A stretch of 64,000 nt of DNA from Thermus igniterrae ATCC 700962 (GTDB lineage: Bacteria > Deinococcota > Deinococci > Deinococcales > Thermaceae), in the NCBI RefSeq assembly GCF_000376265.1, contig NZ_AQWU01000064.1, positions 103 through 64,102 of the forward strand. Reading direction: 5' to 3'. The stretch's first letter is position 1. Each line of letters opens with the position of its first letter. Positions 1-64,000 of this stretch are shown here, piece by piece. Under the pieces are notes generated by a model. The model was not told the DNA's origin and searched no databases. It saw nothing but the letters and a program-made list of their open reading frames with translations. The translations under genes were made by a program, and so were the position numbers.

Positions 1-119
1 GTTGCGGGCGGTGGCGTGAGGTGAGTACGCAGGTGAATATCCGAAAAGGGGGCATATCCATAAAGAGAAAACCGGGGTGAGGCCCACACTCCGCCCCTGG
101 CCAGAGCGCCTGGTGTACA
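1..119. other. Left-edge region with no supported gene
   Basis: No complete gene is visible here. Two plus frames end early (TGA at 17-19 and TGA at 22-24), so the first bases may be the 3' end of a gene cut by the window edge, but too little is present to choose. Just before the first gene there is a -10-like TACAAT at 116-121 without a convincing -35. Confidence 0.3.
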
Positions 120-134
120 ATGGCCCCAGGTGAT

Positions 135-1460
135 ATGGACAGACCTCCCAGTCGGTGGCTCTTCCTCCTTCCCTTCGGTTCCCTAGCCCTGGCCCAGACC
201 CAAGCCCCAAGCCCTGGGGACCTTTTTCTTTTGGTCCTTCTCCTGGGGCTTTCCGCCTTTTTCTCCGCCAGCGAGACCGCCTTCACCACCCTCTACCCCT
301 GGAAGGTGCGGGAGCTTTCCGAGACCCGTGGGGGGCCCTTCCGCCTTCTGGCCAAGGACATCACCCGCTTCCTCACCACCATCCTGGTGGGCAACAACCT
401 GGTGAACATCGCCGCCACCGCCCTGGTCACCGATCTGGCCACCCGGGCCTTCGGCTCCGTGGGGGTGGGGCTGGCCACCGGGGTCATGACCTTTTTGGTC
501 CTCTTCTTTGGCGAGATCACCCCCAAGTCCCTGGCGGTCCACCACGCGGAGGGGCTGGCCCGGGTGGCTGCCTGGCCCATCTACCTCTTCTCCGTCCTTC
601 TCTACCCCGTGGGCCGCTTTTTCAGCCTGGTCTCGGGCTTCCTCCTGCGGCTCCTAGGCCTGGAGCCCCGGAACACCCCCCTGGTCTCAGAGCACGAGCT
701 CAAGCTCATCCTGGCGGGGGCGGAGGAGTCGGGGACCATTGAGGCCCAGGAGGAGGAGATGATCCACTCCATCCTGGAGCTGGAGGAGACCCCGGTGCGG
801 GAGATCATGACCCCCCGGGTGGAGATGGTGGCCATCGAGGCGGGGGCCAGCCTGGAGGACCTCCTCCACCTCTTCCGCGAGCACCGCTACAGCCGGGTGC
901 CCGTCTACCGGGAGAGCGTGGACCACATCGTGGGCATCGCCTACGCCAAGGACCTCCTGGACTACTACTGCGAGGAGGACCTTAGGGGCCGGACGGTGGC
1001 CTCCATCGCCCACCCCCCCTACTTCGTCCCCGAGAACATGGACGCCTGGTCCCTCCTGCGGGAGCTTCGCCGCCGAAAGGTGCACATGGCCATCGTGGTG
1101 GACGAGTTCGGGGGCACCGCCGGCTTGGTCACCCTGGAGGACGTGATGGAGGAGATCGTGGGGGAGATCTACGATGAGACCGACGAGCCCGAGGACGCCC
1201 CCATACGCCACCTGCCCGACGGTACCCTTTCCATCCAAGCCCAGACCCCCGTGGACGAGGTCTCCGAGGCCCTGGGGGTGGAGTTGCCCGAGGGGGAGTA
1301 CGACACCCTTTCCGGCTTCCTCTACGAACGGTTTGGCCGCATCCCGGGGGTGGGGGAGAGCGTGGAGTGGCAGGGGTTCCGCTTCGTGGTGGAAAGCGCG
1401 GACCAGCGCCGCATAGAGCGGGTGCGGGTGGAGCGGCTGGTGGAGCATGGAGAGGATTAG
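135..1460 (+). CDS. CorC/HlyC-type membrane protein (DUF21-CBS-CBS-CorC_HlyC)
   Basis: Integral membrane protein of the CNNM/CorC family, which is linked to divalent cation (Mg/Co) efflux and magnesium homeostasis. From the N-terminus it shows a hydrophobic leader ending near ALAQ, a DUF21 block of about four membrane segments (roughly residues 25-190), a CBS pair (about 205-330, including PREIMTPRVEMV and a VDEFGGTAGLVTLEDV stretch) and a CorC_HlyC transporter-associated domain at the C-terminus. About 441 aa, normal for the family. ATG 135 is chosen over the in-frame ATG 120 because AGGTGA lies just before it and the leader then begins MDRPPSRW; the choice is not certain. The end overlaps the start of cdd by 14 bases, so the two are probably co-translated. 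Confidence 0.85.
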   Translation: MDRPPSRWLFLLPFGSLALAQTQAPSPGDLFLLVLLLGLSAFFSASETAFTTLYPWKVRELSETRGGPFRLLAKDITRFLTTILVGNNLVNIAATALVTDLATRAFGSVGVGLATGVMTFLVLFFGEITPKSLAVHHAEGLARVAAWPIYLFSVLLYPVGRFFSLVSGFLLRLLGLEPRNTPLVSEHELKLILAGAEESGTIEAQEEEMIHSILELEETPVREIMTPRVEMVAIEAGASLEDLLHLFREHRYSRVPVYRESVDHIVGIAYAKDLLDYYCEEDLRGRTVASIAHPPYFVPENMDAWSLLRELRRRKVHMAIVVDEFGGTAGLVTLEDVMEEIVGEIYDETDEPEDAPIRHLPDGTLSIQAQTPVDEVSEALGVELPEGEYDTLSGFLYERFGRIPGVGESVEWQGFRFVVESADQRRIERVRVERLVEHGED

Positions 1461-1815
1461 GGAGCTCTTAAAGGCCCACGTGCCCCGGGCCTACGCCCCC
1501 TATTCGGGCTTCCCCGTGGTGGCCCTGGTAGAGGCGGAAGGGGAGGCCTTTTTGGGGGTGAACGTGGAGAACGCGGCCTTCCCCCTCTCCCAGTGCGCGG
1601 AGCGCAACGCGGTGGCCGCCATGGTCCTGGCGGGTAAGCGTCGCATTGACCGGGTGCATGTCTATAGCCCCAAGGGCCCCATTCCCCCCTGCGGGGGGTG
1701 CCGCCAGGTGCTCTTTGAGTTCGGCCATCCCGAGACCGAGGTGGTCCTCCACGGGCCCGAGGGGCATGTGGTGCGCACCCTGGGGGAGCTTTTGCCCCTG
1801 GGGTTCCGCCTCTAA
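1447..1815 (+). CDS. cdd: Cytidine deaminase
   Basis: Zinc enzyme that deaminates cytidine and deoxycytidine to uridine and deoxyuridine in pyrimidine salvage. The catalytic zinc motifs are plain: CAERNAVAAMV (zinc Cys followed by the proton-shuttle Glu) and PCGGCRQVLFEF (the two-Cys motif), with NVENAAFPLSQC ahead of them for nucleoside binding. At 122 aa it is the small homotetrameric form. ATG 1447 lies inside the end of the upstream CorC-like gene, which suggests translational coupling. Confidence 0.95.
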   Translation: MERIRELLKAHVPRAYAPYSGFPVVALVEAEGEAFLGVNVENAAFPLSQCAERNAVAAMVLAGKRRIDRVHVYSPKGPIPPCGGCRQVLFEFGHPETEVVLHGPEGHVVRTLGELLPLGFRL

Positions 1816-1937
1816 GGGGAGGCCTGGGCCAGCCACTCCAGGGCCTTGAGGAAGTAGGGGTCCTGCGCGGGGGTGCAGCGGTCCTGCAACTCAAGGCCAG
1901 CCCGGAGGTGGAGGCGGGCCACGGGGTGGCCTGCCAC
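1812..1937 (-). CDS. Possible 41-codon protein or detached gene tail
   Basis: An open frame starts at GTG 1937, 10 bases after the stop of the LEA14-like lipoprotein gene, and ends at TAG 1812-1814, overlapping the cdd stop. The predicted product reads like real protein (for example DPYFLKALEWLAQ) and has the G/C third-position bias of its neighbours. I recognise no family, and no clear ribosome binding site precedes the GTG. It may be a short coupled gene, the remnant of a longer one, or a tail separated from the lipoprotein gene by a frameshift, since this frame differs from that of the lipoprotein. Confidence 0.3.
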   Translation of the reverse strand: MAGHPVARLHLRAGLELQDRCTPAQDPYFLKALEWLAQASP

Positions 1938-1947
1938 CTCTACCCGC

Positions 1948-2607
1948 CTAGAGGGGGAGCTCCAGGGAGAAGCGGGTGAAGCCGGGGACCTCCAGGGTGA
2001 GCTCCAGCCGTCCCCCTCCCCGTTCCAGCCCCGGGCGGAGGCCCACCACCTGGAGCCGGGCCTCCCCCCGGGCGGGGAGGTCGGCCCGCACCGAGAGGCG
2101 CTGGCCCAGGAAGAGGAGGCTCCCCTCGGCCTTCAAGGGGATGGGGTTGGGGTTTTCCAGGTAGAGGTTCACCCCGGCCCGGCGCACCCTAAGGGGTTCC
2201 AGGGGCAGGGCCACCCGGGTACGGAAGAAGGTGAGTTCCTGCCCCAGGGTGCGCCCCTCGAGGGCCACCAGGACCCCTTCCCGGGAGAGGAGGGCCTGGA
2301 CGGTGGCCAGGGCCGCCTGGGGGGTGAGGCGGACGAGGAGGGCTTCCTCCTGGCGCCCCGGAGCCAGGGTGAGGTCCAGGGGGACCACCACCTCCCCCAC
2401 CCGTAGCCGGGCCCCCAGGGCCGCCAGGGGAAGAGGGAAAGGGTTAGGGTTTTGCAACTCCACCCGCAGGGCCAGGAGGAGGGCAGGGCCCGGGCTCAGC
2501 TCCAGCCCCCGCACCTCCGCCCCCAGGAGCCGGGCCTCGGGAGGGAGGGGCCTGGGGGCGCAGGCGCTGAGGAGGACGAGGAGAAGGAGAAGCCTCAGAG
2601 GAGCCAT
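1948..2607 (-). CDS. LEA14-like (WHy domain) lipoprotein
   Basis: Probable lipoprotein of 219 aa. A short hydrophobic leader runs into the lipobox LLSAC at about residues 12-16, so the mature protein should be lipid-anchored. The rest has two repeats of about 90-100 residues, each with the NPNPFPLPL or NPNPIPLKA turn typical of the late-embryogenesis-abundant type 2 (WHy) beta-sandwich. The biochemical role of this family in bacteria is not established. Its start overlaps the end of the aldolase gene by 13 bases and is preceded by AGGAGGG, so it is the last or second-last gene of a minus operon. Confidence 0.7.
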   Translation of the reverse strand: MAPLRLLLLLVLLSACAPRPLPPEARLLGAEVRGLELSPGPALLLALRVELQNPNPFPLPLAALGARLRVGEVVVPLDLTLAPGRQEEALLVRLTPQAALATVQALLSREGVLVALEGRTLGQELTFFRTRVALPLEPLRVRRAGVNLYLENPNPIPLKAEGSLLFLGQRLSVRADLPARGEARLQVVGLRPGLERGGGRLELTLEVPGFTRFSLELPL

Positions 2608-3446
2608 CCCTCCTCCCTAAGGCTTTCCAGGACCGGCAGGAAGCTTCCCCAAAGGGGGCTTTCCTGGGGGTAGGGGGGCCTGGGGTAGCCCGCGGGCAGG
2701 CCCAGGTGGCGCAGGGCCTGCTTCAGAAGGGGCACCCCCCCGCGGGAGAGCAGGTCCCCCAAGGGGAAAAGCCGCTTCTGGAGCTCCATGGCCTCGGCCA
2801 TTCTTCCGGCCCGGAAGTGCTCCAGGAGGGCCCGGTAGGCCCGGGGGGCCAGGTTGGCCGCCGCCAGAATCCCCCCCTCTGCCCTCAAGGCCAAGGCCCC
2901 GAGGAAGGTGGGGGCGTGGCCGGTGAAGACGCGGAAGCCCTTCAGGCGGGCCTGGTAGAAGGCCAGGCGGTGGAGGTCCCCGCTGGAGTCCTTGATGCCC
3001 AGGATGTTGGGGTGCTCGGCCAGGGCTTCCACCGCACTGAGGGGCAGGTCCACCCGGGTGTTCTGGGGCACGTGGTAGAGGAAAAGGGGCGTGCCCTCCG
3101 CCAGGGCCTGGTAGTAGCGGAGAAGCCCCTCCCCAAGGCTCCCGTGGTAGTAGCGGGGGGGCGTGGCCAGGAGGGCCATGGCCCCCGCCGCCCGGGCCTC
3201 CTGGAGCGCCCCTTCCGCCTGGGGCAGGGTCTCCTCCATGAGGCCCACCAGGAAGGGTTTGGTTGGGGCCAGGGCCCGGAGCCCCTGGGCCCGCTCCTCG
3301 GGGGTCAGGTGGACCCCTTCCCCGTTGGAGCCATAGACGAGAAGCCCGTCCACCAGGGGTTCCAGGGCCTGGGCCAGCTCCCGGAAGGCCCCGGGGTCCA
3401 GGCGGCCTTGCCGGTCAAAGGGGGTGGGGATGGGGGGCAGGATCAT
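2595..3446 (-). CDS. DHDPS/N-acetylneuraminate lyase family aldolase, substrate unknown
   Basis: Class I (Schiff-base) aldolase of the dihydrodipicolinate synthase superfamily, 283 aa, TIM barrel. The family marks are YGSNGEGVHL (carboxylate-binding GxxGE), FLYHVPQNTR with the catalytic Tyr, and GIKDSSGD with the Schiff-base Lys. Thermus is known to make lysine by the alpha-aminoadipate route, so a true DapA role is unlikely. Other 2-keto acid aldolase or dehydratase activities of the family are better candidates. The gene overlaps the large membrane protein gene upstream by 4 bases (ATGA) and the lipoprotein gene downstream by 13, so the three form one transcription unit. Confidence 0.75.
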   Translation of the reverse strand: MILPPIPTPFDRQGRLDPGAFRELAQALEPLVDGLLVYGSNGEGVHLTPEERAQGLRALAPTKPFLVGLMEETLPQAEGALQEARAAGAMALLATPPRYYHGSLGEGLLRYYQALAEGTPLFLYHVPQNTRVDLPLSAVEALAEHPNILGIKDSSGDLHRLAFYQARLKGFRVFTGHAPTFLGALALRAEGGILAAANLAPRAYRALLEHFRAGRMAEAMELQKRLFPLGDLLSRGGVPLLKQALRHLGLPAGYPRPPYPQESPLWGSFLPVLESLREEGWLL

Positions 3447-5359
3447 GCCGTCCTCCTCAGGCTCCAGACTACCCCGAGGAGGTGCAGGCCGTAGGCCAGG
3501 AGGAGGAGGGAGGGCCCCCGGTCCTGGAGGAGGTTCAGGAGGCCGTAGGCGGCCAGGAGGAGAAGGGCCAGGCCAACCCCCCCGGCGAAGCCCAGGCTCC
3601 CCGGCACCAGGAGCCGCACCCCCAGGGCCCAGGCGGGGGGGATGGCCCCCTTGCGCCGGGGCAGGAGGAAGGTCAGGAGGTGGTAGAGGAGGAGAAGGAG
3701 AAGCCCCAGGAAGACCCAGGGCTTGGCCCCGTCCGGGAGGGGAGTGGGTAGGTCCAGGAAGGTGCGCAAGGGGTCCTCCAGGAAGTGCCCGAGCTCCACC
3801 TGGAGGAGGGCCAGGTAGAGGGTGCGCTGGCTCGGTCCTGGCTCCCGCGCCCCCCAGGGGTCTTGGCCCAGGCCGAGGGTGCTTCGGATGGGCCCCTCGA
3901 GGGGTGCCTTCCCGTAGGCCTCCTTCAGGGAGGCCTCATCCCCCCGTAGGGCCAGGGCAAAGGGCCAGGAGGCCTCCTGGAGGAGGACCTTGGCCTCCTT
4001 GGGGGCCTGGGGCAGGAGGGCGTAGCCCAGGAGGGCCCTGGTCCCCGGGGTGGGGGGGAGGGTGCGGAGCCAGTCCAGGGCCGCCTGGGTGCGCAGGCTA
4101 CCCCGGTCCAAAGGGGGAGCGAGGAGGCGGGAGCGCACCTGGGCATCCAGCCCATAGAGGAGGAATCCCGACCCCAGGGCCAGGAGGAGCAAAAGGGCCA
4201 GGAGGCGCTCCCCCAGGCTGGCGTAGGCCAGGTGGAGGTGCCTGAGGCGCAGGAGAGGATGGCGCCAGAACCCCCCCAGATACCCCCCGAGGGCCCGCAG
4301 GTCCCGAAGCTGGGCAGGCAGGTAGAAGGCGAAGAGGTAGAGGAAGAGGCCCAGGTAGGCCAGGCCCAGGGTCCAGAGGACGGGGGGGAGGAAGGAGAGG
4401 TCGGGGGGGAGCCAGGTGCGGAGCACCTTCTCCGCCTCCCGGAAGCGGAGGGCCCGAGCGGGGTGGCCCTGGGCCTCGAGGAACTCGGCGGTTTCCCGGA
4501 AAAAGACCAGAGAGTCTGGGAAAAGCGGGGTGTAGCGCAGGAGGGCTTCGGCCAGCAGGAAGGCCTGTTCCGGGTCCTGGGTGCGCAGGGCCCGGGAGAC
4601 CTCGGCCATGCGGCGCACCCCGGTTAGGCCGAAGAAGAGCTCCGGCCGGTGGTGCCGGGCCAGGAGGTCCTGGCCGTAGGCCTCCAGGTCCTCTAGGGTC
4701 AAGGAGGCGGGGTCCTGGGTCCAGTAGGCGAAGTAGGGCCAGGGCTTGGGGGGAGTGAGGGCCTCGAGGAGGGGCCTGAGGGCCTCCAGATCTTTTTCGC
4801 TCCCCTCAAAGGGCACCAGGGGAAAGGGGATGGAAAGCACCCGTTCCCCCTCCAGAAGGGCCTCCGGGCCGGGCCTGAGGGCCAGCACGCGGGCTGGGGC
4901 GAAGTGGAAGCGTACCCCCGGGGCCTTTAGGCTGGCCTCCACCACCAGAAGCCCCTGGGCCAGGTAAACCTTCTCCCCCTGGACCAGGGGGCCCAGCCAG
5001 GCCCCTGGGGGCAGGGGGAGGAGACCCCAGGGGAGCCTTACCCCCTCGGGGGTGAGCTCAGGGGCGGCGGCGGGCAGAACGCTAACCCGCCCCTCCAGGG
5101 GACCCCCGGGCAGGGAGAGCTGGACGCGGTACTCCCCGGGGGCCTTGGGGACCAGCTCCAGGCGGAAGGCTCCCCCCTGCACGGCCACCTCCTGGGACTG
5201 GACCCCTTCGGGCCCCTCCACCCGCAGGGGAAAGCGCCCTTGGGGAAGGTCCTTGCCTTGGAGGAGGAGGGGCTCGCCCACCTGGATCCGTTCTGGAAGG
5301 ATGAGGGTTTGGCCCAGGGCCACGAGGCCCAGAAAGGCCAGCGCCGGGAGGACGCGCAT
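3443..5359 (-). CDS. Large exported membrane protein of unknown function
   Basis: I do not recognise a named family. The 638-aa product starts with a cleavable-looking signal peptide (MRVLPALAFLGLVALGQ). It continues with an Ig-like beta-rich stretch (about residues 20-95) resembling the fibronectin/Ig modules of exported bacterial proteins. A long soluble region follows, then about five hydrophobic segments: two near the middle (LWTLGLAYLGLFLYLFAF and [16 protein letters not shown]) and three near the C-terminus. A helical repeat-like stretch lies between the two groups. It is the first gene of a minus cluster with the aldolase and lipoprotein genes and starts only 17 bases from divergent sdaAB. 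The context suggests a cell-envelope role, but that is inference. Confidence 0.6.
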   Translation of the reverse strand: MRVLPALAFLGLVALGQTLILPERIQVGEPLLLQGKDLPQGRFPLRVEGPEGVQSQEVAVQGGAFRLELVPKAPGEYRVQLSLPGGPLEGRVSVLPAAAPELTPEGVRLPWGLLPLPPGAWLGPLVQGEKVYLAQGLLVVEASLKAPGVRFHFAPARVLALRPGPEALLEGERVLSIPFPLVPFEGSEKDLEALRPLLEALTPPKPWPYFAYWTQDPASLTLEDLEAYGQDLLARHHRPELFFGLTGVRRMAEVSRALRTQDPEQAFLLAEALLRYTPLFPDSLVFFRETAEFLEAQGHPARALRFREAEKVLRTWLPPDLSFLPPVLWTLGLAYLGLFLYLFAFYLPAQLRDLRALGGYLGGFWRHPLLRLRHLHLAYASLGERLLALLLLLALGSGFLLYGLDAQVRSRLLAPPLDRGSLRTQAALDWLRTLPPTPGTRALLGYALLPQAPKEAKVLLQEASWPFALALRGDEASLKEAYGKAPLEGPIRSTLGLGQDPWGAREPGPSQRTLYLALLQVELGHFLEDPLRTFLDLPTPLPDGAKPWVFLGLLLLLLYHLLTFLLPRRKGAIPPAWALGVRLLVPGSLGFAGGVGLALLLLAAYGLLNLLQDRGPSLLLLAYGLHLLGVVWSLRRTA

Positions 5360-5361
5360 GG

Positions 5362-5372
5362 CGTTATTCTAC
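5362..5372. promoter_or_regulatory. Possible shared AT-rich core promoter between divergent genes
   Basis: Only 17 bases separate the divergent starts at 5359 (-) and 5377 (+). They hold TTATTCTA, which reads as TATTCT on the plus strand (5365-5370) and TAGAAT on the minus strand. Both sit about one -10 distance from the start codons, so both messages would be leaderless or nearly so. No good -35 is seen on either side, so this is tentative. Confidence 0.25.
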
Positions 5373-5376
5373 AGGC

Positions 5377-6039
5377 ATGGGTCTACTGGACATGATCGGG
5401 CCGGTGATGGTGGGACCCTCCTCCAGCCACACCGCCGGGGCCTGCCGGCTGGCGCTTCTGGCCCGCTACCTTCTGGGGGAGAAGCCCAAGCGGGTGGAGT
5501 TCGGCCTGCACGGCTCCTTTGCCAAGACCGGCAAGGGGCACGGCACCCACCTGGCCCTGGCCGCGGGCGTCCTAGGCCTGAGGCCCGAGGACGAGCGCCT
5601 CAAGGAAAGCCTGGCCTTGGCGGAACGGGAGGGGGTGGAGGTGGTCTTCAAGGAGGTGGAGCTGGGGGACGTCCACCCCAACACCGTGCGCATGGTGCTG
5701 GAGGGGGAGAAGGAGCGGCTTACCGTGACGGGAAGCTCCTTGGGCGGCGGCCTGGTGCGCATCTTTGACCTGGAGGGGTTTGAGGTGCGCATCACCGGGG
5801 CCATGCCCACCCTGGTGATCCGCAACGTGGACACCCCAGGGGTGGTGGCCCGGGTGGCCCGCATCCTGGCGGACGACGAGGTGAACATCGCCCACCTCAC
5901 CGTGAGCCGCAAGAAGCGGGGCGGGGAGGCCATGATGAGCCTGGAAATGGATCGTCCCCTTTCCGAGCCCCCCCTGAGGTACCTGGAGTACCTCTCCTAC
6001 ATCCTCTGGGTGCGGCAGATTCCCCCCGTCATGGACTAG
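5377..6039 (+). CDS. sdaAB: L-serine dehydratase, iron-sulfur type, beta subunit
   Basis: Beta chain of the oxygen-sensitive [4Fe-4S] L-serine ammonia-lyase, which turns serine into pyruvate and ammonia. The first half has the family motif GPVMVGPSSSHTAGA and the GSFAKTGKGHGT stretch. The C-terminal part (about residues 145-215) is an ACT domain opening TLVIRNVDTPGVVARVARI, the usual place for serine binding and control. At 220 aa it is the separate beta subunit of the two-subunit enzyme. The alpha subunit that carries the cluster is not next to it and must lie outside the window. The 3' end overlaps the convergent kinase gene by 11 bases. Confidence 0.9.
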   Translation: MGLLDMIGPVMVGPSSSHTAGACRLALLARYLLGEKPKRVEFGLHGSFAKTGKGHGTHLALAAGVLGLRPEDERLKESLALAEREGVEVVFKEVELGDVHPNTVRMVLEGEKERLTVTGSSLGGGLVRIFDLEGFEVRITGAMPTLVIRNVDTPGVVARVARILADDEVNIAHLTVSRKKRGGEAMMSLEMDRPLSEPPLRYLEYLSYILWVRQIPPVMD

Positions 6040-6998
6040 GGGGACCCAGTTCCAGCCGCAGGCGGGCCCCGCCCAGTTGCCCGGGGGGGGCTAGGAGCCG
6101 CCCCCCATGGGCCTCGGCTACCCGGGCCGCGGTATAGAGGCCAAGCCCGAAGCTTCCCCGGTGCCCCGTCCCCTGGCGGAAGGGCTGGACCAGGGCCTCC
6201 AGGGGCAGGGGAAGCCCGGGGCCATCGTCTTCCACCTCCAGGGCCCCGGGCTCCACCCGTACCCGGACCTGGGTCCGGGCGTGGCGCAGGGCGTTCTCCA
6301 GGAGGTTGGCCAGGGCCCGCTCCACCAAAAGGCGCTCCCCCCGGCCCAGGCCGGCCCCTTCCAGCCCAAGCCGCAGCCCCCTGGCCGCTGCCGTTTCCCG
6401 GTAGCGCAGGAGGAGGTCCTCCGCTAGGGCCCTCAGGTTCAGGGTCTCCCCTTGGGGCGGGCGGGTCTCCGTGCGGGAGAGGGCCAGGAGGTTCTCCACC
6501 AGCCGATAGCCCCGCTCCAGCTCCTCCTTGAGCTGGTGGAGGAGGGCTACCCGCTTTTCCCGCCCCAGGTCGTCGGCCTTCTCCAGGTAGGCCAGGGCGC
6601 GGATGGCGGAGAGGAGGGGGGTCTTGAGGTCGTGGGCCAAGGTGGCGTAGAAGGCTTCCCGGGCCTCCAAAAGTCCCTTGAGGCGCTCCAGGAGTTCGGT
6701 GAAGCGGCGGCGGAGAAGGGCCACCTCCTCCGGGGGGGTTCCCCGGCTGGGGGGAAGGCGGAGCTCGCTCACCGGCCCCTCCCGCAAGGAGAGGTAGGCC
6801 AGGGCCCGGGTGAGTTCCTCCAAGGGTCTCAGGAGGCCCCGGGCCAGGAAGTACCCCACCAGAGCGGAGACCAGGGCCAGGAAGAGGAGCCAGAGGAGGA
6901 GGGGTAGCCAGGGCCCCTCCCCCATGAGGCCAAGGGTGAGGGCCAGGACCAGGTTGGGCAAAAAGGCCAAGAGGGCGATGACCAGGGCCAGCCTTGCC

Positions 6999-7009
<11 letters not shown>
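6029..7009 (-). CDS. Membrane sensor histidine kinase (HAMP, HisKA, HATPase)
   Basis: Two-component sensor of 326 aa. It has two membrane segments (about residues 7-30 and 36-57) with almost no periplasmic loop between them, a HAMP-like linker, and a dimerisation domain with the phospho-acceptor motif [16 protein letters not shown]. The ATPase domain shows an N box ([12 protein letters not shown]), G1 ([10 protein letters not shown]) and G2 ([19 protein letters not shown]). The lack of a sensor loop points to sensing within or at the membrane. No response regulator is beside it. Its start overlaps the end of lepA by 11 bases, so it is expressed as the tail of the lepA transcript. Confidence 0.85.
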
Positions 7010-8816
<1,807 letters not shown>

Positions 8817-8937
8817 CCCTCCCATCCTCAGGGGTTCGGGGGGCAAAGTCAAGCCGGCCGCGGCCCATGGGCCAGGATAGGGCTTGTCTCCCCTGCGGGA
8901 GATTCGGCCCACCCTGCTTGGCCCGTGTCTGAGTGGC

Positions 8938-8966
8938 TTGCCCTCTGGCCTTGGACTGGGTAAACT
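8938..8966 (+). promoter_or_regulatory. Promoter of the acyl-CoA dehydrogenase operon
   Basis: A -35 TTGCCC (8938-8943), a 17-base spacer and a -10 TAAACT (8961-8966) stand 18 bases before the TTG start of the first gene. The expected transcript would begin near 8973, almost directly at the GGAGG ribosome binding site (8974-8978). Confidence 0.6.
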
Positions 8967-8984
8967 TTGCCCTGGAGGTTCCCC

Positions 8985-10085
8985 TTGAGCCTAGAGGCCA
9001 TTCAGGACCTGGCCCGGCGTTTTGCCCGCGAGCGGGTGCTCCCTGAGGCGGCCCGCTGGGACCGCGAGGCCCGCTTCCCCTGGCCCCTTTTCCAAGAAGC
9101 CGCGGCCATAGGGTTTCCCGTGCTGGTGGCCCCGGAGGCCCTGGGTGGGGCGGGGCTTGGCCCCGAGGCCCTGGCGGTGGTGGCGGAGGAGCTGGCCTAC
9201 GCCTGCCCCGGCATAGCGGCCGCCCTCCTCCTCAACAACCTGGTGGCCGATGCCCTTTTACTCTCGGAAAGCCCCTATGCCCGGGCCTTCGTGCCCAGGC
9301 TGCGGCGGGAGGTGGCCTCCTACGCCCTCACCGAACCCCAAGCGGGTTCGGACGTGGCCGCTTTGCGTACCCGGGCGGAGCGGGTGCCGGGAGGGTACCG
9401 GCTCTTTGGCCGCAAGACCTGGATCAGCCACGCCCCGGAGGCGGGCTTCTTCCTGGTCTTCGCCCGGGTGGGGGAGGGGCGGGAGGGCATCGCTGCCTTT
9501 TTGCTGGAGCGGGGCGAGGGGGTGGAGGTGGGCCCGCCCCTGCCCAAGATGGGCCAGAAGGCTTCTCCCGCGGCGGAGGTGGCCCTGGAGGGGGCCTTTG
9601 TCCCCGAGGAGGGCCTGGTGGCCCGGGAGGGCTTCCGGCTGGCCATGCGGGTCTTCAACCGCTCGCGGCCCATGGTGGCCGCCTTGGCCGTGGGCCTCCT
9701 GGCCCGCGCCCTGGAGGAGGCCCTGGCCTACGCCTCCTTGCGGGAGGCCTTCGGCAAGCCTCTCCTGGAGCACCAGGGGGTGGGCTTCAAGCTGGCGGAG
9801 ATGGCCATAGACCTCGAGGCCGCCCGGCTACTCACCCAGAAGGCGGCCCGCTTGGCGGAGGAGGGAGAGAACGCCCTGGAGGCTGCCATGGCCAAGGCCT
9901 TCGCCGCCGACGCCGCCGTGCGGGGGGTTTCCGAGGCCCTCCAGGTCTTCGGGGGCAACGGCTACAGCGAGGACTACCCCATGGCCAAGCTCTACCGGGA
10001 CGCCAAGGTGCTCCAGATTTACGAGGGCACCTCGGAGATCCAGAGGCTCATCGTGTTGCGGGAGCTTGTGAGGAGGCGGGGATGA
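8985..10085 (+). CDS. Acyl-CoA dehydrogenase
   Basis: FAD-dependent enzyme that introduces the alpha-beta double bond into acyl-CoA, the first step of beta-oxidation or branched-chain acyl-CoA breakdown. It shows the FAD and substrate motif [27 protein letters not shown], and near the C-terminus [10 protein letters not shown] followed by [12 protein letters not shown], whose Glu is the usual catalytic base. TTG 8985 is preferred over TTG 8967 because GGAGG lies 6 bases before it; this gives 366 aa starting [13 protein letters not shown]. The stop overlaps the thiolase start as ATGA. The natural chain length cannot be told from sequence. Confidence 0.9.
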
Positions 10086-11236
10086 GGGAGGCGGTGATCC
10101 TGGAGGCGGTGCGCACCCCCATCGGCAAGCGGAACGGGGCCTTGAGGGCGTGGCGGCCCGATGCCCTCTACGCTCGGGTGCTGGACGCCCTTTTGGAGCG
10201 AAGCGGCCTGGACCCGGCCCTCATCGGGGATGTGGTCACGGGTTGCGTCACCCAGGCCGGGGAGCAGGGGGCCAACCTGGGGCGGCTTGCCGTCCTCCTC
10301 TCCCGGCTGCCCAAGGAGGTGCCCGCGGTGACCCTGAACCGCATGTGCGGCTCCTCCCAGCAGGCGGTCCACTTCGCCGCCCAGGCCATCGCCGCTGGGG
10401 ACCTGGACTTCGCCATAGCCGGGGGGGTGGAGAGCATGACCCGGGCCCCCATGTTCTCGGACATCGGGGGCGGGTTCCACACCCTGAACCCGGCCCTCTT
10501 TCAGCGCTACGAGCTGGTCCATCAGGGGGAGAGTGCCGAGCGCATCGCTGAGCGCTACGGCTTCTCCCGGGAGGAGCTGGACCAGTGGGGCTACCTCTCC
10601 CACAAGCGGGCGGCCCGGGCCACGGAGGAAGGGCGCTTCGCCGCCCAGATGCTCCCCCTGGAGGGCCTGGACCCGGAGGGGAGGCCCTTCCTCCTGCAAA
10701 GGGACGAGGGGGTTCGCCCCGATGTGGACTACGAGCGGATGCTTTCCCTGAAGCCCGTCTTCCGGGAGCACGGGGTCATCACCGCGGGCAACGCCAGCCA
10801 GGTCTCCGATGGGGCCGCGGCCCTGCTTCTTGGGGAGCGGGCCAAGGCGGAAGCCCTCGGCCTCCGCCCCCGGGCCCGCTTCCTGGCCCGGGTGGTGGTG
10901 GCGGGAGACCCCACCCTGCAGCTTCTGGAGGTCATCCCCGCCACCCGCAAGGCCCTGGAGCGGGCCCGGCTTTCCCTAAAGGACATAGACGTCATGGAGA
11001 TCAACGAGGCCTTTGCCAGCGTGGTCCTGGCCTTTTTGCGGGAGTTTTCCCCGGACCCCGAGCGGGTGAACCCCAACGGCGGGGCCATCGCCCACGGCCA
11101 CCCCCTGGGGGCTACGGGGGCCATCCTCATGACCAAGCTCCTCCACGAGCTGGAGCGCACGGGAGGGGAGTTCGGCCTGCAGGTGATGTGCATCGGCCAC
11201 GGGCAGGCCACGGCCACCATCATCCAGAGGATTTAG
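10082..11236 (+). CDS. Acetyl-CoA C-acyltransferase (thiolase)
   Basis: Thiolase that splits 3-oxoacyl-CoA or condenses two acetyl-CoA. The nucleophilic Cys sits in [13 protein letters not shown], the His in [15 protein letters not shown], and the second Cys in [14 protein letters not shown]. The last motif is usually CIGGGQG; here His replaces the middle Gly, while the catalytic Cys is kept. At 384 aa it has family length. It is the second gene of the plus operon, coupled to the dehydrogenase gene by an ATGA overlap and followed by an SDR with a good GGAGG site. Confidence 0.92.
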
Positions 11237-11246
11237 GAGGGAAGGG

Positions 11247-11972
11247 ATGGAGCGGAGTGCCTTGGTGACGGGTGGGGCCTCGGGCCTCGGGCGGGCGGCG
11301 GCTTTGGCCCTGCGGGACAGGGGCTACCAAGTGGTGGTCCTGGACCTCAGGCGGGGGGAAGACCCGGGCCTTACCTACGTGGAGGGCAGCGTGACCCAGG
11401 AGGGGGACGTGGCCCGGGCGGTGGCAGCGGCCGAGGCCCCCCTCTTTGCCGTGGTGAACGCCGCAGGAATCGGTCTGGCCAGAAAGGTGCTGGGCCGGGA
11501 GGGGCCCCACGACCTCGAGGCCTTCCGCCAGGTGGTGGAGGTGAACCTGGTGGGCACCTTCAACGTCCTCCGCCTGGCCGCCTGGCGGATGCGGGAAAAC
11601 CCCCCGGACGCCGAGGGAGGGCGGGGGGTGGTGGTGAACACCGCCAGCGTGGCCGCCTACGAGGGGCAGATCGGCCAGGCGGCCTACGCGGCCAGCAAGG
11701 GGGGCGTGGTGGCCCTCACCCTGCCCGCCGCCCGGGAGCTGGCCGAGTGGGGCATCCGGGTGGTCACCATCGCCCCGGGCCTCTTTGACACCCCCCTCCT
11801 CCAGGGCCTCCCCGAGAAGGCCAAGGCCTCCTTGGCCGAGCAGGTGCCCTTCCCCAGGCGCCTGGGCCGCCCGGAGGAGTATGCCCTTCTGGTCCTCCAC
11901 ATCCTGGAGAACCCCATGCTGAATGGGGAGGTGATCCGCCTGGATGGCGCCCTCCGCATGGCCCCCCGGTAG
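11247..11972 (+). CDS. SDR dehydrogenase, 3-hydroxyacyl-CoA dehydrogenase type II-like
   Basis: Short-chain dehydrogenase of 241 aa. The cofactor motif is [17 protein letters not shown], with VVNAAGIG in the core and the catalytic Ser and YAASK in the usual order ([21 protein letters not shown]). The family closest in feel is HSD17B10-type 3-hydroxyacyl-CoA dehydrogenase, for example the [20 protein letters not shown] region. With an acyl-CoA dehydrogenase and thiolase just upstream, it would supply the dehydrogenase step of a beta-oxidation cycle. No enoyl-CoA hydratase is in this operon. The end overlaps the next gene by 29 bases. Confidence 0.82.
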
Positions 11973-12777
11973 GGTCCTGGACCTCACCCGGCTCCTGCCC
12001 GGGCCCCTGGCGGGAAAGCTCCTCGCCGACCTGGGCTTTCCCGTCCTGAAGGTGGAGCCCCCGGGAGGGGACCCCCTCCTGGCCCTGGCCCCCGAGGCCT
12101 ACCGCTTTCTGAACGGGGCCAAGGAGGTCCTCACCCTGGACCTCAAGGAGGCGCAGGGAAGGGCGCGGCTTTTGGCCCTGGTCCAGGAGGCGGCCATCCT
12201 CCTGGAGTCCAACCGCCCCGGGGTGATGGAGCGGCTGGGCCTGGGGCCGGAGGTCCTCCTCAGGGCCAACCCCCGCCTGGTCTATGCCCGCCTCCGGGGC
12301 TATCCCCACCGCGCCGACCCCGGCCACGACCTCACCTACCTGGCGGAGGCCGGCCTCCTCTCCCGCTTCCCCTGGCGGGCCTTCCAGTTCGCCGACCTGG
12401 CCGGGGCCTACGCCCTGGCCCTCACGGCCATGAAGGGCCTGTGGCTTGGGGGAGGGGTTTTTGAGGTGGCCCTCTCCGAGGCTGTCCGGCAGGTGGCCTA
12501 TCCCCCCCTGCCCTTTTTGGACGGTTCCGTCCTCTGCTATGGGGTCTACCCCGCCCGGGAGGGGGAGGTGGCTCTGGCGGCCCTGGAGCCCCATCTCTGG
12601 GCCCGCTTCTGCCAAAGGGCAGGCCTTCCCCACCTGGAGGGGGCGGCCTTCACCCCCGCCCGGCCCGAGAACCCTGCCTACCGGGCCCTTTTGGAGCTCT
12701 GGGCCCAGCGCACGGCCCGGGAGTGGGAGGCCTGGGCCGAGGCCGAGGGGGTGCCCCTGCGGGCGGTGCGGGGCTAG
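11944..12777 (+). CDS. Short family III (CaiB/BaiF) CoA-transferase-like protein
   Basis: Resembles alpha-methylacyl-CoA racemases and formyl-CoA transferases at the N-terminus ([32 protein letters not shown]). It has only 277 aa against about 360-400 in typical members; a stretch after the first domain looks shortened. The region that normally carries the catalytic Asp (VDVSLLD-like) here reads [10 protein letters not shown], so Glu may stand in for Asp. It is last in the dehydrogenase-thiolase-SDR operon, overlapping the SDR gene by 29 bases, and its stop overlaps the convergent bdhA stop. A racemase role for methyl-branched acyl-CoA is possible but unproven. Confidence 0.7.
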
Positions 12778-13529
12778 CGGGCCGTCCAGCCCAGGTCTAT
12801 GGGGAAGACCGCCCCGGTGATGGCCCCGGCCCTGTCGGAGGCCAGGAAGAGGGCCAGCTCGGCCACCTCCTCGGGGGCGATGAGGCGCTTGATGGCCGCC
12901 TGGGCCAGGAAGACCTTCTCCACCACCTCGCCTTCCGGGATGCCCAGGGTGCGGGCCTGGTCCTGGATCTGCCCCTCCACCAGGGGGGTGCGCACGTAGG
13001 CGGGGGCGATGGCGTTCACCGTGACGCCGAAGGGACCGGCCTCGAGGGCCACGGTCTTGGTGAGGCCCAAAAGCCCGTGCTTGGCTGAGATGTAGGCGCT
13101 TTTGTAGGGGCTGGCCACCAGGCCGTGGACGCTGGCCATGTTGATGATCCTCCCCCAGCCCCTCCGCTTCATCCCGGGGAGCAGGGCCTGGATGAGCTGG
13201 AAGGGGGCGGTGAGCATCACCTGGAGCATGCGCTGCCAGGTCTCCAGGGGAAAGTCCTCCACGGGGTCAATGTGCTGGAACCCGGCGTTGTTGACCAGGA
13301 TGTCCACCCCCTCGGCCGCTGCCCTTTGCCCCAGGGCCGCCACCGCCTCGGGTTCAGAGAGGTCTGCCTGGAGGGGGACACCCCCGAGTTCTGCCGCCAG
13401 GGGGCCTATGTCCTTCACGTCGTGCACCAGCACCCTGGCTCCTTCCCGGGAAAAGGCCCGGGCGATGGCCAGCCCGATGCCGCTTCCTGCCCCGGTGATG
13501 AGGGCGGTTTTTCCCGAAAGCGTGCCCAT
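12774..13529 (-). CDS. bdhA: (R)-3-hydroxybutyrate dehydrogenase
   Basis: SDR enzyme of 251 aa that interconverts (R)-3-hydroxybutyrate and acetoacetate with NAD. The cofactor motif is [17 protein letters not shown]. The catalytic set lies in [21 protein letters not shown], and [15 protein letters not shown] is the stretch that marks 3-hydroxybutyrate dehydrogenases among SDRs. GGGAGGG precedes ATG 13529. It lies 18 bases after livF in the same direction, so it is probably the last gene of the long operon that holds the ABC importer and acyl-CoA ligase. Confidence 0.82.
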
Positions 13530-13547
13530 ATTTCCCTCCCGGCCAGT

Positions 13548-14252
13548 CTACAGGCTCAAGTAAGCCTCCCGCACCCTGGGGTCCTGGCGCAGGGCTTGGG
13601 AAGGGCCCTCCAGCACGATGCGCCCGTGCTCCATCACGTAGGCCCGTTCCGCCACCTCCAGGGATAGGGCCACGTTCTGCTCCACCAGCAGGACTCCCAC
13701 CCCCTCCTCGGCCACCGCCCTCAGGGCCAGGAGGACCTCCTCGGCCAGCCGGGGCGAGAGGCCCAAGGAGGGCTCGTCCACCAGGAGGATCCGGGGAAAG
13801 CCCATGAGGGCCCGCCCGATGGCCAGCATCTGTTGCTCGCCCCCGGAGAGCGTGCCGGCCAGTTGCCTGCGCCGCTCGGCCAGGCGGGGGAAGAGCCCGT
13901 AGACCCGCTCAAATCCCTCCTTCTCCCGCCCGGGGGCCAGGAAGGCCGCTCCCAGGCGCAGGTTCTCCTCCACGCTCATCAGGGGGAAAAGCTGCCGCCC
14001 CTCGGGCACGTGTCCCAGGCCCAGGCGGGCCCGCCTGGCGGGGGAGAGGCCCCTCAGGTCCACCTCCCCAAGCCGCACCCTTCCCCGCCAGGGGCGCAGG
14101 AGGCCGGAGAGGGTGCGGAGCAGGGTGGTCTTGCCCGCCCCGTTGGCCCCCAGGAGGGCCACCCGCTCCCCCTCCGCCACCCTTAGGTCCACGCCGAAGA
14201 GGACCTGGGCCTTGCCGTAGCCGGTTTCTAGGGCCTCCACCACGAGCCTCAT
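13548..14252 (-). CDS. livF: Branched-chain-type ABC transporter ATPase LivF
   Basis: One of two ATPases of a hydrophobic-amino-acid/carboxylate ABC importer. Walker A is GANGAGKTT, the signature is LSGGEQQMLAIGRAL and Walker B is RILLVDEPSLGLSP. At 234 aa it fits LivF. The start overlaps the livG stop (ATGA). The LivFGMHK set is complete here, but such importers carry many substrates besides leucine, isoleucine and valine, and the surrounding acyl-CoA genes suggest an organic acid. Confidence 0.88.
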   Translation of the reverse strand: MRLVVEALETGYGKAQVLFGVDLRVAEGERVALLGANGAGKTTLLRTLSGLLRPWRGRVRLGEVDLRGLSPARRARLGLGHVPEGRQLFPLMSVEENLRLGAAFLAPGREKEGFERVYGLFPRLAERRRQLAGTLSGGEQQMLAIGRALMGFPRILLVDEPSLGLSPRLAEEVLLALRAVAEEGVGVLLVEQNVALSLEVAERAYVMEHGRIVLEGPSQALRQDPRVREAYLSL

Positions 14253-14974
14253 GCCCCCCTCCCCAGGTAGGCCTCCCGTACCCGCTCCTCCCGGGCCACC
14301 TTTTCGTAGGGGCCCTCGGCGATCACCTCCCCGTGGTCCAGGACCACCACCCGGTCCGCCAAGGCCCTGACCACGGGCATCAGGTGTTCAATGAAGAGCA
14401 CCGAGACCCCGCTATCCCGGATGCGGCGCACCAGGGCCACCGCTTCCTCGGCCTCCTTGGGGCGGAGGCCGGCCATGACCTCGTCCAGGAGGAGCACCCG
14501 GGGCCGGGTGGCCAGGGCCCGGGCCAGCTCCAGGCGCTTGTCCTCCAAGAGGGTGAGCTCCCCCGCGGGGGCCTCGGCCCGGGCCTCGAGGCCGGTGAGG
14601 GCCAGCACCTCCTCCACCCAGGCCTCGGCCGCCTTTTTGGAAGTCCCTGGCTTGCCGAAGAGGGCCCCCACCAGGAGGTTTTCCCGCACCGAAAGCTCGG
14701 GCAGGGGCTGGACGATCTGGAAGGCCCGGCCCAGCCCCAGGTGGGTGCGGGCCTCGGGGGAGAGGCGGGTGATGGGCCGGCCCAGAAGCCGCACCTCCCC
14801 GCCATCCGGGCGCAGGAGGCCTGAGATCACGTTCAGAAGGGTGCTCTTGCCGGCCCCATTGGGGCCGATCACCGCCAGGATCTCCCCCTCCTCCAGGTGC
14901 AGGCTCACCTCCTTTAGGGCCAGAAGGCCCAGAAAGCGCTTGCTCACCCCTTGCACCTCCAGGACCCTAGCCAC
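14249..14974 (-). CDS. livG: Branched-chain-type ABC transporter ATPase LivG
   Basis: Partner ATPase of LivF, 241 aa. Walker A is GPNGAGKSTLLN and Walker B is VLLLDEVMAGLRPKE. The signature stretch is atypical: instead of LSGGQ/LSYGQ it reads LTLLEDKRLELARAL, a variant known among HAAT-family LivG proteins. The 8-base overlap with livM and the 4-base overlap with livF keep the subunits together in translation. Confidence 0.87.
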   Translation of the reverse strand: MARVLEVQGVSKRFLGLLALKEVSLHLEEGEILAVIGPNGAGKSTLLNVISGLLRPDGGEVRLLGRPITRLSPEARTHLGLGRAFQIVQPLPELSVRENLLVGALFGKPGTSKKAAEAWVEEVLALTGLEARAEAPAGELTLLEDKRLELARALATRPRVLLLDEVMAGLRPKEAEEAVALVRRIRDSGVSVLFIEHLMPVVRALADRVVVLDHGEVIAEGPYEKVAREERVREAYLGRGA

Positions 14975-15866
14975 GCCGCCCTCCCAAGAGGCCGAGGAGG
15001 CCTCGAGGCAAAAAGAGGATGGCCAGGATGAGGAGGGCGCCGTAGACCACCAGATACCCCTCCTGGATCCAAAGCCTCAGGGCCTGCTCCAGCCCCACCA
15101 GGACCACCCCCCCAAGGAGGGGCCCCAGGGTGGAGTAAAGCCCGCCGAAGATGGGAATCACCAGGGCCTCCACCGCCCGCCCCAGGCTGAAGGCCTCGTA
15201 GGGGTTCAGGAAAAGGGCCTTCATGGCGTACACCCCGCCGGCGAGCCCCGCCACCAGGCTCCCCAGGAGGAGGGAGAGGAGCTTGACCCGCACCACCCGC
15301 ACCCCCAGGACCCGGGCCACGGCCTCGGACTGCCTTGTGGCCGCCTGGGCCAGGCGGAAGGAGCTCCGCTCGGCCCACAGGCTCAGGGCCACCGCCAGGA
15401 GCAAGACGGCGAAGGCCAGGTAGTAGCTGGCCAGGGGCCAGCCTCCCCCAAAAGGCGGGGGCACGGGCAGGCCGATGGGCCCCCCGGTGAAGGGGAGCTT
15501 GAGGGCCATGGTGCGGAGCACCTCGCTGAAGGCCAGGCTGGCGATGGCGAAGTAGAGGCCATGGAGCCTCAGGGTCACCGAGCCCAGAAGGAGGGCTCCG
15601 GCCCCGGCCAGCAGGCTCCCCAGGAGGAGGGCGGGCAGGGTGCCCAGGTGGGGCACCATGAGCCCTGCCCCGTAGGCCCCTAGGCCGAAGAAGGCCCCGT
15701 GGGCCAAGGAGAGCTGGCCGGTGCGGGCCACCAGGTCCCAGGAGAGGGCCAAGGCGGTGAAGAGGAGGATGAAAAGCCCCACGTCCAGGAGGAAGGCGCC
15801 CCAGGCCCCCAGGGGCAGGAAGGGCAGAAGGGCAAAGAGGAGGAGCAGGCCCAGGATGCCCCTCAT
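14967..15866 (-). CDS. livM: Branched-chain-type ABC transporter permease LivM
   Basis: Membrane subunit of the importer, 299 aa, with about eight to ten hydrophobic segments. The LivM motif region is visible as GQLSLAHGAFFGLGAYGAG near residues 50-70. The second family stretch (VSLGRAVEALVIPIFGG-like, here FSLGRAVEALVIPIFGGLY) lies near the C-terminus, before GLEQALR. It overlaps livH by 4 bases. Confidence 0.87.
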   Translation of the reverse strand: MRGILGLLLLFALLPFLPLGAWGAFLLDVGLFILLFTALALSWDLVARTGQLSLAHGAFFGLGAYGAGLMVPHLGTLPALLLGSLLAGAGALLLGSVTLRLHGLYFAIASLAFSEVLRTMALKLPFTGGPIGLPVPPPFGGGWPLASYYLAFAVLLLAVALSLWAERSSFRLAQAATRQSEAVARVLGVRVVRVKLLSLLLGSLVAGLAGGVYAMKALFLNPYEAFSLGRAVEALVIPIFGGLYSTLGPLLGGVVLVGLEQALRLWIQEGYLVVYGALLILAILFLPRGLLGLLGGRRG

Positions 15867-16720
15867 GCCCCCCTCCAGGCCCGGCCCACCAGGGCCAGGA
15901 AGAGCACCAGGAAGAAGACCGCCTCCACCAGACCCCCGCCTCCGGGGAGGTAGGTGCTCACCAGGGCCTCGGCCAGGGCCAGGACCAAGGCCGCAGGTAC
16001 CACCCCCTTGAGGTTGCCTAGGCCTGCCAGGGCCACGATGGCGAAGGACTTGAGGGTGAAGAGGAAGCCCACGCTGGGGCTGGCGTAGAGCATCACCGAG
16101 AGCATCACCCCTGCCACCCCGGCCAGGGCGGCCGCCAGGCCGAAGGCCAGGAGGTAAACCCCTTCAGCCTCAATCCCCAGAAGCCCCGGGGCCAGGCGGT
16201 TTTGCGCCACGGCCCGCACCGCCAGGCCCAGGCGGCTTCGGGTGAGGAAAAGTTGCAGGGAAAGAAGGAGGGCTAAGGAGAGGAGGAAGGCCCCCAGGGG
16301 CACCGCCCCCAGAAAGAAGGGCCCCAGGGCCAGGGTGGCCGCCTGGTAGGGCGGGGCCACCACCCGGGTGTCGGCGCCGAAGAGGAGGAGGGCCAGGTTC
16401 TGCAACAGGATGGAGAGGCCGAAGGTGAGGAGCATCTGGTTGAGCTCCGGGGCCTTCAGCACCGGGCGGATGAGCCCCCAGTAGGTGAGGGCCCCCACCA
16501 AGAAGGCAGCAAGAAAGGCCAGCCCTAGGGCGAAGAGGGGGTCCAGACCCCGGAAGGCGAAGAGGAGGTAGGAGAGGAAGGCCCCCAGCATCAGGAACTC
16601 CCCGTGGGCGAAGTTCACGATGCCCACCACCCCCAAGGAGAGGGCTAGGCCGGTGGCCACCAGGGCGTAGACCCCGGCCATGAGCAGGCCGTTAAGGAGG
16701 GTCTGCAGGAGGAGCTCCAT
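15863..16720 (-). CDS. livH: Branched-chain-type ABC transporter permease LivH
   Basis: Second membrane subunit, 285 aa, with the LivH start LLLQTLLNGLLMAGVYALVA and VGIVNFAHGEFLMLGAFLSY. Near the C-terminus LKSFAIVALAGLGNLKG is the loop thought to contact the ATPases in this family. It begins 12 bases after the livK stop and overlaps livM by 4 bases. Confidence 0.87.
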   Translation of the reverse strand: MELLLQTLLNGLLMAGVYALVATGLALSLGVVGIVNFAHGEFLMLGAFLSYLLFAFRGLDPLFALGLAFLAAFLVGALTYWGLIRPVLKAPELNQMLLTFGLSILLQNLALLLFGADTRVVAPPYQAATLALGPFFLGAVPLGAFLLSLALLLSLQLFLTRSRLGLAVRAVAQNRLAPGLLGIEAEGVYLLAFGLAAALAGVAGVMLSVMLYASPSVGFLFTLKSFAIVALAGLGNLKGVVPAALVLALAEALVSTYLPGGGGLVEAVFFLVLFLALVGRAWRGA

Positions 16721-16732
16721 GGCCCTATCGCC

Positions 16733-17908
16733 TTACCGCAGGTAGTACTCCCCGGGGTAGCGGAGGGGGCGTGCCGCCTTGTCCTTGGGGAAGACCGGAC
16801 GGCGGCTGCCCTCCAGGTACTGGAACTGGAACCAGATCTCCGGGCCGAATCCCTGGTACTTGGTCCTGCCCGTGTCCGAGGGCTTAAAGGCCAGGGGGCC
16901 GAAGGGGGTGTTCATCCGGAGGCCGGCCAGGGCCTCGGCGATGCGGTTTTTGTCCGCACTCCCCGCCCTTTCCAACGCCAAGGCCAGGCTCTTCACGATG
17001 GTGTAGCCCATGGGGGCCATGTACTCCTCGGTGAGCTCCCCGTACTTCTTGCGGTAAGCGTCCACGAAGCGGCGGGACTCCGCGTTGGGCACCGTGGGCA
17101 ACCAGGCGGTCATGCCCGCCACGTCGTTGGAAAGCGGGTTTTTCTCAAAGCCGATGGGCCAGGAGGGGGGAGCCCCGTAGATGAGCTTGGGCCTGAGGCC
17201 CACCTGCCGGGTCTGGGTGGCGATGGGCAGGGCGTCCACGTCGTAGCCGATCCAGTAGAGGATGTCGGGGGCGAAGGCCCGGAAGCGGGTGAGGATGGGG
17301 GTGAACTGGCCGCTTCCCGCCTTGTAGGGCTCGGCCTGCACCTGGTAGCCCAGGCGCTCTAGCTGTTGCTTGTAGACCCCGATGCCCGCGGAGCCGAAAG
17401 GCCCGTCCTCGTAGAGGATGGCCACCTTTTTGGCCCCGTGGTCCTTGGCCAGGGATTGGAAGAACTGCAAGGCGGCGGCCACGTTGTGGTAGTCCCAGGG
17501 GTGGTAGTGGAAGAAGAGGGGGTAGCCCTCAAAGGCCTGCTCCACCACAGAGCTGGCGGCCCCGATGCAGAGGAAGAGGGGGCCGTACTGCTTCACCGGG
17601 CCGGAGAGGGCGAAGGTCACCCCGCTGGCCAGGCCCCCAATGACCAGGTCCACCCGGTCCACGGTCATGAGCTTGGTGAAGGCGGGCACGGCCTTGGCCG
17701 GGTCGGTGCCGTCGTCCACCACGACGAGCTCCAGGCGCACCCTGCCCTGGGCGTTCACCTCGTCTGCCGCCAGCTGGATGCCGTTCAAGGCGGCCTTGCC
17801 CGCCACCGCCGAGGCCCCGGAAAGGGGCAGGATGACCCCCACCTTGAGGGGGGTCTGGGCCAAGGCCAGGCCCAGGGCGAAAACCAAGAGTCCGAGTGCT
17901 TTTCTCAT
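16733..17908 (-). CDS. livK: ABC transporter periplasmic binding protein, LivK type
   Basis: Secreted ligand-binding subunit of 391 aa. The signal peptide MRKALGLLVFALGLALAQ precedes LKVGVILPLSGASAVAGKAA, the usual start of the type I periplasmic binding fold, followed by GIQLAADEVNAQG. There is no lipobox Cys, so it is probably a soluble periplasmic protein. GGAGG lies inside the end of the MaoC gene, whose stop overlaps the livK start (ATGA). The ligand is not evident from sequence. Placement between MaoC and the permeases suggests an acid that is later tied to CoA. Confidence 0.88.
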   Translation of the reverse strand: MRKALGLLVFALGLALAQTPLKVGVILPLSGASAVAGKAALNGIQLAADEVNAQGRVRLELVVVDDGTDPAKAVPAFTKLMTVDRVDLVIGGLASGVTFALSGPVKQYGPLFLCIGAASSVVEQAFEGYPLFFHYHPWDYHNVAAALQFFQSLAKDHGAKKVAILYEDGPFGSAGIGVYKQQLERLGYQVQAEPYKAGSGQFTPILTRFRAFAPDILYWIGYDVDALPIATQTRQVGLRPKLIYGAPPSWPIGFEKNPLSNDVAGMTAWLPTVPNAESRRFVDAYRKKYGELTEEYMAPMGYTIVKSLALALERAGSADKNRIAEALAGLRMNTPFGPLAFKPSDTGRTKYQGFGPEIWFQFQYLEGSRRPVFPKDKAARPLRYPGEYYLR

Positions 17909-18354
17909 GGGCTACCTCCTTCATTCCCTAAGGGCTTGGCGCCCTCGGGTTCCTCGTAGAGCACCACCGCTTCTCCCTCAATCACCCTTTCCCCCCGCTG
18001 GTTCTCGCAGAAGGTGTCCAGGGTGAGGATGCATCCTCCCTTTTCCCGCTCCCGCACCGCCTTCACCACCGCGGTGGCGGTGATGGTGTCCCCCAGGTAG
18101 GTGGGCTTTAGGAAGCGCAGGGTCTGGGAGAGGTAGATGGCCCCGGTGCCAGGGAGCCTTGTGCCGATCACCGTGGAGATGAGGCCGGCCACCAGGATGC
18201 CCTGGGCGATGCGGCGACCAAAGCGGCTCCTTTGCGCGTAGGCCTCGTCCACGTGGAGGGGGTTAGTGTCCCCCACTGCCCCCACGAAGAGGGCCACGTG
18301 GGCCTCGGAGAGGGTCTGGGTGTAGCTGGCCCTGTCCCCCACCTGGAACCTCAT
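17905..18354 (-). CDS. MaoC-like hotdog hydratase
   Basis: 149-aa hotdog protein with the (R)-specific enoyl-CoA hydratase motif: GDTNPLHVDEAYAQRSRFG followed by RRIAQGILVAGLIS, which carries the catalytic Asp and His. Known relatives hydrate trans-2-enoyl-CoA to (R)-3-hydroxyacyl-CoA. This fits an operon that also encodes an (R)-3-hydroxybutyrate dehydrogenase. Overlaps of 4 bases on each side place it firmly in the long minus operon. Confidence 0.82.
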   Translation of the reverse strand: MRFQVGDRASYTQTLSEAHVALFVGAVGDTNPLHVDEAYAQRSRFGRRIAQGILVAGLISTVIGTRLPGTGAIYLSQTLRFLKPTYLGDTITATAVVKAVREREKGGCILTLDTFCENQRGERVIEGEAVVLYEEPEGAKPLGNEGGSP

Positions 18355-19079
18355 GGGCGCACCTCCTTGAGGAAGCCCTCCAAGATTTCCCGGAAGAGGC
18401 CGGGGTTTTCCAGGTTCAGGGAATGCCCCACCCCCTCCACGGCCAGGAACCGGCCCCGGGGGAAGAAGGCCGCCGTGGCCTCGGCCATGGCCCTGGAAAT
18501 GAGGGGGTCCAGGGTGCCGTAGACCACCAGGACCGGCCCGGGGAAGGGCCGGGCCCGCCAGGCGGCCAGGGCCCGGGCGTTGCCCTGGAAGTGGCCGGGG
18601 TGCATGCCCTGGGCCTTGGCCACCAGCTCAGGAAACCAGGGAGGCCTGCGGGTGGGGGCCATGGCGGCCAGGGCCTGGGCCAGGGCCTCGCGGTTTTCCC
18701 GGTAGCTTTCCAGGATGGGGTAGTAGGCCTCGGGGGTGGGGAAGCCCGTGGGGGGGGCGGGATTGAGGAGGAGGAGGCCCGGGGTCCTTTCCGTGGCCGC
18801 CTCCATGGCCACCGCGCCCCCCAGGGAGTGGCCCACCAGAAGGGCTTCCTCCGCTCCCAGGGCCTTAAGGAAGTCCCTCAGGGCCTGGGCGTAGGCGGGG
18901 ATGGAGGGGGTGAAGCCCTGGGGGGCCGGGCTTTCCCCGAACCCGGGAAGGTCAGGGGCCAGGAGGCGTACCCCTTCCGGGGGGCTTTCCAGGACTTCCC
19001 GCCACCACTCCTTGCAGGCGAAGTTGCCGTGGATCAGGACCACTGGGGTTCCGCTTCCCGCTTCCAGATGGCTAAGCAT
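18351..19079 (-). CDS. Alpha/beta hydrolase 1
   Basis: 242-aa alpha/beta hydrolase. It has an oxyanion-type HGN motif (VVLIHGNFACKEWW), the nucleophile elbow VGHSLGGAVAM, an acid in YGTLDPLIS and the His in VEGVGHSLNLENP. The substrate cannot be assigned; esterase, lactonase and acyl-CoA hydrolase are all possible. It overlaps the next hydrolase gene by 8 bases and the MaoC gene by 4. Confidence 0.78.
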   Translation of the reverse strand: MLSHLEAGSGTPVVLIHGNFACKEWWREVLESPPEGVRLLAPDLPGFGESPAPQGFTPSIPAYAQALRDFLKALGAEEALLVGHSLGGAVAMEAATERTPGLLLLNPAPPTGFPTPEAYYPILESYRENREALAQALAAMAPTRRPPWFPELVAKAQGMHPGHFQGNARALAAWRARPFPGPVLVVYGTLDPLISRAMAEATAAFFPRGRFLAVEGVGHSLNLENPGLFREILEGFLKEVRP

Positions 19080-19845
19080 ACACCTCCTCCAAAAAACTTC
19101 TTACCGCCCGGGTGAAGGCCAGGGGGTCTTCCAGGGGGGCGGCGTGCCCCGTGGGCAGGGCCTGGAGCCTGGCCCCAAGGGCCTCGGCCAGGGCCTGGGC
19201 GTAGGGCCTGGGAAAGAGGAGGTCCTCCTCCCCGTAGAGGACCAGGGCCGGGAGGCGGAGGGCTTTCAGGCGGGGGCGCAGGTCCTCTAGCCCCAGGAAC
19301 CCCAGGAGGAGCCCTTCTTGGGCCCTTTCTGTGGGGGCCTGGGAGGCCAGGGACTGAAGGCCCTCGGGGGCCAGGAGCTCGGGGTGGGCGTTGAGGAAGC
19401 CTGCCCCATACACCCAGGGCAGGGCTACCCGGAGCCGCAAAGGGGTGCCCCCGGTCTTTAGGGCATGAAGCCAGCTTTCCGCCTTGGCCCTCAGGGCGGC
19501 GTCCAGGTAGGGGGTGGTGCAGGCCAGGGCCAGGGCCCGCACCCGCCTGGGGGCCAGTAGGGCCAGGTTTAAGGCCACCACCCCGCCGTTGGAAAGCCCC
19601 ACCAAGGCGGCCTCCTCCCAGCCCAGCCCCTCCAGGAGCCCCAGGAGGTCCTGGGCGTGGACCTCGGGGGTGTAGGCCCCTTCGGGGGCCTCGCTCTCCC
19701 CCTGCCCGCGCATGTCGTAGCGGAGGAGGGTGTAGCCCCCAAGGTGGGGCACCACCGGGTCCCAGCTTTCCAGGCGCTGGAAAAGGCCGTTGAGGAGGAC
19801 CACCCGCGGGCCCTCTCCCTCCACCTTGTACCTAAGCCTGGCCAT
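19072..19845 (-). CDS. Alpha/beta hydrolase 2 (3-oxoadipate enol-lactonase-like)
   Basis: 257-aa alpha/beta hydrolase with the elbow LVGLSNGGVVALN, an acid in LVLYGEEDLLF and the His in LPTGHAAPLEDP. The RYDMRGQGESEAP stretch and GLSNGG elbow recall the enol-lactonase (PcaD) subgroup. No other protocatechuate genes are near, so only the fold and a hydrolytic role are supported. It is clearly different from hydrolase 1, so the operon carries two distinct hydrolases. Confidence 0.78.
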   Translation of the reverse strand: MARLRYKVEGEGPRVVLLNGLFQRLESWDPVVPHLGGYTLLRYDMRGQGESEAPEGAYTPEVHAQDLLGLLEGLGWEEAALVGLSNGGVVALNLALLAPRRVRALALACTTPYLDAALRAKAESWLHALKTGGTPLRLRVALPWVYGAGFLNAHPELLAPEGLQSLASQAPTERAQEGLLLGFLGLEDLRPRLKALRLPALVLYGEEDLLFPRPYAQALAEALGARLQALPTGHAAPLEDPLAFTRAVRSFLEEVYA

Positions 19846-21310
19846 ATCTCTCCTCCCAAAGCCGCTTCAGGGCCTCCTTCTGCACCTTGCCGGGGCCGGT
19901 TTTGGGGAGTTCCTCCAGGAGGATGAGGTACTTGGGCACCTTGTACCCCGCCAGCTTTCCCTTCAGGAAGGTGCGGAGGGCCTCGAGGTCCAAGGGTGTC
20001 CTCAGGGCCACAAAGGCCGCCCCCACCTCGCCCCATTTGGGGTCCGGCACCCCCACCACCGCCGCCTCCCGCACCGCGGGGTGGTCGTAGAGGGCCCGCT
20101 CCACCTCCACCGGGTAGACGTTCTCCCCCCCGGAGATGAACATTTCCTTGCGCCGGCCCGCAATGTAGTACCGCCCCCCCTCGTCCCGGTAGGCCAGGTC
20201 CCCAGTTCTGAGCCAAAGCCTTTCCCCGTCAAAGGCGAAGACCTTTTCGTTCTCCTCCGGGCGGCGGAAGTACCCCAGCATCACCACGCTCCCCGAAAGC
20301 CAGAGCTCCCCCGCCTCCCCCACCCCCGCTTCCCGGCCGTCCTCCCGCACCAGGCGGGCCCAGAGGTGGGGCATGGGCCGGCCCACGCTTTCGGGGTGGG
20401 CCTCGGCTTCCTCCACCTCAAAGGTGAAGCAGTTCACCCCGCACTCCGTGAGCCCGTACCCCTGCTTGAAGCGTACCCCCTTGGCCCGGAAGGCCTCCCG
20501 CACCGGGGCGGGGCAGGGGGCTCCCCCGGAGATGGCGAAGCGCACGGAGGAGAGGTCGGCCTCCCCAAACCCCGGGGTCTCCAGGAGCATCTGGTACATG
20601 GTGGGCACCAGGAAGAGGACCGTGGGCCGGTGGGCCTCTAGGAGGGCCAGGTACTCCTCGGGGCGGAAGCGCTCCATGAGCACCACCTCTCCCCCCAGGT
20701 AGAGGAGGGGGGTGGCCAGGGCGTTGAGGGCCGCGTGGAACATGGGGGTGGCCAGGATGTAGCGGTCCTCCCGGGAAAGCCCCCAGGCGAAGGCGGTGTT
20801 CACCGCGTTGAGGAGGAGCTGGCGGTAGGGGATCAGGGCCCCCTTGGGCAGGCCCGTGGTGCCTCCGGTGAAGAGGAGGAGGGCAGGGTCTTCCAGCCCC
20901 ACCCGGACCTCCTCCGGGGCCTCTTCCCCCTCCAGGAGGGCCTCGAGGGGAAGGGCCTCTGGGTCCAGGGCCTTGGCGGCCTCGGCGAAGCCCTCGCCGT
21001 AGAGGAGCACCTTGGGTTCGCTGTAGGCGTGGAGGGCCTTGAGCTCCGTGAGGCTTAAGCGGTGGTTGAAGGGGGTGAGGATGTGGCCGAGGAGGGGCCC
21101 GGCGAAGAGGAGGTCCAGGTAGGCGGGGTGGTTCCAGGAAAGGAGGCCCACCCGGTCGCCCTTTCCCACCCCCAGGGCCTGCAAAAACCCCGCCGCCTTC
21201 CTGGCCCGCCGGTAGAGCTCGGCGTAGGTGAGCCAGCCATCCCGGAACCACACGGCCCGCCTTTCGGGGTGGTACCGGGCCAGGCGGCCCAGCCAGTTGG
21301 CCTCAAGCAC
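19832..21310 (-). CDS. Acyl-CoA synthetase (AMP-forming)
   Basis: 492-aa adenylate-forming enzyme that activates a carboxylic acid to its CoA thioester. Motifs in order are LLLFTGGTTGLPKGALIP (A3, ATP), GYGLTECG, RTGDLAYRDEGGRYYIAGR (A7-A8 hinge), KEMFISGGENVYPVEVE and the C-terminal Lys in LPKTGPGKVQKEALKR. The length fits medium- or short-chain or aryl acid ligases; the acid is not evident. It overlaps the KAS III-like gene by 8 bases and hydrolase 2 by 14. Confidence 0.88.
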   Translation of the reverse strand: MLEANWLGRLARYHPERRAVWFRDGWLTYAELYRRARKAAGFLQALGVGKGDRVGLLSWNHPAYLDLLFAGPLLGHILTPFNHRLSLTELKALHAYSEPKVLLYGEGFAEAAKALDPEALPLEALLEGEEAPEEVRVGLEDPALLLFTGGTTGLPKGALIPYRQLLLNAVNTAFAWGLSREDRYILATPMFHAALNALATPLLYLGGEVVLMERFRPEEYLALLEAHRPTVLFLVPTMYQMLLETPGFGEADLSSVRFAISGGAPCPAPVREAFRAKGVRFKQGYGLTECGVNCFTFEVEEAEAHPESVGRPMPHLWARLVREDGREAGVGEAGELWLSGSVVMLGYFRRPEENEKVFAFDGERLWLRTGDLAYRDEGGRYYIAGRRKEMFISGGENVYPVEVERALYDHPAVREAAVVGVPDPKWGEVGAAFVALRTPLDLEALRTFLKGKLAGYKVPKYLILLEELPKTGPGKVQKEALKRLWEERYGQA

Positions 21311-22310
21311 AAAGCCCTCCTTCCAGGCGGAGCACCGCCGCCCCGTAGAAGTACCCCACCCCCGCGGCCGCCAGGCCCACCAGGCTCCCCTCCCGCAGGA
21401 GCCCCCTTTCCCAGGCCAGCTTCAGGGAGAGGATGGGGTCCAGCTGCCCCAGGTGGCCGAAGCGCTCCAGGTAGAAGGACTGCTCCTCCCCGAGGCCAAG
21501 CCCCTCCAGCACCGCCCGGTGGGCGGAGCGCTTCATGTGCAAAAGGGCCAGGTAGTCCAGGTCCGCCTGGGTGTAGCCCGCCTCGGCCAGGGCCTCCCGC
21601 ACCACCTCCAGGAAGCTTGGGATGGAGGTGGCGTCCAGCCTCCGCTTCATCCCCTCAGGGTCCTCCACCCTGAGGCGGTACTCTCCCAGGGTTTCCGGGG
21701 TGAGTGGCCGCCGCGTCCCCCCCACGGGCACCTTGACGGCCAAGGCCAGGAGGGGGTCCATGCGGTGGGCCAGCCCCAGAAGCCTGAGGCCCGGCCCTTC
21801 CCGGGTGAGGACCAGGGCCCCCCCTCCCGCGGCCAGGTCGTATAGGAAGCGGGTGTGGGGGTCCTGGTAGTCCACCAGATCCCCGTTGCGGTAGCCCCCC
21901 GCCACCAGGACCACCCTCACCTCCTTCCGGGTGGCGAAAAGCCCCCGGGCCACCTCCAGGGCCCCCATGAGGGAGGCACACTTCTGGTTGAGGTCCAACC
22001 CCTTGGCCTCCCAGGCCCCCACAGCCCGGGCCAGGTAGGGGGCGGTGGCCCAGACCGGGTAGTCCTTGTGCTCCTCCACCATGGAGAGCACCCAGTCCAC
22101 CGCCCCGCCCTCCAGGCCCGCCGCCGCCAGGGCCCTTTGGGCGGCCCAGGCGGCCATGGCTGCGGGGTGGTCCTCCGGGCCGGGGATGGGCTTTTCCAGA
22201 ATGCCCAGTTTCTCCCGCACCACCTCAGGGGGCAGGCCGGACCGGTGGGCGATCTCCTCGGCCCCCATCCGCCCCTCTGGCAGGTACACGCCCAGGCTCC
22301 GCACGAACAT
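21303..22310 (-). CDS. Beta-ketoacyl synthase III-like (thiolase fold) enzyme
   Basis: First gene of the eleven-gene minus operon, 335 aa, of the FabH/HMG-CoA synthase branch of the thiolase superfamily. The nucleophile Cys111 is kept (DLNQKCASLMGALEVARG). The FabH His seems to be in LLHMKRSAHRAVLEGLG. Where FabH has Asn in YGNTSAAS, this protein reads FGHLGQLDPI, so the third triad position is His. It is therefore unlikely to be the normal fatty-acid initiator. CTGAGGAC precedes ATG 22310. It may condense or cleave an acyl group from the acid imported by the neighbouring ABC system. Confidence 0.72.
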   Translation of the reverse strand: MFVRSLGVYLPEGRMGAEEIAHRSGLPPEVVREKLGILEKPIPGPEDHPAAMAAWAAQRALAAAGLEGGAVDWVLSMVEEHKDYPVWATAPYLARAVGAWEAKGLDLNQKCASLMGALEVARGLFATRKEVRVVLVAGGYRNGDLVDYQDPHTRFLYDLAAGGGALVLTREGPGLRLLGLAHRMDPLLALAVKVPVGGTRRPLTPETLGEYRLRVEDPEGMKRRLDATSIPSFLEVVREALAEAGYTQADLDYLALLHMKRSAHRAVLEGLGLGEEQSFYLERFGHLGQLDPILSLKLAWERGLLREGSLVGLAAAGVGYFYGAAVLRLEGGLCA

Positions 22311-22333
22311 CTGTCCTCAGGGTAGGGAAGGGG

Positions 22334-22353
22334 CGTTACACGCCCGTTACACG
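22334..22353. promoter_or_regulatory. Direct-repeat operator candidate between divergent units
   Basis: Two exact copies of CGTTACACG (22334-22342 and 22345-22353) are separated by CC, an 11-base period of about one helical turn. They lie in the 77-base gap between the KAS III-like operon (-) and the MalT-like regulator (+). MalT-type regulators are known to bind direct repeats as oligomers, so this is a plausible binding site for the neighbouring protein. Confidence 0.5.
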
Positions 22354-22387
22354 CTGCTCCCGGCCCCCTTTGGGGCAGAATGAAGGC

Positions 22388-24964
22388 GTGCCCTATCCGG
22401 TGCCCCCCTCGAGGCTCCTCCCTCCCCGCACGGCCAAGGAGGTGCGGCGGTTCCGCCCCATCCGCCTGGTGGAGGCGGCCTTCCAGGGAAGCCCTGGGGT
22501 GGTCCTGGCCGCGGGGGCGGGGTACGGCAAGACCAGCCTGGCCTCGGAGTTCCCCGGGGTGTACGTGGCCCTGGCCGAAGAGGCCAAGGACCCGGCGGTC
22601 CTCCTCTGGCACCTTCTGGCCGCCTACGGGGAGCGGGCCCCCTTGGAGGAGGTGGCGGCCCTTCTGGAGGGAGGGGCCTGGCCCCGGGCCCTGGAGGCCC
22701 TTCTGGCGGCCTTGGAGCCCTTGGGGCCCCACTTCCTGGTCCTGGACGAGGCTCACCGGGCGGAAAGCCCCGAGGCCCTGCGCCTCCTGCGGGGCCTGGG
22801 CCAGCTTCCCGGCCTGAAGCTTCTGGTCCTCTCCCGCAAGGCGGCCCCCTTCGCCTTTTTCCGGGTGCTGGCCGAGCGGGAGCTGGCCTTTGACCCCGAG
22901 GAGGCCTGCGGTCTGGCCAAGGCCCTGGCCCCCGAGCTCCCCGCCTTTGAGGTGGAGCGGGCCCATTCCCTGGTAGGGGGCTGGCCTTTGGGCCTCAGGG
23001 TGGTCCTCCTGGCCATGCGCCGGGGGCTTAGGCCCGAGGTGGCCCTGGAAAGCGCCGAGGGGCTTCTTTCCTACCTGGCCTACGGCCTGCCCCCAGAGGT
23101 GCTCCGGGAGGCGGCCCGCCTGGCCCTTCTGGGGGAGGTGCCCAAGGCTGAGGCCCAGGGCCTCCTCCCCTATGCCCAGGACCTCCTCCTGGAGGAGCGG
23201 GAGGGGCGTCTGGCCTTCCACCCCCTGGTGCGGAGCGCCCTAAAAGGCCTTCTGCCCGAGGCGGAGGCCCGGGCCCTCCTTGCCCAAGCGGCTGAGGCAG
23301 CCTTGGCCCAGGGGGAGGGGGTGCGGGCGGCGGAGTTCCTGCTGGAGGCGGGCCGGCTCGGCCATGCCGCGGACCTCCTCCTGCGGGAGGGGTTTGCCTG
23401 GCTGGAGCGGGGGCTCACCTACACCGTGCTCCGCCTCCTGAGCCACCTCCCCCTCCCCCTGCGGCAGGGGCGCAGGGGCCTCCTCCTCCTCGAGGCCGAA
23501 GCCCTGCGCCAGGCCGGGCGCTACCCCGAGGCGGAGGCTGCCTACCAGGAGGCCCTAAGGGCTGGGGAGGAGCGGGCTTATTTGGGCCTGGTCCGCCTCT
23601 TTCTGGACTCGGTGGAGCCCGCCCGGGCCCGGCCCTACCTGGAGGAGGCCCTAAGGCGTTTTCCCGAGGAGGCCAGGCCCCTTCTGGCGGAGAACCTGCT
23701 CAACGAGGGCCGGGTGGCGGAGGCTGAGGCCCTGGGGATGGGCGGGGCCCGGCTCCTTCTGCGCCAGGGAAAGCCGGAGGCCGCCCTGGCTCTCCTGCGC
23801 CAGGCCAGGGACCCGGGCCTCCACCGCCCGCCCCAGAACCACCGGGAGGGGAGCCTGCTTCGGGCCCTCCTGGAGTGCGTGGCTGGGGACGCCAGGGAGG
23901 GGCTGGCCTTTGCTGAGCGGGGCCGGCGGGAGGCCGAGGTGCTGGGAAGTCCCTTCGGGGTGGCCCTGGCCGAGGCCCGGCGGGGGCACGCCCTCCTGGC
24001 CCTGGGGCGCCTGGCGGAGGCGGAGGCCGCCTACCGGGCGGCCATGGACCTGGCGGAGGGGGGGCCGGCCCGGCTCAAGGTGGAGGCCCTGGCGGGCTTG
24101 GCCGCCTTGGGTGAGGAGGGGGCTTACGGGGAGATGGTGCGGCTTTGCCGGGCCTCGGGGGACCTCTGGGTGGAGGGGTTCTTGACCCTGATGGTGGCCT
24201 TAGCCCGGCTCCGGCAGGGGGAGGCCTTTCCCCTGCCGGCACTTCCCCTGCTGGACCCCTTCCTCGGGGCCTTGGCCGGGGCCTATCCCTTCCGGGAAGG
24301 GTGGGAGGGGCTTTTGGAGCGCTACCCCTTCCTGGCCAAACCCACCCTCTTTGCCCCTCCCCTGCCCCGGGTGCGCCGGGCCCTCTGGCGGCTTGGGCGG
24401 CTGGCCCTGCCCTACCACCCCGGGGTGCGGGTGGAGGTCCTGGCCCTGGGGGGGTTCCAAGTACGGGTGGAGGGCAGGCCGGTGCGCTTCCGGCGGGAAA
24501 AGGCCCGGCTCCTCCTGGCCTTGTTGAGCACTCAGGCCTGGGACAGAGAGGCGCTGGAGGAGGCCCTGGGGGTATCCCCTGGGGAGTTTCGCGTGCTCTG
24601 GTGGGAGGTGGTGGGCGCCCTGGAGCCCGGCCGGCCCAAGGGGGCCCCGCCCTACTTCCTCCGCACCCGGCCCTACGGGCTTCACCTCGAGGCCCCCGAG
24701 CTCTACCTGGACCTCCTGGACTCCCAGGCCCCCCCGGCCCTGCCCTTCCAGGGCCTGGACCATCCCTTTTTGGAGGACTGGGGCCGGGCCTGGGCCGAGG
24801 CCAGGCGCCGGGCCCTCCTGCAAAGCCCCAACCCCGGGGACTGGCTCCAGGCCCTGCGCCTGGACCCCCTGGACGAGGAGGCCCTTGCCCGCCTCCGGGC
24901 TACTCCCCTCTACCCCGAGGCCTCCCGCCTTCACCAGGAGGCCCTGGAGGAGTTGGGCCTCTAG
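22388..24964 (+). CDS. MalT/LAL-like ATPase regulator with C-terminal SARP-type wHTH
   Basis: Large STAND-type transcription regulator of about 858 aa. The N-terminus carries PPSRLLPPR and Walker A GAGYGKTS (about residues 43-50), followed by Walker B FLVLDEAHRAE. The middle (about 280-620) is TPR-like helical repeat rich in Ala and Leu pairs. Near the C-terminus LALGGFQVRVEGRPVRFRRE and KARLLLALLS match the winged helix of SARP-type activators, followed by a short BTAD-like stretch. A LuxR-type HTH, usual in MalT, is not seen. GTG 22388 fits the family start; TTG 22370 is in frame too, and neither has a strong ribosome site. It is divergent from the acyl-CoA/ABC operon and probably controls it. 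Confidence 0.75.
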   Translation: MPYPVPPSRLLPPRTAKEVRRFRPIRLVEAAFQGSPGVVLAAGAGYGKTSLASEFPGVYVALAEEAKDPAVLLWHLLAAYGERAPLEEVAALLEGGAWPRALEALLAALEPLGPHFLVLDEAHRAESPEALRLLRGLGQLPGLKLLVLSRKAAPFAFFRVLAERELAFDPEEACGLAKALAPELPAFEVERAHSLVGGWPLGLRVVLLAMRRGLRPEVALESAEGLLSYLAYGLPPEVLREAARLALLGEVPKAEAQGLLPYAQDLLLEEREGRLAFHPLVRSALKGLLPEAEARALLAQAAEAALAQGEGVRAAEFLLEAGRLGHAADLLLREGFAWLERGLTYTVLRLLSHLPLPLRQGRRGLLLLEAEALRQAGRYPEAEAAYQEALRAGEERAYLGLVRLFLDSVEPARARPYLEEALRRFPEEARPLLAENLLNEGRVAEAEALGMGGARLLLRQGKPEAALALLRQARDPGLHRPPQNHREGSLLRALLECVAGDAREGLAFAERGRREAEVLGSPFGVALAEARRGHALLALGRLAEAEAAYRAAMDLAEGGPARLKVEALAGLAALGEEGAYGEMVRLCRASGDLWVEGFLTLMVALARLRQGEAFPLPALPLLDPFLGALAGAYPFREGWEGLLERYPFLAKPTLFAPPLPRVRRALWRLGRLALPYHPGVRVEVLALGGFQVRVEGRPVRFRREKARLLLALLSTQAWDREALEEALGVSPGEFRVLWWEVVGALEPGRPKGAPPYFLRTRPYGLHLEAPELYLDLLDSQAPPALPFQGLDHPFLEDWGRAWAEARRRALLQSPNPGDWLQALRLDPLDEEALARLRATPLYPEASRLHQEALEELGL

Positions 24965-24968
24965 CCCC

Positions 24969-25886
24969 TCACTCCCAAGGCCCGGCCGCCGCCTCCTGAA
25001 GGAGGACGAGGGTGGGCTGGCAGGCGGGGGGCCTAGTCTCCAGGGCCCGGGCCAGGGCCTCCCCTTGGCCAAAGGCCAGGCTGGGGATCAGGTAGAAGGC
25101 GAGGCTTTTCACCCCTTCCCAGGCCTCCTGGGCCAGGCCTGGGTCTGGGGACTGGCAGGCCTCCTGCACCAGGCTTTGCAGGCGCTCCAGGGTGGCCAGG
25201 GGGTCCCGGGGCCAGAGGTCCAGGCCAAGCCCTGCCTCCAGGGCGAAGAGGAGGTCCATGGCCGCCTCCTTGGCCTCATCGGGATGGCGGAAGATGGAGG
25301 GTGGAGCCGAGGCGGGGTAGAGGGCCCGGAGGGCGGCCAGGTTCTCCGCCACCCTTTCCTGCACCGGGGAAGGCAGATGGGGCCTAAGTTCCTCCAGATG
25401 GATCTGGAGGTGCCAGAGGAGGAAGAACCCCAGGCGGTAGGCCTCCTTATTGAGGAGGAAGCCCTGCCGGTAGCCCTCGGCTACCCCCAGGGCCATCTGG
25501 ACCAGCAGGCCCGCCTTTAGGCCCGGGGTGGGGTTGGGCACCAACTGGGCCTGGGCCCGGCTCAGGAGAGGCGAGGCCCTCTGGGCCAGGGCCCGCAGGC
25601 CTTCCGGTTCCTCCTCGCTTAGGCGCTTGGCCTCGGCCAGGAGGGCGGCCACCTGGGAGAGGAGCTCGGGATGCGCCCCCAGGCTTCCCGCCCAGAGGGC
25701 ATGGGCCTGGAAGAGGTGGGCGAGGGTGCCTTCCGTGGGGGCTTCGGCCAGGGCCTCGAGGCCCGCCCTTAGCCACTCCCCGGCCCAGAGGAGCCGCACC
25801 TCCCGCGCCAGGAGGAGGGGCTCCCCCAGGGCCCAGGGGCCCAAAAGAACGCCCAGCGCCAGGAGGCGGCAAGGCCAGCCGGCCAT
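24969..25886 (-). CDS. Exported helical protein of unknown function
   Basis: I do not recognise this 305-aa protein. It opens with a signal peptide (CRLLALGVLLGPWALGEP) and is otherwise alpha-helical, Leu/Ala/Glu-rich and without obvious catalytic motifs. Two Cys occur far apart near the C-terminus (QEACQSPD and PPACQPT) and might pair outside the cytoplasm. It converges on the regulator gene with only 4 bases between stops and lies downstream of secDF beyond a strong hairpin, so it may have its own promoter. The composition resembles other envelope proteins of this window more than any enzyme family. Confidence 0.6.
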   Translation of the reverse strand: MAGWPCRLLALGVLLGPWALGEPLLLAREVRLLWAGEWLRAGLEALAEAPTEGTLAHLFQAHALWAGSLGAHPELLSQVAALLAEAKRLSEEEPEGLRALAQRASPLLSRAQAQLVPNPTPGLKAGLLVQMALGVAEGYRQGFLLNKEAYRLGFFLLWHLQIHLEELRPHLPSPVQERVAENLAALRALYPASAPPSIFRHPDEAKEAAMDLLFALEAGLGLDLWPRDPLATLERLQSLVQEACQSPDPGLAQEAWEGVKSLAFYLIPSLAFGQGEALARALETRPPACQPTLVLLQEAAAGPWE

Positions 25887-25955
25887 GTTCTCCTCCGAAT
25901 CCTTCCCTGAGGATAGGGCCGGGTCCCGTCCCCGATTGTGGATTGGGAAAGCATG

Positions 25956-25979
25956 CCCCCCGCGGCCGGCCGCGGGGGG
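25956..25979. terminator. Perfect 24-base palindrome after secDF
   Basis: Six C, GCGG, the CCGG centre, CCGC and six G form a perfect inverted repeat just downstream of the secDF stop (25993). The run of U expected of a textbook terminator is short or absent on the minus strand. TTT follows on the plus strand. It probably ends secDF transcription, though as a palindrome it could also be a protein-binding site. Confidence 0.6.
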
Positions 25980-25992
25980 TTTGGGGGAGGCT

Positions 25993-28200
25993 TTAAGCCG
26001 CCTTCTTGGCCTGCTGCTGGCGCAGGTTCTTCCAGAAGACCACCAGGGCGCTCACCACGTAGATGGAGCTGTAGGTCCCCACGAAGATCCCCACGAAGAT
26101 GGCTAGGGAGAAGTCCCGGAGGACGCTTCCTCCCAGGAAGAGGAGGGCGATGATGGGCAGGAGGGTGGTGAGGCTGGTCATCACCGTGCGGGAGAGGGTC
26201 TGGTTGATGGAGCGGTTCACGAGCTCTCGGTAGGGAACGCCCCTTAGAAGCTTCTGATTCTCGCGGATACGGTCGGAGACCACGATGGAGTCGTTGATGG
26301 AGTACCCCACGATGGTGAGGAGGGCGGCGATGGTGGGGATGGAGAACTCCAGGCCCAAAAGGCTGTACATCCCCGCCACGATGGCCACGTCGTGGGCCAC
26401 GGCGATCACGCTGGCCACCCCGAAGGTCCAGTCAAAGCGGAAGGCCACGTAGATGAGGATGAGGCCGAGGCCCACCAGCACCGCCATCACCGCATCGCGG
26501 CGGAGCTCCGAGCCGATGGCGGGCCCCACGGTCTCGGAGGTGAGCACGGTGGCCTTCAGCTCCGCGCCGAAAAGCCTTTCCAGCTCCAGGCGCTTCTCAT
26601 CGGGCAGGGGAGGGAGTTTCAGGGAGAACTCCTTGTGCTCCGCGGTGGGGGCCTGCACCTCGGTGATCACCGCCTCCTTGGCGGGGAAGCCTTTGGCCTC
26701 CAGGAAGCGCCTCAGGGTGTCCACCCCCACCTCAGGGGGGGTGCGCAGGGTGTAGGCGGTGCCCCCGGTGAAGTCAATGGCGTAGTTGAACCCCTTGGTG
26801 AAGACCACCCCCGCGGCCGCCACCGCCAGGAGCAGGGTGGCCATGGTGATGTAGCGGGCCGGGCCCATGAAGTTGAACCGGGGGTCCACCAGCCACATGG
26901 GGGGGCGGATCTCCCCGCGGTCCGCCAGGCGCTCCAGGAGGTAGCGGCTGAAGACCAGGTTGGAGAAGACGCTGGCCACCACCCCGATGGCCAGGATCAC
27001 GGCAAAGCCCCGCACCGGCCCGGTGGCGTACTGGTAAAGGGCCGCCGCCGCCAGGAGGTGGGCGATGTTCACGTCCAGGATGGTGAGGGTGGAGTGCTTG
27101 AACCCCTCGGGGATGGCCTGGCGGAAGCGCTTGCCTGCCCGTAGCTCCTCCTTGATGCGCTCAAAGGAGAGCACGTTGCCGTCCACCGCCGCCCCCAGGG
27201 TGAGGACCAAGCCGGCGATGCCCGGCAGGGTGAGGGTGGCCCCCAGGCCGGAGAGGAGGCCCAGGATGAGGGCCGAGGTGTAGATGAGGCCCAGGGAGGC
27301 TACCAGTCCTAGACTCGGCCCGTAGTAGGCGAAGATGAGGAGGAAGATGGCCAGGGTGCCGATGAGGGCGGAGCGGATCCCCGCCTGGATGGCGTCTTGG
27401 CCTAGGGTGGGGCCGATGGCCCGGATCTCCGCCACCTTGAGGGGCACGGGCAGGGCCCCGGAGCGCAGGACCAGGGCGATCTCGCTGGCCTCCTCGAGGC
27501 CGGAAAGCCCCTCAATCACCGCCTGCCCCCCGGTGATGGCCTGGCGGATTACGGGGGCGGTGTAGACCTTGCCGTCCAGGACGATGGCCAGTTGCTTGCC
27601 CACGTTGGCCCGGGTGACCTCCTCAAACTTCTTGGCCCCCTCGGGGGTGAAGGTGAGGGCCACCTGGGGGCGGCCGAACTGGTCAAACACCGCCCGGGCG
27701 TCGGCCAGGTCCGCCCCCGTGAGGAGGGGGGGGCCCAGGTCCTCGGGCTTGATCAGATCCTTTTCCAGGTCTTCCCGTTTGAGGCGCGGGTTTTCCCGCA
27801 GAGCCTGGTTGATCTGGGCCACGGTGGTCCCGGTGGCCCCTTCCTTCAGGATGCGGAACTCCAGCACCGCCCGCTGGCCGATGAGCTTCAGGGCCCGGTC
27901 CTGGTCGGCCTGGGAGAGGCCGGGCAGTTCCACCACGATGCGCTTTTGCCCCTGGATCTGGATGAGGGGTTCGGCCACCCCCAGGGCGTTGATGCGGTTT
28001 TCCAACACCGTGCGGGCCTTTTCCAGGTCGTCGGGGGTGGGATTTTCCACGTCCGCTTCCAGGACAATCCGCAGGCCCCCCTTGAGGTCCAGGCCCAGCT
28101 TCACTTTGGGCTCCTGGGGGGCCCAGGGCTTCCAGACGAAGAGGAGGGCTAGGAGGAAGAGACCAAGCAGAAAGAGGCCTTGGATAAGCTTTCGGTTCAT
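25993..28200 (-). CDS. secDF: Single-chain protein translocase subunit SecDF
   Basis: SecD and SecF fused in one chain of 735 aa. It helps pull secreted proteins across the membrane using the proton gradient. The N-terminal SecD half has MNRKLIQGLFLLGLFLLALL, GLDLKGGLRIVLEADV, a large periplasmic P1 domain (about residues 35-260) and the RND membrane block. The SecF half starts near FNYAIDFTGGTAYTLR and ends with GYSINDSIVVSDRIREN and NQTLSRTVMTSLTTLLP. ATG 28200 is taken because it begins the known Thermus SecDF N-terminus; an in-frame start at 28215 adds five residues. Confidence 0.95.
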   Translation of the reverse strand: MNRKLIQGLFLLGLFLLALLFVWKPWAPQEPKVKLGLDLKGGLRIVLEADVENPTPDDLEKARTVLENRINALGVAEPLIQIQGQKRIVVELPGLSQADQDRALKLIGQRAVLEFRILKEGATGTTVAQINQALRENPRLKREDLEKDLIKPEDLGPPLLTGADLADARAVFDQFGRPQVALTFTPEGAKKFEEVTRANVGKQLAIVLDGKVYTAPVIRQAITGGQAVIEGLSGLEEASEIALVLRSGALPVPLKVAEIRAIGPTLGQDAIQAGIRSALIGTLAIFLLIFAYYGPSLGLVASLGLIYTSALILGLLSGLGATLTLPGIAGLVLTLGAAVDGNVLSFERIKEELRAGKRFRQAIPEGFKHSTLTILDVNIAHLLAAAALYQYATGPVRGFAVILAIGVVASVFSNLVFSRYLLERLADRGEIRPPMWLVDPRFNFMGPARYITMATLLLAVAAAGVVFTKGFNYAIDFTGGTAYTLRTPPEVGVDTLRRFLEAKGFPAKEAVITEVQAPTAEHKEFSLKLPPLPDEKRLELERLFGAELKATVLTSETVGPAIGSELRRDAVMAVLVGLGLILIYVAFRFDWTFGVASVIAVAHDVAIVAGMYSLLGLEFSIPTIAALLTIVGYSINDSIVVSDRIRENQKLLRGVPYRELVNRSINQTLSRTVMTSLTTLLPIIALLFLGGSVLRDFSLAIFVGIFVGTYSSIYVVSALVVFWKNLRQQQAKKAA

Positions 28201-28259
28201 GGGTGTTCCTCGCAAAAGGGTCGGGTTGCCTTAGGCCGGGGAAGCCCTCTTGCCCCTCT

Positions 28260-28285
28260 CCCCAGCCCCTTCCCGCAGGCTGGGG
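28260..28285. terminator. Hairpin between a small gene and secDF
   Basis: CCCCAGCC (28260-28267) pairs with GGCTGGGG (28278-28285) across a 10-base loop. It lies between the 98-aa gene and secDF on the minus strand. There is no U run, so it may attenuate rather than end transcription. Confidence 0.35.
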
Positions 28286-28299
28286 AGGCGGGGGGTAGG

Positions 28300-28596
28300 T
28301 TAGCCCCCCTCCAGCTGCAGGCGCCGGTAGAGGAGGTAGAGGGTGGGGGAGGGAGGGGGCGGGGGAAGGGCCAGGGCTGGCCCTTCTCCCAAGGGCCGGG
28401 GCAGGGCGCGGGGGGGCTTGGGGGAGGTGGCGAGGAGGGAGGGGAGGCTTCCCCCGCTCCGCTCCTCCTTCAGGGCCAAAACCCCGCCCTTGGCGGCGAG
28501 GCCCGCCTGGGCCTCCTCCCTGGGGGCGGGCAGGGCCACGCCCTGGAGGAGGAGGGCCAGGCTGGCCCATAGGGGGAGAAGCCTGCCCCAGCGCAC
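28300..28596 (-). CDS. Small predicted exported protein, unknown
   Basis: 98-aa frame between infB and secDF. It starts MRWGRLLPLWASLALLLQG, a good signal peptide with cleavage likely after VALPA. The rest is proline-rich and low in complexity (LPPPPPSPTLYLLYRR near the end). No family is recognised. It begins 8 bases after the infB stop in the same direction, with coding-like third positions. The existence of the protein is likely but not certain. Confidence 0.5.
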   Translation of the reverse strand: MRWGRLLPLWASLALLLQGVALPAPREEAQAGLAAKGGVLALKEERSGGSLPSLLATSPKPPRALPRPLGEGPALALPPPPPSPTLYLLYRRLQLEGG

Positions 28597-28604
28597 CCTA
28601 CCCC

Positions 28605-30320
28605 CTAAGCGGGCACCTCCACCATCTGGAAGGCCTCTATGATGTCCCCTTCCTGGAAGTCGTCAAAGCCCTCGAGGCCAATCCCACACTCGTACCCCTG
28701 GGCCACCTCCCGCACGTCCTCCTTGAAGCGCTTGAGGCTGGCGAACTTGCCCTTCCAGACCTCCTGGCCCTTGCGCAGGACCCGCACCTCCGCGTTCCGG
28801 GGAATGCGGCCCTGGGTGACCATGCACCCCGCCACCTGTTTACCCGTGGGCAGGCGGAAGATGGCCCGCACCTCGGCCCGGCCCAGGACCTCCTCCTTGT
28901 ACTGGGGCTCCTTCTGCCCCTTGACCATGGCCCGCACCTCGTCAATGAGGTCGTAGATGATGCGGAAGGTCTTGAGCAGGACCCCCTTCTGCTCCGCGGC
29001 CTTCTTCACGGAGCCCGCCGGGTTGACGCCGAAGGCCAAAATGGCCGCCCCCGCCGTCTGGGCCAGGAGGACGTCCGACTCCGTGGGGGCTCCCACCTGG
29101 GCCAGGAGGACGTTGATCTGCACCTCCTCCGTGCTCTCCCTGGCCAGGATGTGCTGGATGGCCTCCAAGGAGCCCTGGGTGTCCGCCCGCAGGATCAGGT
29201 TCACCTCCTTGCGGCCCTCCTCCTGCAAGGCCCGCAGGAGGTCGGCCATGGTCCTGGGGCGGCGCTCGGCCTCCTTCTCTTCCCGGGCCTTGCGTTCCTC
29301 CTTGCGTTCCTCGGTGATCTCCTTGGCGGCCTCCAGGTCCGGCACCCACTCCACCACATCCCCCGCGTGGGGGAGTTCCTGGAAGCCCAGGACCTGCACG
29401 GCGCTTCCCGGGCCCGCCTCCTTGCGCTGGTTGCCGTCGGCGTCCATCATGGCCCGGATGCGGCCAAAAACCTCCCCGGCCACCACGTGGTCCCCCACCC
29501 GGAAGGTCCCCTCCTGGACCAGCATGTTGGCGATGATGCCCGCCTGCTTGTCCAGCTTGGACTCCAGCACCACCCCCCGGGGCTCGGCGTTGGGGTCGGC
29601 CCGGTAGTCCTCCAGCTCGGCGATGAGGAGGATCATCTCCAGGAGGTCCTGCACCCCCATGCCGGTCTTGGCGCTGATGGGGACGATGATGGCGTCGCCG
29701 CCGTACTCCTCGGGCACGAAGCCCCGCTCCATGAGCTGCCGCTTCACCCGCTCGGGGTCTGCCTGGGGGAGGTCCATCTTGTTCAGGGCAAAGATGATCT
29801 TGGCCCCGGCGGCCTTGGCGTGGGCGATGGCCTCCTCGGTCTGGGGCATGATGCCGTCGTCGGCGGCGATGACGATGATGGCGATGTCCGCCACCCTGGC
29901 CCCCCGCTGCCGGATGGTGGTGAAGGCCTCGTGCCCCGGGGTGTCTATGAAGACCACCGTGCCCTGGGGCGTCTTCACCTCAAAGGCCCCCACGTGCTGG
30001 GTGATGCCCCCGGCTTCCTTCTCGGCGATGCGGCTTTTGCGCAGGTAGTCCAGGAGGGTGGTCTTCCCGTGGTCCACGTGGCCCATGATCACCACCACGG
30101 GGGGGCGCTTGGGAAGGGCCTTGCGGCGCTCCTCCTCCGCCTGCTTGGCCGCCAGGCCCCGCTGTTCCTTCACCAGTTCCCGCACCGCCTCCGCATCCTC
30201 CTCGGAGAGGGTGGAGGCGTGGGACTTGTAGGCCACCCCCATCTGGGAAAGGAGCTCCAAAAGCTCCTCGTTTTCCATGCCCAGCTCTTTAGCCAGCTGG
30301 TAAATGCGAATTTTGCCCAT
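28605..30320 (-). CDS. infB: Translation initiation factor IF2
   Basis: GTPase that brings fMet-tRNA to the 30S subunit and promotes subunit joining. At 571 aa it is the short form known in Thermus, with an N-terminal IF2-N helix domain (KIRIYQLAKELGMENEELLELL) and no long linker. G motifs are MGHVDHGKTTLLD, DTPGHEAF and NKMDLP. The C-terminal domains 2-4 end GFDDFQEGDIIEAF. It overlaps ylxR by 32 bases and closes the rimP-nusA-ylxR-infB set. Confidence 0.96.
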   Translation of the reverse strand: MGKIRIYQLAKELGMENEELLELLSQMGVAYKSHASTLSEEDAEAVRELVKEQRGLAAKQAEEERRKALPKRPPVVVIMGHVDHGKTTLLDYLRKSRIAEKEAGGITQHVGAFEVKTPQGTVVFIDTPGHEAFTTIRQRGARVADIAIIVIAADDGIMPQTEEAIAHAKAAGAKIIFALNKMDLPQADPERVKRQLMERGFVPEEYGGDAIIVPISAKTGMGVQDLLEMILLIAELEDYRADPNAEPRGVVLESKLDKQAGIIANMLVQEGTFRVGDHVVAGEVFGRIRAMMDADGNQRKEAGPGSAVQVLGFQELPHAGDVVEWVPDLEAAKEITEERKEERKAREEKEAERRPRTMADLLRALQEEGRKEVNLILRADTQGSLEAIQHILARESTEEVQINVLLAQVGAPTESDVLLAQTAGAAILAFGVNPAGSVKKAAEQKGVLLKTFRIIYDLIDEVRAMVKGQKEPQYKEEVLGRAEVRAIFRLPTGKQVAGCMVTQGRIPRNAEVRVLRKGQEVWKGKFASLKRFKEDVREVAQGYECGIGLEGFDDFQEGDIIEAFQMVEVPA

Positions 30321-30567
30321 CCTTACCTCCCAACTGCGCCGCCAGGAGCTCGGAAAGGGCCTTGGCCCGGCCCCCGGCGAAGCGCCTCAGCTTTTTCTCC
30401 GTCCAGCACTCCGGAGTGTCGGGGCAGACGTAGGCCCCCCGCCCCGGGAGCTTGCCCGTGGAATCTATGCGGAACCCCTCTGGGGTGAGCAGGATGCGCA
30501 GGAGTTCCCCCTTGGGCCGCCTCCGGCGGCAGGCCACGCACATGCGTAGGGGTACGTGGGGCATCAC
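30289..30567 (-). CDS. YlxR family RNA-binding protein (DUF448)
   Basis: 92-aa basic protein of the nusA-infB operon. Family marks are RMCVACRRRRPKGELLRI and GRGAYVCPDTPECW, together with a Lys/Arg-rich surface. Recent work on the family (RnpM) links it to RNase P RNA and transcription control. That is family knowledge, not something seen here. Both ATG 30567 and ATG 30564 are possible starts; either overlaps the nusA stop. Confidence 0.88.
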   Translation of the reverse strand: MMPHVPLRMCVACRRRRPKGELLRILLTPEGFRIDSTGKLPGRGAYVCPDTPECWTEKKLRRFAGGRAKALSELLAAQLGGKDGQNSHLPAG

Positions 30568-31730
30568 TCGGAGAGATCCCGGAAGAGCCGCTCAAACTCC
30601 TCTTTCTTGGACCGGCTTGGGGCCTCGGCCTCCTCCTGGGCCGCCCGGCGGATGGCCTCGTCCAGGTCGGAGATCTCCGCCTCCTCAAAGTGGATGTCGT
30701 AGCCGGTGAGCTTGGAGGCCAGGCGCACGTTCTGCCCCCCGGTGCCGATGGCCAGGGAGTGCTGGTCCTTGGTCACCTTCACCCGGGCCTTCTTGGCCTC
30801 ACCGTCCAGCTCTATGGAGCCCACCTGGGCGGGGGAGAGGGCGTTGCGGATGAACTCCTTGGGGTCTTTGGACCAGAGGATGATGTCCACCTTCTCCCGG
30901 CCCAACTCGGCGGAGACCGCCTGGATGCGCTGCCCCTTGTGCCCGATGCAGGCCCCGATGGGGTCCACGTTGGGGTTGTGGCTGGTCACCGCCACCTTGC
31001 TCCGGCGCCCGGGCTCGCGGGCGATGGCCTTGATCTCCACAATCCCTTCGGCGATCTCCGGGACCTCCTGCTTGAGGAGGTGCTCCAGGAGCTTCTCGTG
31101 GGCCCGGCTCACGATCAGGGAGGGCCCCTTGGCGGAGCGGTCCACCTTCTTCAGGTAGATCTTGAGGCGCTGCCCCGGGTAGTAGCGCTCCGTGGGGATC
31201 TGCTCGCTCTTGGGCAGGTAGGCCTCCCCCCGGCCCAGCTCCACGAAGACGTTGCCCCGGTTGTCCACCCGGGTCACCACCCCGGTGAGCACCTGGCCTT
31301 CCTTGTCCTTGTACTCGTTGTAGATGCGGTTGCGCTCCGATTCCTTGAGGCGTTGGGTGAGGATCTGGCGCAGGTCCTGGATGGCCATGCGGGAGAGGCC
31401 CTCGGGGTCAATGGGGAACTCCATCTCGTCCCCCACCTGGACCTCGGGGTCGTACTGCAGGGCGTCGGAAAGGGCGATGTCCTTGTCGGGGTCCTCCACC
31501 TTCTCCACCACCCGCCGGACCTCCACCATCTCTATCCGCCCGGTCTGGGGGTCAATGTAGACGTCCACCTCGGGGCCTTTGCCCGCGTCTATCTCCTCTT
31601 TTTTGTACCCCTTCTGCCGCTTGATGTAGGCCTTGCGCAGGGCCTCCTTGAAGGCCTCGAGGACCTCATCGGTGCTCACCCCCCGCTCCAAGGCCAGCTG
31701 CTGCATGGCGTCAATGAACTCCCGGTTCAT
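30564..31730 (-). CDS. nusA: Transcription termination/antitermination factor NusA
   Basis: 388-aa NusA with the N-terminal RNA polymerase-binding domain (NREFIDAMQQLALERG), an S1 domain (GQVLTGVVTRVDNRGNVFVE) and two KH domains (DPIGACIGHKGQRIQAV and IGTGGQNVRLASKLTGYDI). It lacks the acidic repeats of enterobacterial NusA and ends in an acidic/basic tail, as usual in this group. It modulates pausing, termination and antitermination. It sits between rimP and ylxR. Confidence 0.96.
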   Translation of the reverse strand: MNREFIDAMQQLALERGVSTDEVLEAFKEALRKAYIKRQKGYKKEEIDAGKGPEVDVYIDPQTGRIEMVEVRRVVEKVEDPDKDIALSDALQYDPEVQVGDEMEFPIDPEGLSRMAIQDLRQILTQRLKESERNRIYNEYKDKEGQVLTGVVTRVDNRGNVFVELGRGEAYLPKSEQIPTERYYPGQRLKIYLKKVDRSAKGPSLIVSRAHEKLLEHLLKQEVPEIAEGIVEIKAIAREPGRRSKVAVTSHNPNVDPIGACIGHKGQRIQAVSAELGREKVDIILWSKDPKEFIRNALSPAQVGSIELDGEAKKARVKVTKDQHSLAIGTGGQNVRLASKLTGYDIHFEEAEISDLDEAIRRAAQEEAEAPSRSKKEEFERLFRDLSE

Positions 31731-31742
31731 GCTCCTAACCTC

Positions 31743-32168
31743 CTACCTGGGCTCCTCGGGCCACTCGGCGAGGTGGGCGCGGAAGGTGCCGATCTTGAGG
31801 CGCTTCTCCTCCAGGTTCACCTGGAAGACCACCTCCTCCCCCTCCACGCGCAGAATGCGGCCGGTGAACCCGCCGGGGCCCGGCACCTTGGCCTTGAGGC
31901 CCTGGAAGCGTTCAAAGTGGCGGCGGGTAAAGAGGGGGCGTTTGGGTCCGGGGGATTCCACCAGGAGGCGGTAGCTCCCGGGGATAGGGTCCTCCCGGTC
32001 CAGCGCCGCCTCAATGTGGCGGCTTGCCTGCTCCAGGTCGGCCACGCTGATGGGCCGCTCGTCCTTGCGCTCCAGCCGCACCAAGACCTCCCCGGGGGTT
32101 TCCCGGACCTCCAGGACCTCGAGGCCCAAAGGCTCCACCGCTTCCTCCACCAGCCGCCAAAGGTCCAC
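31743..32168 (-). CDS. rimP: Ribosome maturation factor RimP
   Basis: Assembly factor for the 30S subunit, about 141 aa, with EASRHIEAALD-like (here QASRHIEAALDREDPIP), YRLLVESPGPKRPL and the SH3-like C-terminal domain. First gene of the rimP-nusA-ylxR-infB operon. GTG 32168 (VDLWRLVEE) is chosen because the conserved core begins there and GGAGGTGAGGAGG lies just before it. GTG 32174 and GTG 32192 are in frame and cannot be excluded. Its end lies 12 bases before nusA. Confidence 0.88.
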   Translation of the reverse strand: MDLWRLVEEAVEPLGLEVLEVRETPGEVLVRLERKDERPISVADLEQASRHIEAALDREDPIPGSYRLLVESPGPKRPLFTRRHFERFQGLKAKVPGPGGFTGRILRVEGEEVVFQVNLEEKRLKIGTFRAHLAEWPEEPR

Positions 32169-32199
32169 CGGCACCTCCTCACCTCCCTTCACAAAGGAA

Positions 32200-32219
32200 G
32201 GGTGGGCTTACACCCACCC
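32200..32219 (-). other. Leader hairpin of the rimP operon
   Basis: GGGTGGG (32200-32206) and CCCACCC (32213-32219) form a 7-pair stem with a 6-base loop in the 5' leader of the rimP transcript, about 30 bases ahead of the start. Its role is unknown. Confidence 0.35.
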
Positions 32220-32243
32220 CCCTCCCTTGGGAGCACTGGGCTC

Positions 32244-32273
32244 AGTTTACACCCAAGGGCCTCTTGACCACAA
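32244..32273 (-). promoter_or_regulatory. Promoter of rimP-nusA-ylxR-infB
   Basis: Reading the minus strand, TTGTGG (32273-32268), an 18-base spacer and TAAACT (32249-32244) make a plausible sigma-A promoter, leaving a leader of about 70 bases. Its -35 overlaps the -35 of the divergent ssrA promoter by two bases. Confidence 0.55.
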
Positions 32274-32293
32274 CCCCTTTAGCCTGCTACACT
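32264..32293 (+). promoter_or_regulatory. Promoter of ssrA
   Basis: TTGACC (32264-32269), an 18-base spacer and TACACT (32288-32293) lie 32 bases before the mature tmRNA 5' end. A short 5' precursor trimmed by RNase P would result. Confidence 0.65.
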
Positions 32294-32325
32294 CAAGTCT
32301 GCCGGTCCGAACCCGGTCTTCACAT

Positions 32326-32675
32326 GGGGGTGAACGGTCTCGACGGGGGTCACCGAGGGCAAGGCGGCGCGCCGAGGTGCGGGTGGCCTCGTAAAAACCC
32401 GCAAAAGAATAAAGGCCAACAAGCCTGCTTACGCCCTCGCGGCTTAATGCCCGCGACCTCGCCTGGAAGCCCTGCCGGGGGCTCGCCAGCGCGGGGACAC
32501 CAAACCCGGCTAGCCGAGGGCAAGGCTCCGTAGCCTGAGGCGAAGTTAAGCGGAGCTAGCCCCTGGCCGCCCGTCCGCGGGCCAAGCCAGGGGGACACCC
32601 GAAACGCGGACTACGCGCGTAGAAGCCCGCCGTAGGGACCTTCGGACGGGGGTTCAACTCCCCCCACCTCCACCA
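32326..32675 (+). ncRNA. ssrA: Transfer-messenger RNA
   Basis: 350-nt tmRNA. The 5' end GGGGGTGAACGGTCTCGACG and the 3' end with the T arm GGGGGTTCAACTCCCC and encoded CCA form the tRNA-like domain. The message part reads GCC AAC AAG CCT GCT TAC GCC CTC GCG GCT TAA at 32415-32447, giving the tag ANKPAYALAA. The Thermus thermophilus tag as I recall it is ANTNYALAA, so the C-terminal YALAA degron is kept while the start differs. GC-rich pseudoknot stems follow. It rescues stalled ribosomes with SmpB, which is not in the window. Confidence 0.97.
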
Positions 32676-32678
32676 AAA

Positions 32679-32699
32679 GGGGCGCCCAAGGGGCGCCCC
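32679..32699. terminator. ssrA terminator hairpin
   Basis: GGGGCGCCC (32679-32687) and GGGCGCCCC (32691-32699) pair perfectly across an AAG loop, four bases after the tmRNA CCA end. No U run follows, which is common in this GC-rich genome. Confidence 0.65.
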
Positions 32700-32742
32700 A
32701 AACCCTTTGTGGGGAGGGCCGGACATTTTTCCCCTCGGGACC

Positions 32743-32751
32743 TGCTAAAGT
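32743..32751 (+). promoter_or_regulatory. Extended -10 promoter of the riboflavin operon
   Basis: TGC then TAAAGT (32746-32751) is an extended -10 about 20 bases before the FMN riboswitch. CGGACA at 32720-32725 resembles a -35 but lies 20 bases away, longer than normal. Confidence 0.4.
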
Positions 32752-32771
32752 GAGCATGGTGCCATCTGGCA

Positions 32772-32888
32772 CCTCCTTCGGGGCGGGGTGGAAGTCCCCA
32801 CCGGCGGTGAAAGCCCGCGAAGCCCCTTTGGGGCCCGACCCGGTGGAACTCCGGGGCCGACGGTGAAAGTCCGGATGGGAGAAGGAGG
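32772..32888 (+). promoter_or_regulatory. FMN riboswitch (RFN element)
   Basis: The RFN core is present in order: GGGGCGGGGTGGAAGTCCCC, ACCGGCGGTGAAAGCCCGCG, CCCGGTGGAACTCCGGGG, CCGACGGTGAAAGTCCGGAT and GGGAGAAGGAGG. The closing helix P1 pairs CCTCCTTC (32772-32779) with GAAGGAGG (32881-32888). The GGAGG of that 3' strand is the ribosome binding site of ribD, whose TTG is at 32893. FMN binding that stabilises P1 should therefore hide the site directly and shut off translation. A short hairpin GGTGCC-ATCT-GGCACC (32758-32773) overlaps the P1 5' strand by two bases. Confidence 0.95.
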
Positions 32889-32892
32889 GCCT

Positions 32893-34026
32893 TTGCGAGC
32901 GCTGGACGAACGGTTTCTTCGTAGAGCCCTGCAACTGGCGGAAAGGGCCCGCGGCCACACCCACCCCAACCCCCTGGTGGGGGCGGTGCTGGTGAAGGAG
33001 GGGCGCATCCTGGGGGAGGGGTACCACCCCAAGGCGGGGGAGCCCCACGCGGAGGTCTTCGCCCTGAGGGTGGCGGGGGAGGCGGCCCGGGGGGCCACGG
33101 CCTACGTCTCTCTGGAGCCCTGCAACCACTTTGGCCGCACCCCCCCGTGTTCCCTGGCCCTCCTGGAGGCCGGGGTGGCCCGGGTGGTGGTGGCGGCCCG
33201 GGACCCCAATCCCCTGGCCCAGGGGGGGCTGGAGCGGCTTAAGGCGACAGGGGTGGCGGTGGAGGCCGGCCTTCTGGAAGCGGAGGCCAGGGCGCAGAAC
33301 GAAGTCTTCTTCACGGTCCAGAGGAAGGGGCTTCCCTTCGTCCTCCTCAAGGCCGCCCTCACCTTAGACGGCAAGGTGGCGGCCCCCTCGGGGGATGCCC
33401 GCTGGGTGAGCGCTGAGGAAAGCCGCCGGGTGGCCCAGGCTTACCGGCAGTGGCTACCCGCGGTGATGGTGGGGGTGGGCACGGTGCTCCAGGACGACCC
33501 TGCCCTCACCGTGCGGGAGCCCGACTTCCGCCCTTTCCCCCTCATGCTGGAACCCCCGCCCCTCCGGGACCCGGTGAAGGTGGTCCTGGATACCGAGGCC
33601 AAAACCCCTCCCACCGCCCGCCTCTTCCAACCCGGTCCCCGGGGGGAGGCGGCCCGGGTTCTGGTCCTGGTGGGGCGCGGGGCTCCCAAGGAGCGGATCA
33701 AGGCCCTCGAGGCCGCCTCCGCCCGGGTGGTGGAGCTTCCCCGGGAGGGGGGGCGGGTGAGCCTGGAGGCCGCCTTGGCCTTCCTCCTGGAGGAGGGGCT
33801 GGACGGGGTCCTCCTGGAGGGGGGGCCCAGGCTGGCCGGGGCCTTCTGGGAGCAGGGTCTGGTGGACAAGCTGGCCCTCTTCCTGGCCCCCAAGCTCCTG
33901 GGGGAGGGGAGGGGGCTTTTGGAGGGCGTTGCCCTGGAGCGCATGGCCGAGGCCAAAAGGCTCCGCCTGGTGCGGCGGGAGTGGCTGGGGGACGACCTTT
34001 GGCTGGAGGCCTATCCGGAGGTGTGA
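32893..34026 (+). CDS. ribD: Bifunctional riboflavin deaminase/reductase RibD
   Basis: Second and third steps of riboflavin synthesis from GTP. The N-terminal deaminase has HAEVFAL (zinc His and catalytic Glu) and EPCNHFGRTPPC (zinc Cys pair). The C-terminal NADPH reductase begins near FVLLKAALTLDGKVA and has ARWVSAEESR and DGVLLEGGPRLAGAF. TTG 32893 is chosen because GGAGG at 32884-32888 precedes it and everything upstream is riboswitch. Earlier in-frame ATGs at 32788 and 32875 lie inside the aptamer. The protein is then 377 aa. The stop is followed at once by ribE. Confidence 0.93.
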   Translation: MRALDERFLRRALQLAERARGHTHPNPLVGAVLVKEGRILGEGYHPKAGEPHAEVFALRVAGEAARGATAYVSLEPCNHFGRTPPCSLALLEAGVARVVVAARDPNPLAQGGLERLKATGVAVEAGLLEAEARAQNEVFFTVQRKGLPFVLLKAALTLDGKVAAPSGDARWVSAEESRRVAQAYRQWLPAVMVGVGTVLQDDPALTVREPDFRPFPLMLEPPPLRDPVKVVLDTEAKTPPTARLFQPGPRGEAARVLVLVGRGAPKERIKALEAASARVVELPREGGRVSLEAALAFLLEEGLDGVLLEGGPRLAGAFWEQGLVDKLALFLAPKLLGEGRGLLEGVALERMAEAKRLRLVRREWLGDDLWLEAYPEV

Positions 34027-34611
34027 GTGTTCACGGGACTCATTGAGGAAACCGGCGAGATCCTAAAGGTGGAGGAAGGCCCCTTCCTCAGGGTGCGGAT
34101 TGCCGCCCAAGAGGTTCTTTCCGACCTGAAGGTGGGGGACTCGGTGGCGGTGGACGGGGTCTGCCTCACCGCGGTGGCCGTGGACGGGGAGGGGTTCTGG
34201 GTGGAGCTGGCCCAGGAAACCCTGCGCCGCACCGCCCCCACCTGGCGGGTGGGGCACCGGCCCAACCTGGAACGGGCCCTCAGGGTGGGGGACCGCCTGG
34301 GGGGGCACTTCGTCACCGGACACGTGGACGGGGTGGCGGAGCTGGTGGCCATCCAGGAGGCCCCGGGGGCCAGGGACTACCACTTCCGGCCTCCCAGGGC
34401 GCTGGCCCGGTACATCGCGGAGAAGGGAAGCGTGGCCCTCAACGGGGTCTCCCTCACCGTGGCCCGACTTTCGGGGGAGGTCTTCTTCGTCACCCTCATC
34501 CCCCACACCCTCAAGGTGACCAACCTGGGAAACCTGCGGGTGGGGGACGGGGTGAACCTGGAGGTGGACCTCATCGCCCGCTACCTGGAAAGGCTCATGC
34601 GGGGGGAGTGA
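34027..34611 (+). CDS. ribE: Riboflavin synthase alpha chain
   Basis: Dismutates two 6,7-dimethyl-8-ribityllumazine into riboflavin and the pyrimidine precursor. The 194-aa protein begins [12 protein letters not shown] from GTG 34027 and has the two lumazine-binding barrels, each with a related motif: [16 protein letters not shown] and [30 protein letters not shown] marks the join. It follows the ribD stop without a gap and overlaps ribBA by one base (TGATG). Confidence 0.95.
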
Positions 34612-35810
34612 TGCCAGAACTGGCCGACGTCAAGGAACTTTTGCAGGAGCTTCGCCAGGGCCGCCCGGTGATCCTGGTGGACGACGAGGACCGGGAGAAC
34701 GAGGGCGACCTCATCATGGCCGCGGAGCACGTCACCCCGGAGTGGGTGAACTTCATGCTCAAGGAGTGCCGGGGGCTCCTCTGCGTGGCCCTGCCCGAGG
34801 AGCGGGCTAGGGCCCTGGACCTGCCCCTCATGGTGGAGCGGAACCAGGACCCCCAGGGCACCCGCTTCACCGTGAGCGTGGACGCTAAGGGCACCACCAC
34901 CGGGATTTCCGCCTACGAGCGGGCGGCCACCATCCGACTTTTGGCCGACCCCGAGGCGGGGCCCCAGGACTTCCGCCGTCCCGGACACATCTTCCCCCTG
35001 GTGGCCCGGCCCGGGGGGGTGTTGCGCCGGGCGGGCCACACCGAGGCCACCGTGGACCTCCTGCGCCTGGCCGGCCTCACCCCGGTGGGAAGCCTCATTG
35101 AGATACTCAAGGAGGACGGCACCATGGCCCGCCTGCCCGACCTCCTGGAGTTTGCCGCAAGGCACGGGCTCAAGGTGGGCACCATCGCCGACCTCATCCG
35201 CTACCGCCTGGAGAAGGGGGACCGGTACGTGCGGCGGGAGGCGGAGGCCCTTCTGCCCACCCGCTTTGGGGAGTTCCGCATCCTGGCCTACCGGGACACC
35301 CTCACCGGGGAGGAGCACGCGGCCTTGGTCATGGGCACCTGGGCGCCGGAGGAGCCCGTTTTGGTGCGCATGCACTCCGAGTGCCTCACCGGGGACGCCC
35401 TCCATTCCCTGCGGTGCGACTGCGGGTTCCAGCGGGACCTGGCCCTGGAGCGCATCGCCCAGGAGGGGAAGGGGGTCTTGGTCTACCTGCGGCAGGAGGG
35501 GCGGGGGATTGGCCTGGCCAACAAGATCCGCGCCTACGCCCTGCAGGACCAGGGGCTGGACACGGTGGAGGCCAACCTGGCCCTGGGCTTTCCCGCCGAC
35601 CTCCGGGACTACGGGGTGGGGGCCCAGATCCTCTACGACCTGGGGGTGCGCAAGATGCGTCTCCTCACCAACAACCCCCGCAAGGTCAAGGCGCTTTCCG
35701 GCTTCGGCATAGAGATCGTGGAGCGCCTCCCCTTGCGGGCCGGGGACAACCCCTACAACGAGCGCTACCTCCAGGCCAAGAAGGAGAAGCTGGGCCACTG
35801 GATGGACTGA
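34611..35810 (+). CDS. ribBA: Bifunctional DHBP synthase / GTP cyclohydrolase II
   Basis: Makes both riboflavin precursors. The N-terminal half forms 3,4-dihydroxy-2-butanone 4-phosphate ([46 protein letters not shown]). The C-terminal half opens GTP, with zinc Cys residues in [19 protein letters not shown] and the [15 protein letters not shown] motif. ATG 34611 is chosen; GTG 34608 is also in frame. 399 aa. Lumazine synthase (ribH), often the last gene of this operon, is not found downstream. Confidence 0.94.
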
Positions 35811-35832
35811 GGCCCTCCCGTAGCATGGGGGT

Positions 35833-37950
35833 ATGCCCAGGGTCCTCCGGGGGGCGGTCCTCTTCCTGCTCCTCCTGGCCTTTCTGGACCCCAGGTGGCC
35901 CCTCTCGGGCCGGGTGGTCTACCTCCTGGACTTTTCCCCTTCGGCCCGGGAGGGGGTCTTCGCCCTGGCGGAGCGCCTGCCCCGGGGGGCCCTTTACCTG
36001 GCCTTCGCCGAGCGGGTGGTGCCTCTTCCTTCCCCCACGGCCCGCCGCCTGGACCTGGGGAAAAAGACGGACCTAAAGGCAGCCTTCGCCGCGGCGGAAG
36101 CCCTCAGGCCAAGCCGGGTGGTCCTGGTCTCCGATGGGCTTTTTCCCCCCCTGGCGCCTCCTTTTCCCCTGGACGCCCTTTACGTGCCCCCCAAGCCCCA
36201 CGTGGAGGTCCACCTGGTGCCGCCCCCCTACCCCCTCTATGGGGAGACCGTGGGGGTAGGGGTGGTCCTCGAGGCCCCGGTGGCCACGGAGGCCCGGCTG
36301 CGCGTAGAAGGCCCCTCGGGGGTCCTGGAGCGCACCCTGCGGGTGGAGGGGCGGCGGAGCCTGGTCTATACCCTTTCCCTCACCGAGGCGGTAACGGTGC
36401 GGGCGGTGGCCGAGGGGTCCTGGGGGAGGAGCGAGGCGGAGGCCCAGGTGGCCCCCGCGGACCGGGGGAAGGCCCTGGTCCTTGGGGACCCGGCCCTGGC
36501 CCGCTACCTGGAGGCCCAGGGCTTCCAGGTCTCGGAAGGGCCCTTTCGCCTTCCCCTGGAGGCTGACCTGGTGGCGGTGGGCCTGGGGGTTTTGGACCTG
36601 CCGGAAGGGGCCCCGGAGGCCCTGCGAGACTTCCTGCGCCAGGGAGGTGGCCTCCTCTTCACCGCTACCCCCAAAGGCCTCTTCTTCGGGGGCTGGGACC
36701 GGGCTCTGCCCGAGGAGCTCCCCCTGAAGCCCTTGGGCCGCAAGGGGGCGGCTTTGGTCCTGGTGCTGGACGTCTCGGGGAGCATGGAGGGGGAGAAGCT
36801 CTCCATGGCCCTGGCGGGGGCCCTGGAGCTGGTGCGCTCCGCCGCCCCCGAGGACTATCTGGGGGTGGTCCTTTTCTCCTCCAGCCCCCGGCTCCTCTTT
36901 CCCCCCAGGCCCATGACCGCCCAGGCCAAGAAGGAGGCGGAAAGCCTCCTCCTTTCCGTGCGGGCGGGGGGCGGGACGGTGCTTGGGGGAGCTTTTCGGG
37001 AGGCGGTGCGGCTTCTGGAGGGGGTGCCGGTGGAGCGGAAGGGGGTCTTGGTCCTCACGGACGGCCTCATCTCCGACCCCAAGGAACCCATCCTGGCCCT
37101 GGCCGGGGCCTCGGGCCTCGAGGTGAGCGCCATGGCCCTGGGGCCGGACGCCGACCGGGCCTTCCTGGAGGAGCTGGCCCGCCGGGGCGGGGGGCGGTTC
37201 TACCAGGCGGCCACCCCCCGGGAGTTGCCCCGCCTCTTCTTGCGGGAGGGGCAGGAGGTCTTCCAGGGGGAGAGGTTGGAGGGTCGTTTTCCCCTCGAGG
37301 CCACCCCCCACCCCCTGACGGAGGGCTTTGCTTTCCCGCCCGTGAGCGTCCTCCTTCCCGCCCGGGCCGAGCCCTGGGCGGAGGTCCTCCTCAGGAGCGG
37401 GAAAAGGGCGGTGCTGGCGGTGGGGGAGCGGGGGGAGGGGCGGGTGGCCGCCCTGGCCACCGACCTCAGCCGTTCCTGGCGGGACTGGGAGGGAGCGGCA
37501 CCCCTTTTGGGTGGGCTCGCCCGGTACCTCATGGGGGCCAGGCGGGGCCTGGCCCTCCAGGCCTACCCCGAGGGGGAGGGGGTGCGGGTGGTGGCCCTGG
37601 GGCTTCTGGAGCGCCCCCTCCTCCTGGTGGGGGGGCAGGAGGTGGCCCTGGTGCCCACGGGGCCCCTGCGCCACGAGGCCTGGGTGGCGGGGGAGGGGGT
37701 GCTCCTGGACGGCAAGCGCCGCCTCCCCTTGCGCCTCCCCTTGCCGGGGGAGTGGAGCCCCCGGGATGGGCGGGAGGTTCTCCGGGCCATGGCCGAGGCC
37801 AGCGGGGGGCGGCTTCTGGCCCCGGAGGACCTCCCCGTGCGGGCCTCTGCCGCCTTGCCCCTGCGGCCCTACCTCCTGGGGCTGGCCCTTGGGCTCTTCC
37901 TCCTGGAACGCCTCCTCGAGGCCAGGGTAAGCCGGGCCACCTTGGGGTAG
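35833..37950 (+). CDS. VWA-domain membrane protein (BatA-like)
   Basis: 705-aa membrane protein. It starts with a hydrophobic helix (VLRGAVLFLLLLAFLD), has an Ig-like region (about residues 120-210), then a von Willebrand A domain with the metal site LVLDVSGSMEGEKLSMAL and later VLVLTDGLISDPKEP. After this comes a region like the glutamine-amidotransferase-type domain of exported VWA proteins (GEGRVAALATDLSRSWRDW), and a final membrane helix (LRPYLLGLALGLFLLERLLE). Related proteins act with MoxR ATPases, but none is next to this gene. It follows the rib operon with a 22-base gap and may be read through from it. Confidence 0.75.
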   Translation: MPRVLRGAVLFLLLLAFLDPRWPLSGRVVYLLDFSPSAREGVFALAERLPRGALYLAFAERVVPLPSPTARRLDLGKKTDLKAAFAAAEALRPSRVVLVSDGLFPPLAPPFPLDALYVPPKPHVEVHLVPPPYPLYGETVGVGVVLEAPVATEARLRVEGPSGVLERTLRVEGRRSLVYTLSLTEAVTVRAVAEGSWGRSEAEAQVAPADRGKALVLGDPALARYLEAQGFQVSEGPFRLPLEADLVAVGLGVLDLPEGAPEALRDFLRQGGGLLFTATPKGLFFGGWDRALPEELPLKPLGRKGAALVLVLDVSGSMEGEKLSMALAGALELVRSAAPEDYLGVVLFSSSPRLLFPPRPMTAQAKKEAESLLLSVRAGGGTVLGGAFREAVRLLEGVPVERKGVLVLTDGLISDPKEPILALAGASGLEVSAMALGPDADRAFLEELARRGGGRFYQAATPRELPRLFLREGQEVFQGERLEGRFPLEATPHPLTEGFAFPPVSVLLPARAEPWAEVLLRSGKRAVLAVGERGEGRVAALATDLSRSWRDWEGAAPLLGGLARYLMGARRGLALQAYPEGEGVRVVALGLLERPLLLVGGQEVALVPTGPLRHEAWVAGEGVLLDGKRRLPLRLPLPGEWSPRDGREVLRAMAEASGGRLLAPEDLPVRASAALPLRPYLLGLALGLFLLERLLEARVSRATLG

Positions 37951-37988
37951 GGCCATCCCTGCTAGCTTGGGCCCTGAGGGGGAAAAGT

Positions 37989-38903
37989 ATGGAACGCCGG
38001 GTGTTTCTTAAAGGCGCGGGCTTGTTCTTGATGGCCGGCCTGGCCTCCGGCCAGGCCCCGGGCCGTAGCCCCCGCGGGGTCAATGGGGGCGGGTTCTACC
38101 GCTTCCAGGTGGGGGGGATTACCGCCTTTGTCCTCTCCGACGGGCAGTCGGCCCCCGGGCCCCTTTTGCCCAACTGGGGGGCCAACCCTGAGCTCCAGGA
38201 GGCCTTCCGCCGCACCCTGGAGGCGCACTTTCTCAACCCCGAGGCCACCCGCAACAACTTCAATCCCCTCCTTCTGGACACTGGCCCAGCCCGCCTCCTG
38301 GTGGACACGGGGCGGGGGGTGGCCTCAGGGGGAAGGCTTCTGGAGCACCTGGCCCTGGCGGGGTATGCCCCGGAGGAGATCACCCACGTCTTCCTCACCC
38401 ACGGCCACCCCGACCACATCGGCGGCCTGGTGGACGGGGAGGGAAGGCCGGTCTTCCCCCGGGCGGAGCTCCTCATGGGGGAGGTGGACCTGGACTACTG
38501 GCTGAAAAACCCCTCGGCCGCCGTGACCCGGGCCCTGGTGCCCTTTAGGGAAAGGATTCGCCCCGTCAGGGACGGGGAGGAGGTGCTCCCCGGGGTCAGG
38601 GCGGTGGCCTCCTACGGCCACACCCCGGGGCACATGAGCCTCGAGGTCCTCTCCCAGGGCCGGCGGCTTTTCGTGTTCGGGGATGCTGCCGGCCACTACC
38701 TCCTCTCCCTGCGCTTTCCCCAGGCCTACCTGGGCTTTGACATGGACCGGGAGCAGGTGGTGCGCACCCGAGCGCGTCTTTTTGCGAAGGTGGCGGAGGA
38801 GCGGAGCCTCATCACCGCCTATCACTTCCCCTGGCCGAGCCTGGGCTACATTCGCCGGGCGGGGGAGGGGTACGAGTTCCTCCCCGCCTTCTTTGAGTTT
38901 TAG
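37989..38903 (+). CDS. Tat-exported metallo-beta-lactamase-fold hydrolase
   Basis: 304-aa MBL-fold protein. The N-terminus ERRVFLKGAGLFLMAGLASG is a twin-arginine (RRxFLK) signal, so it is exported folded with its metals. Metal ligands are in FLTHGHPDHIGGLV and YGHTPGHMSLEV; FVFGDAAGHY gives the bridging Asp and ITAYHFPWPSLGY the last His. ATG 37989 has GAGGGGG before it, while a longer in-frame start at 37752 would run inside the VWA gene. The substrate is unknown; relatives include lactonases and phosphonate or sulfate ester hydrolases. Confidence 0.85.
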   Translation: MERRVFLKGAGLFLMAGLASGQAPGRSPRGVNGGGFYRFQVGGITAFVLSDGQSAPGPLLPNWGANPELQEAFRRTLEAHFLNPEATRNNFNPLLLDTGPARLLVDTGRGVASGGRLLEHLALAGYAPEEITHVFLTHGHPDHIGGLVDGEGRPVFPRAELLMGEVDLDYWLKNPSAAVTRALVPFRERIRPVRDGEEVLPGVRAVASYGHTPGHMSLEVLSQGRRLFVFGDAAGHYLLSLRFPQAYLGFDMDREQVVRTRARLFAKVAEERSLITAYHFPWPSLGYIRRAGEGYEFLPAFFEF

Positions 38904-38956
38904 GGCGTGTGCAAAAATCACAAGGGGAGGGTGGCGGGTGATCTTAGCATGGAGCC

Positions 38957-39301
38957 ATGCTCCGCTGGGATGACGAGCTGGACCGGAGGATCCAGCAGGA
39001 AAGGGCCTGGCGCGAGGAGATAACGCGTCCCCTGAGGGAGCAGGTGGACCGGCTGGCCCTGGAGAACGCCCGGCTAGGCTACTACCTGCAGACCGCCCAA
39101 GAGCGGCTCAAGGCCCTTCAGGCCGAGCGCGATGCCCTGGCCGCGGGCGCCCTTTTCCCCCAGAAGGACCTGGAGGAGGTGCGGAAGGTGCTGGAGGAGG
39201 CCTGGCTGGAACTGGCCCTCATGGCTTCCCCGGTGGCGGAGGGCCTAGCCCGCCTCATCCAGCGCCTGGAGCGCTTCTGGGCTGACCGAAGCCCTCCGTG
39301 A
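38957..39301 (+). CDS. Small coiled-coil protein, unknown
   Basis: 114 aa, almost entirely charged helix: EITRPLREQVDRLALENARL followed by TAQERLKALQAERDALAAG has clear heptads. The C-terminal third is a second helix pair. No signal or membrane segment is present. No family is recognised, though the shape recalls small cytoplasmic adaptor or cell-division coiled coils. Its 3' end overlaps the convergent thioesterase gene by 47 bases. Confidence 0.6.
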   Translation: MLRWDDELDRRIQQERAWREEITRPLREQVDRLALENARLGYYLQTAQERLKALQAERDALAAGALFPQKDLEEVRKVLEEAWLELALMASPVAEGLARLIQRLERFWADRSPP

Positions 39302-39743
39302 TCTGCACCAGCACGGCTTCCCCCCGCACCGTGAGCGCCCCTTCCGCGTAGAGCTCCGTCTCCACCACCACCTTTTTGCCCTTTACCTCCCGGGCCCGGC
39401 CCACCAGGTAGAGCTCAGGCCCCAGGGGGGTGGGCCTCAGGTAGTCCACCTTGAGGCTGGCGGTAACGAAGCGCAAGGGGTTTTCCTCCAGGTTTACCCC
39501 CTCGGCCGCCGCCTTGGCAGCGGCGGCCGAGGCGGTGGAGTGGCAGTCCACCAAGGAGGCCAGAAGCCCCCCGTAGACGAAGCCGGGGATGGCGGTGTGG
39601 TGGGGGCTTGGGGTGAAGCGGGTCTCGGCCAGCTGGCGCTCGGGGTTCCAGTAGGTCTTGAGGTGCAGGCCGTGGGCGTTCAGGTAGCCGCAGCCGTAGC
39701 AGTGGGCCCACTCCGGGGGGTAGTGGAGCTGGATGGCCTTCAT
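39255..39743 (-). CDS. PaaI-like hotdog thioesterase
   Basis: 162-aa hotdog protein that probably hydrolyses acyl-CoA. The helix-start motif is PGFVYGGLLASLVDCHSTAS, with Asp in the catalytic position. An N-terminal pair of Cys (HCYGCGYLNAHGL) is common in this subgroup. ATG 39743 is chosen because the in-frame extension to 39833 reads as low-quality protein over the mutase gene. It starts 4 bases after the mutase small subunit stop, so it is translated with the mutase. Confidence 0.82.
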   Translation of the reverse strand: MKAIQLHYPPEWAHCYGCGYLNAHGLHLKTYWNPERQLAETRFTPSPHHTAIPGFVYGGLLASLVDCHSTASAAAAKAAAEGVNLEENPLRFVTASLKVDYLRPTPLGPELYLVGRAREVKGKKVVVETELYAEGALTVRGEAVLVQITEGFGQPRSAPGAG

Positions 39744-39747
39744 GGCT

Positions 39748-40176
39748 TCAGGCCAGCCCCTGGGCGCGCCAGCGCTCCGGCACCGCCCGCCGCAGGAAGT
39801 CCACGATCTCCTGGGTGCTGGTGCCTGGTCCAAAGACCGCTGCCACCCCCAGTTCTTTGAGCCGGGGCACGTCCTCGTCGGGGATGATGCCCCCGCCGAA
39901 GAGGAGGATGTCCTCCGCCCCTTGGGCCTCGAGGAGCCGCTTCACCTCGCGGAAGTAGTGCATGTGGGCCCCGGAGAGGATGGAAAGCCCGATGGCGTCC
40001 ACATCCTCCTGGATGGCCGCGGACACGATCATCTCGGGGGTCTGGCGTAGCCCGGTGTAAATCACCTCCATCCCCGCATCCCGCAGGGCCCGGGCCACCA
40101 CCTTGGCCCCCCGGTCGTGCCCGTCCAGGCCCGGCTTGGCGATCAGCACCCGTATGCGCCTGTCCATGTGGGGCAT
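39748..40176 (-). CDS. B12-binding small subunit of acyl-CoA mutase
   Basis: 142-aa cobalamin-binding subunit. The base-off motif [19 protein letters not shown] supplies the His that replaces dimethylbenzimidazole, followed by [12 protein letters not shown] and [11 protein letters not shown], which line the nucleotide tail. It pairs with the large subunit encoded 9 bases upstream. MPHMDRR offers two starts (40176 or 40167). Separate subunits like these are found in archaeal-type mutases and in isobutyryl-CoA mutase (IcmB). Confidence 0.9.
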
Positions 40177-40185
40177 TCTACCCTC

Positions 40186-41841
40186 CTACACGTAAGCGGG
40201 CTCCTGGTAGGTGCCGTAGACCTCCCGCAGCACGTCCATCATCTCCCCCAGGGTGCAGTAGGCCAGGGCGCACTCCACGAAGTGGGGCATGGTGTTCTGC
40301 CCCTCCACCGCCGCTTGGCGAAGGCCGGCCAGGGCCTCCTCCACCCGCTTGGGGTCCCGCTCCCGCCGCACCCGGGCCAGGCGCTCCGCCTGGACCCGCT
40401 CCACCTCGGGGTCCACCAGCTGGATGGGCACCTTGAGGGGGATCTCGTCGGTGAAGGCGTTCACCCCCACGATGATGCGCTCCTTGCGTTCCACCTCCTG
40501 CTGGTAGCGGTAGCTGGCCTCGGCCAGCTCCCGCAGGAAGTACCCCTCCTCAATGGCCCGCACCACCCCGCCCATGCGGCGGATCTCCTCAATGATGGCC
40601 ATGGCCTGGCGTTCCATCTCGTCGGTGAGCCACTCCACGTAGTAACTGCCCGCCAGGGGGTCAATGGTGTGGGTGACGCCGGTCTCGTAGGCGATGATCT
40701 GCTGGGTGCGCAGGGCGATGGTGGCCGACTCCTCCGTGGGCAGGGCCAGGGCCTCGTCGTAGGCATCGGTGTGCAGGCTGTTGGTGCCTCCCAGGACGGC
40801 GGCCAGGGCCTGGATGGCCACCCGGGCGATGTTGTTGAGGGGTTGCTGGGCGGTGAGGGAGACCCCGGCGGTCTGGGCGTGGGTGCGGAGCATCCAGCTC
40901 TGGGGGTTCTTGGCCCCGTAGCGGTGGCGCATCTCCTTGGCCCAGATGCGCCGGGCCGCGCGGAACTTGGCGATTTCCTCAAAGAAGTCGTTGTGCACGT
41001 CAAAGAAGAAGCTGATGCGGGGGGCGAACTCGTCTATGTCCAGGCCCCGCTTGAGGGCGGCCTCCACGTACTCAAACCCGTCCGCCAGGGTCCAGGCCAG
41101 CTCCTGCACCGCGGTGGAGCCCGCCTCGCGGATGTGGTAGCCGGAGACGGAGATGAAGTTCCACTTGGGCACGTTCCTGGGCCCCCACTCAAAGGTGTCG
41201 ATGACCAGCTTCACGCTGGGCTCAGGGGGGAAGATGAACTCCTTCTGGGCGATGAACTCCTTGAGGATGTCGTTCTGGATGGTTCCACCCAGCTTCTTCC
41301 AGTCGTAGCCCCGCTTCTTGGCTACCGCCAGGTACATGGCCCAGATGGCGTTGGCCGGGCTGTTGATGGTCATGGAGGTGGTGACCTCTTCCAGGTTGAT
41401 GCCGTCGAAGAGGACCTCCATGTCCGCCAGGCTGCTTACGGCCACCCCGCACTTTCCCACTTCTCCCTTGGAAAGGGGGTGGTCGGAGTCGTAGCCCATG
41501 AGGGTGGGGAGGTCAAAGGCCACGGAGAGCCCGGTCTGACCCGCTTTGAGGAGCTTCTTGAAGCGCTCGTTGGTCTGCTCGGCGGTGCCGAAGCCAGCGA
41601 ACATGCGCATGGTCCAGAGCTTGGACCGGTACATGGAGCCGTAAACCCCCCGGGTGTAGGGGTACTCCCCGGGGTAGCCCCGCTTCTCCTCGTACTCCGG
41701 GTCCAGGACCCCGATATCCTCCGGGGTATAGAGGGGTTCGGGGGCGATGTCCGAAAGGGTACGGTGGGCAATGGGCCTTTCGGGCATCTTCTCCAGGCTC
41801 TTCTGGTAGGTCTCCCTGAGCCAGTCGTGCTTCTTGCGCAT
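40186..41841 (-). CDS. Acyl-CoA mutase large subunit, isobutyryl-CoA mutase-like
   Basis: 551-aa TIM-barrel subunit of a B12 radical mutase, normally labelled methylmalonyl-CoA mutase. Conserved stretches include [39 protein letters not shown] and [11 protein letters not shown]. The two residues that decide substrate differ from methylmalonyl mutases: Phe81 (in TMRMFAGF) stands where they have Tyr89, and Gln199 (in [13 protein letters not shown]) where they have Arg207 (P. shermanii numbering). Phe and Gln are what isobutyryl-CoA mutase has at these sites. This is my alignment by eye, anchored on identical flanking residues. A butyryl/isobutyryl-CoA or similar uncharged substrate is thus more likely. 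GGGAGGG precedes ATG 41841. Confidence 0.85.
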
Positions 41842-41860
41842 GGGCCCTCCCTTTGGCTAC

Positions 41861-41889
41861 AGTTTACGCTTTTATGCGCTTTGGGAAAA
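41861..41889 (-). promoter_or_regulatory. Possible promoter of the mutase operon
   Basis: On the minus strand TAAACT (41866-41861) is a -10 shared in form with the rimP and dehydrogenase promoters. TTTTCC (41889-41884) at 17-base spacing is a weak -35. The leader to ATG 41841 is about 13 bases. Confidence 0.35.
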
Positions 41890-41898
41890 GAGCGTCAT

Positions 41899-41921
41899 GC
41901 ACCCCCGCCAGGCGGGGGTGC
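41899..41921. terminator. Terminator hairpin after the CDF transporter gene
   Basis: GCACCCCCG (41899-41907) and CGGGGGTGC (41913-41921) form a 9-pair stem with a 5-base loop, 15 bases after the minus-strand stop at 41936. It separates lysS-CDF from the mutase promoter. Confidence 0.65.
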
Positions 41922-41935
41922 AGGCACAGGGGGGG

Positions 41936-42811
41936 CTAGGCCCCCAGCTCCTTGCGTTCCCTCTCGGGTTCCACGTGGATGGTGACCACCAGGCCGGGGA
42001 ACTCCTTTTCCAGGGCCCGCTCCAGCTCGTCGCAAAGCTGGTGAGCCTCCTCCACCGTGGTCCTTCCCGGCACCACCAGGTGGAACTCCAAGAAGGCCCG
42101 GGGGCCGGCCCGGCGGGTCTTGAGGTCGTGGACCTCCAGGGCCCTTCCCGCAAGGCGGCTGGTGATGACCGCCTGGATGCGGGCCACCTCCTCAGGGGAA
42201 AGCCCTTCATCCATGAGCCCCCCCACGGAGTGGCGTACCAGGCGGAAGCCCATGAGGAGGATGTTGCCCGCCACCAGGAGGGCCAAAAGGGGGTCCAGCA
42301 CCCAAAGTCCTGTGAGCCAGGCGAGGCCTATCCCCAGGAGGACCCCCATGGAGGTGAGTACGTCGGAGAGCACGTGGTAGCCGTCGGCGGTGAGGGCGGG
42401 GGAGCGCAGGCGCCGTCCCTGCCGGATCAGGTGGTAGGCCAGGAGGCCATTCAGGCCGGAGGCCAGAAGGCTCACGGAAAGCCCGGGGCCCAGGCCTTCC
42501 AGGGGGGTGGGCTGGAGGAGGCGGGGAAGGGCCTCTTTGGCGATGAGGAGGGCCGCCAGCACCACCAAGACCCCCTCCAGCACCGCGGAGAAGTACTCCG
42601 CCTTGGTGTGGCCGAAGGGGTGGGTGGCGTCGGGGGGGCGCTGGGCGAAGCGGATGGCGAAGAGGGCCATGAGGGCCGCGGCCACGTTCACCGTGGACTC
42701 CAGGGCATCGGAAAGCAGGGCCACCGAGCCCGTGAGGAGGTAGGCCAGGACCTTAAGCCCCAGGACCAGGAGGGCCACCAGGAAGCTGAGCCGGGCTGCT
42801 TGTTCTGCCAC
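41936..42811 (-). CDS. Cation diffusion facilitator (CDF) metal transporter
   Basis: 291-aa CDF-family exporter of divalent metals by proton antiport. It has six membrane segments (first at LSFLVALLVLGLKVLAYLLT). The metal sites are LLSDALESTVNVAA (segment 2, D-x3-E variant) and ADGYHVLSDVLTSMGVLLG (segment 5, HxxxD). The cytoplasmic C-terminal domain ends VTIHVEPERE. Segment 2 has Asp-Glu where zinc-type CDFs have His/Asp, which leans toward Fe or Mn rather than Zn, but this is inference. Its ATG directly abuts the lysS stop. Confidence 0.85.
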   Translation of the reverse strand: MAEQAARLSFLVALLVLGLKVLAYLLTGSVALLSDALESTVNVAAALMALFAIRFAQRPPDATHPFGHTKAEYFSAVLEGVLVVLAALLIAKEALPRLLQPTPLEGLGPGLSVSLLASGLNGLLAYHLIRQGRRLRSPALTADGYHVLSDVLTSMGVLLGIGLAWLTGLWVLDPLLALLVAGNILLMGFRLVRHSVGGLMDEGLSPEEVARIQAVITSRLAGRALEVHDLKTRRAGPRAFLEFHLVVPGRTTVEEAHQLCDELERALEKEFPGLVVTIHVEPERERKELGA

Positions 42812-44775
<1,964 letters not shown>

Positions 44776-44794
44776 AGCTCACCTCGTAAGTCAT

Positions 44795-44832
44795 GGAGGC
44801 CGGCCAAAGCCGACCTCCTTGGCCCAAGGGCC
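44795..44832 (-). other. Two stacked hairpins in the gfh1 leader
   Basis: A 10-pair stem with one G-U (44795-44804 with 44809-44818, 4-base loop) is followed on the promoter side by GGCCC-AA-GGGCC (44821-44832). Both fall in the 65-base leader between the gfh1 promoter and its ribosome site GAGGTGAG. They could end the upstream operon or tune gfh1. Confidence 0.45.
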
Positions 44833-44838
44833 CCCTTC

Positions 44839-45201
44839 TCAGGAGAGTATACCCCGAAGGAGGATTTCCCTCAAACGCTCGGGCTCCGCGTGGCTGGCGC
44901 AGCTTCCCGTGTCCAGGCAGAGGACCAGGTAGCGCAGGTGGGTCTCCCGCCCGCCCACGGGGTGGCGGAAGAAGCCCAGGGCGCTTCCCGAGAGGTGGCG
45001 GCGGCAGGCCTCGCACACCTGGGGGCTGCCGGTGGTCCCGGGCAGGGGCTCCAGGGTGAGGCGGAGCTCGGGGGGGCCCTTTTCCAGGATCACCACCCGG
45101 TCCAGCTCGTCCCGGTAGTAGAGGATCTCCCCGAGGGGGAGGAGGTCTGGGGGAGTGCCTGGAAAGAGCTCCAGGATCAGCTCCCGCTCTTCGTGGTCCA
45201 T
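44839..45201 (-). CDS. Small protein with C-terminal four-Cys motif (FBP/FusB-like?)
   Basis: 120-aa soluble protein. A possible treble-clef zinc finger is seen: CEAC near residue 63 and CLDTGSCASH near residue 94. The spacing and the LRYLVLCLD lead-in recall the C-terminal domain of FBP/FusB proteins, which bind elongation factor G. The N-terminal half (ERELILELFPGTPPDLLPLGEI) is unlike FusB. No function can be assigned. It is the last gene of the nfeD-to-dgkA operon, 4 bases after dgkA. The gfh1 promoter overlaps its last codons. Confidence 0.65.
   Translation of the reverse strand: MDHEERELILELFPGTPPDLLPLGEILYYRDELDRVVILEKGPPELRLTLEPLPGTTGSPQVCEACRRHLSGSALGFFRHPVGGRETHLRYLVLCLDTGSCASHAEPERLREILLRGILS
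44846..44874 (-). promoter_or_regulatory. Promoter of gfh1-lysS-CDF
   Basis: TTGAGG (44874-44869), a 17-base spacer and TATACT (44851-44846) form one of the best promoters in the window. It lies inside the 3' end of the preceding gene and gives a leader of about 65 bases. Confidence 0.65.
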
Positions 45202-45205
45202 GCCC

Positions 45206-45553
45206 CTAGCTTAGCCCAAGCCGGGCCAGAAGGGGGGGGAGGAAGAGGTAGAGGCCCACCAAGAAGGCCACCAGGCTGGCCAATAGCACCGCGGCCGCCG
45301 CGGTGTCCTTGGCCCGCTTGGCCAGGGGGTGGTAGACGGGGCTGGCCAGGTCGGTGAGGGCCTCGAGGGCCGTGTTCAGGAGCTCCAGGGAGAGGACCAG
45401 GCCTAGGAGGAGGAGGACCGGGACCAGGCCCACCCCAAGCCAGAAGGCCAGGAGGAGGGCCAGGAGGCCCAGGTAGACCTCTATGCGGAAGTTGCGCTGC
45501 ACCTGCCAGGCATACCGCACCCCCTCCCAGGCGTAGGCGAAGGAGCGCACCAC
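45206..45553 (-). CDS. dgkA: Diacylglycerol/undecaprenol kinase, DgkA family
   Basis: About 115-aa membrane kinase with three helices. The N-terminal amphipathic part is FAYAWEGVRYAWQVQRNFRIE and the family signature is ELLNTALEALTDL followed by HPLAKRAKDTAAAAVLL. Gram-positive-type members phosphorylate undecaprenol, feeding the cell-wall lipid carrier. GTG 45553 is taken as start (GTG 45550 is equally possible); the first codons overlap the ybeY stop. Longer in-frame extensions run inside ybeY. Confidence 0.85.
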   Translation of the reverse strand: MVRSFAYAWEGVRYAWQVQRNFRIEVYLGLLALLLAFWLGVGLVPVLLLLGLVLSLELLNTALEALTDLASPVYHPLAKRAKDTAAAAVLLASLVAFLVGLYLFLPPLLARLGLS

Positions 45554-45558
45554 GCCCT

Positions 45559-45975
45559 TTACAGGGTGAGGATCCTCTCTTGGACGCGGCGGAACCCTTC
45601 CCAATCCTCCTCCTTCTGGTGGTCGTGGCCCAGGAGGTGCCAAAGGCCGTGGGCGGCCAGCACCAGCACCTCCTCCTGAAGGTCCACCCCCCGCGCTTCC
45701 GCCTGTTTCCTGGCGGTGTCCAGGCTGATCCAGATGTCCCCCAGGTGGGGGGGGATGAAGGGGTCCCCGGGCTCGTAGTGGGGGAAGGAGAGGACGTCCG
45801 TGGCCTCATCCTCTCCCCACCATTCCCGCTTCAGGGCGCGCATGCGGCGGTCTCCTGTGAGGATCACCGTCACCCCCTTGTCCCCCACCCCCAGCTCCGC
45901 CATAAGGGCCCCCAGGGCCCGGCGTAGCCGGGGCACCAGACCCCTGGGGGGGCGCTTGTTAACCGCGATCGCCAC
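45559..45975 (-). CDS. ybeY: Endoribonuclease/16S rRNA maturation factor YbeY
   Basis: 138-aa zinc protein for 16S rRNA 3' end processing and ribosome quality control. The zinc motif is LAAHGLWHLLGHDHQKEED (H-x3-H-x5-H) and DEATDVLSFPHYEPGD is typical. GTG 45975 ([12 protein letters not shown]) gives the usual family start and overlaps phoH by 17 bases. ATG 45993 is also in frame. phoH and ybeY are often neighbours. Confidence 0.9.
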   Translation of the reverse strand: MAIAVNKRPPRGLVPRLRRALGALMAELGVGDKGVTVILTGDRRMRALKREWWGEDEATDVLSFPHYEPGDPFIPPHLGDIWISLDTARKQAEARGVDLQEEVLVLAAHGLWHLLGHDHQKEEDWEGFRRVQERILTL

Positions 45976-48004
45976 CGCGCTCGGCTTCCTCATAGGCCTT
46001 GATGATGCGGGCCACCAGGGGATGGCGCACCACATCGGACTCCTTGAAGTAGATGAAGGCGATCCCCTCAATCCCCTTGAGGATGCGGGTGGCCTCAATG
46101 AGGCCTGATTTCTGGTGCTTGGGCAGGTCAATCTGGGTCACGTCCCCGGTGATGACCATCTTGGAGGAGAAGCCCATGCGGGTGAGGAACATCTTCATCT
46201 GCTCCGGGGTGGTGTTCTGGGCCTCGTCCAGGATGATGAAGGCATCGTTGAGGGTGTTGTGGGTGAGGATGAAGTCCTCTGTCACGTAGAGGCCATCGGG
46301 GCTAGCCACCGTGATGCACACCGCTTCCGCTTCCCCGGTGGGCTCAACGGCCTCCACGAAACGCATGGGATGTATTCCCCCGGCTTGGGCGTAGATCGCC
46401 GCCTTCCGTGCCAAGCGGAAGGGGGAAAGGCCTGGGGGCAGGCGGATGTCCAGGACGTGGCTTTCGGCCGGGTGGAGCGCAGTCTGTCCCCGGGCCACGC
46501 CTGGGTGCAGGCGGTGTTGCGGCCGCACCCGGTGGTGCACCACGCCGCCCAGGGAACGGACCAGGAAGGCCACGTCCTGGGCTAGGCGGGGGGAGGAGGT
46601 GGAGAACTGGACCCGCGCCCTCCGCCCCGGCTGGACGTGAACGCTGCCGTCCGCGTCCAGAAGCCCTTGGAGCACGGCCAACCGCACCTCCCATGCGTTC
46701 CAGAGGTAGGCTTCCGGCACGAAGCGCTCCCTGGAGCGTGTTCCCCAGAGGCCTAAGGCCCGGAGGGCGGTACTTACCGGATTGCGGTTTTCCCCTCCCT
46801 TCAGGGTCAAGGTGGGGTCCGCGCCCCCCTTGGGGACCACCTTCACCCCCTGAAGCCGGGCGGCGAGGGCTTCTTTCAGCTCGGGGTCGCCGGTGCAGAG
46901 GGTCGGCGTGGTGCCATCCGTAAGGCACCCATCCCCCAGGAGGAGTCCCAAAGCGTAGGGGTCCAAGGGGACGGGGCGCCGCGGGAACTCCACGGGGGCC
47001 TGGAGCAGGGGGATTTCGTAGCGGTGCTGGTGGAGGTTATCCCGCATCTCCTCGGTGGTGACCAGGCGAGGAGGGCGCTTTCGCCTCCGGTCCCAGGGGG
47101 TGAGGACGGCCCAAAGGTGGTCGGCCGTGGCCCTCGTCTCCACGCCATCGCTAAAGCGGACCCGGTAGATGGGCTTGACCCCTTGGGGGTGGACGGCCAC
47201 CACCATCACCGGTACGCCATAGGCGCCCACCACCCAGTCCCCCGGCTTAAGCCTCCCCATGGGGCGGAAGCCTTCGGGGGTGAGCACCGGCGTGTCCACG
47301 GGCTGGGCCCTGCCCCGCATGAAGGCCAAAGGCGCCACCTCAATGATTCCCGACTGCAGGTACTGCTCAAAGCGCTCGGCGTCAATCATGTCAAAGAGGG
47401 CATCGTAGAGGGGGCGCAGGTAGGGGTCCACCTTGGCCTGGATGTCCCCCGGCAAAAAGCCCAGCTTTTCTCCAGCCTCCACCGCCGGCCGCGTGAGGAC
47501 GATGCGCTTCACCCGGCGGGCCCGCAGGTGGCTCACGGCCATGGCCACCGCCAGGTAGGTCTTGCCCGTGCCCGCCGGTCCCACCCCGAAGGTGATGTCG
47601 TGGGTGGCGATGGCCTCCACGTAGCGCCGCTGCCCCGGGGTCTTGGGCCGCAGGCGCCCGGGCAGGGCCAGCTCCGTCTCCGGGGTGGTGGCCTGGTAGA
47701 GCCCTTCCCCCTGGAGGGCCAGGCCCACCGCCTGTTCCAGGGTGGGCTCGTCCAGCTCCGCCCCCTGCCGCAGGAGGGCCAGGAGGTCCCGCACCACCCT
47801 TTCCGCCACCCCCACGGCCTCGGGGTCTCCGGAGAGCTCCACCTGGTCCCCCCGCACCACCAGCTTGAGGCGCTCGGGGAAGGCCTCCCGCAAGAGGGCG
47901 CGGAGCTTTTTTAGGTTTTTGTCCGCCTGGCCCAAAAAGGCCAGGGTCTCCTCGGGCTTCAGGGGGATTACCAGCCTCTGGGCTTCTTCAGGATTTCGTG
48001 CCAT
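45959..48004 (-). CDS. phoH: PhoH-like ATPase interrupted by an intein
   Basis: 681-aa precursor. The host protein (PhoH/YbeZ, 330 aa after splicing) is a predicted ATPase/RNA helicase that works with YbeY. Residues 1-232 hold the N-terminal KH-like region and Walker A ([13 protein letters not shown]). Residues 584-681 continue [18 protein letters not shown], with Walker B. Between MRGR and TLND lies a 351-residue intein that keeps the frame throughout. The break sits in the normally unbroken stretch before Walker B, so an unspliced protein should be inactive. The gene overlaps a small membrane protein gene upstream (37 bases) and ybeY downstream (17). Confidence 0.95.
46256..47308 (-). mobile_element. 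Class 3 intein with LAGLIDADG endonuclease domain
   Basis: 351 codons in frame within phoH. Residue 1 is Ala ([14 protein letters not shown]), not Cys or Ser. Block B reads [15 protein letters not shown], with Thr61, His64 and Trp66 (position B:12). Block F holds Cys331 ([13 protein letters not shown]). Block G is FILTHN with Thr349 and the terminal Asn351, and the +1 host residue is Thr. Trp, Cys and Thr at these sites are the known class 3 signature, in which the block F Cys makes the first attack. Between the splicing blocks are [10 protein letters not shown] and [10 protein letters not shown], the two LAGLIDADG motifs, so it may still home. Confidence 0.93.
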
Positions 48005-48372
48005 ATCACCCCTTTCAGGAGGCTTTCCCGGTCCGTAGTGATAAGCCTTTTCCTGGGTTTTTTCTGTGCAGTTTCCTCAGGGGCCGCCTCCCGGAAGCGC
48101 ACCTCCAGGGGGGTGCGCTCAGGGCTTGGGGCCCTTTCCAGGCTCTCTCCTTCCCGCTGGGGTTCCCGGGAAGGTGGGGGAGGGACTGCGGGCCTAGGTC
48201 TGGGCTTGGGCTTGGCCTTGGGTTTGGGGCGGGGAAGGGGCTCGGGGGCGGGAAGCTCCTCGGGGAAGCCCGGGGGGGTGGGTGGCGCCCCCCGGCGGCC
48301 TAGTCCCTGCAGGGCGGGTAGGATGACGAAGAAGAGGAGGAAGAGGAGGCCTATGAGGTCGTCCAGGCTCAT
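47968..48372 (-). CDS. Single-span proline-rich membrane protein, unknown
   Basis: 134 aa. The N-terminus [20 protein letters not shown] is one membrane helix. Residues 30-75 are a proline, lysine and arginine tract ([15 protein letters not shown]), and the C-terminus is a charged soluble segment ending [14 protein letters not shown]. No family is recognised. It overlaps floA by 4 bases and phoH by 37, which is tight packing for an unrelated gene. The shape suggests a membrane tether with a cytoplasmic tail. Confidence 0.65.
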
Positions 48373-49346
48373 TCCTCACCCTCGGGCTTGGCGGCCCGGC
48401 TGATGGACTCCCGCATGTCGGTGTCCGCCTCAATGTTCTTCAGGCGGTAGTAGTCCATGACCCCCAGGTTCCCCTCCCGCAGGGCCTCGGCCAGGGCCAG
48501 GGGCACCTGGGCCTGGGCCTCCACCAGCTTGGCCCGCATGGCCTCCACCAGGGCCCGGTTCTCCTGCTCCGCGGCCACGGCCATGGCCCGCCGCTCCTCG
48601 GCCTTGGCCTGGGCGATCTTCTTGTCGGCCTCCGCCTGGTCTATTTGCAGCTGGGCGCCGATGTTCTTGCCCACGTCCACGTCGGCGATGTCCACGGAGA
48701 GGATCTCAAAGGCCGTGCCGGCGTCCAGGCCCTTTTCCAGCACGGTCTTGGAGATGCGGTCAGGGTTTTCCAGGACCTCCTTGTGGGAGTTAGCCGAGCC
48801 GATGGTGGTCACGATGCCCTCTCCTACCCGGGCGATGATGGTCTCCTCCCCGGCCCCGCCCACCAGCCGGTCAATGTTGGCCCGCACCGTGACCCGGGCG
48901 GTGGCCAGAAGCTGGATGCCGTCCTTGGCCACCGCGGCCACCATGGGGGTCTGGATCACCTTGGGGTTCACCGAGACCCGCACCGCCTCCAGCACGTCCC
49001 GGCCCGCCAGGTCAATGGCCGCGGCGCGGTCAAAGGTGAGCTTGATGCCCGCCTTGTCCGCGGCGATCAGGGCGTCCACCACCCGGTCCACGTTGCCCCC
49101 CGCCAGGTAGTGGGCCTCGAGGCGGTCCAGCCGCACGTCCAGCCCCGCCTTGGTGGCCTTGATCAGGGGGTAGATGATCTTGGCTGGGGGCACGCGCCTG
49201 AGGCGCATGGCCACCAGGGTGAGGAGGGGTACCCTGACCCCCGCGGCCCAGGCGGAAATCCAAAGCCCCACCGGGATGAAGCTGAAGAAGAGGAAGACGA
49301 AGATGAGCACCAAAAGGGCCAAAAAGAGCACGCCGAGTCCTTCCAT
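48369..49346 (-). CDS. floA: Flotillin-like protein FloA
   Basis: 325-aa membrane scaffold of functional membrane microdomains. It starts with a hydrophobic hairpin ([20 protein letters not shown]) followed by the band 7/PHB-like domain (about residues 60-230; [36 protein letters not shown]). An Ala/Glu-rich coiled coil follows ([19 protein letters not shown]). Length and order match Bacillus YqfA/FloA. It lies next to nfeD, its usual partner. Confidence 0.92.
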
Positions 49347-49347
49347 A

Positions 49348-50616
49348 TCACTCCTCCAACGCTTCTACCAAGACCGTGGGTCCCCGTATCTCCACCACCC
49401 GCACCGTGGTGCCCTTGGGGATGAAGCCGCGGTGGGCCACCACGTCCACCCGTTTACCTCCGAAGCGGGCCACGCCTCCGGGGCGGAGGTCGGTGATGGC
49501 GGTGCCCAACGAACCCACCTCCACCTCCTGGGGCCCCGCGTGCTCGGAGATGGCGCTTTCCAGCACCAGGGCCCGGGCGGGCCGGGTCCTGGGGAGGAAG
49601 CGGAACACGAAGAGGAGGCCCAGGCCCAGGGCGATCACGGCGATGGCGATCACCAAAAGGGCGTTTTCCCCAAAGGTGAAGTATACCGAGGCCAGGATGG
49701 CCCCCACCCCCAGGGCCCCGGCGATGCCGAAGCCGGGGAAGAGGAAGGCCTCGGCCAGGAGCAGGGCCACCCCCAGGAAGAAGAGGAGGAGCTCGAAGGC
49801 CCCAGAAAGCCCCGCCAACCACCCCCCGGCGAAGTAGAGGGCCAAAAAGACAAGGCCCAGGGCCCCCATCACCCCAAACCCCGGGGTGAAGAGCTCCAGG
49901 AGGAGGAGAAGAAGCCCTAAGGCCAGGAGGAGGCCGGCCACGGTGGAGCTGGTGAGGAAGCGGGCCACCTGGACCCGGGGGCCGGGCTCCAGCCGCTCGG
50001 TCTCCAGGCTGAACCCCGCCTGGCGCAGGGCCTCGGGCAGGTTGCCCGCGCGAAAGTCGGCCACCTTGAGCTCCACCGCCTTTTCCGCGGAGAGGGTAAG
50101 GGGTTCTCCCTTGGCGCTGAGGCCGGGCACCTCTATGGCGGGGTCCACCATGGCTTCGGCAAGCTCCACGGGCCGCCCCCGGGCCTCGGCCACCGCCCGG
50201 AACTTCCCCTTGAGGGCGGAGATCACCTTCTGGTCGGCGGCCTGGGGTTGTTGCAGGGGCAGGGCCACCACCGGCAGGGCGGCCCCGATCTCCGAGCCCG
50301 GCAGCATGGCGATCTGGCGGCAGGAGAGGGCGATGAGGGCCCCGGCGGAGAAGGCGTTTTGCACCACCGCCAGGGTGGGCAGGGGGGTCTGGAGGATGCG
50401 GTCGGAGATGCGGATGGCCGCGTCCACCCGCCCCCCGGGGGTGTCTATGAGGAAGACTACCCCCGCCGCCCCTTCCCGCTCGGCGCGGTCCAGGGCCTGC
50501 TCCACGAAGACCGCCAGGGCCGGGTCAATCTCTCCCTGGATGGGGATGAGGTAGGTCTTCCCCAGGGCCAGGGGGAGGAGGAACACCAGGGCAAGGAGCC
50601 TTTTCACCGTCCTCAT
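49348..50616 (-). CDS. nfeD: NfeD-family membrane serine protease
   Basis: 422-aa long NfeD. It begins with a signal peptide ([19 protein letters not shown]), then a ClpP-like protease domain (residues about 25-215) with the Ser in [13 protein letters not shown] and a candidate Lys in [15 protein letters not shown]. Four or so membrane helices follow, and a C-terminal OB-fold NfeD domain ([15 protein letters not shown] onward). Such proteases cleave stomatin/flotillin-type partners, which fits floA one base downstream. TATAGA lies directly before ATG 50616, so translation may start at the in-frame GTG 50607 instead. Confidence 0.9.
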
Positions 50617-50669
50617 TCTATAGGGCCCGGGCGGGCAAGTGGGGCCGGGGCCACGGTATCTTGGAAGGG

Positions 50670-51464
50670 ATGCTGCGCCTTGCCGTTTTGGGCCATCCCG
50701 TGGCCCACTCCCTTTCCCCAGCCATGCACCGCCACGCCCTTCAGGGCCTAGGCCTTCCCGGCACTTACGAGGCCCTGGATACCCCCCTCGAGGCCCTGCC
50801 CGCCCGCCTGGCGGAGGTGCGCCGGGGCTACCGGGGGGTCAACCTGACCATCCCCCTCAAGGAGGCCGCCCTGCCCCTTCTGGACTGGGCCTCCCCCGAG
50901 GCCCGGGCCATAGGGGCGGTGAACACCGTGCTCCAGGTGGAGGGGCGCCTTTTCGGATTCAACACCGACGCCCCGGGCTTCCTGGCGGCCCTGAGGGCGG
51001 GGGGGTTTCCCCTGCAGGGCCCGGCCCTGGTCCTGGGGGCGGGAGGGGCCGGGCGGGCGGTGGCCTGGGCCCTGAAGGAGGCGGGCCTGGAGGTCTGGGT
51101 CTGGAACCGCACCCCGGAGAGGGCCGAGGCCCTGGCCCGGGAGTTCGGCCTCCGGGCCGTACCCCTGGCGTGGGCCAAGGAGGCCAGGCTCCTGGTGAAC
51201 GCCACCAGCGTGGGCCTGAAGGACCCGGAGGCCACCCCTTTGCCGCCGGAGCTTTTCCCGGAGGAGGGGGCGGCGGTAGACCTGGTCTACCAGCCCCTTT
51301 GGACCCGTTTTTTGCAGGAGGCCCAGGCCAGGGGGCTTGCCGTGCAGACGGGGCTTCCCATGCTGGCCTGGCAGGGGGCCCTGGCCTTCCAGATCTGGAC
51401 CGGCCTCCTGCCCGAGGCCAGGGGCATGGAGGAGGCCGCCGCGCGGGCCTTGGGGGAGGGGTAG
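50670..51464 (+). CDS. aroE: Shikimate dehydrogenase
   Basis: Reduces 3-dehydroshikimate with NADPH in aromatic amino acid synthesis. The shikimate-binding start is VLGHPVAHSLSPAMHRHAL, the catalytic Lys is in NLTIPLKEAALP, the Asp in FNTDAPGF, and the cofactor loop is VLGAGGAGRAVAWAL with WNRTPERA. ATG 50670 has GGAAGGG before it; TTG 50661 is in frame but less likely. 264 aa. The next gene starts at the following base. Confidence 0.95.
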   Translation: MLRLAVLGHPVAHSLSPAMHRHALQGLGLPGTYEALDTPLEALPARLAEVRRGYRGVNLTIPLKEAALPLLDWASPEARAIGAVNTVLQVEGRLFGFNTDAPGFLAALRAGGFPLQGPALVLGAGGAGRAVAWALKEAGLEVWVWNRTPERAEALAREFGLRAVPLAWAKEARLLVNATSVGLKDPEATPLPPELFPEEGAAVDLVYQPLWTRFLQEAQARGLAVQTGLPMLAWQGALAFQIWTGLLPEARGMEEAAARALGEG

Positions 51465-52040
51465 GTGCAGACCCTGGCCGGCTTCGCCGAGCACCAGGTG
51501 ATCATCCAGCGGAGCCGCTTCCTGGCCAAGGCCGCTCCCGCCGCCTCGGAGGAGGAGGCCTTGGCCTTCTTGGCCGCCCACCGGGAGCCCCAGGCCACCC
51601 ACAACGCCTATGCCTACAGGATAGGCCCCCTTTACCGCTTTTCCGACGATGGGGAACCCGCGGGCACCGCGGGCAGGCCCATCCTGCACGCCATAGAGGC
51701 AGCGGGGTTGGACCGGGTGGTGGTGCTGGTGGTGCGCTACTTCGGCGGGGTCAAGCTGGGGGCTGGGGGGCTGGTGCGGGCCTACGGGGGGGTGGCGGCC
51801 GAGGCCTTGCGGCGGGCTCCCAAGGCCCCTCTGCTGGACTGGGTGGAGGTGGCCTTCCGCGTCCCCTTCCCCGAGGTGGGCCGGGTCCACGGCCTCCTGC
51901 GCGCCCGGCACCTGGAGGCGGAGGAGGCCTACCTGCCCGAGGGGGTGCGCTTTGCCCTCAGGCTTCCCCAGGGGGAGAAGGAGGCCCTGCTGAAGGCCCT
52001 TTCCGACCTTACCCGGGGGCGGCTTTGGGTGGAGGGCTGA
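51465..52040 (+). CDS. YigZ/IMPACT family protein
   Basis: 191-aa protein of the UPF0029 family. The N-terminal IMPACT domain shows IIQRSRFLAKAAP, ATHNAYAYRIG, FSDDGEPAGTAGRPIL and VVRYFGGVKLGAGGLVRAY, which together define the family. A ferredoxin-like C-terminal domain follows (VAFRVPFPEVGRV). Its exact role is unclear; relatives bind ribosomes or nucleic acid. GTG 51465 abuts the aroE stop. Confidence 0.9.
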   Translation: MQTLAGFAEHQVIIQRSRFLAKAAPAASEEEALAFLAAHREPQATHNAYAYRIGPLYRFSDDGEPAGTAGRPILHAIEAAGLDRVVVLVVRYFGGVKLGAGGLVRAYGGVAAEALRRAPKAPLLDWVEVAFRVPFPEVGRVHGLLRARHLEAEEAYLPEGVRFALRLPQGEKEALLKALSDLTRGRLWVEG

Positions 52041-52050
52041 TTTAGCATGG

Positions 52051-54546
52051 ATGGCGATGCTTCCCCTCTTTGAGCCCAAAGGCCGCGTGCTCCTGGTGGA
52101 CGGCCACCACCTGGCCTACCGCACCTTCTTTGCCCTCAAGGGCCTTACCACCAGCCGCGGCGAACCCGTTCAGGCGGTCTACGGCTTCGCCAAAAGCCTC
52201 CTCAAGGCCCTGAAGGAGGACGGGGACGTGGTGGTGGTGGTCTTTGACGCCAAGGCCCCCTCCTTCCGCCACGAGGCCTACGAGGCCTACAAGGCGGGCC
52301 GGGCCCCCACCCCGGAGGACTTTCCCCGGCAGCTGGCCCTCATCAAGGAGTTGGTGGACCTCCTGGGCCTTGTGCGGCTGGAGGTGCCCGGCTTTGAGGC
52401 GGACGACGTGCTGGCCACCCTGGCCAAGCGGGCGGAAAAGGAGGGGTACGAGGTGCGCATCCTCACTGCCGACCGCGACCTCTACCAGCTCCTTTCGGAG
52501 CGCATCGCCATCCTCCACCCTGAGGGGTACCTGATCACCCCGGCGTGGCTTTACGAGAAGTACGGCCTGCGCCCGGAGCAGTGGGTGGACTACCGGGCCC
52601 TGGCGGGGGACCCCTCGGACAACATCCCCGGGGTGAAGGGCATCGGGGAGAAGACCGCCCAGAGGCTCATCCGCGAGTGGGGGAGCCTGGAAAACCTCTT
52701 CCAGCACCTGGACCAGGTGAAGCCCTCCTTGCGGGAGAAGCTCCAGGCGGGCATGGAGGCCCTGGCCCTTTCCCGGAAGCTTTCCCAGGTGCACACTGAC
52801 CTGCCCCTGGAGGTGGACTTCGGGAGGCGCCGCACACCCAACCTGGAGGGTCTGCGGGCTTTTTTGGAGCGGTTGGAGTTTGGAAGCCTCCTCCACGAGT
52901 TCGGCCTCCTGGAGGGGCCGAAGGCGGCAGAGGAGGCCCCCTGGCCCCCTCCGGAAGGGGCTTTTTTGGGCTTTTCCTTTTCCCGTCCCGAGCCCATGTG
53001 GGCCGAGCTTCTGGCCCTGGCGGGGGCGTGGGAGGGGCGCCTCCATCGGGCACAAGACCCCCTTAGGGGCCTGAGGGACCTTAAGGGGGTGCGGGGAATC
53101 CTGGCCAAGGACCTGGCGGTTTTGGCCCTGCGGGAGGGCCTGGACCTCTTCCCAGAGGACGACCCCATGCTCCTGGCCTACCTTCTGGACCCCTCCAACA
53201 CCACCCCTGAGGGGGTGGCCCGGCGTTACGGGGGGGAGTGGACGGAGGATGCGGGGGAGAGGGCCCTCCTGGCCGAGCGCCTCTTCCAGACCCTAAAGGA
53301 GCGCCTTAAGGGAGAAGAACGCCTGCTTTGGCTTTACGAGGAGGTGGAGAAGCCGCTTTCCCGGGTGTTGGCCCGGATGGAGGCCACGGGGGTCCGGCTG
53401 GACGTGGCCTACCTCCAGGCTCTCTCCCTGGAGGTGGAGGCGGAGGTGCGCCAGCTGGAGGAGGAGGTCTTCCGCCTGGCCGGCCACCCCTTCAACCTCA
53501 ACTCCCGCGACCAGCTGGAGCGGGTGCTCTTTGACGAGCTGGGCCTGCCTGCCATCGGCAAGACGGAGAAGACGGGGAAACGCTCCACCAGCGCTGCCGT
53601 GCTGGAGGCCCTGCGAGAGGCCCACCCCATCGTGGACCGCATCCTGCAGTACCGGGAGCTCACCAAGCTCAAGAACACCTACATAGACCCCCTGCCCGCC
53701 CTGGTCCACCCCAAGACCGGCCGGCTCCACACCCGCTTCAACCAGACGGCCACCGCCACGGGCAGGCTTTCGAGCTCCGACCCTAACCTGCAGAACATCC
53801 CCGTGCGCACCCCCCTGGGCCAGCGCATCCGCCGAGCCTTCGTGGCCGAGGAGGGCTGGGTGCTGGTGGTCTTGGACTACAGCCAGATTGAGCTTCGGGT
53901 CCTGGCCCACCTCTCCGGGGACGAGAACCTGATCCGGGTCTTTCAGGAGGGGAGGGACATCCACACCCAGACCGCCAGCTGGATGTTCGGCGTTTCCCCC
54001 GAAGGGGTAGACCCTCTGATGCGCCGGGCGGCCAAGACCATCAACTTCGGGGTGCTCTACGGCATGTCCGCCCACCGCCTCTCCGGGGAGCTTTCCATCC
54101 CCTACGAGGAGGCGGTGGCCTTCATTGAGCGCTACTTCCAGAGCTACCCCAAGGTGCGGGCCTGGATTGAGGGGACCCTCGAGGAGGGCCGCCGGCGGGG
54201 GTACGTGGAGACCCTCTTCGGCCGCCGGCGCTATGTGCCCGACCTCAACGCCCGGGTGAAGAGCGTGCGCGAGGCGGCGGAGCGCATGGCCTTCAACATG
54301 CCGGTCCAGGGCACCGCCGCCGACCTCATGAAGCTGGCCATGGTGCGGCTTTTCCCCCGGCTTCAGGAGCTGGGGGCGAGGATGCTTTTGCAGGTGCACG
54401 ACGAGCTGGTCCTCGAGGCCCCCAAGGACCGGGCGGAGAGGGTAGCCGCTTTGGCCAAGGAGGTCATGGAGGGGGTCTGGCCCCTGCGGGTGCCCCTGGA
54501 GGTGGAGGTGGGCCTGGGGGAGGACTGGCTCTCCGCCAAGGAGTAG
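52051..54546 (+). CDS. polA: DNA polymerase I (Taq-like)
   Basis: 831-aa polymerase for repair and Okazaki-fragment maturation, clearly orthologous to Taq polymerase. Domains: 5' nuclease (residues 1-290; LLVDGHHLAYRTFFAL, FEADDVLATLAKR, GVKGIGEKTA), a vestigial 3'-5' exonuclease domain (about 291-420) without the DxE metal residues, and the polymerase domain (421-831) with motif A VVLDYSQIELRVLAHLSG, motif B RRAAKTINFGVLYGMS and motif C LLQVHDELVLEAP. So proofreading is lost, as in other Thermus. ATG 52051 gives MAMLPLFEPKG; ATG 52057 is an alternative. Confidence 0.98.
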   Translation: MAMLPLFEPKGRVLLVDGHHLAYRTFFALKGLTTSRGEPVQAVYGFAKSLLKALKEDGDVVVVVFDAKAPSFRHEAYEAYKAGRAPTPEDFPRQLALIKELVDLLGLVRLEVPGFEADDVLATLAKRAEKEGYEVRILTADRDLYQLLSERIAILHPEGYLITPAWLYEKYGLRPEQWVDYRALAGDPSDNIPGVKGIGEKTAQRLIREWGSLENLFQHLDQVKPSLREKLQAGMEALALSRKLSQVHTDLPLEVDFGRRRTPNLEGLRAFLERLEFGSLLHEFGLLEGPKAAEEAPWPPPEGAFLGFSFSRPEPMWAELLALAGAWEGRLHRAQDPLRGLRDLKGVRGILAKDLAVLALREGLDLFPEDDPMLLAYLLDPSNTTPEGVARRYGGEWTEDAGERALLAERLFQTLKERLKGEERLLWLYEEVEKPLSRVLARMEATGVRLDVAYLQALSLEVEAEVRQLEEEVFRLAGHPFNLNSRDQLERVLFDELGLPAIGKTEKTGKRSTSAAVLEALREAHPIVDRILQYRELTKLKNTYIDPLPALVHPKTGRLHTRFNQTATATGRLSSSDPNLQNIPVRTPLGQRIRRAFVAEEGWVLVVLDYSQIELRVLAHLSGDENLIRVFQEGRDIHTQTASWMFGVSPEGVDPLMRRAAKTINFGVLYGMSAHRLSGELSIPYEEAVAFIERYFQSYPKVRAWIEGTLEEGRRRGYVETLFGRRRYVPDLNARVKSVREAAERMAFNMPVQGTAADLMKLAMVRLFPRLQELGARMLLQVHDELVLEAPKDRAERVAALAKEVMEGVWPLRVPLEVEVGLGEDWLSAKE

Positions 54547-54576
54547 GGGGGTCCTGGGCCGGGTATAGTGGGCGGG

Positions 54577-55878
54577 ATGAGGCGCTACTTCGGCACCGAC
54601 GGCGTGCGGGGGGAGGCGGGCAAGCCCCCCCTGACCCCGGAGTTCGTGTTGCGGCTGGGCCAGGCGGCGGGGGCCTACTTCGCCCGCCAGGGAGCGCGGC
54701 CGGTGGTCCTCCTGGCCAAGGACACCCGGGAGTCCTCGGACCTCCTGGAGGCGGCCCTGGCCGCGGGGCTCATGAGCCAGGGGGTCCGGGTGGAGCACCT
54801 GGGGGTGCTGCCCACCCCCGGGGTGGCTTACCTCACCCGGCGCCTTGGGGCCACCGCCGGGGCCATGATCTCCGCCAGCCACAACCCCTACCAGGACAAC
54901 GGCATCAAGTTCTTTGGGCCCTCGGGGGAGAAGCTTCCCGACGAGGCCGAGGCGGAGATAGAGGCCCTTCTGGAGGAGGCCCACCCCACCCGGGCCATCG
55001 GCACCGTGGGGGACTTCCGCGAGGCGGAGCGCATGTACCTGGACTTCCTCCTGGCCCATGCCCCCGACCTTACGGGGCTCCGCCTGGGGCTGGACCTGGC
55101 CCACGGGGCCACCTACCGCCTGGGGCCCAAGCTCTTTCAGCGGGCGGGGGCGGAGGTCATGGCCTTCTTCAACACCCCCGATGGCCGCAACATCAACCGG
55201 GGATGCGGCTCCACGCATCCTGAGGCCCTGGCCCGCTTCGTGGTGGAGCTGGGGCTGGACCTGGGCCTGGCCTTTGACGGGGATGGGGACCGGGTGCAGT
55301 TCATTGACCGCAAGGGGCGGCTTTTCCACGGGGACCACATCCTCTACCTGACGGCCTTGGCCTTCGGGGAGGAGGGGGTGGTGGGCACGGTGATGAGCAA
55401 CATGGGCCTCGAGGTGGCCCTACGGGAGCGGGGCCTGGCCTTCCACCGCGCCCCTGTGGGGGACCGGTACGTGCTGGAAAGGCTCAAGGAGACGGGGCTC
55501 TCCCTGGGCGGGGAGCCCTCGGGGCACGTGATCTTCCTCCGCCACCACACCACCGGAGACGGCCTCCTCACCGCCCTCCTCACCCTCAAGGCCCTGAAGG
55601 CCATGGGGGGGGACCTGGCCGACTGGTACGAGGCCCTGCCCCTGTACCCCCAGGTGCTCCTGGGGGTGAGGGTTTCGGACAAGGCCCGGGTCATGAACCA
55701 CCCTCGCCTGCAGGAGGCCATCCGGGAGGCGGAAAGGACCCTGGCCGGCAGGGGCCGCCTGAACGTCCGCCCCTCGGGCACCGAGCCCCTCATCCGGGTG
55801 ATGGTGGAGGCCAAGGAGGGGGCGGAGGAGATGGCCAGGGAGCTTGCCGCCCTGGTGGCCGCCTTGGACCGGGAGTAG
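54577..55878 (+). CDS. glmM: Phosphoglucosamine mutase
   Basis: Converts glucosamine-6-phosphate to glucosamine-1-phosphate for UDP-GlcNAc and so the cell wall. 433 aa. FGTDGVRGEAGKPPLTPEF opens the protein, the phospho-serine is in MISASHNPYQDNGIKFF, the metal loop is AFDGDGDRVQFID and the phosphate-binding end is RPSGTEPLIRVMVEA. ATG 54577 is taken over GTG 54568, which adds three residues. The gene follows polA by 30 bases. Confidence 0.95.
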   Translation: MRRYFGTDGVRGEAGKPPLTPEFVLRLGQAAGAYFARQGARPVVLLAKDTRESSDLLEAALAAGLMSQGVRVEHLGVLPTPGVAYLTRRLGATAGAMISASHNPYQDNGIKFFGPSGEKLPDEAEAEIEALLEEAHPTRAIGTVGDFREAERMYLDFLLAHAPDLTGLRLGLDLAHGATYRLGPKLFQRAGAEVMAFFNTPDGRNINRGCGSTHPEALARFVVELGLDLGLAFDGDGDRVQFIDRKGRLFHGDHILYLTALAFGEEGVVGTVMSNMGLEVALRERGLAFHRAPVGDRYVLERLKETGLSLGGEPSGHVIFLRHHTTGDGLLTALLTLKALKAMGGDLADWYEALPLYPQVLLGVRVSDKARVMNHPRLQEAIREAERTLAGRGRLNVRPSGTEPLIRVMVEAKEGAEEMARELAALVAALDRE

Positions 55879-55888
55879 GCTGGGTGCC

Positions 55889-56167
55889 GTGAGCTACGGG
55901 AAGGCCCACCTGGAGGAGAGGCTCAAGCGGGCCCTGGCGGAGGCCATCCAGAGCCTCGAGGACCCCCGGCTCTTCCTCCTCACCGTGGGGGCGGTGCGCC
56001 TTTCCCCTGACGGGCGGGTGCTTTCGGTGTACGTGGAGGCCTTTCAGGAGGAGGAGAAGGCCCTTAAGGCCTTGGCCCAGGCGGAGGGCCGGCTCATGGC
56101 CGCCCTGGCCCGCCGGGTGCGCATGCGCCACCTGCCCAGGCTGGAGTTCCTGCCATGGAGACCCTGA
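55889..56167 (+). CDS. rbfA: Ribosome-binding factor A
   Basis: 92-aa KH-fold factor for 30S maturation and cold growth. It begins SYGKAHLEERLKRALAE from GTG 55889 and includes DPRLFLLTVGAVRLSPDGR and RVRMRHLPRLEFLP, as in Thermus RbfA. Earlier in-frame starts overlap glmM and read as non-protein. The end overlaps the thioesterase gene by 13 bases. Confidence 0.9.
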   Translation: MSYGKAHLEERLKRALAEAIQSLEDPRLFLLTVGAVRLSPDGRVLSVYVEAFQEEEKALKALAQAEGRLMAALARRVRMRHLPRLEFLPWRP

Positions 56168-56553
56168 CCCGCATCAAGGTGCGCTACGCGGAGACCGACC
56201 AGATGGGGGTGGTGCACCACTCCGTCTACGCCGTCTACCTGGAGGCGGCCCGGGTGGACTTCCTGGAAAGGGCGGGCCTACCCTACGCCCACATAGAGGC
56301 CCGGGGCATCGCTTTTCCCGTGGTGGAGCTTTCCCTGGTCTTCCGCGCCCCGGCCCGCTTCGGGGAGGAGATCGCCGTGCGCACCCGCCTGGCGGAGCTT
56401 TCCTCCCGCGCCCTCCTCTTCCGCTACCGGGTGGAGCGGGAGGGCGCCCTCCTGGCCGAGGGCTTTACCCGCCATCTCTGCCAGGTGGGGGGGCGGGCGG
56501 CGCGCATTCCGGAGGACCTCCACCGAGCCTTGAGCGTGCTACACTTAGGGTAG
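56155..56553 (+). CDS. YbgC-like acyl-CoA thioesterase
   Basis: 132-aa hotdog thioesterase of the 4-hydroxybenzoyl-CoA type. The catalytic Asp and neighbouring residues are in RYAETDQMGVVHHSVYAVYLE, the defining motif. VVELSLVFRAPARFGEEI continues the sheet. The acyl group is not known. ATG 56155 lies within rbfA. Confidence 0.9.
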   Translation: METLTRIKVRYAETDQMGVVHHSVYAVYLEAARVDFLERAGLPYAHIEARGIAFPVVELSLVFRAPARFGEEIAVRTRLAELSSRALLFRYRVEREGALLAEGFTRHLCQVGGRAARIPEDLHRALSVLHLG

Positions 56554-56563
56554 CATTGTGGGC

Positions 56564-57808
56564 ATGAGCCTTGACCCCTTCGCCCTCTTTGAGCGGCACA
56601 TCAACCCTGGCCTCGCTGGCCTCCTGCGCTTTACCGGCCTGGACCGAGTGGAGTCCCACGCGGAAGGCCCGTACGTCTGGGACACCACGGGCAAGCGCTA
56701 CCTGGACTTTTTGGGCCTCTATGGCACCCTCAACCTGGGCCACCGCCACCCCAAGGTGGTGGAGGCGGTGAGACAGCAGCTGGAGCGCATGCCCATGTCC
56801 GTGCGGGTCCTGGTCTCCGAGCCCACGGCCAGGCTGGCGGCCAGGCTGGCGGAGATCACCCCTCCGGGGCTGGAGATGGTCTTCTTCGGCAACTCCGGGG
56901 CCGAGGCGGTGGAGGCGGCCATCAAGCTGGCCCGGGCCTACACCGGCAAGCCCGGCATCATCACCACCGAGGGGGGGTTCCACGGCAAGACCATGGGGGC
57001 GCTTTCCCTCACCCCCAGGCCCCAGTACCAGGACCCCGCCAGGCCCCTCCTCCCGGGGATCAAGGTGGTGCCCTATGGGGACCTGGAGGCCCTGGAAGCG
57101 GCCATAGACGGGGATACCGCCGCGGTGATTGTGGAGCCCATCCAGGGAGAGGGGGGCATCCGGGTGCCTCCCGAAGGGTACCTGCGGGGGGTGCGGGAGC
57201 TCACCCAAAGGCGGGGCGTGCTCATGATCGCCGACGAGGTGCAGACGGGCCTGGGGCGCACGGGCCGGCTCTTCGGGGTGGACTGGGAGGGGGTGGCTCC
57301 CGACCTCATGACCCTGGCCAAGGCCCTGGGGGGCGGGGTCATGCCCATCGGGGCCTGCGTGGGGCGGCGGGAGGTCTTTGAGGTCTTCAAGCACAACCCC
57401 CTCTACCACTCCTCCACCTTCGGCGGGAACCCCCTGGCGGCGGCGGCGGCCCTGGCGGCCATTGAGGTCACCCTGGAGGAGGACCTGCCCGGGCGGGCCC
57501 TGGAGGTGGGCGGCTACCTGATGGAGGGGCTTAAGGCCCTTAAGGACCGCTACCCCCACCTCATAGAGGACGTGCGGGGGCGGGGCCTCATGCTGGGGGT
57601 GGAGTTCGCCGACGCCGACATCGGGGCCCTGGTGGTGGCGGAGCTGGCCGAGCGGGGGGTGATCACCGCCTTCGGCCTCAACAACCCCAAGGTGGTGCGC
57701 CTCGAGCCCCCCCTCATCATCGGCGAGGAACACGTGGACGAGGCCCTTACGGCCTTCTCCCAGAGCCTGGCGGCCACGGAGAAGGCTTTGGAGGGCCTCC
57801 TGGGATAG
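56564..57808 (+). CDS. Class III pyridoxal-phosphate aminotransferase
   Basis: 414-aa omega-aminotransferase. Features are GLYGTLNLGHRHPKVVEAV, VFFGNSGAEAVEAAIKLAR (phosphate binding), IADEVQTGLGRTGRLF (Asp that holds the ring nitrogen) and the PLP Lys in MTLAKALGGGVMPIG. The sequence leans to putrescine (PatA/YgjG) or acetylornithine types; Thermus polyamine metabolism makes the former reasonable. No arg or lys genes are near. ATG 56564 is chosen; GTG 56558 is in frame. Confidence 0.85.
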   Translation: MSLDPFALFERHINPGLAGLLRFTGLDRVESHAEGPYVWDTTGKRYLDFLGLYGTLNLGHRHPKVVEAVRQQLERMPMSVRVLVSEPTARLAARLAEITPPGLEMVFFGNSGAEAVEAAIKLARAYTGKPGIITTEGGFHGKTMGALSLTPRPQYQDPARPLLPGIKVVPYGDLEALEAAIDGDTAAVIVEPIQGEGGIRVPPEGYLRGVRELTQRRGVLMIADEVQTGLGRTGRLFGVDWEGVAPDLMTLAKALGGGVMPIGACVGRREVFEVFKHNPLYHSSTFGGNPLAAAAALAAIEVTLEEDLPGRALEVGGYLMEGLKALKDRYPHLIEDVRGRGLMLGVEFADADIGALVVAELAERGVITAFGLNNPKVVRLEPPLIIGEEHVDEALTAFSQSLAATEKALEGLLG

Positions 57809-57809
57809 A

Positions 57810-60047
57810 ATGCAGGAAACTCTACTGGAGTTTTTCAAGAAAACCGGCAGGCCCCACCGCCTGGAGGAGATCCTGAGGCGGTTTGGGCTGGAGAAGCGGG
57901 AGGCCAAGGCCTACCTGCGGGCCTTGGTGCAGGAGGGCCTTCTGGAGAAAAAGGGGAGCCAGTACTTCCTCCCCAACAAGGTCCAGGGGCCCATCAGCCT
58001 GCACCGGGACGGGTATGGCTTTGTGCGCCTTGCCGAGAAGGACCTCTTCATCCCCCCAGGCCACACCGGCGGGGCCTGGCCCGAGGACCTGGTGGAGGCC
58101 CGGGTCATGCCCCCGGGACGGGACGGTAGGCCCTGGGGGGTGGTGGAGCGCATCCTGAAGCGGGCCCGGGACCGGGTGGTGGGGACTTTGGACTTCCGCC
58201 GGGGCTATGCGGTGCTGGTCCCCGACGAACCCCTCCTTCCCGAGCTTCGGCTGCTTCCCGAGGGCCTCCACGGCCTCAAGCGGGGAAGCCGCATCCTGGT
58301 GCGGGTCCACTACGCCAAGCGCCCCTACGGGGAGTTCCTGGAGTACCTGGGGGAAGGAGAGGCCCCCGAGACGGAGACCGAGGCGGTGATCGCCAAGTAC
58401 GGCCTGCGGGCGGAGTTCCCCGAGGAGGTCCTCAAGGAGGCCCAGGCCATCCCCTTGGAAATCCCCGAGGCCGAGCTCAGGCGGCGGCAGGACTTCCGTG
58501 CCCTGAGGGTCTTCACCATTGACGGGGTGGACGCCAAGGACTTTGACGACGCCATCCACATTGAGCGCCTGCCCAAAGGCTACCGCCTGGGGGTGCATAT
58601 CGCCGATGTCTCCCACTACGTCAAGGAGGGAAGCCTTCTGGACCAGGAGGCCTTTTTGCGGGGGACCAGCGTCTACCTACCGGGGCGGGTGCTTCCCATG
58701 CTCCCTGAAAGGCTTTCCAACGGGGTCTGTTCCTTGAAGCCGGGGGAGGACCGCCTCACCCTTTCCGTCCTCTTTGAGCTCACGGAGGACCTGGAGGTGA
58801 AGCGGGTCCGCTTCGTGGAGGGGGTCATCCGTAGCGTGGCCCGCACCACCTACACCGAGGTGGAGGCCTTCGCCGAGGGGTATGGCCTGCCCGAGGAGCA
58901 CGCCTTCTTGGCGGAGGACCTGCGCCTCCTCCTGGACCTCACCGAGCGCATGCGGAAGAAACGCCTGGAAGCGGGTTCCCTGGACTTCAGCTTCCCCGAG
59001 GTGAAGGTGGAGGTGGAGGAGGGGGTGCTCCACCTGGTGCCCCAGGAGGAGCCCCGGGCCCGGAGCCTCATCGAGGAGCTCATGCTCCTGGCCAACCAGG
59101 CGGTGGCGGAGTACCTGGTGAAAAAGGGCCTTCCCGGGCTTTTCCGGGTGCACGAGGAGCCCCTGGAGGAGGCCTACCAGAAGCTCCGCCAGGCCCTGGC
59201 CCGCCTGGGCTACGCCCTTCCCGAGAAGCTTTCCCCCAAGGCCCTGCAGAGGGTCCTCCTGGAGGCCAAGGGCCGCCCCGAGGAGCCGGTGGTGGCCAAC
59301 CTGGTCCTGCGCTCCTTGCGCCTGGCCCGGTACGCCGCGGAGAACCTGGGCCACTTCGGCCTGGCCATGGAGCACTACCTGCACTTCACCAGCCCCATCC
59401 GCCGCTACCCCGACCTGGTGGTCCACCGGGTGCTGAAGGCCGTTTTGCGGCGCACGCTTACGGAAAGCCGCAAGGCCCGCTGGCTCTCCGCCTTTCCCGC
59501 CATGGCCGAGCACGCCTCAGAGATGGAGCGGAAGGCGGAGGCGGCTGAGAGGGAGCTCACCAAGTACTACATGGCCCGCTGGGCCGAGCTCCACGTGGGT
59601 GAGCGCTTCCTGGGCAAGGTGACGGGGGTGGCCAGTTTTGGGGCCTTCGTCATGCTGAAAAACGGGGTGGAAGGCCTGGTGCGCCTCGAGGCCCTGGGCC
59701 CTTACACCTACAGCGAGGAGGCCATGGCCCTCCTTGGTCCCAAGGGGAAGCGCATCCGGTTGGGGGATGAGATGGAGGTGGTGATCGCCGCCGCCAACCC
59801 CCGGCTCCGCCAGGTGGACCTGGTGCCCTACGTGGAAGAAACTCCCGAAAAGCGGGGAGTGGAAAAGAAGGAGAAGGAGGAAGCCATGCGCAAAGTGGTG
59901 GGACCGCCCAAGGAGAGGCACCGTGACGACCGACCCGAGCGGGCTACGGTGCACAGCGTTTACTTCGGAGAATGGCAGCCCAAGGAGGCAAGGCCCGAGG
60001 GGCACCGCCCCGTCAAGACCCGGGCCAAGCGTCGCCGGCGGCGCTAG
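57810..60047 (+). CDS. rnr: Ribonuclease R
   Basis: 745-aa processive 3'-5' exoribonuclease able to open structured RNA. It has an N-terminal winged helix (EFFKKTGRPHRLEEILRRF), cold-shock domains, and an RNB catalytic core with VDAKDFDDAIHIERLPKGY carrying the metal Asp residues and FTSPIRRYPDLVVHRVL. An S1 domain follows (FLGKVTGVASFGAFVMLKNG), then a basic tail ending RAKRRRRR. It may also process tmRNA with SmpB. It begins one base after the aminotransferase stop, and its end overlaps the convergent MEMO gene by 4 bases. Confidence 0.95.
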   Translation: MQETLLEFFKKTGRPHRLEEILRRFGLEKREAKAYLRALVQEGLLEKKGSQYFLPNKVQGPISLHRDGYGFVRLAEKDLFIPPGHTGGAWPEDLVEARVMPPGRDGRPWGVVERILKRARDRVVGTLDFRRGYAVLVPDEPLLPELRLLPEGLHGLKRGSRILVRVHYAKRPYGEFLEYLGEGEAPETETEAVIAKYGLRAEFPEEVLKEAQAIPLEIPEAELRRRQDFRALRVFTIDGVDAKDFDDAIHIERLPKGYRLGVHIADVSHYVKEGSLLDQEAFLRGTSVYLPGRVLPMLPERLSNGVCSLKPGEDRLTLSVLFELTEDLEVKRVRFVEGVIRSVARTTYTEVEAFAEGYGLPEEHAFLAEDLRLLLDLTERMRKKRLEAGSLDFSFPEVKVEVEEGVLHLVPQEEPRARSLIEELMLLANQAVAEYLVKKGLPGLFRVHEEPLEEAYQKLRQALARLGYALPEKLSPKALQRVLLEAKGRPEEPVVANLVLRSLRLARYAAENLGHFGLAMEHYLHFTSPIRRYPDLVVHRVLKAVLRRTLTESRKARWLSAFPAMAEHASEMERKAEAAERELTKYYMARWAELHVGERFLGKVTGVASFGAFVMLKNGVEGLVRLEALGPYTYSEEAMALLGPKGKRIRLGDEMEVVIAAANPRLRQVDLVPYVEETPEKRGVEKKEKEEAMRKVVGPPKERHRDDRPERATVHSVYFGEWQPKEARPEGHRPVKTRAKRRRRR

Positions 60048-61156
60048 AGGACCAGGGTTCCCGCCCCCACCGCGCTTAAGGTGGGGGCCTCGAGGTCCAG
60101 GCGGTAGCTGAGCACCACCCCTTCCCGGCCCTCCAGCAGGGGGGCCAGGGTGGCCACCACCTCCACGGCGTCCACGCGGGTGGGGTTGGCCCCCAGGTGG
60201 GCCAAGGCGGCCTGGGGCCGCCCTTGGGCCAGCCGCTCCAGGAAGCCCTGGTCCCGCCGCCGGGCCTCCTCCGCTAGAGGCCGGGCCAGGGGCGGGTCCC
60301 CGAAGCGCGGGCCCACGTGGGAGAGGTCCACGGCTAGGACCAGAAGGCCGGGGTAGTCCCGGAGCACCATCCCCAAGGCCTGGCCCAGCTCGGGGCTCCG
60401 TTGCCCCACCAGGAGAGGGAGGACCCTGGCCCGGGGGAAGGCGCCTTTCAGGAAGAACAGGGGAAGCTCCAGGCTGTGCTCCTCCCGGAAGGCCAGGGGG
60501 GTGTTGAAGAGCTCAAAGGGGAGGAGGGCGTCCAGGGCCTGGAGGGCGGGAAGGTCGGGCTCTGCCGGGCCGAAGGGGGTGTGGAAGGGTACGGGGAGGG
60601 CCGCGGCCCTTTCCTTCAGGGGGCGGTGGGCCACCCCCACCAGGTAGACCCGCTCGGGTTCCGGAGTCTTTTCCAGGACGGCCAGGGTGGCCCCGTAGGC
60701 TTCGGGCACGCGGGAGGGCTCCAGATGGGGCATGAGGAGGACCTCGCCTCCCTTGGCCTCCCCGGGGAAGCTCCCCCGGAAGGCCTCGAGGAAGGCCCGG
60801 GCCTCCTTCTCCCCCTCGGGGTAGGAGAGGCCCGCCAGGCGCATGGGGCGCTCCCGCTTCAGCCGGGCTTCTTCCTCCCTTAGCCGGGCCTCCACCCTTT
60901 CGCTGAGGAGGAGGCCTGCCTCCTCTAGGGCCTTTGCCAGCTCCTCCAGCTCCTTCCTGGGCAAAAGCACCCCGTGGGCCTTGAAGACTTCCTCCTGCAC
61001 CTCCTCCAGGGTGCGCCCCTCCAGGAGGGAGAGGAGGAAAAGCCCTCCCTCGGTGAGGACCAGGGGTTTGGGGAAGACCCCGTAGGGGTCCTGGAGGAGG
61101 AAACCCCCCTCCACTCGGGTGATCTGCGGCTCACGGAGCCGAAGCCTGCCTTCCAT
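60044..61156 (-). CDS. PqqD-like plus MEMO-domain protein (AmmeMemoRadiSam system B)
   Basis: 370 aa with two parts. Residues about 10-90 look like a PqqD-type winged helix (LVLTEGGLFLLSLLEGRTLEEVQEEVF, GVLLPRKELEELAKALEEAGLL), which in other systems presents peptides to radical SAM enzymes. Residues about 105-370 form a MEMO-like domain related to extradiol dioxygenases (VYLVGVAHRPLKERA, FREEHSLELPLFFLK, LLVLAVDLSHVGPRFGDPP, LGANPTRVDAVEVVATL). In many genomes MEMO sits with AMMECR1 and a radical SAM protein, but neither is here. The role is not established. It overlaps the tRNA nucleotidyltransferase gene by 26 bases. Confidence 0.8.
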   Translation of the reverse strand: MEGRLRLREPQITRVEGGFLLQDPYGVFPKPLVLTEGGLFLLSLLEGRTLEEVQEEVFKAHGVLLPRKELEELAKALEEAGLLLSERVEARLREEEARLKRERPMRLAGLSYPEGEKEARAFLEAFRGSFPGEAKGGEVLLMPHLEPSRVPEAYGATLAVLEKTPEPERVYLVGVAHRPLKERAAALPVPFHTPFGPAEPDLPALQALDALLPFELFNTPLAFREEHSLELPLFFLKGAFPRARVLPLLVGQRSPELGQALGMVLRDYPGLLVLAVDLSHVGPRFGDPPLARPLAEEARRRDQGFLERLAQGRPQAALAHLGANPTRVDAVEVVATLAPLLEGREGVVLSYRLDLEAPTLSAVGAGTLVL

Positions 61157-62429
61157 TCCCCCTCCAATATAGGAGAAAGGCCCGGGCTTCCTCCGGGGTC
61201 TTCACCCGGCCTTCCGCTTGGGCCTCGAGGAGGGCGGAAAGGGCCTGGCCCACCTGGGGGCCTGGCCTTAACCCCAGAAGGGCCATCACCTCCTCCCCCG
61301 AGAGGAGGGGGCGCTTGGGCAGGGGTTCGGCCAGGGCCTTCTGGGTGGCCTCCAGAAGCTTCCAGGCCTCCCCTTCTACCCCTGAGGTGGCCAGCCGGTC
61401 CGCGGCCATGAGGTAGGGGAGGGCGGGAAGGAGGTCCTGGCGCCGGAAGTAGAAGCGGCGGAGGGCCTTCTCCCCTTCCGGGGGGCGGTCCATGTGGCGG
61501 CGGATCAATTGGACTGCCTTCTCCACCGTCTCCTTGGGAAAGTGCAACCAGAGGAGGGCGGCCTTGGCCACCTCCGCCCCCACCTCCGCATGCCCCAGGA
61601 AGCGGTAGCGCCCCAACTCCGGGTCAAAGCGGCGGGTAAGGGGCTTGCCCACGTCGTGGTAGAGGGCGGCCAGGCGGGCTTCCAGGGGGGCTTGGGGCCA
61701 GAGCCACTGGAGGTGGAAGAGCACGGAAAGGGTGTGCCGCCAGGCGCAGAGGTGGTGGACCCCCCCCTGTTCCAGCCCCACCAGGGGGAGGAGCTCCGGG
61801 AGGTAGACCCCAAGGAGCCCCGCCCTTTCCAGAAGGTGAAGGCCAAAAGCGGCCCGGGGGCTGAGGAGGAGCCGGCCCAGTTCCTCCCGCACCCGCTCCC
61901 TGGCGGGCAGGGCCTCGGGGTGGGCCCGGAGGAAGGCGGCGTGGCGGGCCAGGGCCTGGCGGGTACCTTGGGGGAGGCCTAGGCCTAGGGTGGTGGCCAG
62001 GCGCACCCCCCGGAGGCTCCGCAGGGAGTCTTGGTAGAGGTTCTCCTCCGACACCAGGCTCAGCAGGCGACGCCTTAGGTCCTGCTCCACCCCCGGCAGG
62101 CCAAACACCGCCCCCTTGCGCCACACCAGGGCGTTGAGGCGGTAGTCCCGCCGCCGGAGGTCCGCCTCCAGGCTTCCCTCCAGGGGGGCAAAGTCCAGGG
62201 TGCGCCCCCCCACCACCAGGCGGTACTGGCCCCTGGCCGCGTCCAGGGGAAAGAGGGTGCCCCCAAGCCTCCCTTGGGCTTCCTCCGCTGCCCGTAAGGG
62301 GTCCTCTGCGGCGAAGTCCAGGTCCAGGGGCCTCCGCCCCAAAAGGAGGTCCCGCACCGCTCCCCCCACGGGGAAGGCCCCTTTGGGGGTATAAAAGGGG
62401 AAGTCGCGATGGGCGAGGAGGCGAAGCAC
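61131..62429 (-). CDS. tRNA nucleotidyltransferase / poly(A) polymerase family
   Basis: 432-aa class II nucleotidyltransferase. The head domain has FPVGGAVRDLLLGRRPLDLDF (GG and DxD metal motif), RRRDYRLNALVW and LRGVRLATTLGLGLPQGT. An HD-type motif is seen in LAALYHDVGKPLTRRFDPE, followed by HAEVGAEVAKAAL. GTG 62429 ([10 protein letters not shown]) is the best start, since residues further upstream are antisense to coaE. Relatives in Deinococcus and Aquifex split the job into CC-adding and A-adding enzymes, so which part this performs is open. The start overlaps divergent coaE by 21 bases. Confidence 0.85.
   Translation of the reverse strand: MLRLLAHRDFPFYTPKGAFPVGGAVRDLLLGRRPLDLDFAAEDPLRAAEEAQGRLGGTLFPLDAARGQYRLVVGGRTLDFAPLEGSLEADLRRRDYRLNALVWRKGAVFGLPGVEQDLRRRLLSLVSEENLYQDSLRSLRGVRLATTLGLGLPQGTRQALARHAAFLRAHPEALPARERVREELGRLLLSPRAAFGLHLLERAGLLGVYLPELLPLVGLEQGGVHHLCAWRHTLSVLFHLQWLWPQAPLEARLAALYHDVGKPLTRRFDPELGRYRFLGHAEVGAEVAKAALLWLHFPKETVEKAVQLIRRHMDRPPEGEKALRRFYFRRQDLLPALPYLMAADRLATSGVEGEAWKLLEATQKALAEPLPKRPLLSGEEVMALLGLRPGPQVGQALSALLEAQAEGRVKTPEEARAFLLYWRGNGRQASAP
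62390..62395 (+). promoter_or_regulatory. Possible -10 element of coaE
   Basis: TATAAA (62390-62395) lies 13 bases before the coaE ATG, inside the opposing tRNA nucleotidyltransferase gene. No clear -35 is visible. The leader would be very short. Confidence 0.35.
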
Positions 62430-63017
62430 CCCATCATTATCGGCATCACCGGGAACATCGGCAGCGGCAAAAGCACCGTGGCCCGCCTGTTGCGCGCCTG
62501 GGGCTACCCCGTCTTGGACCTGGACGCCCTGGCGGCCCAGGCCCGGGAAAACAAGAAGGCTGAGCTCAAGGAGCGCTTTCCCGAGGCCTTCCGGGGGGAG
62601 GAGCTGGACCGGCGGGCCCTGGGCCAGCTGGTCTTTGGCGACCCCGAGCGGCTTCGCGTCCTCGAGGCCCTGATCCACCCCGAGGTGAGGCGGCTTCTGG
62701 AGGAGGCCCTGGCCCGTCTGGAGGGCGCCCCCCTGGTCTTCCTGGAAATCCCCCTCCTCTTTGAGAAAGGGTGGGAGGGCCGTCTGGACGCCACCTTGCT
62801 GGTGGCGGCCCCCCTGGAGGTGCGGCTTGAGCGGGTGCGGGCCCGTTCGGGGCTGAGCCCGGAGGAGGTCCTGGCCCGGGAACGGGCCCAGATGCCCGAG
62901 GAGGAGAAGCGCCGGCGGGCCACCTGGACCCTGGAGAATCGGGGGAGCCTGGAGGAGCTGGAGGCGGCCCTGCGGGGGGTGCTGGACCAGATCCGCTCCC
63001 GCTTTGGGCTATCCTGA
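62409..63017 (+). CDS. coaE: Dephospho-CoA kinase
   Basis: Last step of coenzyme A synthesis, 202 aa. Walker A is [17 protein letters not shown], then the substrate Asp pair in [11 protein letters not shown]. The [12 protein letters not shown] stretch, [17 protein letters not shown] and the lid [20 protein letters not shown] follow. ATG 62409 with GGGG upstream. It starts inside the divergent nucleotidyltransferase gene, and the SDR gene follows after 4 bases. Confidence 0.95.
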
Positions 63018-63021
63018 GGCC

Positions 63022-63702
63022 ATGCGCGTGGTCCTGATCTCGGGGGCAAGCCGGGGCATCGGGGAGGCCATCGCCCGCCTCCTCCACGCCCGGGGCTTTG
63101 GCGTGGGCCTCCTGGCCCGGGACGGGGAGCGGCTTAAGGCCCTGGCCCAGGAGCTGGGGGAGAGGGCGCTTCCCCTGCCCGGGGACGTGCGCCGCCTGGA
63201 GGACTGGGAACGGGCCGTGCGGACCCTGGAGGAGGCCTTTGGCCGCCTTGACGCCCTGGTCAACAACGCCGGCATCGGGGTGATGAGGCCTTTGGAGGAG
63301 CTTGGGGAGGAAGAGTTCCGCCAGGTGCTGGAGGTGAACCTGGTGGGGCCTTTTTTGGGCTTAAAGGCGGCCCTTCCCGCCCTCCTGGCCTCCCGGGGGG
63401 TGGTGGTGAACATCGGCAGCCTGGCGGGCAAAAACCCCTTCAAGGGGGGCGCCGCCTACAACGCCAGCAAGTTCGGCCTCCTGGGCCTCATGGGGGCGGC
63501 CATGCTGGAGCTCAGGGAGAAGGGGGTGCGGGTGGTGAACGTTCTGCCGGGCTCGGTGGACACCGGCTTTGCCGGGAACACCCCGGGGGCCTCCTGGAAA
63601 CTTTCCCCGGAGGACGTGGCCCGGGCGGTCCTCTTCACCCTGGAGATGCCCGAGGGGGCCTTGGTGAGCGAGATAGAGCTCAGGCCCACCCGCACCGGCT
63701 AA
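63022..63702 (+). CDS. SDR family oxidoreductase
   Basis: 226-aa classical short-chain dehydrogenase. Cofactor motif [17 protein letters not shown], core [12 protein letters not shown], catalytic Ser in [24 protein letters not shown] with Tyr and Lys. [14 protein letters not shown] follows. The substrate is not known. ATG 63022 has CTGAGGCC before it; an in-frame start at 63004 overlaps coaE and is less likely. Confidence 0.85.
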
Positions 63703-63711
63703 GCTTGGGGT

Positions 63712-64000
63712 ATGCGCCTGCCCAAGAGGCTACAAGAAGCCTTGGACCTCATCCGCTCCCTGCCCAAGGAGCTCAAGACCCAGGTGCTCCTGGACTACGC
63801 CAAGCGGGTGCCCCCCCCGCCCCAAGGGGTGGAGCTGGAGCGGGTCCACGAGTGCCAGACCCCCTTCTTCCTGCGGGCGGAGGTGGCGGAAGGACGCGTG
63901 CGCCTGCACTTCATGGTCCCCGATGAGGCCCCCACGGTGAAGGCCTTCGCCGGCCTGCTCAAGGAGGGGCTGGAGGGAGAGCCTCCGGAGGCCGTCCTGG
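63712..64000 (+). CDS. sufE: SufE-like sulfur acceptor, cut by the window edge
   Basis: Open from ATG 63712 to the end of the window, 96 codons. It begins RLPKRLQEALDLIRSLPKEL and has the acceptor Cys in VHECQTPFFLRAEV, followed by VRLHFMVPDEAPTVKAF, as in SufE. SufE takes persulfide sulfur from SufS and passes it to the SufBCD scaffold for iron-sulfur clusters. The C-terminus is outside the window, so length and completeness cannot be judged. Confidence 0.8.
   Translation, partial: MRLPKRLQEALDLIRSLPKELKTQVLLDYAKRVPPPPQGVELERVHECQTPFFLRAEVAEGRVRLHFMVPDEAPTVKAFAGLLKEGLEGEPPEAVL

Follow-up and report, generated by a model that had tools for sequence, protein, structure and literature searches.

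The phoH locus and its in-frame insertion

We have analysed the gene of the ATPase PhoH in a window of 64,000 nucleotides, i.e., the whole stretch of DNA under study. The genes at the locus are in the order NfeD, FloA, a gene of no family, PhoH, YbeY, diacylglycerol kinase, another gene of no family, and GreA. From this gene order, with YbeY adjoining, we therefore regard phoH as the YbeY-linked PhoH. The true start of ybeY is probably further in than that of its mechanical open reading frame, because the Pfam match begins only at residue 85. The features of the locus are collected in Table 1.

Table 1 Positions of phoH, its insertion and the neighbouring genes in the window
Feature	Position	Strand	Basis
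phoH precursor ORF including the intein, 681 aa	45959..48004	-	PF02562, E 1.3e-93
N-extein of PhoH, 232 codons, C-terminal MRGR	47309..48004	-	sequence
Walker A GPAGTGKT of PhoH (presumed)	47558..47581	-	sequence
Probable class 3 intein, 351 codons (phoH codons 233-583), stop-free	46256..47308	-	sequence, family alignment, AlphaFold2
Ala1, non-nucleophilic first residue	47306..47308	-	sequence
Block B His64	47117..47119	-	family alignment (112/112)
Trp66 (B:12 of WCT)	47111..47113	-	family alignment (112/112)
First LAGLIDADG motif LGLLLGDG, D126 at 46931-46933	46928..46951	-	alignment including PI-SceI profile
Second LAGLIDADG motif LQGLLDADG, D220 at 46649-46651	46646..46672	-	alignment including PI-SceI profile; Pfam
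Cys331 (F:4 of WCT), predicted initiating nucleophile	46316..46318	-	family alignment (112/112)
Thr349 (G:5 of WCT)-His350-Asn351 (terminal Asn)	46256..46264	-	Thr and His 112/112; Asn set by search pattern
C-extein of PhoH, 98 codons and stop	45959..46255	-	sequence, 3b85 alignment
+1 Thr of C-extein	46253..46255	-	sequence
Walker B IILDEAQ of PhoH (presumed)	46217..46237	-	sequence
ybeY, downstream neighbour, mechanical ORF	45559..46131	-	PF02130, E 1.2e-28
floA, upstream neighbour	48369..49346	-	PF12127, E 1.7e-165

The insertion splits PhoH between MRGR and TLND, six residues before IILDEAQ. We take the latter to be Walker B of PhoH, and GPAGTGKT to be its Walker A. When the PhoH chain 3b85 is aligned, its residues 5–119 fall on precursor residues 118–232 and its residues 120–208 on 584–672, with the insert exactly between them. 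The sequence and this alignment confirm the first-pass annotation, which had proposed a 351-codon in-frame insertion at this point, just ahead of Walker B. The residues that it had named, i.e., Ala1, Trp66, Cys331, Thr349, the terminal HN, and the +1 Thr, are all found in the translation, and the two LAGLIDADG motifs that it had called intact each keep their Asp.

It had also proposed to look for empty sites in Thermus phoH. Among the 27 genomes of the same genus, 22 have the uninterrupted MRGR^TLNDAF, intein-free at the exact bond, and four carry the insert (G000, which is the genome of the window, G005, G011, and G017). In the remaining genome, G020 (65% complete, 620 contigs), the frame is broken around the site, and we have counted it neither way. 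A PhoH domain conserved in close relatives, which had been named as the finding that would speak against an intein, is thus not what these 22 genomes show.

Class and predicted fold of the insert

In the Pfam search of the insert, PF14528 (E 3.6e-10) covers the second LAGLIDADG motif only, and in the NCBIfam search, models of intein-bearing helicases and gyrases are matched in part, with scores under their cut-offs. The search of the PDB with the single sequence returns class 3 DnaB inteins and gp41-1. When the profile of the family is used instead, the PI-SceI endonuclease is added, and both LAGLIDADG motifs align to those of PI-SceI. The blocks of the insert are therefore matched in known inteins; a lack of such matches was the other finding that had been expected to speak against the proposal.

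An AlphaFold2 model, with the window intein and 57 relatives as input, has a pLDDT of 89.2 and a pTM of 0.89. The top Foldseek matches of this model are VMA inteins with endonucleases. In VIA-align, where 1000 chains were compared, PI-SceI (1vde_B) comes first with a Z of 26.7 (3.3 Å over 326 residues), and the class 3 DnaB intein 6bs8_C reaches a Z of 20.5 (1.5 Å over 123 residues, 32% identity). From these structural matches, the insert is predicted to consist of a HINT splicing domain into which a LAGLIDADG endonuclease is inserted.

The insert shows the WCT triplet, a non-nucleophilic residue 1, the Cys of block F, the His of block B, the C-terminal HN, and the +1 Thr, and the predicted structure has the HINT fold, as is expected of a class 3 intein. 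The two LAGLIDADG motifs with acidic residues that are expected of a homing endonuclease are present as well (D126 and D220). Overall, we estimate a probability of about 0.88 for a full-length class 3 intein that houses a LAGLIDADG homing endonuclease, splices and homes, and on whose splicing PhoH depends. The triplet, the PDB and profile matches, and the predicted fold thus support the assignment to class 3 made from the first reading of the DNA, and its further claim that active PhoH would depend on splicing holds as far as sequence and predicted structure can test it.

A family of inteins at the same bond of PhoH

We have collected further members with a DNA pattern, which demands Asn and Thr across the junction and then the C-extein of PhoH. 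The pattern was found in at least 120 genome stretches (genome_contigs) and in one record of viral_contigs. With the four carriers of the same genus and three others of the window's order, 120 of these stretches and the viral contig make 128 loci, 112 of which hold a complete intein. Among the matches listed, the complete inteins comprise 100 from Actinomycetota, two from Chloroflexota, one each from Acidobacteriota and Myxococcota, one from the viral contig, and seven from the window's order; that is, all but four of the 104 complete inteins from the listed genome stretches are from Actinomycetota.

Trp B:12, Cys F:4, Thr G:5, the His of block B, and the penultimate His are kept in all of the 112 complete inteins. 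The terminal Asn, the +1 Thr, and partly the first residue are imposed by the search pattern, and their invariance is no test. The first residue, set in part by the search, is Ala in 103 and Ser in nine of the complete inteins, and the position three before the His of block B is Cys in 73, Ser in 29, and Thr in ten. A LAGLIDADG Asp is changed in 16 of the 112, to a non-acidic residue or a gap in 13 and to Glu alone in three, and none of these 16 has lost a splice residue. Such changes without loss of splice residues are the pattern of a splicing element with a dispensable endonuclease. MRGR stands on the N side in 112 of the 114 loci that are not cut by an edge, while the bond on the C side is fixed by the pattern; the window intein, which splits 3b85 at 119/120, sits at the bond of this family.

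In the window's phylum, the pattern occurs in seven of 111 genomes, the window's own included. Besides the four of 27 in the genus, these are G050 and G051, in other genera of the family, and G095, in another family. Other orders of the phylum seem unsampled, because all of the 111 genomes are of the same order or nearer. The proportions are 7/149 for Actinomycetota, 1/350 for Chloroflexota, and 1/247 for Acidobacteriota, each of which includes one index genome picked as a carrier. All these prevalences are lower bounds, because the pattern demands Asn followed by Thr and a fairly strict C-extein.

Some loci of the collection deserve separate mention. L076 and L136 hold the C-terminus of an intein and the C-extein, with an in-frame stop upstream of the expected N-extein, which points either to a broken gene or to a frameshift in the sequence record. 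L154 (IMGVR_UViG_3300029915_000731, pattern at 4662-4705 on the minus strand) is a PhoH-site class 3 intein from the viral collection. In the intein tree, it is joined through long branches to a Pyrinomonadaceae bacterium; it may come from a virus that has the intein, or the contig may be bacterial and mislabelled.

The insert could also be explained as a lineage-specific PhoH domain that is retained in the mature protein. It does form a single open frame with its host, but it is absent at the exact bond in the 22 relatives, its distribution is scattered, both its sequence and its predicted fold match inteins, and a domain retained here would separate Walker A from Walker B. We have rejected the retained domain because of the empty sites in relatives, and its chance is negligible. 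Splicing as class 1 or class 2, with the +1 Thr alone or with the Ser1 seen in relatives, could be argued from the nine family members that begin with Ser. However, all of the 112, the Ser1 members included, have the WCT residues, and the window copy begins with Ala. We have set these classes aside on account of the triplet, and consider them extremely improbable here.

Signs of mobility among close relatives

In a quick intein tree, the four inteins of the same genus form one supported clade. This tree has far and long-branched outgroups, and the clade falls outside the rest, with direction and root undecided. In the extein tree, on the other hand, the AU test rejects both a single clade of the four carriers (p 1.2e-57) and the grouping of G000 with G017 (p 8.6e-5). 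G011 and G017 lie inside starred groups together with empty-site genomes, and the placement of G000 and G005 is weakly supported; three of the five label changes are forced by the starred branches alone.

We have then compared inteins and exteins pair by pair. Between G000 and G017, the inteins are 95.2% identical at the nucleotide level with a dS of 0.08, while the exteins are 86.0% identical with a dS of 0.64. Between G050 (L162) and G051 (L163), which belong to different genera, the inteins are 98.0% identical (dS 0.05) and the exteins 75.6% (dS 1.04). The bootstrap 95% interval of the difference in synonymous divergence between extein and intein is 0.275–0.424 for the former pair and 0.440–0.595 for the latter, and zero is excluded in both. 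This points to recent homing between species in the two pairs, and for G050 and G051 across genera, as judged from the sequences. Among the six pairs of same-genus carriers, G000/G017 is the exception, and the low intein dS is absent in the other five: four show no difference between intein and extein, and the inteins of G011/G005 have diverged slightly more than the exteins. The lack of signal in these five pairs fits an older gain, or inheritance with losses. Overall, at sequence level two recent transfers are well supported, and older ones are indistinguishable from inheritance with loss.

A co-conversion tract was sought in the flanks of G000/G017 and G050/G051, and none was clear. In G000/G017, flank identity exceeds the local background for no more than ~90 nt from the junction, and in G050/G051 it declines slowly across ~270 nt. 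Other pairs, too, show conservation of the bases adjoining the site. The whole loci including the intein are 86.8% identical for G000/G017 (L004/L005) and 84.3% for L162/L163; these values are low, and no long tract has therefore accompanied the intein. This fits homing without proving it.

The Arg codon before the intein (window 47309-47311) is AGG in all four carriers of the genus, versus one of the 22 empty sites (Fisher p 0.0003). Co-conversion of a short stretch may have left this shared AGG, or it may reflect shared ancestry.

As to recent donors, we have considered and rejected two sources. Of 473 phage records, the best one listed has 41.8% identity and lies in another gene, and no donor was found among them. 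Actinomycetota are rejected as well: among the matches listed, 105 complete inteins come from outside the window's phylum, and the nearest of them shares 59.5% identity with the window intein.

The copy in the window

Since its split from G017, the window intein has gained 28 polarised changes, compared with 13 in its sister (p 0.028 by a binomial test); a further 10 are unpolarised. In the endonuclease part, 15 nonsynonymous changes fall on the window copy and four on the branch of G017. The window intein also lacks three and two codons that are present in the other three copies of the genus, though both Asp are kept. Given the excess of changes and the missing codons, the endonuclease of this copy may be weak or dead, and the window intein may stand at the start of endonuclease decay, although the test is weak.

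The same missing codons, and the higher number of nonsynonymous changes than in the sister, would also suit a remnant that no longer splices or only cleaves, with PhoH lost or made as two pieces. We find this very unlikely, since the splice residues are intact, the missing codons belong to the region bounded by block B and the second endonuclease motif, and the two halves of the extein are open and conserved. A further possibility is that the class 3 intein splices without homing, and that its distribution comes from a carrier ancestor with many losses or from ordinary recombination. The five same-genus pairs without lower intein dS, the single supported clade of the four inteins, and the lack of a clear co-conversion tract would agree with such a history. 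Inheritance, however, fails to explain an intein dS that is ~8-fold (G000/G017) and ~20-fold (G050/G051) below that of the surrounding phoH, and the low identity of the whole loci speaks against the transfer of a long tract. Such an origin is thus quite unlikely, and we favour a class 3 intein that splices and homes.

Proposed mechanism and its meaning

Following the class 3 splicing chemistry set out in PMC6195587 and PMC7664689, Cys331, aided by His64 and Thr349, would attack the bond between Arg and Ala1, and the N-extein would then be transferred to the +1 Thr. Asn351, beside His350, would cyclise and so release the intein, and the two halves of PhoH would be ligated. The PhoH precursor should be inactive until it is spliced, because Walker A and Walker B are on opposite sides of the intein. 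The endonuclease, with D126 and D220, would cut intein-free phoH near the codons of MRGR/T, and repair of the cut gene would copy the intein into the empty site. Homing driven by the endonuclease would explain the near-identical inteins in divergent phoH genes.

A wider proposal is that this thermophile PhoH intein is mobile at present and thermostable, i.e., that it cuts empty sites near 60–75 °C, has recently crossed between genera with little flanking DNA, and gates PhoH by temperature- or redox-sensitive splicing. We regard this proposal as tentative and, taken as a whole, doubtful. Conditional splicing has been reported for a mycobacterial DnaB intein (PMC6195587). If the intein is indeed an active mobile element with conditional splicing, the output of PhoH would be gated by a parasite.

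With this finding, the PhoH inteins of class 3, a known but uncommon chemical type, reach into a thermophilic genus. The carriers and empty sites in close species, together with the near-identical inteins across genera, are natural material for testing class 3 homing, and protein chemistry would gain a useful source in a full-length class 3 intein that is thermostable.

Comparison with known inteins

The genome of the window has two further intein-containing genes, at G000:C65:19156-19812 (L002) and G000:C30:11080-11397 (L003). By likeness, the former is presumably a DnaB helicase and the latter a ribonucleotide reductase. Read by eye, their inserts start with Cys and end with HN, and look like class 1 from the sequence.

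PI-SceI, the yeast VMA1 intein, shares the overall fold of intein and LAGLIDADG endonuclease with the window intein, but it is hosted by VMA1 and is only ~20% identical. It follows class 1 chemistry. The class 3 DnaB mini-inteins of mycobacteria (6bs8, 6rix, 6riy) have the Cys of block F and the THN end, just as the window intein has. They differ in their host, DnaB, and in their size, as the chains of 6rix and 6riy have 145–146 residues and the PhoH intein has 351. According to PMC6195587, 6bs8 is without a homing endonuclease and its block B reads DxxH, whereas the window intein has the endonuclease and TxxH.

Class 3-like inteins of phages, which are found in terminases and helicases (e.g., in Mycobacterium phage Phrappuccino), run at full length from Ala1 to THN like that of the window. 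They occupy other host genes and sites, and the identity of the best listed match, given above, extends over 351 residues. In the phage GX15bay (L170, MK557849.1), a gene annotated as PhoH has a full-length intein that ends in THN before a Thr and is 37.6% identical to the window intein, but it lies away from the MRGR/TLN site and its flanks are unlike the Walker B region of PhoH.

The inteins closest in kind are those of mycobacterial PhoH, which have the host protein and the class 3 triplet in common with the window intein. PMC6195587 shows class 3 inteins in the PhoH of M. fortuitum and M. xenopi, and PMC7360933 states that M. smegmatis has a PhoH intein. The first-pass annotation had doubted whether a class 3 intein at this site of PhoH was described; class 3 inteins of PhoH are in print for mycobacteria, and we find the bond occupied in many Actinomycetota. 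Among the papers covered by our literature search, no paper on the PhoH intein of the window was found, and it may be listed in intein surveys or in InBase. Mycobacterial loci such as L035, L039, L049, and L113 have the intein at the MRGR/TLN bond too, and among the matches listed, the eight inteins closest to that of the window include the mycobacterial L078, L107, L035, and L040. These PhoH inteins, which were compared as genome loci, belong to another phylum and are at most ~59% identical to the window intein among the matches listed. From the published cases and from the mycobacterial loci at the same bond, the chemistry, the host gene, and the site are thus already known. The new part is the mobility signal among the relatives of the window.
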